Shown piece by piece: positions 1 through 32,034 of a stretch of 32,034 nucleotides of DNA; positions within the stretch are counted from its first letter, which is position 1, and every line of letters starts with the position of its first letter. Made by a program: the position numbers and the translations under genes. Below the pieces are notes generated by a model, which was not told where the DNA came from, searched no databases, and was given only the letters and a program-made list of their open reading frames with translations. Source of the stretch: an uncultured bacterium (GTDB taxonomy: Bacteria > UBP6 > UBA1177 > JAKLFG01); the NCBI GenBank assembly GCA_937871295.1, contig CALMRE010000125.1:1-32034 (forward strand), written 5' to 3'.

Positions 1-32
1 AATTTTTATTCAAAAGGAAAACGGTCCGTTCT

Positions 33-1550
33 TTACTGATTGAATACCGAACGGTTGTAGTACTGGATCGCTTCGGCGATGTGCGGCGTGTCGATGGTCG
101 GCGCTCCGGCGAGATCGGCTATCGTACGGCTGACCTTGAGCAGTTTGGCGTAACCGCGCGTCGAGATGCCCATTTTCTCGATGGCCGCCTTGAGGAGCGC
201 TTCGGCCGTCGGGGTGAGGGTGCAGAACTTCTCGATGTCGGCGGGGGCCATCCGGGAGTTGGTAAGATAGGGCCGTCCGTGGAACCGCTGTGCCTGCACC
301 GCCCGGGCGTTCGCTATCCGGGAACGCATCGTCTCCGACGGTTCACCGCCGCCCCCTTTTTTCCGCAGGTCGTCGTAGGGAACCGAGTTGACGATGACCG
401 ATATGTCGATGCGGTCGAGGAGCGGTCCCGATATTTTGTGCTGGTATTTCTGCACCGCGATGGGTGAACAGGTGCAGGCGTGTTTGCGGTCGAACAAATA
501 GCCGCAGGGGCACGGGTTCATCGAGGCGACCAGCATGAAGCTCGACGGGAACTTCACCGTAGAAACGGCGCGCGATATCGTGATCTCGCCGTCCTCGAGC
601 GGTTGGCGCAGGACCTCGAGGGCGTTCTTCTTGAACTCGGGGAATTCGTCGAGGAAGAGGATGCCGTTGTGGGCAAGCGATATCTCCCCCGGCCGCGGCG
701 GCACCCCGCCCCCCGCGAGGGCGACATCCGACAGCGTGTGGTGTGGACTGCGGAACGGCCGCTCGACCACCAACCCTTCGCCCGTCATGAGCCCCGCGAC
801 GCTGAATATCTTGGTGGTCTCTACCCGTTCTTCCTCTTCCAGAAGCGGCAGGACCGACGGGATGCGCCGCGCGAGCATCGTCTTGCCCGACCCCGGCGAC
901 CCGATCATCAGCAGGTTATGGCCCCCCGCCGCCGCCACTTCGATGGCGCGCTTCGCCTGTTCGTGTCCCTTCACATCGGAGAAATCGGGGTGCTTGAGTC
1001 GCACCTCGGCGGCGCGGTCGGGAACGAAGAGGTACGGCTCGGCGCCGCGCAGGACCTCGAGTATCTGGTTGATGTGCGACACCGCGATCACCTTCACCGC
1101 GCTGATGGCGGCCGCCTCGCGGGCGTTCTTCTCGGGAACGATGAGCCCCTTGAGACCGTGGTCGCGCGCCGCAATGGCAAGCGGCAGAATGCCCGCCACC
1201 GGCTTCACCTCGCCGTTGAGTCCCAGTTCGCCGATGATGAGATAATCGGCGACCGGCGTCACCGGCAACGAGTGGACATGGGCCATGAGCGCCACCGCGA
1301 TGGGGAGATCGAACCCCGCACCTTCCTTCGGGACGCTCGCGGGAGAAAGATTTATCGTGAGCCGGCTCTGCGGAAAGGAGTGGCCGCTGTTGATGACGGC
1401 GGTGCGGACCCGTTCGCGCGACTCCTTGATCGCAGTGTCGGGCAGACCGACAATAGTGAAGGCGGGCATGCCGCGCGCGATGTCGACCTCGACATCGATC
1501 AGGAAGCCCGAGATACCGGCGACCGCGCCGCTTTTCAGAATGGACAGCAT
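33..1550 (-). CDS. comM: YifB/ComM-family Mg-chelatase-like AAA+ ATPase
   Basis: This is a complete 505-residue ComM/YifB protein, the usual family length. Family knowledge: ComM is a hexameric helicase that promotes branch migration during integration of transformed DNA, and it is also widespread in species not known to be competent. The N-terminal ChlI-like (Lon-protease-fold) domain covers about residues 1-170. The AAA+ core has Walker A GSPGSGKT at 217-224 and Walker B GILFLDEF at about 296-303. A CPC...CTC cysteine set at 347-361 probably binds zinc. The C-terminal Mg-chelatase lid follows. The start is supported by a GAGGGA Shine-Dalgarno about 7 bases upstream. The rhuM-like gene ends 24 bases upstream on the same strand, so the two are probably co-transcribed. 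Function is inferred from family only. Confidence 0.95.
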   Translation of the reverse strand: MLSILKSGAVAGISGFLIDVEVDIARGMPAFTIVGLPDTAIKESRERVRTAVINSGHSFPQSRLTINLSPASVPKEGAGFDLPIAVALMAHVHSLPVTPVADYLIIGELGLNGEVKPVAGILPLAIAARDHGLKGLIVPEKNAREAAAISAVKVIAVSHINQILEVLRGAEPYLFVPDRAAEVRLKHPDFSDVKGHEQAKRAIEVAAAGGHNLLMIGSPGSGKTMLARRIPSVLPLLEEEERVETTKIFSVAGLMTGEGLVVERPFRSPHHTLSDVALAGGGVPPRPGEISLAHNGILFLDEFPEFKKNALEVLRQPLEDGEITISRAVSTVKFPSSFMLVASMNPCPCGYLFDRKHACTCSPIAVQKYQHKISGPLLDRIDISVIVNSVPYDDLRKKGGGGEPSETMRSRIANARAVQAQRFHGRPYLTNSRMAPADIEKFCTLTPTAEALLKAAIEKMGISTRGYAKLLKVSRTIADLAGAPTIDTPHIAEAIQYYNRSVFNQ

Positions 1551-1574
1551 GAGAACATCCCTCGTCTAATGTCG

Positions 1575-2576
1575 CTATTTCTTCGTTATCCGCTTCAGCT
1601 GTTTGATGTCCTGCTCGATCTCGACAAGACTCTGCTCTTTCTCGACGGTTCGTTCGCTCTCCCGGTATTTCTCGAATTCGGCCGCCGATCTTTCCAGCGC
1701 CGCCTCATGGCTTATTTTTCCGGCATGGGTCAGGAGTTCCCTGCCGTTCATGCGCAACACATCATCCAATTTCTCTATCCAGTCGGCCATATACATCGGC
1801 GTATGCTGTTGCGCCATCGTCTCGGCGAACGCAAGATATTGTTCGACCAACAGGCCCAACAATTTTATCTCATCCTCGCTCAGATAGTTCTTGGCGACGG
1901 CGATATCGTTTTTTTTCACCTTCGCGATACCTGCCTTATCGAAAGACTTCATCCCCAGAAGCGGCAGTTTTGCATCGACCCGGCGGTAGATCAGTTCGGC
2001 GGCGGTCTGCTGGCTGATGGCCCAGAGCAGTTTGTTCTGCACTACCTTGAAGAACTCGACGGTCCGCTCATCCTTAGGATCGTAGTCGATGCTGGTAGTG
2101 TATATGTCTTTGATCTTCTGGTAAAAGAATCGTTCGGAAAGGCGTATCTGCCGGATACGGTCCTGCAATTCGTTGAAGTAGTTCATCGAATTCCCGGTCT
2201 TGAACCGCTCATCGTTGAGCGCAAAGCCTTTGATGATATATTCTTTCAATCGCTTGGTCGCCCAGATGCGGAACTGGGTGCCCTGCGGCGACTTGACGCG
2301 ATACCCGACCGATATGATGACATCGAGGTTGTAGTAGTTGGTCGGTTTGGTGGAAAATTCGGGATTTCCGAATTTTCTCATCACCTGCTGTTCGGACAGT
2401 TCTTCTTCGTTGAATATATTCTGGATATGTTCGTTGATCGTCGATTTCGCTTTATTAAAAAGCATCGACATCTGATCCTGTGTCAACCAGACGGTTTCGT
2501 CTTCGAGGTGGACATCGATCCGGATGTTGCCGTCCGGATGCTGGTAGATGACTATTTCACTCCGTGATTCCTGCAT
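1575..2576 (-). CDS. RhuM-family protein (virulence/accessory)
   Basis: This 333-residue protein matches the RhuM family. The N-terminal part (about 1-130) has the typical WLTQDQMSMLF and INEHIQNIF helices, followed by the conserved VISVGYRVKSPQGTQFRIWA stretch. The C-terminal half (about 190-333) is helical and charged, with a lysine/glutamate-rich likely coiled coil at the end. RhuM was named from a Salmonella pathogenicity island. The family is common in accessory and defence islands, but its biochemical role is not established. The gene is visibly richer in A/T than its neighbours (many AAA, TTT and ATT codons), which is consistent with horizontal acquisition. It has its own promoter and sits directly upstream of comM. 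The GCGAGG upstream of the ATG is a modest ribosome site. Confidence 0.88.
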   Translation of the reverse strand: MQESRSEIVIYQHPDGNIRIDVHLEDETVWLTQDQMSMLFNKAKSTINEHIQNIFNEEELSEQQVMRKFGNPEFSTKPTNYYNLDVIISVGYRVKSPQGTQFRIWATKRLKEYIIKGFALNDERFKTGNSMNYFNELQDRIRQIRLSERFFYQKIKDIYTTSIDYDPKDERTVEFFKVVQNKLLWAISQQTAAELIYRRVDAKLPLLGMKSFDKAGIAKVKKNDIAVAKNYLSEDEIKLLGLLVEQYLAFAETMAQQHTPMYMADWIEKLDDVLRMNGRELLTHAGKISHEAALERSAAEFEKYRESERTVEKEQSLVEIEQDIKQLKRITKK

Positions 2577-2581
2577 ATTTT

Positions 2582-2623
2582 TTACCTCGCTGTATTTCCC
2601 GCTATCGTGGTGAAGTATTCCAC
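2582..2623 (-). CDS. Possible 13-residue leader peptide upstream of the rhuM-like gene
   Basis: Between the rhuM promoter and its start there is a short in-frame GTG...TAA reading frame of 13 codons. It is preceded by GGGAGG at about 2631-2636, seven bases from the GTG. Its last codons (GCG AGG TAA) also form the Shine-Dalgarno of the rhuM-like gene. This could give translational coupling, or the strong ribosome site may be fortuitous. There is no homology argument. Confidence 0.22.
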   Translation of the reverse strand: MEYFTTIAGNTAR

Positions 2624-2654
2624 GAACATCCCTCCCGGAGAATGAGTCGCGCCG

Positions 2655-2683
2655 ACTATAATAAATGAAAAACGGTTTTGCAA
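2655..2683 (-). promoter_or_regulatory. Sigma-70-type promoter of the rhuM-like gene
   Basis: Reading the minus strand, TTGCAA (2678-2683) and TATAGT (2655-2660) are separated by 17 bases. This AT-rich intergenic segment points at the rhuM-like gene and gives a 5' leader of roughly 70 bases. The downstream comM gene would be served by the same transcript. Confidence 0.55.
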
Positions 2684-2693
2684 ATAATGATTG

Positions 2694-3476
2694 TCAGAAC
2701 TTGAGCGATACCGTTACCCCCACCTCGCCCGCGCCGCCCGGTACTATCGTCACCGGCAGATCGCGCTTCTTGGCGAGGAACGGGATGAGCCACCCGGTGA
2801 GGCTCCCGGCGAGCGCCCCGGCAAGCACATCGGTCGGATAGTGCTGCCCCGAATAGACCCGCAGGAACCCGACCGTCGTCGCGGCCGCCAGCCCCCCGGT
2901 CCAGACCACCCAGCGCCACGGTGAGTCGGGATACAACTCCTGAAAGACCATCCCGCAGAAGACCGCCGCGTTGAAGGCCTGCGCGGTATGCCCCGAATAA
3001 AAGGAAAGTTCGGCGTCGCGCTGATGACGCTCGCTGAGCGGCGAGCGGCCGTTGTAGGTGTAGGGACGGTCGCGCCGGACCAACTCTTTGACCACATTCT
3101 TGAGCCCGTCGTTGAGGAGCGCCGATTCAAGGTAGAGGATAAGGAAATAGGCGGGATGATCCTGCACCCGGTCGTCGAAGTAGAAGAGGACCGGTGCCGC
3201 GAGCATCGCGTAGTTAAGGACATCGGAGACGCTGTCGGCCTTGGGCGACCAGCCGTAGGTGGCGATCCGGTCGAGCCCGTTGACGCGGGAACGGTCGCCG
3301 ACCGCCCCGCCGGGGATATCGAACTGGAAGTGGAGCGAGTAGTAGAGTCCTTCGAGCGCGATGCCGGAACCAAGGATAAGGCCGTCGCGGAGCGGATCGG
3401 ACTCGAACGGGAGGTCGTCGGCGGCGTGCGCCGTGAACGAAAAAAGAAGTAGCGTTATGAGGGCGAACCGTTTCAT
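2694..3476 (-). CDS. Secreted/periplasmic PAP2-superfamily phosphatase
   Basis: This 260-residue protein starts with a clear signal sequence (hydrophobic core LITLLLFSF, probable cleavage after AHA near residue 18). All three motifs of the acid phosphatase/PAP2 superfamily are visible. The first is K-x6-RP (K130 to P138). The second is SGH at 161-163, with Tyr where Pro usually precedes. The third is R-x5-H-x3-D (R206, H212, D216). Hydrophobic segments between the motifs suggest an integral membrane protein with the active site outside the cytoplasm. Family members dephosphorylate undecaprenyl pyrophosphate, phosphatidic acid or lipid A; the substrate here cannot be read. The gene is divergent from mutS, with about 86 bases between the two starts. 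Confidence 0.88.
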   Translation of the reverse strand: MKRFALITLLLFSFTAHAADDLPFESDPLRDGLILGSGIALEGLYYSLHFQFDIPGGAVGDRSRVNGLDRIATYGWSPKADSVSDVLNYAMLAAPVLFYFDDRVQDHPAYFLILYLESALLNDGLKNVVKELVRRDRPYTYNGRSPLSERHQRDAELSFYSGHTAQAFNAAVFCGMVFQELYPDSPWRWVVWTGGLAAATTVGFLRVYSGQHYPTDVLAGALAGSLTGWLIPFLAKKRDLPVTIVPGGAGEVGVTVSLKF

Positions 3477-3562
3477 GCCGTCACGCTATCCTTTTCCTTT
3501 GATTTTTGCATCTTTTTTTGTTAGCGTGCGGAGAGTTAAGAGTCTCTACACGCCGGAGCCCG

Positions 3563-6145
3563 ATGGAAGCAAGCCGTCCCGCCGCCTTTGATACCCCCGT
3601 CATGGAGCAGTACCGCTCCTGCAAACGGGAATACCCCGACGCCATTCTCTTCTTCCGGCTGGGCGACTTCTACGAGATGTTCTTCGAGGATGCGGTGACC
3701 GCCAGCGAGATACTCGGCCTCACCCTCACCTCGCGCAACAAGGAGGCGGGCATCCCGATGGCCGGGGTGCCGTTCCACAGCGCCGAAGGGTACATCCGCA
3801 AACTGCTCGACGCCGGGAAGAAGGTGGCGCTCTGCGAACAGATGGAGAAGGCCGACAAGAAAAAGAAGATGATCGCGCGGCAGATAGTCCGCGTCTTCAC
3901 CCCCGGCACGGTGGTGGAGGAGACGACGCTCGACGAGACGCGGCAGAACTACCTCTTGGCGGCGGTCAAAGGTCACGGGCAGACGGCGCTGGTCTGGAGC
4001 GATGTCTCCTGCGGCGATGTCTACTACGCCGCGGTCGAGACCTCCCGCCTCACCGATATGGTGCGCACCATCGCCCCGGCCGAGATCATCGTCCCGGTGG
4101 AGATACCGGAACTCCCCGCGCAGACGGCCGACGCGGAGGACCTGCGCGACTGGGTCCCCTCGGCGCAGGCGGCCGATTATCTGGTCCGGCTCCCCGACGA
4201 GGCGCGCGACGACCGGCGGCTGCAGGATGCCTTCCGGCTCCTCATCTGGTACCTCGACCGACTCTACTTCGGCAAGTTCCCGCCGCTGCGCGATCCGCTT
4301 CCAGGCCGCAGCGACGCCCACGCCCTGCTCGACACCAACACCATCGCGAACCTTGAGATAGAGCGCACCCTCATCGGCGGCAACCGGCAGGGGTCGCTCC
4401 TGTGGGCGATAGACCGCACCGCCACGGTGATGGGGCGGCGGCTCCTGCGGAATGTCGCCCTCCTGCCGCTACGCGACCGGGTCGAGATACAGTCGCGGCT
4501 CGATACCGTCGAGTGCTTCTTCGCCGACGACAGCCTGCGCCGCACGGTGCGTGAAAAACTGAAAGAGACAAAGGATATCGAACGGACGCTCTCGCGGATA
4601 CTGGTGAAGCGCGGCGGGCCGCGCGATATCGTGGGGCTGTGCCGCTCGCTCGCCTCTGCGCTTTCCCTGCGCGAGATGCTCCTTACCCACCGCGACCGGC
4701 TCCCGGCGCTCGCCCCCTACATGGCGGGCTACATCCTGCCGGGCGATCTCATCGGCCGCTGGGACCGGACCTTCATCGAGGATGCGCCGCTTAACTGGCG
4801 CGACGGCGGATTTGTCGATCCGGCCCACGCCCCCGAGATCACGCGGCTCCACCGCATCGTCCACGATTCGAAAGGGATGCTCTTGGAACTCGAAGAGCGC
4901 GAAAAGCAGGCGACCGGCATCACGACGCTCAAACTCGGCTATACGAAGGTCTTCGGCTACTATCTCGATGTCACCAAGCGGTTCGCCGAGAAGGTCCCGC
5001 CCCACTACATCCGCAAACAGACCACCGTCAACGGCGAGCGCTACTTCACCCCCGAACTGAAAGAACTCGAAGAGACGATCCTCACGGCCCGCGAACGGCT
5101 GACCGAACAGGAACTGGCGATACTCGAAACGACGGTCCGCGAGATAGCGACGCACGAAACGGCCGTGCAGGCGCTCGCCCGGTTCGTCGCGTGGTGCGAC
5201 CACTTCGCGGCATTCGCCGAGCTGGCCCGCGAGAAAGGATGGGAGCGGCCGCTCATCACCGACGAGGAAGGTATCGAGATCACCGACGGCCGCCATCCGG
5301 TGGTCGAACAGATACTCGGCCCCGGCCGGTATGTCCCCGCCACCATCGCCATCGGGAGCGACTCCGGACGGCTCAACATCATCACCGGACCCAACATGGG
5401 GGGCAAATCGACCCTCATGCGCAAAGTGGCGCTGATCACGCTCCTTGCCCAGATAGGCGCCTTCGTCCCGGCCAAAAAGGCGCGCATCGGCATCGTCGAC
5501 GCGCTGTTCACCCGCGTGGGGGCCTCCGACAACCTCTCGCGCGGCGAATCGACCTTCCTCGTCGAGATGAAGGAGACCGCCTTCATCCTGCGCAACGCCA
5601 CCAAGCGGAGCCTCGTCATACTCGACGAGATCGGCCGCGGCACCGGCACCTACGACGGCATCTCCATCGCACGCGCCATCGCCGAACATCTCGTGAAACG
5701 GATCGAGGCAACGGTGCTGTTCGCCACCCATTACCACATCCTGACCGAACTGGCCGACGAGTTCCCGGGCGTCAAGAACTATCACATGACGGTCAAGGAA
5801 TACCGCGACACTCTCCAGTTCCTCTATCAACTGGCTGAGGGCGGCTCGTCGCGCAGTTTCGGCGTCGAGGTGGCGAAGATGGCCGGGATGCCGGGCGAGG
5901 TGGTCCGGAGCGCCGAAGGGACCCTGCGGGAACTCGAACGGGCCGATCGGACGATGCGGCTCGCCAAAGGCGGATCGATGCAAATGGACATCTTCGCGCT
6001 GCACGCCGAAATGGCCAAGGGGGACCCCCGCGAAAATGAAATTTTGCAAAAGGCGCGCGATATTATATCATCGCACCATCCGGACCGGCTGAGTCCGAAG
6101 GAGGCGCTGGAGTTGTACTATGAACTTTTCACCATTCTGCAATAG
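3563..6145 (+). CDS. mutS: DNA mismatch repair protein MutS
   Basis: MutS recognises mismatches and recruits MutL. With the start at 3563 the protein has 860 residues, a normal MutS1 length. The mismatch-wedge motif FYE is at residues 36-38 (context GDFYEMF). Connector, lever/clamp and ATPase domains follow, with Walker A GPNMGGKS at about 609-616 and Walker B ILDEIGRG with D688/E689. The open frame extends 19 codons upstream to 3506, but those residues are not MutS-like. The ATG at 3563 has GGAG four bases upstream. hisC follows after 12 bases, so the two probably share a transcript. No mutL is in the window. Confidence 0.97.
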   Translation: MEASRPAAFDTPVMEQYRSCKREYPDAILFFRLGDFYEMFFEDAVTASEILGLTLTSRNKEAGIPMAGVPFHSAEGYIRKLLDAGKKVALCEQMEKADKKKKMIARQIVRVFTPGTVVEETTLDETRQNYLLAAVKGHGQTALVWSDVSCGDVYYAAVETSRLTDMVRTIAPAEIIVPVEIPELPAQTADAEDLRDWVPSAQAADYLVRLPDEARDDRRLQDAFRLLIWYLDRLYFGKFPPLRDPLPGRSDAHALLDTNTIANLEIERTLIGGNRQGSLLWAIDRTATVMGRRLLRNVALLPLRDRVEIQSRLDTVECFFADDSLRRTVREKLKETKDIERTLSRILVKRGGPRDIVGLCRSLASALSLREMLLTHRDRLPALAPYMAGYILPGDLIGRWDRTFIEDAPLNWRDGGFVDPAHAPEITRLHRIVHDSKGMLLELEEREKQATGITTLKLGYTKVFGYYLDVTKRFAEKVPPHYIRKQTTVNGERYFTPELKELEETILTARERLTEQELAILETTVREIATHETAVQALARFVAWCDHFAAFAELAREKGWERPLITDEEGIEITDGRHPVVEQILGPGRYVPATIAIGSDSGRLNIITGPNMGGKSTLMRKVALITLLAQIGAFVPAKKARIGIVDALFTRVGASDNLSRGESTFLVEMKETAFILRNATKRSLVILDEIGRGTGTYDGISIARAIAEHLVKRIEATVLFATHYHILTELADEFPGVKNYHMTVKEYRDTLQFLYQLAEGGSSRSFGVEVAKMAGMPGEVVRSAEGTLRELERADRTMRLAKGGSMQMDIFALHAEMAKGDPRENEILQKARDIISSHHPDRLSPKEALELYYELFTILQ

Positions 6146-6157
6146 CGAGGGAACGCC

Positions 6158-7285
6158 ATGACAGTAAAGGTCGCCGAGTACATCGAGAAGATCACTCCCT
6201 ACCGTCCCGGCAAACCGATATCGGAGGTCGAGCGCGAACTCGGCATCTACGATACCGTTAAAATGGCATCGAACGAGAACCCGCTGGGCCCCAGCCCGAA
6301 GGTGATGCAGGCGATACGGGACGATCTCAAGTACATCCATCTCTATCCCGACGGGAGCGCCTACTATCTCAAACACGCCATCATGAAGCATCTGGCCAAG
6401 TACCATCTTTCCATCGAAGAGGTCTGCGTCGGCAACGGCTCCAACGAGGTGATCGATGTCCTCATCCGGGCGCTGGTGACCCCGCAGGAGGAGATACTCA
6501 TCTCGGCGCAGGCGTTCATGGTGTACGAGCTCATCGCCAAGGCGGCCAACATCCCGGTGACGCTCGTCCCGCTGCGCAAAGACCACCATTTCGACATCGA
6601 CGGCTACATCGAGCGGATCACCGACAAAACCAAGATGGTGGCGCTGGTCAACCCGAACAACCCGACCGGCACCTACTACACCAAGAAGGAATTCGAGAAT
6701 CTCCTTTCCAATGTCCCGGAACGGTGCGTGGTGCTCGTCGACGAGGCCTACCGCGAATATGTCGACGCCCCCGACTGCCCCAGCGCGCTGGACTACCGCA
6801 AGGACTTCGAGAACCTCATCGTCTGCCGCACCTTCTCGAAAGCCTTCGGCATGAGCGGCATGCGGCTCGGCTACGCCATCACCAACACCTACATCGGCGA
6901 GACCTTCCGCAAGGTGCGCGAACCGTTCAATACCAACGAACTGGCGCAGGTGGCGGGGATCGCGGCGCTCGAGGACGAGGACTATGTCCGGCGCGGCGTC
7001 GAGAACAACAGGAAAGGCAAGGATTTCTACTACGCCGAATTCCGGCGGCTCGGCCTCGAGTTCCTCCAGACGCAGGGGAACTTCATACTCGTCCATGTCG
7101 GCGGCGGCGACACCGGCGGGGTGGAGTGCTATCAGGCGGTGCTCAAGGAGGGGGTCATCCTCCGGCCGGTCGGCAACTACGGCTTCCCCGACTGGATCCG
7201 CATCTCGATCGGCCTCCCCGACCAGAACGAGCGCTGTATGAAGGCGCTCGAAGCCTATCTGCGCGAAAAAGGTCGGGTGAAATAA
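6158..7285 (+). CDS. hisC: Histidinol-phosphate aminotransferase
   Basis: This 375-residue fold-type I PLP aminotransferase is full length for HisC. It transfers the amino group of glutamate to imidazole-acetol phosphate in histidine synthesis. Visible landmarks are the ASNENPLGPS substrate motif (37-46), NPNNPTGT (165-172), the DEAY motif (195-198) and the PLP lysine K228 in TFSKAFGMSG. The glycine-rich RLGYA region follows. GAGGGA sits six bases before the ATG. It lies 12 bases behind mutS, and no other histidine gene is present, so this is an isolated his gene. Related aminotransferases (aromatic or cobalamin-pathway CobD-like) share these motifs, so the exact substrate is inferred. Confidence 0.88.
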   Translation: MTVKVAEYIEKITPYRPGKPISEVERELGIYDTVKMASNENPLGPSPKVMQAIRDDLKYIHLYPDGSAYYLKHAIMKHLAKYHLSIEEVCVGNGSNEVIDVLIRALVTPQEEILISAQAFMVYELIAKAANIPVTLVPLRKDHHFDIDGYIERITDKTKMVALVNPNNPTGTYYTKKEFENLLSNVPERCVVLVDEAYREYVDAPDCPSALDYRKDFENLIVCRTFSKAFGMSGMRLGYAITNTYIGETFRKVREPFNTNELAQVAGIAALEDEDYVRRGVENNRKGKDFYYAEFRRLGLEFLQTQGNFILVHVGGGDTGGVECYQAVLKEGVILRPVGNYGFPDWIRISIGLPDQNERCMKALEAYLREKGRVK

Positions 7286-7353
7286 ACCGCCCCATAGTTT
7301 TCCCGACAGAGCACCCGCCTTATTCACCGGGACAGCCCGCGTCCCCCCTTATC

Positions 7354-7381
7354 TTGTAAAATCCTTGCGGCACGCTACAAT
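7354..7381 (+). promoter_or_regulatory. Sigma-70-type promoter of the addB-addA-rmuC operon
   Basis: TTGTAA (7354-7359) and TACAAT (7376-7381) are separated by 16 bases. Transcription would start near 7388, just before the GGAGGGAG ribosome site. This places the ATG codons at 7365 and 7380 inside or before the promoter and supports the GTG start at 7407. Confidence 0.6.
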
Positions 7382-7406
7382 GGCACGACCGACCGGAGGG
7401 AGAGCA

Positions 7407-9773
7407 GTGACCGCGATAGAACGACTGATAGCCGCGCTCAAGCCGCACCACCCCGATCTGTCGCGCTTCACCGTCGTATCGATGAGCGGCACCGGCCGCG
7501 ACCTCATCCACGATACCCTCCACCGGAAACTCGGCGGACTCATGCCCACCGTCCTCGAATTCGGCGACTACAAAAGCCGCTGTATCGCCGAGGCGACCGG
7601 CCGCACCCCCCTCCCCGACGACGAGGCGTTCCTCCGCTTCCATCTCCTCCGCTGCCGCGAAAAAGGAGAAACTATAGCGCCTGCCGATACCGAGCGGATG
7701 CTCCAGTTCCTCACCCTCATCGCCCGTTTCTCGGTGAGCGTCGACGAACTCTCCCGGCTCGACCGCATCGCCCCCGAACAACTGGAACGGATAGACTCTT
7801 TTTTCGCCACGATGAACGGGTTCCGGAAAGAACTGGCCGCCGAAGGCCGCTTCTATCCCCCGTTCGAAGAGACGCTCTTTGCCGATCTGACCCCGCGCGA
7901 CAACGAACTCTTTGTCGGACTGCCGGTCATGACCCCCGTGGGGGAACGGTTCTTTGCGCGCATCCCGGAGGAGCGCCGCTTCATCGACCCGCCGCTCTTC
8001 GGCCCCCACATGCCGCACGAGATACCCGATTACGATACCGCCCTTGCCCTCACCCGCCGCACCGGCATCGGCGAAGAGCGCGCCCCGGAAGGTCGGATAT
8101 CTTTCTCCGAACTGGCGGAGCGCCCGGCAGTGGCGGCGCTCATCGCCCGTGAGATAGACGACTTCCTGAAGAACCGGCGCGAGGGGCAGCAGCTTTTTAT
8201 CGTACCGCTTGACGAAACGCTGTCGTTCTACCTGTGGGAACTGCTCTTCCGGCCGCTGGGCGATCTGGTCAACTTCGTCCCGTGGATACCCTTCTCCCAC
8301 TTCGCGGCGGCGCACCGGCTGACCGCGGCGATACGCGACCGGATCCCACTCGACGCGGTGCGGCGTGAACTGGCGGCCGAACTGACCGCCCGCTGGCACG
8401 ACCTCGACGCCGCCGACCGGAGCGCCTTCGAGGGGGCGATACCGCTCATCGACGAGATCACCCGCCTCCAGCCGCTCATGGGGAAGGAGTGGGAAACGCT
8501 CGCGCTCCATATCATCAATGCGAAGAAACTCCGCCTGCGCGGTAAACGGAGCGCCCCGGTGCAGGTGGTCGGCATGGGTAATGCCACCGGCATCCCCTAT
8601 GAACGGGCGCTCATCCTGCCGATGGACCGCGACACCTTCCCGCGCAAACCGTTCAGCGGCCCCTTCCTCAATCTCATCCACCTGCCGCGCATCCATACGG
8701 CGCAGTTCGAGGCCGACGACCTCGCGCTGCGGCAGTTCCTTTCGTTCGGCAATTCGGCCCACATCGCCGCCCGCTACGATACCGCGGCGGGAGAGGCGCC
8801 GTCGCCCCATTTCGCCTTCCTCGCGGTCGAATTCGGCGCAAAGCCGGTGAAGCGGCTGATGGCGGCCGGTTCCTTCCAGACGCCGATCGGGGTCCCGGCG
8901 ATAGAGAACAGCGACGACCTGCGCGACCGGCTCAAAGGATACCACTGGTCCTTCAGTTCGCTCCCCCTCTTTTTTTCCTGTCCCTTCCGGTTCCTGCTGG
9001 AGGAACACGAGAAGGTGAAGCCGCCCGCCTGCTTCGGCGAGGAGGATCGAGTCAACACCGTCATCGGCAAGTTCCTCCACCGTTTCTTCGCGGCGCTGAG
9101 AGGCACCGACAAACCGATCGACCGGTGGCGGGCACATTTCGACGAACAGTGGAATATCGACGGCGAACTGCACGAAAAACTGCCCGACCATGCCGTCCGC
9201 AAGGCGATCGTGCTGAGCTACCTCGACGAGATCGCGGCGTGGGAACGGGAACGGGGGGCGCCGCTCCTCTTCTCCGGCGAGGTGACCGACGCCGAATTCG
9301 ACCTGAACGCCTCGTTCGGTAACGGCTACCAGCTCACCGGACGGATCGACCGCCTGCAGAAGCGCGGCGGGCGGCTGCTCGTCGCCGATCTTAAATATAA
9401 GGAGAAGATAGATGCCGTCGGCACCGAGGGACTCATCGCCGAGGTCGAGGATCAGAATGGCCTTAACGACCAGTTCCAGCTCCTTTTCTACGCCCACCTC
9501 CTCATCGAGAACGGCCGGGCGAAACCCGAAGAGCTCGACGCCGCCTATATCCTCCTGCGGACCGGATCGCCCGACGGCTATCTGCGCGAACTGCCCGCCG
9601 CCGAGATAGCGGGACGGCACGCGACACTGGGTGCGGTCGCCGCGCGGCTGGACCGGATGATCGCGCAGGAGCGGTTCACCCCCAACTACCGCGCCGACGC
9701 CTGCACCTACTGCCCCTACAAAGCGATCTGCCTGCGGCCCGACCTCTACCGGACGGGAGGGCGGCCATGGTGA
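7407..9773 (+). CDS. AddB-like PD-(D/E)XK nuclease with Fe-S cluster
   Basis: This protein of about 788 residues is the likely AddB-type partner of the helicase that follows. The C-terminal RecB-family nuclease core has VADLKYKEK with D661 and K663. Four cysteines, one before the core (C525 in SCPFRF) and three after it (C766, C769, C775 in CTYCPYKAIC), match the split 4Fe-4S staple of AddB nucleases. The N-terminal 500 residues lack a Walker A motif, consistent with the inactivated helicase fold of AddB. It is shorter than Bacillus AddB (about 1160 residues). The start is GTG 7407, preceded by GGAGGGAG with five bases spacing. The stop overlaps the next gene by seven bases, so translation is probably coupled. 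The role is to process double-strand DNA ends for recombination. Confidence 0.85.
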   Translation: MTAIERLIAALKPHHPDLSRFTVVSMSGTGRDLIHDTLHRKLGGLMPTVLEFGDYKSRCIAEATGRTPLPDDEAFLRFHLLRCREKGETIAPADTERMLQFLTLIARFSVSVDELSRLDRIAPEQLERIDSFFATMNGFRKELAAEGRFYPPFEETLFADLTPRDNELFVGLPVMTPVGERFFARIPEERRFIDPPLFGPHMPHEIPDYDTALALTRRTGIGEERAPEGRISFSELAERPAVAALIAREIDDFLKNRREGQQLFIVPLDETLSFYLWELLFRPLGDLVNFVPWIPFSHFAAAHRLTAAIRDRIPLDAVRRELAAELTARWHDLDAADRSAFEGAIPLIDEITRLQPLMGKEWETLALHIINAKKLRLRGKRSAPVQVVGMGNATGIPYERALILPMDRDTFPRKPFSGPFLNLIHLPRIHTAQFEADDLALRQFLSFGNSAHIAARYDTAAGEAPSPHFAFLAVEFGAKPVKRLMAAGSFQTPIGVPAIENSDDLRDRLKGYHWSFSSLPLFFSCPFRFLLEEHEKVKPPACFGEEDRVNTVIGKFLHRFFAALRGTDKPIDRWRAHFDEQWNIDGELHEKLPDHAVRKAIVLSYLDEIAAWERERGAPLLFSGEVTDAEFDLNASFGNGYQLTGRIDRLQKRGGRLLVADLKYKEKIDAVGTEGLIAEVEDQNGLNDQFQLLFYAHLLIENGRAKPEELDAAYILLRTGSPDGYLRELPAAEIAGRHATLGAVAARLDRMIAQERFTPNYRADACTYCPYKAICLRPDLYRTGGRPW

Positions 9774-12619
9774 AAAGCCTGCTGGTCACCGCATCGGCCG
9801 GATCGGGGAAGACCTTCCGCCTGACCCAAGCGGTGCGGGAACATATCGCGACCGCCCCGTCGCTCATCGTCGCGGTCACCTTCACCAACGCGGCGGCGGC
9901 CGAGATGGAGAAACGGATACTCGAGAAGATAACGGGCGAAGCAAGCGCCCCGGCCGAGAAACTAAGCCTCCTCATGCGGGCGGCGCAGGTCCGGTTCTCG
10001 ACGATAGACGCCCTGTTCCACCATTTCCTCGCGACCGAAGAGGAGACGCCGCAGATCGCCGACAAGCACGATGAGGCCTTCATTTCGGCGGCGGCCGACG
10101 AGCGGTTCTTCACCCACCCCGCCGTCATCGCCGACAGCGACCATATCCTCATCGCGGCGCGTATCCTCCGGATATCGCCCGAGGCGCTGCTGAGCGAACT
10201 GGACAAGAACCGCGATACGCTCGCCGCGTGGGAGTGTCCGCCGACCTATCTCGCCGAACTCAAGAGCCGGCAGAGTCTCATTTTCGCCGAGTACGAAAAA
10301 CTGCGTGAACGGGTGGCGGCGGTCGCGGAAGATACGGCGGGCAACCTGCGCAAACAGGTGGTCGAACCGCTCATCCGCCCGATCGATGAAACCGATATCG
10401 GCAAGGCGCTCTTCCTCAAAAGCGACATCGACGCGGTGAAGGTGGCGGCGGCCGACAGGAAAAGCGCCGCCTACGCGACACTGCGGGAACTCTACCCGCC
10501 GATGCGCGCACTCATCGCCCAGTATGTGGTGAATACCGCGCGGCTCCGCAGCGCGCTCCTCAAACACTTCAGCGACCTGCGGACCCAACTGGTGGAAGAG
10601 GAGAAAAAACGGCGCGCCCGCCGCTATTTCGCCGATATCCCGCGCGCCCTCATCGCCCTGGACGGGGCCGAGAGCGACGACCGGCCGCTCCTCATGGCGC
10701 GGCTCTACGAACGGGGCTACCACCGGACGGCGCACCTGCTGCTCGATGAATTCCAGGATACCTCGAAAGAGCAGATGGAACTGCTCCGGCCGCTCATGGA
10801 CGATATCCGCGGCGATGTCGGCGCGGGAGGCATGGGCGAGCGGTCGCTGTTCCTCGTGGGCGACTGGAAACAGTCGATCTACCGCTGGCGCGGCGCCGAT
10901 CCGGAGCGGCTGCGCGGGTGGATCGCCCCGATCGTCCGGTCGGGACAGCTGGCGACCGAAGCGCTCCCCTACAACTGGCGCTCGACACCGCTCCTCATCG
11001 GTTTCTTCAACCGCCTGACGGCAGAACTGTTCGCCGGGAGCAACAGCGCGGCCGACCTGCAGAGCGCGCCGCCCGCAAGCGATCGGAAAAAACCCTACGC
11101 CGGACTTTCGTCGGTCGCGGTGATACCGGTCGTCTGCGGCAGGGGCGAAGATGCGCTCTATGAACGGCTCGTCGCCGAAGTGCAGGAGCGGCAGCGGGAG
11201 ACCGGCTGCGCGTGGGGCGATATCGCGATACTCTGCCGCACCAACACCCAGATGGACCGCGCGGCGCGGATGCTGGCGGCCCTGCCGGTGGGCACATCGG
11301 GACTCAAGGGGCGCGAACTGCTGAGTCTGCGCGAAGGGACGGCGCTTATACTGTCGCTCGCGGCGATCTTCACGGCGCACGACGGTAAATTCATTCCGCG
11401 GGCTCTTTCGGCGCTGGGCTATGACAAAGAACTTATTTCCCTCATCACTCAACTTGCCGGGCAGGCGGGACGACTCTCCCGGCCGCACCGCTTCGCCGCC
11501 GTCGCCGGGGCGCTGCGCGAACTCACTCCCCGCTTCCCGCGCCCCGTCATCGAAACGGTGTGGGATGAGGTGGAACGCTACTTCGACGGACCCGACGGGT
11601 TCGACGCCGCGGCGTTCCTGCGCTATATCGTCGACAGGGGGACGCTCATCACCGTTCCCGAAGGGGTCCACGCCGACCGGGTGAAACTGGCGACGATGCA
11701 CGGCACCAAGGGACTCGAATTCCCCCATGTCTTCCTGCTGTGGAAGGAGGAGCGCGAAAAGGGCGATCCGGTTCGCCATCCCGACAACGGGACGCCGCTG
11801 GACCTCAATAAGGCGGAGCGTGAATTCCTCGCCGCCGACCCGATACCGGGGAGTTCCGCCGTCGCGCAGGCCTTCGATGCGGCGCGCGAGAAACAGGGCG
11901 ATGAGACGGCCAACCTTCTCTATGTCGCGGCGACCCGCGCCGTGCGGAGCCTCACGATAGTGCTCAAGGCGAATACGGAGGGGGAACTCAAAGGGTTCAG
12001 CGAACGGATGCACCGCGCCGCACAGCATCCGCTGGCGGGATTCGACGCGACCGAGTTCGGCCACCGGCACGACTTTGGCCCCGCCGTCGCTGAAGGCGTT
12101 GACGGGCAAGCCCACGAATCCTTGACCCCGGTCACCCTCCCCGTCGCACCCGAAACGGGCGATGACGATCTGCTGGACCCGGCGCTCCGATCGGCCGATA
12201 TCGAGGCGGGTATCGAGCGCGGCCGCCGCATCCACACGGCGCTCGCCCGGCTGACGGCGCAGTGCGATATACCGAAGGATGCCGACCTCACCGACGAGGA
12301 GCGGAAAACGCTCGCCCGCTTCCTGCGCGACCCGGAGGTGACGGCGCTCATCGGCCGCCCCGGAAAGGCGCTCTGCGAACAGCATATCTCCGATACGACC
12401 CCTTTCGGTTTTGGCATCGTCGATAGGCTCATCGTCGCCGACGACCGGGTGACGCTCATCGACTACAAGACCGGCCCGCGCCGCAGCGATCTCACCGAAA
12501 AGTACCGGCTCCAGATGGAACGGTACCGTAAGATCCTGCGCGCCGTTTTTACCGACGGCCGTCCCATCGACGGTTATTTGCTATTTATCGACGAAAAGAA
12601 GATAGTAACGACGCTCTGA
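9767..12619 (+). CDS. AddA-like UvrD/Rep helicase with C-terminal RecB nuclease
   Basis: This 950-residue SF1 helicase-nuclease pairs with the preceding AddB-like protein. Walker A TASAGSGKT is at residues 8-16. Motif II LLLDEFQDTS has D327/E328. The motif III-like region GDWKQSIYRWRGA follows. Motif V MHGTKGLEFPHV and motif VI NLLYVAATRA come later. The C-terminal PD-(D/E)XK nuclease has LIDYKTGPR with D899 and K901. This order is that of AddA/RecB. The family unwinds and resects double-strand ends before RecA loading. Both subunits carry an apparently intact nuclease, as in AddAB rather than RecBCD. It is shorter than Bacillus AddA (about 1230 residues). GGGAGGG precedes the ATG. rmuC follows after 12 bases. 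Confidence 0.9.
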   Translation: MVKSLLVTASAGSGKTFRLTQAVREHIATAPSLIVAVTFTNAAAAEMEKRILEKITGEASAPAEKLSLLMRAAQVRFSTIDALFHHFLATEEETPQIADKHDEAFISAAADERFFTHPAVIADSDHILIAARILRISPEALLSELDKNRDTLAAWECPPTYLAELKSRQSLIFAEYEKLRERVAAVAEDTAGNLRKQVVEPLIRPIDETDIGKALFLKSDIDAVKVAAADRKSAAYATLRELYPPMRALIAQYVVNTARLRSALLKHFSDLRTQLVEEEKKRRARRYFADIPRALIALDGAESDDRPLLMARLYERGYHRTAHLLLDEFQDTSKEQMELLRPLMDDIRGDVGAGGMGERSLFLVGDWKQSIYRWRGADPERLRGWIAPIVRSGQLATEALPYNWRSTPLLIGFFNRLTAELFAGSNSAADLQSAPPASDRKKPYAGLSSVAVIPVVCGRGEDALYERLVAEVQERQRETGCAWGDIAILCRTNTQMDRAARMLAALPVGTSGLKGRELLSLREGTALILSLAAIFTAHDGKFIPRALSALGYDKELISLITQLAGQAGRLSRPHRFAAVAGALRELTPRFPRPVIETVWDEVERYFDGPDGFDAAAFLRYIVDRGTLITVPEGVHADRVKLATMHGTKGLEFPHVFLLWKEEREKGDPVRHPDNGTPLDLNKAEREFLAADPIPGSSAVAQAFDAAREKQGDETANLLYVAATRAVRSLTIVLKANTEGELKGFSERMHRAAQHPLAGFDATEFGHRHDFGPAVAEGVDGQAHESLTPVTLPVAPETGDDDLLDPALRSADIEAGIERGRRIHTALARLTAQCDIPKDADLTDEERKTLARFLRDPEVTALIGRPGKALCEQHISDTTPFGFGIVDRLIVADDRVTLIDYKTGPRRSDLTEKYRLQMERYRKILRAVFTDGRPIDGYLLFIDEKKIVTTL

Positions 12620-12631
12620 ACGGGGATAGAC

Positions 12632-13879
12632 ATGGAAGCGCTCTACATGCTCATCGGCGGCGCGGCGGGGTTCGCGGCGGGTTGGTTCATCGCGCTGCGG
12701 ATCGGCCGGGAACGGGCCGCCGCCGAGACGGCCGGGCTCAAGGCGGTCGCCGAGGCCAAAGATTCGTTCTTCGCCCAGCAGCTCGCCGATCTGAAAACTC
12801 AGCACGCATCTGCCCTTACCGATCTGCGCGACGCCTTCAAGGTGCTGTCGGCCGATGTGCTGAGGGAGAGCGGCCCCGAGTTCGTGAAACTCGCCAAGGA
12901 GACGCTGGAAAAATCGCAGATCGCGGCGCAGGGCGATCTCGCCAAGCGGCAGGAGGCGATCGCGGGACTCTTGAAACCGCTCGAAGAACAGCTCAAGACC
13001 TACCAGCAGCGGCTCCAGCAGAGCGAAAAAGAGCAGAACACCGCGCTGGGCGAGGTGAAAAAACAGCTCGAAACACTCGGCAAACAGTCCGAGACGCTCG
13101 CCGATGTGACGCAGAAGTTCCGGATGGTCCTTTCGTCGTCGCAGGCACGCGGCAAGTGGGGCGAAGAGACGCTGCGGCGGGTGGTCGAGGCGGCCGGGAT
13201 GAGCGCCCACTGCGACTTCACCGAACAAACGACCGGCGATGAATCGCGCCCCGATATGATCATCCGCCTGCCGGGAGAACGGCTCATCATCGTCGACGCG
13301 AAGGTGCCCGATCTCGATTTCCTCGCGGCGCTCGACACCGCCGACGCGGCGGCCCGCAAGATCGCCCTGACGGCGCACGCGGCGAAACTGAAAGGTACCA
13401 TCAAGGCGCTCGGCGACCGCAACTATCCGGCCCAGTTCCCCAACTCGCTCGATCATGTGGTGCTGTTCCTCCCGGCCGAATCGCTCTTCAGCGCGGCGCT
13501 CGAAGCCGACCACGATCTCATCGTCTGGGCGGCGTCGAAAAAAATTCTGCTCGCCACCCCCGCGTCGCTCATCGCGCTACTCCGGTCGGTCAGCGTGAGC
13601 TGGCAGCAGTCGGAACAGACCGATAACGCCCGCGCCATCAGCGCCGCGGCGCAGGAACTCTACAAGCGGGTCGCCGTCTTCACCGAACATCTCGAACGGA
13701 TCGGCAAGGGGCTCGGCACGATGAACGACGCCTACAACAAGGCGGTCGGCAGTTACGAGCGGATGGTGCGGCCGCAGGGGGAAAAGCTCCTCAAACTGGG
13801 GATGCCCGACGGCGGCAAGACGATGATAGAACTCGACGAGACGCAGGAACCGCTGCGGCTCCCGCCCGATACCGAATAG
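12632..13879 (+). CDS. rmuC: DNA recombination protein RmuC
   Basis: This 415-residue protein has the standard RmuC layout. An N-terminal membrane anchor (about residues 4-23) is followed by a long charged coiled coil (about 30-165). The RmuC nuclease-like domain comes next, with GKWGEETLRRVVEAAGM and the core PDMIIRLPGERLIIVDAKVP, whose D and K residues resemble a PD-(D/E)XK site. In E. coli RmuC limits inversions at short inverted repeats; its enzymatic activity is not firmly known. It is the third gene of the addB-addA-rmuC operon, which links it to DNA-end processing. The tail is acidic and low in complexity. Confidence 0.92.
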   Translation: MEALYMLIGGAAGFAAGWFIALRIGRERAAAETAGLKAVAEAKDSFFAQQLADLKTQHASALTDLRDAFKVLSADVLRESGPEFVKLAKETLEKSQIAAQGDLAKRQEAIAGLLKPLEEQLKTYQQRLQQSEKEQNTALGEVKKQLETLGKQSETLADVTQKFRMVLSSSQARGKWGEETLRRVVEAAGMSAHCDFTEQTTGDESRPDMIIRLPGERLIIVDAKVPDLDFLAALDTADAAARKIALTAHAAKLKGTIKALGDRNYPAQFPNSLDHVVLFLPAESLFSAALEADHDLIVWAASKKILLATPASLIALLRSVSVSWQQSEQTDNARAISAAAQELYKRVAVFTEHLERIGKGLGTMNDAYNKAVGSYERMVRPQGEKLLKLGMPDGGKTMIELDETQEPLRLPPDTE

Positions 13880-13960
13880 GGCGAAACCCCGAATATCGAG
13901 AAGCGGCGTAGCGTATTCAAGCCTTCCGACTTATCAATACAGGCCCCCCACCGCCGGATG

Positions 13961-14002
13961 AAAAAAACCCCTCGCGCTCCCCGTGACGGAGATGCGAGGG
14001 GT
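13961..14002 (-). terminator. Rho-independent terminator of the RRM gene
   Basis: On the minus strand the arm ACCCCTCGC at 13994-14002 pairs with GCGAGGGGT at 13967-13975. An inner CTCC/GGAG pair extends the stem, and seven T follow (13961-13967 read as A on plus). It lies 23 bases after the RRM stop codon. On the plus strand no T run follows, so it is not an obvious rmuC terminator. Confidence 0.85.
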
Positions 14003-14025
14003 CGGAATTAAAGAAAGTACGAGGA

Positions 14026-14277
14026 CTATCTTTTGGGCTTGGCGAGGTTGACTTTGATGTTACGGCCGCCCATCTCGGCGCCGTCAAGGGAGGAGATCGC
14101 CTTTTCGGCGGAAGCCTGATCGGCCATCTCGACGAAACCGAAGCCCTTCGGTCTGCCGCTGTCACGATCCATCACGATCTTCGCCGAAGAAACTTCGCCG
14201 AATTTTTCAAAAGCGCTGCGGATCTCGCCTTCGGTGGCGCTGTACGAAAGATTGCCGACATAAATCTGAACTGCCAT
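14026..14277 (-). CDS. Single-RRM RNA-binding protein
   Basis: This 83-residue protein is a single RNA-recognition motif. RNP2 is IYVGNLSY near the N-terminus and RNP1 is KGFGFVEM in the middle; the end is a short basic tail (LAKPKR). Bacterial RRM proteins of this kind are small, abundant and often cold-responsive. The RNA target is unknown. The ATG at 14277 is preferred over 14283 because GAGG then lies nine bases upstream, against three, and because family members start with this M-x-x-x-(I/L)YVGNL register. The 5' region holds about 100 bases of AT-rich leader. A strong terminator follows, so the gene is monocistronic. Confidence 0.9.
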   Translation of the reverse strand: MAVQIYVGNLSYSATEGEIRSAFEKFGEVSSAKIVMDRDSGRPKGFGFVEMADQASAEKAISSLDGAEMGGRNIKVNLAKPKR

Positions 14278-14390
14278 GGTCATGTGCCTCGAAAAACAAA
14301 AGATAAAAAACCGAATCCGCTCACGCGAGCAGAATCCAGAACAGGGGTAGCATGGTCATTTATTAAATAAAAGCAAGGAAAAAGAGAGAT

Positions 14391-14418
14391 TTGTAAATTC
14401 CGGGCGATGCGCTACAAT
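14391..14418 (+). promoter_or_regulatory. Sigma-70-type promoter of the small membrane protein gene
   Basis: TTGTAA (14391-14396), 16 bases, TACAAT (14413-14418). It has the same architecture as the promoter at 7354-7381. The ATG 30 bases downstream is preceded by AAGGGAGG. Confidence 0.58.
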
Positions 14419-14447
14419 GGAGCAACGGTCGCTGAAGGGAGGCGCTT

Positions 14448-14690
14448 ATGAGATTCGTCGGGATGCTTATCGCACTACTCATCGCACTGCTGTTGAGTTA
14501 CTACTACATCACCGGGGCGTGGCCCGGATCGGGGGCCGACAAAGGCAATCCGCTGGAGCGGGCATCGAAGAAGGCGGAGATAGAGGGGGGCCCGATACTC
14601 GACGGAAAGATGGCCAAAGACCGGGTCGAGGAAATGCTCCGGAAACAGGAAGAGGCGCAGAAGAAAGCGATGGAGGAAGCGACGCGGTGA
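14448..14690 (+). CDS. Small single-pass membrane protein, unknown function
   Basis: This is an 80-residue protein that I do not recognise. Residues about 4-21 form one hydrophobic segment (MLIALLIALLLSYYYI), followed by a short glycine-containing linker. The C-terminal part (about 38-80) is highly charged, helical and probably outside the membrane or a coiled coil (EEMLRKQEEAQKKAMEE). AAGGGAGG five bases before the ATG and an upstream promoter support a real gene. It converges with the lipoprotein gene, leaving eight bases between the stops. Confidence 0.72.
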   Translation: MRFVGMLIALLIALLLSYYYITGAWPGSGADKGNPLERASKKAEIEGGPILDGKMAKDRVEEMLRKQEEAQKKAMEEATR

Positions 14691-14698
14691 CCGCGCCG

Positions 14699-15154
14699 TT
14701 ACTGCGGCCGGAACCCGTCGATGTATTTGAGCGTCTCGGCCGCCGCCTTGACCGGACTGTCGGCGCTGATGACGGCGATGATCTCCTCGTTCCCCTTCAC
14801 CCCCGGTTTCATCAGATAAATACTGGTAAGCAACGACATCAGTTTACGATGCGCCTTTATCTGCAGGCTGGGATCGTCGTAGGTGATCGATTCGCCGGTG
14901 TCAAGGATGCATTCGACGCCCCGCCCCGAAAGCAGGGTCATCAGTTCGGCGATCGCCTCCTTCTCGTCGGACGAATTGCTCGTCTCGGTGTAGAAATAGA
15001 TCTTCGCAAGTCCGCTGAAATCCCAAGCGACATCACGGATATCGTAGGTGATGTCCTTCTGGGTGGAGATGCCGGGCCCCTTCTGCGGGGTGGCGCACGA
15101 AACGGCCGTGGCGACCACGGCGCAGGCGACGATGACGGTGAAGATGCGGTTCAT
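14699..15154 (-). CDS. Putative lipoprotein, unknown function
   Basis: This 151-residue protein has a lipoprotein signal peptide: N-terminal MNR, a hydrophobic core and the lipobox AVSC with Cys20 as the lipidation site. The mature part has mixed alpha/beta character with a tyrosine-rich stretch (IYFYTETSNSS) and a small conserved-looking C-terminal IIAVISADSPVKAAAETL segment. It resembles small periplasmic domains, but I cannot name the family. GAGGAGGG sits upstream of the ATG, and a TTGACT-N17-TACAAT promoter lies further upstream. It is divergent from the hybrid kinase gene, so the two could be co-regulated. Confidence 0.8.
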   Translation of the reverse strand: MNRIFTVIVACAVVATAVSCATPQKGPGISTQKDITYDIRDVAWDFSGLAKIYFYTETSNSSDEKEAIAELMTLLSGRGVECILDTGESITYDDPSLQIKAHRKLMSLLTSIYLMKPGVKGNEEIIAVISADSPVKAAAETLKYIDGFRPQ

Positions 15155-15195
15155 GGTATCCCTCCTCGCTGTTGTTCGGGAACCGGTAACGCGCG

Positions 15196-15224
15196 ATTGT
15201 AACCGCAGTCCTTCCGCAAGTCAA
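15196..15224 (-). promoter_or_regulatory. Sigma-70-type promoter of the lipoprotein gene
   Basis: On the minus strand TTGACT (15219-15224), 17 bases, TACAAT (15196-15201). It is back to back with the kinase promoter at 15245-15273, with 20 bases between the two -35 boxes. Confidence 0.7.
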
Positions 15225-15244
15225 CCATCTCCGTTGCAGTAAAA

Positions 15245-15273
15245 TTGACTCGATGCGGGACGCCGGATACAAT
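15245..15273 (+). promoter_or_regulatory. Sigma-70-type promoter of the hybrid kinase gene
   Basis: TTGACT (15245-15250), 17 bases, TACAAT (15268-15273). The upstream ATG at 15253 lies in the spacer, which excludes it as the start from this promoter and supports ATG 15304. Confidence 0.7.
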
Positions 15274-15303
15274 TCGACGTTCTATCGGGAAAGAGGTCGC
15301 CAT

Positions 15304-17298
15304 ATGATGAAGCGGAAAAGCACCGGGAAGTCGTCGTCGCTTCAGAAATCGCCGGGGCCGGAAGGCGGTGTCTCCCCCGTCGCCTCACAGGGCTGTCTCG
15401 CGATATTCGACGGCATCGACGAGCCGATCTATGTGGCCGACATGGACACCTACGAGGTGCTCTTCGTCAACCGGGTGTCCGAGGACCTCTGGGGCCTGCC
15501 GGGCGAAAAGAGGTGCTACGAGTACCTTCAAAACCGGACGGCGCCGTGCCCTTTCTGCACCAACGACAAGATACGGGGCGAGTATCGCGACCGATCCTAT
15601 ATCTGGGAATTTCAGAACGAACGCACTCGCCGCTGGTTCCGCTGTATCGACAAGGCGATCCCGTGGCCCGACGGCCGCACCGTCCGCTATGAGATGGCCA
15701 TCGACATCACCGACCGCAAGAACGCGGAGGAGGCGATCCGGGAAAGCGAAGAGCGCCTGCGCGCCCTCAGCGACAATCTGCCGGGCGGCATGGTATACCA
15801 GATAGATTCCGGAGCGGACGGTACCGAGCGTCGTTTCACCTATATCAGTCAAGGCGTCAAGGAAATGCACGCGATATCGGTGGAAGAGGCCGCGGCTGAC
15901 CCGACGCGTATTTACCGGCAGGTCCATCCCGAAGATGCCGCGTTGCTCGCCGAACGCGAGGCGGCGGCGGCGCGGAGCATGTCGACAATGACCGCCGAAG
16001 TGCGTATCACGCTGCCGTCAGGGGCTGTCCGTTGGCGTCTTTTCACTTCGGCCCCGCGCCGACTGCCCGATGGTCATCTTGTCTGGGACGGGATCGAACT
16101 CGACATCACCGACCGCAAGAACGCCGAAGAGGAGCGGAAAAAACTGCAGGCGCAACTGCTCCAGTCACACAAGATGGAGGCGGTCGGTCGGCTGGCCGGC
16201 GGCATCGCGCACGATTTCAACAACATGCTGTCGGTCATACTCGGTCACACCGAGATGCTGCTTGACCGTCTGAGAGCCGACGACCCTCTGCGCGCCGATC
16301 TCAAAAAGATACACAAGGCGGCCGAACGGTCGGCCGACCTCACGCGGCAACTGCTCGCTTTTGCCCGCAAACAGACGATCGCCCCGCAGGTGCTGGACCT
16401 CAACGCGACGATGGCGGGGATGCTCGACATGCTCCGGCGGCTCATCGGCGAAGATATCGACCTTGCATGGATACCGGGAGCAAGTGTCGGCCGAGTGCGG
16501 ATGGACCCGTCGCAGATCGACCAGATACTGGCGAATCTCTGCGTGAACGCCCGCGACGCCATCGCCGACACCGGCAAGATCACCATCGAGACCGCCGCCG
16601 CCGCATTCGACGACGCCTACTGCGCGACCCACGCCGGATATATTCCCGGCGACTACGCGCTGCTCGCGGTGAGCGACAGCGGCTGCGGTATGGACACCGC
16701 GACGGCGGCGCACGTGTTCGAACCCTTCTTCACCACCAAGGAGCGCGGCAAGGGAACCGGGCTCGGACTTGCCACCGTCTACGGCATCGTCCGGCAGAAC
16801 GGCGGCTTCATCAATGTCTACAGCGAACCGGGACGCGGCACCACCTTTCGCATCTATCTGCCGTGCTGTGCCGAGGAGCTCGCGGCGATCCCGGAGAAAA
16901 AAGAGCCCTCCGACGCGACAAAAAGCGGCGGCGAGACGATCCTGCTGGTCGAGGACGAGCCGATGATCCGCGACATCACCCGCAAGATGCTCGATATCCT
17001 CGGCTACCGCGTGATCGTCGCCGCGACGCCGGGCGAGGCGATACGGCTGGCACGCGAACACGCCGGGAGGATCGATCTGCTGATGACCGATGTGGTCATG
17101 CCCGAGATGAACGGCCGCGATCTGGCGCGCAACCTGCTGTCGCTCTATCCCGATCTGAAACGGCTTTTCATGTCGGGCTATACCGCCAATGTCATCGCCC
17201 ATCACGGGGTGCTCGACCCCGGCGTCCATTTCCTGCAGAAACCGTTCTCGATGAACGATATGGCCGCGAAACTCCGCGAAGTGCTCGCCGACCGGTGA
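15304..17298 (+). CDS. Hybrid sensor histidine kinase (PAS-PAS-HisKA-HATPase-REC)
   Basis: This 664-residue protein has no membrane segment, so it is a cytoplasmic sensor. The first PAS domain (about 30-145) carries a cysteine group (RCYEYL and APCPFC) of the type seen in a PAS subfamily; whether it binds metal or senses redox is unknown. A second PAS domain follows (about 150-275). The dimerisation/phosphoacceptor helix has H303 in GGIAHDFNNMLS. The ATPase N, G1 and G2 boxes follow (NLCVNARDAI, DSGCGMD, GTGLGLATVYG). The C-terminal receiver is intact, with E550/D551, phospho-Asp D596 in MTDVVMPEMNG and K646 in QKPFS. AAGAGG is seven bases upstream of the chosen ATG. No output regulator is next to it; the sigma-54 activator far downstream lacks its phospho-Asp and is not an obvious partner. 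Confidence 0.93.
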   Translation: MMKRKSTGKSSSLQKSPGPEGGVSPVASQGCLAIFDGIDEPIYVADMDTYEVLFVNRVSEDLWGLPGEKRCYEYLQNRTAPCPFCTNDKIRGEYRDRSYIWEFQNERTRRWFRCIDKAIPWPDGRTVRYEMAIDITDRKNAEEAIRESEERLRALSDNLPGGMVYQIDSGADGTERRFTYISQGVKEMHAISVEEAAADPTRIYRQVHPEDAALLAEREAAAARSMSTMTAEVRITLPSGAVRWRLFTSAPRRLPDGHLVWDGIELDITDRKNAEEERKKLQAQLLQSHKMEAVGRLAGGIAHDFNNMLSVILGHTEMLLDRLRADDPLRADLKKIHKAAERSADLTRQLLAFARKQTIAPQVLDLNATMAGMLDMLRRLIGEDIDLAWIPGASVGRVRMDPSQIDQILANLCVNARDAIADTGKITIETAAAAFDDAYCATHAGYIPGDYALLAVSDSGCGMDTATAAHVFEPFFTTKERGKGTGLGLATVYGIVRQNGGFINVYSEPGRGTTFRIYLPCCAEELAAIPEKKEPSDATKSGGETILLVEDEPMIRDITRKMLDILGYRVIVAATPGEAIRLAREHAGRIDLLMTDVVMPEMNGRDLARNLLSLYPDLKRLFMSGYTANVIAHHGVLDPGVHFLQKPFSMNDMAAKLREVLADR

Positions 17299-17302
17299 GT
17301 CC

Positions 17303-18118
17303 TCAGCGCTCGATGATGCTCCAGTCGCGCATATCTAACTGAAAAAGCGATTCGACGCCGTCGACCGTCTTTTTATAGCCGAAGGTGAGCCGCCCGGTGA
17401 CGGTTACCGGTATCGTGTCGGTGTAGAGTTGTTCGCGGTTGACGGTGAGCGGCTTGGCCCCCGACATCGCCTCGACATGGATGAGGTCGGCAAAGGTGGG
17501 AGGATTGCAGAAGACACAGCCTGCCATGACCACCACCGGATTGGCGAGCCAGAAATCGATCATTTTTCCATCGCTGCCCACCGGTCCGGTCGGCATCACC
17601 ACCCCCGATATGGTGACCGCCGCGCCGTTCAACTGTTCGAGCACCTCCGTGGGCCATTTGTCGTGAAGCCGCAGGTAGAGATTGACCTTGCGGAGTCCCT
17701 GATAACTTAAATTGTAGGGAGCCTCCCAGTTCGGTTCGACCAGCGCGAATTTCGTCCCCGCCTTTTTGTATTCGGCGGCGTTCCCGGCGTTCTTGACGAT
17801 CACCTGCCGTCCGTGTTCGGTGTAACTCTTTTTCACCTGAAAGGCGCCGTCGGTCGTTTCTTTCAGCCCGGCTTGCCCGTCCAAGCCTTGTGCGGCGGCA
17901 GGTTGCGGTACCGTCAAGCCGCCGGTCGGCGCAGAAGCCGCCTCGGGGGGGGGAGCCGCCAGTTCCTTGCTGAATTTTCTGGTTATTTCGTCGGGTTTCG
18001 CCAACTCCTCCTTCACCGTTTCGCGGAACTGGAGGTACTGATAATAGCGCCAGCCGATGACCGCCGCGACGATGATGACGACCGCGCCGACGGCTATGGT
18101 CGGGAGATGCTTTTTCAT
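17303..18118 (-). CDS. Membrane-anchored DUF3299-like protein
   Basis: This 271-residue protein has one N-terminal membrane segment (about 7-25) and a proline/alanine-rich linker (about 50-80). The C-terminal part contains VTISGVVMPTGP and a hydrophobic strand leading to CVFCNPP (C201, C204), then VTGRLTFGYK. This pattern resembles DUF3299, a periplasmic OB-like domain with a conserved CxxC-PP loop. I assign it with moderate confidence, and the function of DUF3299 is not known. The CxxC suggests redox or metal binding. It is the third gene of the dtxR-radical SAM operon: its ATG lies three bases past the preceding stop, and AAAGGA overlaps that gene's end. Its stop is four bases from the convergent kinase stop. 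Confidence 0.75.
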   Translation of the reverse strand: MKKHLPTIAVGAVVIIVAAVIGWRYYQYLQFRETVKEELAKPDEITRKFSKELAAPPPEAASAPTGGLTVPQPAAAQGLDGQAGLKETTDGAFQVKKSYTEHGRQVIVKNAGNAAEYKKAGTKFALVEPNWEAPYNLSYQGLRKVNLYLRLHDKWPTEVLEQLNGAAVTISGVVMPTGPVGSDGKMIDFWLANPVVVMAGCVFCNPPTFADLIHVEAMSGAKPLTVNREQLYTDTIPVTVTGRLTFGYKKTVDGVESLFQLDMRDWSIIER

Positions 18119-18121
18119 GAT

Positions 18122-19075
18122 CTATCCTTTCGTGAAGGTGTGGAGAGAGCGGACGATGAAGCGGTCGGTCCCGAAGGTCACTTCGCTCACGAGCCCTTCG
18201 CTTTTGAGCGATTCTACGATGTCCCACGACGCCCCGGCGGCGGCGAGTATGCTCTCGATGTTCTCGGTGCGCAGCGGATGGACCGCCGTGATGGCCAGTA
18301 TGTCGGCCCGCGCGTCGCCGGTGGAGGAAAAGGCGTTCCCCTCGTGTCCGGTGAGCACCTCGACGGTGTCGGGCGGCAGGGCGATGCTGAAGATATGCCA
18401 CGCGGCGGCAAGGTTCTCGGGGGTCGGCAGTTTGATATCGAGCCGCGCCGGGGGGCGTGTCGGGACGAGGATATAACTTTTCTTCGGTTTGAGCGCCGCG
18501 GTGAATGCGGCGGTGGCGGTGAGCCGCGCCGCGTCGTCGTTCACCCCGCCCAGAAGCATCGTTTCGGTAAGCAGCGTTCCTTTGAATTCCTTGGCGAAGA
18601 GCCGGATGCCGTCGAGTATCGGCGCGAGTTCCATCCCGTCGGCCGGGCAGTCGACGGCGCGCCACGCCGCCGGGTCGAGGGTGTCTATTTTCACCGACAC
18701 GATGTCGGCGAGCATGAGGTCGCGCCGCACATCGGCGCGGTCCATCAGAGATCCGTTCGTGATGACCGCCACCTTCCCCATTGAGCGGACCGCCGCGATC
18801 TGGGCACCGAGTCCCGCGTCGAGCGTCGGTTCGCCGTCGGGGACGAAGGAGATGACCTCGACCGTGCCGCCGCGCGCCGTCACCTTCGCGATCTTCTCGG
18901 CGACCAGCGCGGCGAGGTCCTGCGGGTCGGCGTAGTCGCGCCGCGTGGTGTCGAAATGGCGCGTCAACCCCACCTGACAGTAGGCGCAGGAGTAGGAGCA
19001 TATCTTCTCGGGAAGGGTGTTGACGCCGAGACTCCAGCCGAGTCGCCGTGAAGGGACGGGTCCGAATATCTGCAT
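18122..19075 (-). CDS. Radical SAM protein of the COG0731 type
   Basis: This 317-residue protein begins with GPVPSRRLGWSLGVN, the signature of a radical SAM group related to wyosine-type (Tyw1) enzymes. The canonical CX3CX2C cluster is C26, C30, C33. The SAM barrel follows through about residue 230. The C-terminal 60 residues look like a winged-helix-type add-on (LTAVHPLRTENIESILAAAG). Many such proteins are annotated only as Fe-S oxidoreductase; the substrate is unknown. It is the second gene of the operon with the metal regulator. The start is 12 bases after the dtxR stop, and the only ribosome site, AGAGG, is about 15 bases away, so translation may depend on coupling. Confidence 0.85.
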   Translation of the reverse strand: MQIFGPVPSRRLGWSLGVNTLPEKICSYSCAYCQVGLTRHFDTTRRDYADPQDLAALVAEKIAKVTARGGTVEVISFVPDGEPTLDAGLGAQIAAVRSMGKVAVITNGSLMDRADVRRDLMLADIVSVKIDTLDPAAWRAVDCPADGMELAPILDGIRLFAKEFKGTLLTETMLLGGVNDDAARLTATAAFTAALKPKKSYILVPTRPPARLDIKLPTPENLAAAWHIFSIALPPDTVEVLTGHEGNAFSSTGDARADILAITAVHPLRTENIESILAAAGASWDIVESLKSEGLVSEVTFGTDRFIVRSLHTFTKG

Positions 19076-19087
19076 GATATTAAGTTG

Positions 19088-19504
19088 TTACCTCTGATAT
19101 TTGCTGGGGTGGGTGCAGTTCTGGAAGTGGGTCACCAGATCGCGGAAACGGCGATACGGCTCGCCGGTGATGTGATGTTCGGTGCGACAGGCGACCTCGT
19201 CGGCCACCTTCTCCTCAAGCCCGAGGATGTCGTGGAAGAAGAGGTAGAAAAGCTGATGCCGTTCGAGCAGTTCCTTCGCCAGCTTCACGCCGATGTCGGT
19301 CAGCGTCACATAGCCGTGGCTCTCGTAGTTGACATAGCCGATCTCGGCCAGATGCTGGACCGCGCCGGTCACCGTGGCGGTCTTGACATTGAGCGCCTCG
19401 GCGATCTCCTTGTTGCGCGCCACCTTCCGCTCGATGGTCAGGCGGTAGATCGTTTCGAGATAATCCTCCTGAACCGAGGTAAGTCCCGATATCATTTCGG
19501 TCAT
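19088..19504 (-). CDS. DtxR/MntR-family metal-dependent repressor
   Basis: This 138-residue protein has the two-domain layout of MntR, with no C-terminal SH3 domain. The winged helix (about 8-70) has the recognition helix in VKTATVTGAVQHLAEIG. The dimerisation/metal domain holds metal-ligand candidates D14, E17, H83, C106, E109 and H110. D14 and E17 match the Mn-type D8/E11 of Bacillus MntR. Cys106 in ACRTEHH matches the DtxR/IdeR (iron-type) Cys102, E105 and H106. A GGGAGGAG ribosome site lies six bases before the ATG. It is divergent from the FeoB-like transporter, and an inverted repeat lies in that gene's promoter, so iron- or manganese-dependent control of feoB is the natural inference. 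It is the first gene of an operon with the radical SAM and DUF3299-like genes. Confidence 0.9.
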   Translation of the reverse strand: MTEMISGLTSVQEDYLETIYRLTIERKVARNKEIAEALNVKTATVTGAVQHLAEIGYVNYESHGYVTLTDIGVKLAKELLERHQLFYLFFHDILGLEEKVADEVACRTEHHITGEPYRRFRDLVTHFQNCTHPSKYQR

Positions 19505-19534
19505 GGGTGCTCCTCCCGTACCAGTGTCGGGGTG

Positions 19535-19562
19535 ATTATAGTGCCGAAATGGCCGGAGTCAA
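19535..19562 (-). promoter_or_regulatory. Sigma-70-type promoter of the dtxR-like operon
   Basis: On the minus strand TTGACT (19557-19562), 16 bases, TATAAT (19535-19540). This gives a leader of about 24 bases to the ATG at 19504. It is divergent from the feoB promoter, about 30 bases away. Confidence 0.68.
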
Positions 19563-19592
19563 TAACAAAATTAGGAAATACGAAAAAAGTTC

Positions 19593-19621
19593 TTGACAAG
19601 TTAGGCCCGGCTAACTATATT
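19593..19621 (+). promoter_or_regulatory. Sigma-70-type promoter of the feoB-like gene
   Basis: TTGACA (19593-19598), 17 bases, TATATT (19616-19621): a perfect -35 and a good -10 at ideal spacing. Transcription would start near 19628, leaving a 75-base leader with two further inverted repeats. Confidence 0.72.
19599..19616. promoter_or_regulatory. Putative DtxR-type operator in the feoB promoter
   Basis: AGTTAG-GCCCGG-CTAACT is a perfect 6-6-6 inverted repeat that occupies the spacer between -35 and -10. The TTAG...CTAA half-sites resemble the half-sites of known DtxR/IdeR boxes, though the spacing is not the standard 19-base box. The adjacent DtxR-type regulator is the likely ligand (inference). 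Confidence 0.6.
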
Positions 19622-19626
19622 CAAAG

Positions 19627-19644
19627 TGGCAAAATTAGTTGCCA
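19627..19644. repeat. Second inverted repeat at the feoB transcription start
   Basis: TGGCAA-AATTAG-TTGCCA is a perfect inverted repeat with the same 6-6-6 geometry as the operator 10 bases upstream, but different half-sites. It could be a second protein site or a hairpin at the 5' end of the mRNA. A weaker GCCAGAGG/CCCCTGGC pair (19641-19665) overlaps it. Confidence 0.4.
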
Positions 19645-19702
19645 GAGGCGAGAGCTTCCCCTGGCGACCGGTCAACTTGTTGAAAGAAGGTGATATTTTA
19701 AA

Positions 19703-20938
19703 ATGTTTAGTTTGGGGGCAGGCAGTCGGCGCGAGGTGACCGAGCGGATAGATCGCTGGGTCCTTAACCGCCGTTTCGGCGTGCCGCTCTTCTTCCTCTG
19801 TATGTATTTCTTCCTGCAGGTGGTCTTTGCGGTCGGCGGCCCGGCGGCGCTTGCCCTCGAACATCTTTTTTCCCATATCGGCCGGTGGGTGACCGCGAAT
19901 GGTCCCTTCGCCGACGGATCGCTCGGGCTGACACTCGTCACCAGCGTCATCGCCGGGGTGGGCGGCGTTCTTGCCTACACGCCGAACCTTTTCCTTTTAT
20001 TTTTCGGCATGGCCTTCCTTGAGCAGAGCGGTTATCTCGCCCGCGGCGCGGCGCTCCTCGACCGGCACATGACCCGCATCGGCCTGTCGGGCGGCTGTTT
20101 TGTGCCGCTCGCGCTCGGGTTCGGCTGTACGGTCCCGGCGGTCATGGCGACCCGCGCCATCACCAACCGCCGCGAACGGATCGCCGCGATCATGATGCTG
20201 CCGTTCCTGTCGTGTTCGGGCCGCCTGCCGGTCTATCTGCTCCTCGTGTCGGCGTTCTTCGCTCCGGCGTGGCGTCCGGCGGCGCTCTTCGGCGTCTATC
20301 TGATGGGGACGCTCGCGGCGGTCATTTTCGTGCTGATCCTGCGCCGCACGCTTCTCAAGGGCGACCGGTGCGGCTGTCTCCCGGTCCTTCCCGAATATGT
20401 GATGCCGCCGCTCAAGGACATTCTTGCATCTTCGTGGGATCGCGGTCGTCATTTCCTTGAGAAGGCGGGGACGACGATACTCATCGCGAGCATTCTTCTG
20501 GGACTGCTCGCCGCATGGCCGCAGGTTGGCGGGACGCCCGATGAACAGGCGCGCGGCACGCTGCTGGGTCGGATCGGCACCGCCGTCGAACCCGCTTTTG
20601 AACTGATGGGGGGCGACTGGCGCATCGCCGACGCGGCGCTCGCGTCGCTCGCCGCCAAGGAGATGTTCGTGTCGCAGGCGGCGATACTCTTCTCGCAGGA
20701 GGACAGCGGCGTCATCGGCACGGGGCTTTCGGAGAAACTGCGCGAGACCTATCCGCCCGCCGCGGCGCTCGCGTTCCTTATATTCATACTCTTCTCGGCG
20801 CCGTGCGTGGCCACCTTCGCGGCGGTCAAGGCCGAGACCGGCAGTTGGAAATGGGCCTCGGCGCAGTATGCCGGGATGACGCTCCTCGCCTACTTCGCGG
20901 CGGTCGCCGTCTTCCAGTTGGCGCGGTTGTTCGCCTGA
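19703..20938 (+). CDS. FeoB-type ferrous iron permease domain without GTPase
   Basis: This 411-residue polytopic membrane protein matches the transmembrane half of FeoB. It begins in the linker that normally follows the GTPase (EVTERIDRWVLNRRFGVPLF). Both gate motifs are present: ARGAALLDR...GFGCTVPAVMATR with its cysteine, and MLPFLSCSGRLPVY. About eight membrane segments are visible. The N-terminal G domain of about 270 residues is absent. The upstream DNA is a promoter and leader, not a broken G domain. AGAAGGTGAT, close to the extended anti-16S sequence, precedes the ATG. Split FeoB systems are known in which the G protein is encoded separately, but none is in this window. It is divergent from a DtxR-type regulator. 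The likely role is uptake of Fe(II) or a related divalent metal. Confidence 0.88.
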   Translation: MFSLGAGSRREVTERIDRWVLNRRFGVPLFFLCMYFFLQVVFAVGGPAALALEHLFSHIGRWVTANGPFADGSLGLTLVTSVIAGVGGVLAYTPNLFLLFFGMAFLEQSGYLARGAALLDRHMTRIGLSGGCFVPLALGFGCTVPAVMATRAITNRRERIAAIMMLPFLSCSGRLPVYLLLVSAFFAPAWRPAALFGVYLMGTLAAVIFVLILRRTLLKGDRCGCLPVLPEYVMPPLKDILASSWDRGRHFLEKAGTTILIASILLGLLAAWPQVGGTPDEQARGTLLGRIGTAVEPAFELMGGDWRIADAALASLAAKEMFVSQAAILFSQEDSGVIGTGLSEKLRETYPPAAALAFLIFILFSAPCVATFAAVKAETGSWKWASAQYAGMTLLAYFAAVAVFQLARLFA

Positions 20939-20948
20939 CAGTCTTCGC

Positions 20949-20977
20949 TTGACATGTTCGTGTCGATAGGATACTAT
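20949..20977 (+). promoter_or_regulatory. Sigma-70-type promoter of the toxin-antitoxin pair
   Basis: TTGACA (20949-20954), 17 bases, TACTAT (20972-20977). The downstream GGGGAGGAG is an excellent ribosome site for the antitoxin ATG at 21007. Confidence 0.75.
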
Positions 20978-20979
20978 CG
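20964..20979. promoter_or_regulatory. Putative autoregulatory operator of the toxin-antitoxin pair
   Basis: CGATAG-GATA-CTATCG is a perfect inverted repeat (6-4-6) that covers the -10 box. Antitoxin or toxin-antitoxin complex binding at such a site would repress the promoter, as is usual for type II modules (inference). Confidence 0.6.
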
Positions 20980-21006
20980 CTTCGGTCACTAGGGGAGGAG
21001 AAGCCC

Positions 21007-21198
21007 ATGAGCGCCACCGTCAAGCAGGAGGTCCTTGATCTTATCACTCGATTGCCAGAAGAGACCTCCATCGAGGACATCCAATATCATCTCTATGTCC
21101 TTCAGAAGATAAAGAACGGCATCACCGATGTCCGGGAAGGCCGCGTTCTCTACCACACCGATGCCAAACGCAAGTTCGAGAAATGGCTCGGCAAGTGA
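21007..21198 (+). CDS. Antitoxin of a ParE-type module
   Basis: This 63-residue protein is helical and charged. Its N-terminal helix (VKQEVLDLITRLPEETSIEDI) and C-terminal REGRVLYHTDAKRKFEKWLG are typical of short antitoxins of ParE/RelE modules, where the C-terminal part wraps the toxin. No strong DNA-binding fold can be assigned by eye, but the palindromic operator predicts one. It overlaps the toxin gene by 16 bases, the usual coupling. It is a type II system whose partner is the next gene. Confidence 0.82.
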   Translation: MSATVKQEVLDLITRLPEETSIEDIQYHLYVLQKIKNGITDVREGRVLYHTDAKRKFEKWLGK

Positions 21199-21500
21199 TC
21201 TGGGCCGTTTCGGCGCTCGACGATCTCGACGAGGCGGCTGAATACATCGCCCGCGATTCGGAATTCTATGCCGTTGCGCTGGTCACCGATGCCTTCGGCG
21301 CGGCCGAGCGACTGGTCGAGATGCCGTTGATGGGGCGCATGGTGCCGGAGTTGGGGCGTCGGGATCTCCGCGAACTGCTCGTGCAGAGTTATCGTCTCGT
21401 GTATCATGTCGAAGGCGACCGCATCAACATACTGGCGCTCATTCATTCGCACCGCGATTTCCTCAAGGCATTGCCGGAGAAACCCGCAGAGAACCTTTAG
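21183..21500 (+). CDS. ParE/RelE-superfamily toxin
   Basis: This 105-residue protein has the RelE/ParE fold pattern. The N-terminal VIWAVSALDDLDEAAEYIAR is the hallmark of ParE-type toxins. FGAAERLVEMPLMGRMVPEL and the strand run RELLVQSYRLVYHVEGDRINILALIHSHRDF end with the conserved I-H-x-R-D-F. The active residues of RelE are not all present, which fits ParE, a gyrase inhibitor, better than an mRNase. The target cannot be proven from sequence. The start overlaps the antitoxin end. An AT-rich repeat block follows the stop. Confidence 0.9.
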   Translation: MARQVIWAVSALDDLDEAAEYIARDSEFYAVALVTDAFGAAERLVEMPLMGRMVPELGRRDLRELLVQSYRLVYHVEGDRINILALIHSHRDFLKALPEKPAENL

Positions 21501-21522
21501 CGCCGAATTACAACGCGGCTAT

Positions 21523-21558
21523 CTATCAATTTGAGGGAAATTGATAATAAATTGATAG
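21523..21558. repeat. AT-rich triple repeat between the toxin and radical SAM genes
   Basis: CTATCAATTT (21523-21532) is followed by AAATTGATA (21538-21546) and again by AAATTGATAG (21549-21558). The first arm can pair perfectly with either copy, giving two alternative hairpins. It lies in a 93-base gap that is much richer in A/T than the surroundings. On the plus strand it is followed by a T-containing stretch, so it could end the toxin transcript. It could equally be a scar or protein site. Confidence 0.6.
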
Positions 21559-21593
21559 TTGTTTTAACTGCTTGATGTTATATGTTTTTTCTG

Positions 21594-23735
21594 CTAGACG
21601 ATCAGCAGTCCGAGCGTGGTGAGGTCGTCGAAGAACTCACTGTGCATAAAGTCGCCGAAGCCGCCCGCGTTCTGCGGGAACGATGTCCGCAGTTGCGCGA
21701 AGGTGAGCGGATCGCCTGCCGCGGCGAGTACCGATGTCCGCGTGAGCGTTGCGATGAGCCAGTCGGCAAGGGGTGTGGGCAGTTCCCACCGCACCGCGTC
21801 GGTAAGCCCCGTCAACCGAATGATCGTTCCTTCAGCGCCCTTCCCGAGCCGTTCGGGGAGTGCCCCGAGCCAGAGGATGCGGCCGTGCGGATCTTTCTCC
21901 TTCGGCTGTTTCTTGAGCATCCGGGTGACGGCGTGCGGTGAGAGTGCGGGAGCCGGTACCGGCACATCGAAGAAGGTGCGGAGTTCGGCGTCCCACTGCA
22001 TCCCGTGGAGGTAGTTGTAGATCGCTTTTTTGAGTCCCGGCCCGAGCGCTTCAAGGTCGTGCGGGACCTTTTCGGTGTACGACACATCGTTATTCGCGAA
22101 CTTATTGTGCCGCCGGTGCGACACGATGCCGTAGCGTTCCTGCTCGGCGAAGACCGGGCTGTGGACGGTGAGGGCGAAGCGGTGGAAGTAGCCGCTCTGG
22201 ATGAGTTCGTGGAAGAAGAGTTGCCGCACGATCTCGAGCCCGTCGATGAGGTCGGGGACCGTCTGCCCCGGAAAACCGTAGATAAGATAGGCGTGTATCA
22301 TGATGCCGGCGTCCGACAGCCGCCCGATGGCGCAGATCGCCTCCTCCTGCGTCACCCCTTTCTGCATCAGTTCCATCATTTTCGGCGTCACCCCTTCGAG
22401 CCCGCCGGTCACGGCGATACAGCCGGCCGCCGCCATGAGCCGGCAGAGGTCGGCGTTGAAACCCTTTTCGAACCGGATGTTGCCCCACCACGAAACGGCA
22501 AGGCCGCGCCGCAGTATCTCGATGGAAAGTTCGCGCAGGACGGCGGGCGGCAGAGACTCGTCGACGAGGTGGAAGGTGTTCATCCCCGTTTCGCGCACCA
22601 GTCGTTCCATCTGTTCCACGATGAGCGCCGTGGGCAGAGGCCGGTAGCGACCGATATAATCGAGGCCGGTGTCGCAGAAGGCGCATTTATGCCAGTAACA
22701 GCCGTGGGTGAGACGGATCTTCAGGGTGCCGCGCGCCGACCAGAGGCGGTGCATAGGATTGGAAGTCTCAATGAGATCGAGGTAGCGCGCCAATTCCGCC
22801 GTGTCGTAGGTCGGAGCGCCGAGTTCCTCGCCGAAAAGGTCAGAGACCTCACCTGCCTCGTACACGACCTTGCCGTCAACGAGGCGGAAGGTCCGCAGGA
22901 GCGGCTTCCCGTCAAGGATCGCCAGCACCGGCGCCTCGCCGTTATCGAGCGTCACGAAGTCGCAGAACTCGAAGAAGCGCGGGTCGGCCAGTTCGCGCAG
23001 TTCGGTATTGACATAGCCGCCGCCGAAAATGACGGTGATCCCCTTTTCCTTTATATATCTGCCGACGCGAAGCGCGCCGATAAGCGCCCCGGGGAAGGGG
23101 ATGGTGACGAGCGCCGTGCCGACGGCGGAAAGGTCGAGCGCCGCGAGTTCCTGCATCATCAGGTCGGTGACCAGATCGCCGGGGCCGGTGGCGGTCCGGT
23201 AGAGTTCGTCGAAGGTCGCGGGCGACTGCGCCAGCCGTTCGTGGTAGCGGGCAAGTCCGAAGCCGGGGAGCGCCGTCGCGGCGGCGAGGTCGGCGATATC
23301 GTCGAGGTAGAGCGTCGCGAGATAGAGCGCCTGATCGTGGAGATCGAGCGTGTCGAATTCTACCGCGCCGTCGTCCAAGACCGCGAAACGCGGCCCTTCG
23401 GGGAGATAGCGGCGCGTCACGATCCGCTGGGCGAGTCCGGGGTTGCGCCCTTGCAGGAACGCTATCACTTCGCCGATGGTGGCGCCGTAGCGCGGCGCGA
23501 GATCGCAGAGCCGCTCCTGTTCGTCGGTGAGTTTCTTCCCGGCGATGAGGGCGAAGAGGCGGGCAAGTCCGTCGGGCGAGAAGAGGCGCAGTGCCGTCCG
23601 GATACCGAGATCGCACTGGCGCACCGCATGACCGTGATGCGTGAGCGTCCCGGCGAGGAACGGGGCGGCGGCGTAGGGGGCGTTCAGTTGGGTGAAAGGG
23701 GGCGTTATGATGAGTGTCTCGCGGCGGTCGCTCAT
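21594..23735 (-). CDS. B12-type radical SAM protein with CX4CX2C cluster
   Basis: This 713-residue protein belongs to the COG1032-like group, with an N-terminal cobalamin-binding-like Rossmann region (about 5-265). Its start LIITPPFTQLNAPYAAAPFLA and the GGGYVN strand are typical. The radical SAM barrel begins at LTHGCYWHKCAFCD. The spacing is C346-x4-C351-x2-C354, not the classical CX3CX2C. The canonical B12-binding DxHxxG motif is not evident, so cobalamin binding is uncertain. A winged-helix-like segment ends the protein. The long open frame upstream is a shadow of the S8 gene. The ATG at 23735 has GGAG six bases upstream and follows the S8 stop by 11 bases. It is the last gene of the rsmB operon. 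Substrate unknown. Confidence 0.85.
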   Translation of the reverse strand: MSDRRETLIITPPFTQLNAPYAAAPFLAGTLTHHGHAVRQCDLGIRTALRLFSPDGLARLFALIAGKKLTDEQERLCDLAPRYGATIGEVIAFLQGRNPGLAQRIVTRRYLPEGPRFAVLDDGAVEFDTLDLHDQALYLATLYLDDIADLAAATALPGFGLARYHERLAQSPATFDELYRTATGPGDLVTDLMMQELAALDLSAVGTALVTIPFPGALIGALRVGRYIKEKGITVIFGGGYVNTELRELADPRFFEFCDFVTLDNGEAPVLAILDGKPLLRTFRLVDGKVVYEAGEVSDLFGEELGAPTYDTAELARYLDLIETSNPMHRLWSARGTLKIRLTHGCYWHKCAFCDTGLDYIGRYRPLPTALIVEQMERLVRETGMNTFHLVDESLPPAVLRELSIEILRRGLAVSWWGNIRFEKGFNADLCRLMAAAGCIAVTGGLEGVTPKMMELMQKGVTQEEAICAIGRLSDAGIMIHAYLIYGFPGQTVPDLIDGLEIVRQLFFHELIQSGYFHRFALTVHSPVFAEQERYGIVSHRRHNKFANNDVSYTEKVPHDLEALGPGLKKAIYNYLHGMQWDAELRTFFDVPVPAPALSPHAVTRMLKKQPKEKDPHGRILWLGALPERLGKGAEGTIIRLTGLTDAVRWELPTPLADWLIATLTRTSVLAAAGDPLTFAQLRTSFPQNAGGFGDFMHSEFFDDLTTLGLLIV

Positions 23736-23746
23736 GGCATTCTCCG

Positions 23747-25270
23747 TCAGTCGATGAGGGTGAGACTGCACCCGCCGGTATCTTTCTTGGGCGGCGTCTT
23801 GACGCACTGGTGCGTCGGCTGGTCGCAGTAGAAACCGCTGCCGCACTGCGCATCGGTGCTGCACCCGCTGTAGGATTCTGCGCAGGTGCCGTCGCGGGCG
23901 ATGGTCGTGAGCGTCGCCGCGTCGGGGATGCCGTACCCGAAACAGGGGGAGCGCTGTTTTCCCGATGGCGCGTACGGATCGGCGACCGGATCGCTCCAGC
24001 CGCCGGCGTCGCAGGTGGTGGTGGCCGGTTTGACGGCGCTCTGCCGGATACAGCGCATCGCCTCGGCGAAGGTGAGCAGCGGGTTGGCGGCGTACATGAG
24101 CGCCGCGACGCCCGATATGACGGCGGCCGATGCCGAGGTGCCGCTGAACTGATCGGTATAGTCGACCGCGCCGTTGGGCGTGGTGTACAGTTGCGAATTC
24201 AGGCCGTCGGCGCCGGAGGTGTCGGTGGTCCAGCTCCCCGCCCCGGCGCAGAGATCGACCTGCGCGCCGGTGTTGGTGTACCACGCCCCGGCCCCGCTCT
24301 GGTTGAGCGCCGAGACGACGATGATGTCGTCGCTTTTCAGATTCTCGTTGAAGTTGGTGTCGCACTCCGAATTGCCCGCCGACCAGACCACCAGCGCCCC
24401 GCGGCCGTTGCGGCCGTGTTTTTTGGCGTAGACGATCGCCTCGGCGCGGTAGGAGTCGCGCGGCACGGCGATGCAGTTCCCCGACGAGTCGGTGTCGATG
24501 TCGCCCCAACTGTTGTTGATGACATCGGCCCCGGCGTCGGCCGCCTTGACGATGGCGTCGTAGATGCGGGTGACCGGTATGCTTTCTTCGGTGTAGCGGA
24601 GGAATTTGACCGGCAGGACGGCACAGCCCGGACAGACACCGGCCACGCCGATGCCGTTATTGGACAGGGCCGCGATGAGTCCCGACACCATCGTGCCGTG
24701 GGCGGCGGTGACCACCGCCTCCTGTCCCGATGCGGGATGGTCGCAGGCGGCATTCGTGCCGCCGGTGAGATCGATCCCTTTGAGGAGATTCGCGGCGAGG
24801 TCGGGATGGCCGAGATCGACCCCCGAATCGATGGTGGCGACGATGGTGTTATGGCTTCCGTCGACGATGTCCCACGCGCTTTCGACCTCTATCTGGGGGA
24901 GATGCCACTGTTTGGTGAAATAGGGATCGTTAGGGGCGGCGTGCGTCCGTATCCGGACCGTCCATTCGGGCTGTGCCCAGCGGACGCCCGGTTCGTCGGC
25001 AAGACGGCGCGCCGCGGCGAAGGGATCGCTTCCCGGCGTCAGTTCGACGAATTCGATGCGGTCGGTGTCGTCGCGTTTGAAGCCGATGCGGCCGGTGAGC
25101 GGCATCGGATAGGCGCCGTAACTGACCACCGGCCAGAGCGTCGAGCCGTCGTCGAGGCGTTGCAGTTCGACCGGTTCGCCCGAGAAGCCGTAGTAGTAGA
25201 CCGTCGGTGCGTCGGCCGCCGGGAGCACGCCCGCCGTCAGCAGAAGTGCGAGACATACAAGCGTTCGCAT
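23747..25270 (-). CDS. Secreted subtilisin-like S8 serine peptidase
   Basis: This 507-residue protein has a signal peptide (cleavage near residue 19, VLPAAD). A propeptide-like region runs to about 115. The catalytic domain has D148 in TIDSGVD, H191 in AAHGTMVSG, the oxyanion N300 in WSAGN and S379 in GTSASAA, so the triad is complete. Numerous cysteines in the domain suggest disulfides. The C-terminal 45 residues are cysteine-rich (SGCSTDAQC, GFYCDQPTHQC), a small disulfide-bonded module of the kind common on secreted proteins of delta-proteobacterial type. The protein ends TGGCSLTLID with no membrane anchor. Its ATG overlaps the DUF401 stop by one base (TGATG). It is exported, and its substrate is unknown. 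Confidence 0.92.
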   Translation of the reverse strand: MRTLVCLALLLTAGVLPAADAPTVYYYGFSGEPVELQRLDDGSTLWPVVSYGAYPMPLTGRIGFKRDDTDRIEFVELTPGSDPFAAARRLADEPGVRWAQPEWTVRIRTHAAPNDPYFTKQWHLPQIEVESAWDIVDGSHNTIVATIDSGVDLGHPDLAANLLKGIDLTGGTNAACDHPASGQEAVVTAAHGTMVSGLIAALSNNGIGVAGVCPGCAVLPVKFLRYTEESIPVTRIYDAIVKAADAGADVINNSWGDIDTDSSGNCIAVPRDSYRAEAIVYAKKHGRNGRGALVVWSAGNSECDTNFNENLKSDDIIVVSALNQSGAGAWYTNTGAQVDLCAGAGSWTTDTSGADGLNSQLYTTPNGAVDYTDQFSGTSASAAVISGVAALMYAANPLLTFAEAMRCIRQSAVKPATTTCDAGGWSDPVADPYAPSGKQRSPCFGYGIPDAATLTTIARDGTCAESYSGCSTDAQCGSGFYCDQPTHQCVKTPPKKDTGGCSLTLID

Positions 25271-26466
25271 CAGGTCACCATCCGTAAAAATGCGTAATAG
25301 ATGCCGCCGCCGAGCGCCATGAAGATGCCGGCCCGGACGATGGCGGGATAGACGGTCACGAGCCGTGTCTTGAAGAAATCGGTGGTCACGATGAGGCAGA
25401 GATGGGTGGGGGAAAGCATGACGCCGGTAAAGCCGCCGGCGTAGGCGAAGGTGAGAAGCGGCATATCGACCACGCCGCCGGTGATGAGGAAGGGGCTGAT
25501 GATCGGGAAAACGATGGAGATGAATGCTATCGAAATGCCGGTCAGCAGGCCGATGATGAGCGACAGCGTAAAGACCACCACCTCGGCGTTGTAACTCTGA
25601 AGCGCCTGATAGATGGCGGTCGCGACGCCTGCCTCGCGCACTATCCGTTCAAAATAGACGATGCCGGCGGTCATGAAGATGGTGAAGATGGTCTTCTTGC
25701 TGAGCAGGTACGGCAGGAGGAACTGTGCGAGCCGCCGGTTGACGGCGACGAAAGCGGTGACCGCGGCGATGACCGACAGCCACAGCGGCAGGCCCGCGAG
25801 CGATATGGTCACCGCGAAGAGTATCGGCCAGCCGATGAGGAGCAGACGGTGCGCCTTTTCGTCGGTGGCGAGTCCCGGCGGTGTTTCGCGCGGGGTGCGG
25901 CGGATGAGCGGGATGCCCGCCGCCACCATGATGAGCGACATCGGCCCCATGTAGCAGAGGATCGAGAGCGGCTCGACCTTCATCACGGTGATGATCCACG
26001 CCATCCCCGAATAGAGCGGATAAAAGTATTCCCAGATATGGCGGTACCAGTAGTTGAGGACCAGTTTGCGGTCGTTCTGTTCGCTCGGCAGGAGTTTGTC
26101 GACGAACGGCGCCGAAAGGAGCGATCCGCCCGGCATCGGGAGCAGTCCGATGAAGGCGGCCGACGCGGCGGCGGCGAGCCGGTTGTCGCGGAAGACCGAC
26201 AGGAAGATGGAGGACATCTGCGTAAGCATCTTGCCCCGTTCCATCAGTTCTCCCAGCAGCATCACGAAGAAGATGACGCAGAAAAGCATCAGGAACTGCG
26301 CCGATCCGAAGAGTTTCCCGTAGACGATCACCGCGTCGAGCGGACCCATCCCGAACAGGAGCGCCAGCACCAGCGCACCCGCCGGGAGGACGATCTCGAG
26401 CCGCACCTTGAAACGGATGAGGATCGCCATGAAAAGAAGCGGTATCGCTATCTCGACAAGTATCAT
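25270..26466 (-). CDS. DUF401-family membrane protein
   Basis: This 398-residue integral membrane protein has about 10-11 hydrophobic segments and matches DUF401. Recognisable features are GLLPMPGGSLLSAPFVDKLL (about 105-125), the NYWYRHIWEYFYPLYSG motif and SPTHLCLIVTTDFF near the C-terminus. DUF401 is related in layout to ion-transporter superfamily permeases (anion/citrate type), but transport has not been shown. Its ATG overlaps the rsmB stop by four bases and its stop overlaps the S8 start by one, so it is translationally coupled on both sides. Confidence 0.87.
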   Translation of the reverse strand: MILVEIAIPLLFMAILIRFKVRLEIVLPAGALVLALLFGMGPLDAVIVYGKLFGSAQFLMLFCVIFFVMLLGELMERGKMLTQMSSIFLSVFRDNRLAAAASAAFIGLLPMPGGSLLSAPFVDKLLPSEQNDRKLVLNYWYRHIWEYFYPLYSGMAWIITVMKVEPLSILCYMGPMSLIMVAAGIPLIRRTPRETPPGLATDEKAHRLLLIGWPILFAVTISLAGLPLWLSVIAAVTAFVAVNRRLAQFLLPYLLSKKTIFTIFMTAGIVYFERIVREAGVATAIYQALQSYNAEVVVFTLSLIIGLLTGISIAFISIVFPIISPFLITGGVVDMPLLTFAYAGGFTGVMLSPTHLCLIVTTDFFKTRLVTVYPAIVRAGIFMALGGGIYYAFLRMVT

Positions 26467-27551
26467 CGTTGCCTCAGTATCATCCCGAACATGAGATCGG
26501 CCGACCCGCCCGGAGAAGTCAACATCCCCAGCCCGTCGGCGGCCACATCATGGTGTGCGGCGGTGAACTTTGCAATATTTTCTTCGTTCTCGGCGGCGAT
26601 ATAACTGCAGGTGAGATAGACGATGACACCGCCCGGCGCGAGATGGCGGAGCGCCGTGATGAGACATTCTTCCTGCGCCGTATTGAGCGCCGCGAGTTCC
26701 GTGGGGCCGACGCGCCACCGGTCCTCGGGATTGCGCCGCAGGACGCCCGATCCGGAGCAGGGAGCATCGACCAGCACCACATCGAACCGCTTGTCGGCGA
26801 GCCGGTCGGGGGCGAGCGTCGTCACCGGCGTTCCGGCGCGCGCCGCCCGTTTCTCTATCTCGGCGAACCGGTGGGTGCGGATGTCGCTCGCCGTTATCTT
26901 GAGCGTCGGACGGAGCGCCGCGAGGGCGATGCTTTTACCGCCGCCTCCCGCACAGAGGTCGAGCAGTGTCGTTGCGCTGTCGGGTACGAGGCCGACCGCA
27001 AGCTGAGAACTCTCGTCCTGCAACTCGTACAGTCCTTTTTCATAAAGCGGCGATAGCGTCAGTTGCGTTCCTCCGTCGGTCACGATGAGGCCGTGGGGCG
27101 ACAGCGGCGTCGGAACGCTGAGGATACCTTCGGCGGCAAGGAGTCGCTGTAATTCATCGCGGCCGGTGCGGCGCCGGTTGATCCGGATGGTGGTCGGGGC
27201 GCGGCCGTCGAGCCACGCGAGCATCGCTTCGGACCCGTCGCCGTAGCGTTTCAGCGCGGCGTCGCGGTAGAGCGGCGGGAAGGAGTGGTAGAGTTCCGGC
27301 GTCGTCGCGTCGGGCTTCGTTTCCTGCGCCTGGTTCACCGCTTCGGCACGCGGTATCCCTTCGCTCATCAGTTGTTCGACCAGATACCGGCGGCGCAGGT
27401 AGGTGAAGAACAGGTCGCGCAGAATGGCCCGGTCGCGCTTGCCGATATGCCGTTCACGGAAGAGTCCCGCAAGCAGTATATCGCCTTTCCACAGGCTTTT
27501 TTCAAAGCGCCCGATCGCCTCGTCGAGCAGTGCGGCATGGAAGCGGTTCAC
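26463..27551 (-). CDS. RsmB-like RNA m5C methyltransferase
   Basis: This 362-residue protein (GTG start) is a NOL1/NOP2/Sun-family SAM-dependent enzyme. The N-terminal NusB-like domain (about 1-120) is seen in RsmB. The methyltransferase core has LLDLCAGGGGKS (SAM-binding), VDAPCSGSGVLRRNP with C265 and LTCSYIAAENE with catalytic C315. RsmB makes m5C967 in 16S rRNA; the target here is inferred. It is shorter than E. coli RsmB (429 residues). The open frame reaches ATG 27638, but a -10-like TATACT lies within it, and GGGGGA precedes GTG 27551 by about 7 bases. It leads a four-gene operon. Confidence 0.85.
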   Translation of the reverse strand: MNRFHAALLDEAIGRFEKSLWKGDILLAGLFRERHIGKRDRAILRDLFFTYLRRRYLVEQLMSEGIPRAEAVNQAQETKPDATTPELYHSFPPLYRDAALKRYGDGSEAMLAWLDGRAPTTIRINRRRTGRDELQRLLAAEGILSVPTPLSPHGLIVTDGGTQLTLSPLYEKGLYELQDESSQLAVGLVPDSATTLLDLCAGGGGKSIALAALRPTLKITASDIRTHRFAEIEKRAARAGTPVTTLAPDRLADKRFDVVLVDAPCSGSGVLRRNPEDRWRVGPTELAALNTAQEECLITALRHLAPGGVIVYLTCSYIAAENEENIAKFTAAHHDVAADGLGMLTSPGGSADLMFGMILRQR

Positions 27552-27577
27552 CGGAAATTCCCCCAACAGTGCGGGGC

Positions 27578-27583
27578 AGTATA
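27578..27583 (-). promoter_or_regulatory. Possible -10 element of the rsmB operon
   Basis: TATACT on the minus strand, with a start predicted near 27571 and a 20-base leader before GTG 27551. No convincing -35 box is visible at the usual distance, so support is weak. Confidence 0.35.
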
Positions 27584-27610
27584 GCCGAAGGCGGCCCAAG
27601 ACGAAAGTTT

Positions 27611-27639
27611 TTGACTCTTGACGCGTCGGCTGATACAAC
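27611..27639 (+). promoter_or_regulatory. Sigma-70-type promoter of the Elp3-like radical SAM gene
   Basis: TTGACT (27611-27616), 17 bases, TACAAC (27634-27639), matching the TTGACT-N17-TACAAT form seen at 15196 and 15245. It precedes the GTG start at 27668. Confidence 0.55.
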
Positions 27640-27667
27640 CTTCCCGGTCCTTGAGGGAGGGAAGTCA

Positions 27668-28591
27668 GTGACCTTTCGCGGCATCGCGCCGACCGGGCGC
27701 CCGCTCATCATACCGGTATTTATTACCCATCGCGGCTGTACCCACCGGTGCGCCTTCTGCGATCAGGAGGCGATAGCGGGGGCGGGGTCGCTCCCCGACG
27801 CGCTCCCCGGCATCGTCGAGAAATATCTCGGCTGGTCGAGCGGCGACCGGCCGGTCGAACTGTCGTTCTACGGCGGCAGTTTCACCGCCCTGCCGGTGCG
27901 CGAACTGAGCGAATATCTGCAGATGGGAAAAGAACTCATCGCGCAGAAACTCGTCGGCTCTCTCCGCTGTTCAACCCGACCCGACACCATCAACCCCGGC
28001 ATGGCGAAACTGCTCAAGTCGAGCGGCTTTTCGGTGGTCGAACTCGGTGCGCAGACGATGTCCGATAGGCTTCTCACCGAAATGGAGCGCGGGCACACCG
28101 CCGACGATACGCGGCAGGCGGTGAAAGAGTTGAAGGCAGCGGGGCTCACGGTCGTACTTCAGTTCATGAGCGGTTACCCCGACGAGACGGCTACGGATGT
28201 TGCGACGACCTGTCGCGCCCTCATCGCGGCCCGTCCCGACGCGATACGGATATATCCCTTCATGCCGCTTGCCGGGACGAAGATATCGCAGCGGCTCCAG
28301 TGCAACGAGGTGCGGTTCGACCCGGTCGTGGCGATAGACCGCGCGGCCGATATCTTCCTCGCGGCGCAGGAGGCGGGGATCCCGACGATACGGATAGGAC
28401 TGCCGAAGGACGGCATCGTTGTGTCGCCCTATCCCGACAACCTCGCGCAGGTGGTGGTGGCCGAGGCGCTCGTGAAGCTGGTAAAGAAAGGTGAGCGCGA
28501 TTTCGAGCTTCCCTCCGCGTGGGAGACGAGTGTCGCCATCGCCCGCAAGAGCGGCCGGTTCCCGGAGGAAGCGAAGGTGGTGTTTTTGTAG
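27668..28591 (+). CDS. Elp3-like radical SAM protein
   Basis: This 307-residue protein (GTG start) has IIPVFITHRGC and the canonical cluster C24-x3-C28-x2-C31 (CTHRCAFC), followed by LSFYGGSFTALP and MSGYPDET. This is the pattern of the bacterial radical SAM group related to Elp3 (COG1243-like), without the C-terminal GNAT acetyltransferase. Elp3 modifies tRNA wobble uridines; whether this short form does so is unknown. GGGAGG lies seven bases before the GTG. The open frame continues upstream to 27530 but runs through the promoter, so the longer form is rejected. Its stop codon lies in a GC-rich hairpin repeat. It heads a series with rpiB and the sigma-54 activator. Confidence 0.82.
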   Translation: MTFRGIAPTGRPLIIPVFITHRGCTHRCAFCDQEAIAGAGSLPDALPGIVEKYLGWSSGDRPVELSFYGGSFTALPVRELSEYLQMGKELIAQKLVGSLRCSTRPDTINPGMAKLLKSSGFSVVELGAQTMSDRLLTEMERGHTADDTRQAVKELKAAGLTVVLQFMSGYPDETATDVATTCRALIAARPDAIRIYPFMPLAGTKISQRLQCNEVRFDPVVAIDRAADIFLAAQEAGIPTIRIGLPKDGIVVSPYPDNLAQVVVAEALVKLVKKGERDFELPSAWETSVAIARKSGRFPEEAKVVFL

Positions 28592-28613
28592 GGGCGACGA
28601 TTTATCGCGCCCT
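28591..28613. repeat. GC-rich hairpin resembling a dispersed GTAGGGGCG-type repeat
   Basis: The stem GGGCG (28592-28596)/CGCCC (28608-28612) continues with CGA/TCG around a TTTA loop, with a single bulged A. It begins at the stop codon of the radical SAM gene. The GTAGGGGCG...CGCCC style is reminiscent of short dispersed repeats in many bacterial genomes; only this one copy was noticed in the window. It could also protect the mRNA 3' end. Confidence 0.4.
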
Positions 28614-28644
28614 GCGTAGATATTCGGTTTTTATGGAGGCTCCC

Positions 28645-29076
28645 ATGTTCGTTGCCATTGCTTCGGATCACGGCGGTTTCCCGCTGAAAAAACATCTCGC
28701 CGCGTTCCTCGAAAAAGAGGGACACATGGTCATCGACCGCGGCTGTCCCGATGAAACATCAGTCGACTATCCCGACTACGCGGCGCTCGTCGCGCAGGAT
28801 ATCCTCGCCGGGAACGCCGAGTTCGGCATCCTCGTGTGCGGCACCGGCATCGGCATGTCGATCATGGCCAACCGCCACCCGGGAGTACGGGCGGCGCTCG
28901 TTCACCGCGATGAATACGCGAAACTCTCGCGCGAACACAACGACGCCAATGTCATCTGCCTCGGCGGCCGGTTCACCACACCTGCCGACGCCGAGCGGTT
29001 CGTGAAGATATTCCTTTCCACCGCTTTCGAAGGCGGCCGCCATCAGCGCCGCGTCGAAAAACTCGACGCCTGCTGA
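28645..29076 (+). CDS. rpiB: Ribose-5-phosphate isomerase B
   Basis: This 143-residue protein is a normal-length RpiB. It interconverts ribose 5-phosphate and ribulose 5-phosphate in the pentose phosphate pathway. Landmarks are the N-terminal ASDHGG (D8, H9) and the active-site base C65 in VCGTGIGMSIMANR. SREHNDANV (H98) and CLGGR come later. GGAGG with five bases spacing precedes ATG 28645. The open frame extends upstream to 28519 through the hairpin repeat and the end of the previous gene, so the longer form is rejected. The sigma-54 activator starts 17 bases after the stop. The related allose/galactose isomerases share the fold, but the cysteine favours RpiB. Confidence 0.94.
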   Translation: MFVAIASDHGGFPLKKHLAAFLEKEGHMVIDRGCPDETSVDYPDYAALVAQDILAGNAEFGILVCGTGIGMSIMANRHPGVRAALVHRDEYAKLSREHNDANVICLGGRFTTPADAERFVKIFLSTAFEGGRHQRRVEKLDAC

Positions 29077-29093
29077 CACCGAACGGAGGAGCC

Positions 29094-30464
29094 ATGCGCG
29101 ATATCCTGCTGATAGGAGACGATGCCTCGCTCGCCGCGCAGATGGACGCGATCCTGTCCACCGCCCGCTTCACGATGCGCTGCGTATCGTCGGTCGAAGA
29201 GGCGACCGGCGCGCCGGCTCTCGTCGTGCTTTCGTCATCCGGCTCCTTCGGCGCGATCCGTTCATTCCTCGCGGCCTGCCGGAAGAGACACCCCGGAGTC
29301 CCCGTGCTGGCCATCTGTCCCTGCGAGGAGGCCGATAAGGTGAAAGCGATCGGGGCGGGCGCCGCCGATATCCTGCGACCCCCCGTCAGCGACGCCGACC
29401 TGCGCCGCCATATCATATCGCTCGCCGACGGCGTGACCGAAGACTATGCGATGGACGATCTCATCCGGCAGAAGAACTGTCTCCAGTGCCCGCTCATCCG
29501 CGAGACACACGGGTACGGCCGGTTCATCGGATCGAGCCCCGCGATAAAAAAGGTCTTCGCGCAGATCGAAAAGGTGCGCAAGAGTTCGCTCAATGTCTTC
29601 ATCCACGGCCAGAGCGGCACCGGCAAGGAACTGGTGGCGCGGACGCTCCACGAATCGAGCGCCCACCGCGACGGCCCCTTCATGGCGATCAACTGCGGCG
29701 CGATACCGGAGAACCTGCTCGAATCGGAATTGTTCGGTTACGAGAAAGGGGCCTTCACCGGCGCCGACCGTCCTTATAACGGCAAGATCATCGACGCCGA
29801 CGGCGGCACGCTTTTTCTCGACGAGGTATCGGAACTGCCGCTCAAACTGCAGGTGAAACTGCTCCGATTCCTCGAGGAACGCACCGTCACGCGGCTCGGC
29901 AGCAGTCGCGCGCAGGAGGTCGATGTGCGGCTGGTCTGCGCCACCAACAAAGACCTCCGGGCGATGGTGCGCGGCAATCTGTTCCGCGAGGATCTCTACT
30001 ACCGGCTCGTGGTCTACACCATCGAACTGCCCTCCCTGCGCGAACGGCGCGAGGACATCCCGCTCTTTTTCGCCCATTTCCTGCAGGAACGGGAGAAGCG
30101 ACATGAGGTTCATATCACCCGCATCGAGCCGGAGGTCGTCGAACTGCTCAAAAACTACCCGTGGCCCGGGAATGTGCGTGAACTCATCAATGTGGTGGAC
30201 CATCTCCTCGTCTCGGCCGAGGAGGGGGTGGTGACCCTCGATTCGCTTCCCCCCTATGTGCGCGAAATGCGCAGTGCGGACGCCGTAACGGACAGTTCTT
30301 TTCCCGTCGCGGCATGGCAGCCGCGGACGCTGAAAGAGATGGAGAAGGAGGCGATAGTCGCGACCCTGCGCCACTTCAACGGTAACATGGCCGAGACGGC
30401 CCGCGCCCTCGGCATCGGCCGGGCGACCCTCTATCGCAAGATGTCCTCCTATCATATCAACTGA
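29094..30464 (+). CDS. Sigma-54 enhancer-binding protein with pseudo-receiver
   Basis: This 456-residue protein has an NtrC-type layout. The N-terminal receiver-like domain (about 1-115) keeps the D9/D10 pair. The phospho-Asp site, however, reads VVLSSSGS, and the conserved lysine is R95 in LRPPVS, so phosphorylation is unlikely. A CLQC pair lies in the linker (C129, C132). The AAA+ domain has Walker A GQSGTGKE (172-179), the sigma-54 contact loop GAFTGA (219-224), Walker B TLFLDE (239-244) and the arginine-finger region. The Fis-type helix-turn-helix is at about 425-450 (ETARALGIGRATLYRK). GGAGGA is three bases before the ATG. A sigma-54 promoter lies 140 bases past its stop, in front of the lipoprotein gene, its likely target. 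Confidence 0.95.
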   Translation: MRDILLIGDDASLAAQMDAILSTARFTMRCVSSVEEATGAPALVVLSSSGSFGAIRSFLAACRKRHPGVPVLAICPCEEADKVKAIGAGAADILRPPVSDADLRRHIISLADGVTEDYAMDDLIRQKNCLQCPLIRETHGYGRFIGSSPAIKKVFAQIEKVRKSSLNVFIHGQSGTGKELVARTLHESSAHRDGPFMAINCGAIPENLLESELFGYEKGAFTGADRPYNGKIIDADGGTLFLDEVSELPLKLQVKLLRFLEERTVTRLGSSRAQEVDVRLVCATNKDLRAMVRGNLFREDLYYRLVVYTIELPSLRERREDIPLFFAHFLQEREKRHEVHITRIEPEVVELLKNYPWPGNVRELINVVDHLLVSAEEGVVTLDSLPPYVREMRSADAVTDSSFPVAAWQPRTLKEMEKEAIVATLRHFNGNMAETARALGIGRATLYRKMSSYHIN

Positions 30465-30603
30465 CTGACCCAGAATAATACGCACAAGTGTATCAGAACG
30501 AGATTTGCTGTTGTCGTGTTTTTCTGCGGAAGATACTCAGAGACAAGATATAGCCAAGCAATAACAAATAATTATAAGAAAGTCGGGCGTCTCTTGTGTC
30601 GTC

Positions 30604-30618
30604 GGCACACCCCTTGCA
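30604..30618 (+). promoter_or_regulatory. Sigma-54 (-24/-12) promoter of the lipoprotein gene
   Basis: GGCAC (GG at 30604-30605) and TTGCA (GC at 30616-30617) are separated by five bases, the exact sigma-54 geometry. Only the two T before GG and the following G differ from consensus. Transcription would start near 30628, giving a leader of about 55 bases. The preceding 140 bases are AT-rich and could hold the activator sites; an imperfect ATAC...GTAT palindrome at 30478-30493 is one candidate. Confidence 0.8.
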
Positions 30619-30683
30619 TCTATAAGCGGCGTGAGAAGTTCATTGGGAACTGAAGAACCTAACCTGAAAAGAGGGAGCGTGTC

Positions 30684-31928
30684 ATGAACGCAATAAAGAA
30701 TCTCCTGGTCATCGTAATGATGGCTTTTGTGATGTTGGTCGGCTGTGAGCAGGCCTCCGAGTCGAGCGCGCCGATCAAACTTTCCGCGATGTCCGGCAAC
30801 GAGTACATCGGTAACTGGAATGTAAGTTTCATCAATGCTGAGTACGACGCCGAGAATGATGTGACGATCTTCAATTATTCGGTCTCTTCGGTCGGCGAAC
30901 GCGGCAAGGACCTGAGCCACTGGGTCATCGGCCTGTGTGAGGATATCGTGATCGTGGGGGCCGGGGTGAACGGCCAGCCCTATCCGATCGGCAACGATCC
31001 GCTCCACACCGATCCGACCACTCAATTGTACGGTTTTAAATTCGATGATGGTCAACCGCTCGACTCAAGTTGGGATTATGAGATCGTGATCGCCGGGAAC
31101 GTCGGTCTCGAGGATGGTCAGTTCGCCCTCAAAGCGGGCTCGAACCAGAACGAACTGAGCGTTTCGTTCGGCAGCGTGCAGGTCCCCTCGTGTGAGCCGA
31201 TAGTCGAAGAGGAGAAGTATTCGATCAGCGGCTATGTATTCATGGATGTGAACGGCAACGGCGTGTACGATGTCGGCGAGTTCCCGATCCCCGGCGTCCA
31301 GATACTGCTGAACGGGTCGCCGGTCGCCCTGTCGGGTGTTGACGGTTCCTATCTGATCGTCGACCTGGTCGCCGGGTCTTACGAGATCTCCTCCTATCCG
31401 GCGGGCGGCGCTCCCGAACTGCAGGCGATCGTCCCGTACCTCTTCCCGACCACTCCCGAAAGCCTGAGCGTGGTCGTCGGCCCTTCGCAGGAGAATGTGA
31501 ACTTCGGCTACAACCTCGATTACGGCGATGTGCTTCTCTCCGGTGAGGGCCGCACCATCGGTTTCTGGAAACACCAATTGTCGGTCATCCTATCCGGTAA
31601 GGGAAGAGCGCAGGTGGGCAAGGCGCAGATCGACTCGATGATCGCCCAGATCAACGGGTTCTTCCTGCCTGAGCCCTTCGCCATCGACTCCCACCGCGAG
31701 GCGTTCGATATCATGAGCAGCACCAGCCCCCTCCCGGTCAACCTGCTGAAGAAGCAGCTGCTGGCGGCTGAGTTCAACAAGTTCTATGGTCTTGGTCTGG
31801 ACAGCCCGCTCCTGATGGAGATGATCCTCAAGTACGCAGAATCGATGGTCTACCTCGGCTCGTTCTCCGATGAAGAACTCCTCTCCATGAAGGATGTGCT
31901 CGATGCGATGAACAACCTCGGGCATTGA
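30684..31928 (+). CDS. Modular surface lipoprotein with SdrD_B-like domain
   Basis: This 414-residue protein has a lipoprotein signal (lipobox LVGC, Cys21). Region 1 (about 38-170) contains KDLSHWVIGL and two cysteines (C85, C170) that may pair; I do not know its family name. Region 2 (about 180-277) is an SdrD_B/Ig-like repeat (SGYVFMDVNGNG, then GSYLIVDLVAGSYEI) with an EF-hand-like DVNGNGVYD calcium loop at 189-197. Region 3 (about 286-414) begins GRTIGFWKH, a motif that often follows such domains in secreted proteins, and continues as an all-helical domain. GAGGGAG precedes the ATG by six bases. It is driven by a sigma-54 promoter and ends at a strong terminator, so it is a single-gene unit. 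A role in adhesion or surface contact is inference. Confidence 0.88.
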   Translation: MNAIKNLLVIVMMAFVMLVGCEQASESSAPIKLSAMSGNEYIGNWNVSFINAEYDAENDVTIFNYSVSSVGERGKDLSHWVIGLCEDIVIVGAGVNGQPYPIGNDPLHTDPTTQLYGFKFDDGQPLDSSWDYEIVIAGNVGLEDGQFALKAGSNQNELSVSFGSVQVPSCEPIVEEEKYSISGYVFMDVNGNGVYDVGEFPIPGVQILLNGSPVALSGVDGSYLIVDLVAGSYEISSYPAGGAPELQAIVPYLFPTTPESLSVVVGPSQENVNFGYNLDYGDVLLSGEGRTIGFWKHQLSVILSGKGRAQVGKAQIDSMIAQINGFFLPEPFAIDSHREAFDIMSSTSPLPVNLLKKQLLAAEFNKFYGLGLDSPLLMEMILKYAESMVYLGSFSDEELLSMKDVLDAMNNLGH

Positions 31929-31953
31929 TCCACGCTCTTTTTCCCGTCCCTTC

Positions 31954-31983
31954 GGGGCCTCCTCCGGGAGGCCCCTTTTTTTT
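31954..31983 (+). terminator. Rho-independent terminator of the lipoprotein gene
   Basis: GGGGCCTCC (31954-31962), a four-base loop and GGAGGCCCC (31967-31975) form a perfect nine-pair stem followed by eight T (31976-31983). It lies 25 bases after the stop codon. The remaining 51 bases of the window hold no recognisable feature. Confidence 0.95.
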
Positions 31984-32034
31984 GGCTCTCCGTCAGAATG
32001 TGTGGGTAACATAGTCCATAAGCATCCCGCATTT

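Follow-up and report, generated by a model that had tools for sequence, protein, structure and literature searches.

Described FeoB systems and the open reading frame in the window

The Feo system consists of FeoA and FeoB. Full-length FeoB carries an N-terminal G domain (PF02421) and a GDI domain in addition to a membrane domain with the order Gate-FeoB_C-Gate, three core cysteines, and the AAKE and APC motifs, as in the E. coli protein and in 4 FeoBs from families that are sisters of the one studied here (L072-L075). The NTPase is essential in the FeoBs of the species studied (PMC10353542; PMC4847171), and activity without it would therefore be unprecedented as far as we have found; the same NTPase turns over too slowly to power active transport (PMC4847171). 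A region named Core CFeoB, described as common to all FeoBs, has been put forward as a site of metal binding (PMC11920956). Manganese-transporting FeoBs include R. capsulatus Feo2 (PMC10353542) and P. gingivalis FeoB2, whose promoter is bound by PgMntR, a DtxR-family regulator (Asp19, Cys108, Glu111, His112) that binds both Mn(II) and Fe(II) (PMC4805248). In split FeoBs, the membrane domain is a protein of its own and a separate FeoB-type G protein is present in the genome. A search of the open-access literature for a FeoB without a GTPase domain returned nothing. To our knowledge, neither FeoB2 nor Feo2 is G-less.

We analyzed a window that comprises the whole of contig C125 (32,034 bases) from a genome of 3.45 Mb in 271 contigs, estimated to be 99.3% complete. 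The feoB reading frame in this window (Table 1) starts with ATG and is uninterrupted. Its product aligned with profile positions 236-594 of the 594 positions of the TIGR00437 feoB model with 282 bits, a score below the model cut-off of 315.65 bits, and matched Pfam Gate (PF07670, 3e-30, two stretches) and FeoB_C (PF07664, 5e-9) in the order Gate-FeoB_C-Gate. The alignment with E. coli FeoB (29% identity, E 1e-50) begins at residue 13 of the window protein, which corresponds to E. coli residue 271, so both the G and the GDI domains are missing. No sequence match to the CNT (SLC28) families was found, Gate and FeoB_C being the only families matched, and a PDB sequence search with the 411-aa protein gave no match. 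Judged by these profiles, the protein is the membrane part of FeoB, as an earlier note on this DNA had claimed, and membership in another permease family, which that note had named as a refutation, was not found. The note had also described the gate motifs as intact and the gene as having its own promoter and ribosome-binding site; GFGC[TS]VPA, the APC..T.A...ET segment, and AAKE are indeed all present, and both upstream elements were located. Its statement that the protein starts right after the G domain holds for the absence of that domain, but the start lies after the GDI domain. The divergent DtxR/MntR-type regulator, the operator, the conservation across the family, and the gained cysteines described below go beyond that note.

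Table 1. Features of the feoB locus (positions in the 32,034-base window; residues numbered in the 411-aa protein)
Feature	Position	Strand	Remarks
Radical SAM protein	18122..19075	-	adjoins regulator, same order in 4 genomes; partial at contig edge in the fifth
DtxR/MntR-family metalloregulator, 138 aa	19088..19504	-	PF01325 5e-18, PF02742 2e-15; MntR structures matched
Sigma-70 promoter of divergent DtxR/MntR gene, TTGACT-16-TATAAT	19535..19562	-	both hexamers partly conserved in family
Second, degenerate operator-like element TTAGGAAATACGAA	19571..19584		perfect palindrome TTAGGAAATCCTAA in G003
feoB sigma-70 promoter TTGACA-17-TATATT	19593..19621	+	11/12 consensus bases; invariant in 5 genomes
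Operator GTTAGGCCCGGCTAAC filling promoter spacer	19600..19615	+	sole site in 3.4 Mb genome at ≤1 mismatch
Ribosome-binding site AAGGTG	19687..19692	+	10 nt before ATG, read from sequence
feoB, membrane domain only, 411 aa	19703..20938	+	lacks the G and GDI domains at the N-terminus; no FeoA
Codons 131-132, GC (GGCF)	20093..20098	+	K/R-S (GKSF) in other FeoBs; family-specific, gained C132
First gate motif CTVP (C142-P145)	20126..20137	+	retained; C142 in 44/44
SCSGR, residues 170-174	20210..20224	+	A173 invariant in 39 full-length FeoBs, G in 5/5; C171 retained
Gained C-G-C, residues 223-225, Core CFeoB loop	20369..20377	+	replaces xPF/xPL; 5/5 family, 0/39 full-length
K319-E320 of AAKE	20657..20662	+	retained; E320 in 44/44
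C368 of APC motif	20804..20806	+	retained, 44/44

Several other genes of the window were characterized. The radical SAM protein falls into no assigned family, its best named model being viperin-like and far below cut-off, and in 4 family genomes the gene lies beside one for a DUF3299-like conserved protein with a hydrophobic N-terminus (17303-18118, - strand). Downstream of feoB there is a type II toxin-antitoxin pair (21007-21500, + strand) whose antitoxin is weakly RelB/ParD-like and whose toxin is of the ParE/RelE type (PF05016, 1.5e-16), with its own promoter-like site at 20949 and no homologue near feoB in the related loci of G001-G004. An AddB/AddA-like pair (7365-12619, + strand), made up of a PD-(D/E)XK nuclease and a UvrD helicase with a C-terminal nuclease, adjoins RmuC (12632-13879) and MutS (3506-6145).

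Distribution and history of the G-less FeoB

The G-less FeoB was found in all 5 genomes examined from the source family (G000-G004, 3 genera; identities 100, 95, 73, 72, and 71%), with open frames of 414-436 aa compared to 685-717 aa (about 690) in sister families of the order. The earlier note had seen neither a G protein nor FeoA in the window; none was identified there, and the genome-wide search that it had proposed found neither FeoA nor a FeoB-type G domain in the source genome or in the 4 family relatives. FeoA was present in 0 of 5 source-family genomes versus 23 of 24 further relatives included for comparison, and the FeoB-type G domain in 0 of 5 versus 23 of 24, where it scored 179-230 bits. 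The same 23 genomes have both, and the exception (G021) is 72% complete, the genomes examined being fragmented and 65 to 99% complete. The best scores of the FeoB G-domain model in the 5 family genomes were about 60 bits or less, and a distant G protein of the FeoB type, the type to which this absence refers, is rejected in all 5. In the source genome, 8 open reading frames matched the model: 7 are Der, MnmE, HydF, EngB, Obg, Era, and IF-2, and the eighth, on contig C116, scored 21 bits. The alternative left by the earlier note, a distant G partner or none, thus stands as an either/or, but its first branch is now unlikely.

Two side observations came from these searches. HydF, the [FeFe]-hydrogenase maturation GTPase (L003, contig C158), scored well above cut-off, and its presence suggests that the source organism is probably a hydrogen-metabolising anaerobe. 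Among the other relatives (G005-G024), it is common for a genome of genus g4 (family f2) to encode 2 different full-length FeoBs and up to 3 FeoA domains, some of which share an open frame with FeoB.

Within the source family, dN/dS was 0.06-0.29 (with synonymous distances approaching saturation at the upper end), and the G-less FeoB has thus been under purifying selection after loss of the G domain. Together with the occurrence of the same protein in 5 assemblies and 3 genera, this rules out a recent truncation, as the earlier note had held, and likewise a frameshift or an assembly error. In a phylogeny built from 48 membrane domains, an analysis the note had also called for, the 5 G-less proteins form one clade (support 100/100) that is sister (100/99) to the full-length FeoBs of the same order, which places their descent from full-length FeoB. 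The stem of the G-less clade measures 0.89 changes per site versus 0.13 for the sister stem. As read from this tree, the G-less state is an old single loss with vertical descent, and the simplest history would be that the family ancestor lost FeoA and, once only, the G/GDI part of FeoB, after which a burst of change gave way to strong conservation.

Ordinary split FeoBs offered a direct comparison. Three typical cases (L077, L078, L079) were found in 3 unrelated genomes; as here, the membrane domain is its own protein, but it is about 468 aa long, with an N-terminal linker of ~70 extra residues, and follows a separate G-domain open reading frame located just upstream. These pairs branch at a distance from the G-less clade and have retained their neighbouring G protein, and therefore the G-less state differs from the split state; an ordinary split FeoB is ruled out, no such G protein having been found in the source-family genomes. 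Overall, the earlier note's reading, a FeoB membrane domain that is not a recent truncation, is supported, with the distant-partner branch unlikely.

Among the best matches listed from 386 genomes searched, no further intact short FeoB frame was found, and these matches do not support the G-less FeoB as a common form. The survey covers the stronger matches listed, leaving out G166 (528 aa), and the search of one further phylum consisted of 5 genomes. Short-looking frames that were set aside are G333 (389 aa), which begins at contig base 1, and G009, G018, and G023, which lie at contig ends.

Conserved and changed residues, predicted fold, and the adjoining regulator

We compared residues in 44 sequences, the 5 G-less proteins and 39 full-length FeoBs. 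C142, C171, and C368 and E107, E320, and E378 are kept in all 44. At invariant or nearly invariant sites, the family-specific changes are A173G, W267G, F92Y, G81S, F38L, K131G with S132C, and the C-G-C at residues 223-225. Compared to full-length FeoB systems, the G domain, GDI domain, and FeoA partner are missing and the GGCF and CGC changes are present, and the SCGAR motif survives only as SCSGR in the source family. The new cysteines (C132, C223, and C225) are flanked by K/R residues, which suggests that they face the cytosol.

An AlphaFold2 model of the 411-aa protein built on 44 sequences had a pLDDT of 82.8 and a pTM of 0.80. Its closest PDB folds were CNT (SLC28) nucleoside carriers such as vcCNT and CNTnw (probability 1.00, E 1.3e-3 to 3e-3, TM about 0.45, large rmsd), the top match (E 2.7e-3, TM 0.44) being weak by E-value. 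CNTs are ion-coupled elevator carriers that stand alone without an NTPase; they differ from the G-less FeoB in substrate, which is a nucleoside, and share 14-15% aligned identity with it. As a control, the membrane part of a full-length FeoB from G006 (pLDDT 87) gave the same CNT match. The match is weak, was also obtained with the ordinary FeoB modelled as control, and does not show secondary transport; the fold predicted for the G-less protein may be CNT-like, as may that of the control. No structure of a FeoB membrane domain was found among the PDB entries searched.

A gene for a DtxR/MntR-family regulator adjoins feoB divergently in all 5 family genomes, and in 4 sister genomes the stretches read around the full-length feoB genes showed no DtxR homologue. 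All 5 intergenic regions retain TTCTTGACA-n-GTTAGGnnnnkCTAAC-TATATT, in which the palindrome occupies the 17-bp promoter spacer, so that the locus has both an adjoining DtxR-family regulator and a palindromic operator in the promoter, as do uptake genes regulated by DtxR/MntR. Promoter-like sites in the region numbered 4 versus 0.8 expected. GTTAGGNNNNKCTAAC occurs once in the source genome with one mismatch allowed, and the reversed control pattern gave 5+5 sites. This single occurrence is the reason why the regulator appears dedicated to the feoB/regulator pair. Its ligand set (D14, C106, E109, H110) combines the Asp of MntR with the Cys of DtxR and equals that of P. gingivalis MntR (D19/C108/E111/H112), under which FeoB2 is placed (PMC4805248). 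In contrast to PgMntR, which has twin FeoA domains, the 138-aa regulator ends after the metal-binding domain. No Nramp gene was found in the source genome. G000, G001, and G003 encode an ABC binding protein of the ZnuA type, which was not found in G002 and G004; its presence indicates that other divalent metal uptake may exist.

Proposed function and alternative explanations

We propose, with a probability of about two in three, that the locus encodes a DtxR-controlled Mn(II)/Fe(II) importer that works without a FeoB G protein, with FeoB reduced to its membrane carrier, probably a secondary carrier. In the family ancestor, feoB would have lost its N-terminal G and GDI domains in a single event, FeoA would have disappeared from the genome, and feoB would have come under a divergently transcribed DtxR/MntR-type repressor. 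When cytosolic Mn(II)/Fe(II) is scarce, the repressor, free of metal, would come off its operator between -35 and -10, which would allow the carrier to be made. The divalent metal would then pass the FeoB core via C142, C171, and C368 and E107, E320, and E378, the carrier moving like a CNT elevator, powered by an electrical or ion gradient and with no GTPase acting on it. The predicted cytosolic C132, C223, and C225 may form a metal exit site that stands in for the lost cytosolic domains. Most economically, the membrane domain would be the carrier itself and the G domain a regulator that was dispensed with, control being handed to DtxR/MntR transcription. We hold the fuller version more tentatively, leaning slightly against it: Mn(II)/Fe(II) import without any GTPase by a CNT-like secondary carrier, with the cysteine exit site (C132 and C223-x-C225) replacing the G/GDI/FeoA machinery.

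The NTPase requirement in the FeoBs studied, the long stem branch, and the changes A173G, W267G, F92Y, and K131G count against the proposed importer, and such changes at otherwise invariant sites could reflect an altered rather than a retained function. The protein might have abandoned Fe/Mn import and become an exporter, come to carry a different metal, or turned into a membrane-bound sensor serving the regulator. The fast evolution of the stem, the gained cysteines, and the divergent pairing with a single dedicated regulator would fit such a change, but the three core cysteines and the conserved glutamates are all kept, the operator lies between -35 and -10, where metal-dependent repressors of uptake genes usually bind, and the source genome has no Nramp importer; we consider this explanation unlikely.

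A G protein acting in trans, with a housekeeping or unrecognised GTPase binding and gating the membrane domain, seems to us slightly less probable still. The FeoB G domain is known as a separate protein, as in the 3 split pairs, and the genomes encode several TRAFAC GTPases. However, the G proteins of the split cases are adjacent and 37-40% identical to the FeoB G domain, while in the 5 family genomes nothing matched above about 60 bits and 7 of the 8 source-genome candidates belong to housekeeping families. FeoA, the partner of the G domain, has also been lost, and the GDI linker is gone.

It is very improbable that the G protein and FeoA sit in unassembled parts of the genomes: completeness falls as low as 65% in the set, but the source genome is 99.3% complete, and none of the 5 family genomes has either, whereas 23 of 24 relatives of similar completeness have both. 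A decaying remnant, or a frameshift or assembly error masking a full-length FeoB, can be dismissed, since although the sequences appear to be metagenome-assembled, the architecture is identical in 5 assemblies and 3 genera, the dN/dS values are low and the promoter and operator conserved, and the divergent regulator starts about 200 bp upstream and leaves no room for a 270-aa G domain.

The importer proposed here bears on an open FeoB question, namely why a metal transporter is joined to a G protein that hydrolyses GTP too slowly to drive transport (PMC4847171). A lineage that long ago shed FeoA along with both the G and the GDI domain, yet has kept the carrier under selection, constitutes a natural deletion experiment that tests the need of FeoB for GTP. 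Transport by the G-less protein would mean that the membrane domain suffices, and the question of whether FeoB is a channel or a carrier could be approached on a minimal protein of 411 residues. If GTPase-free import is true, the G domain would be a regulator added to a carrier, and neither its motor nor its gate.
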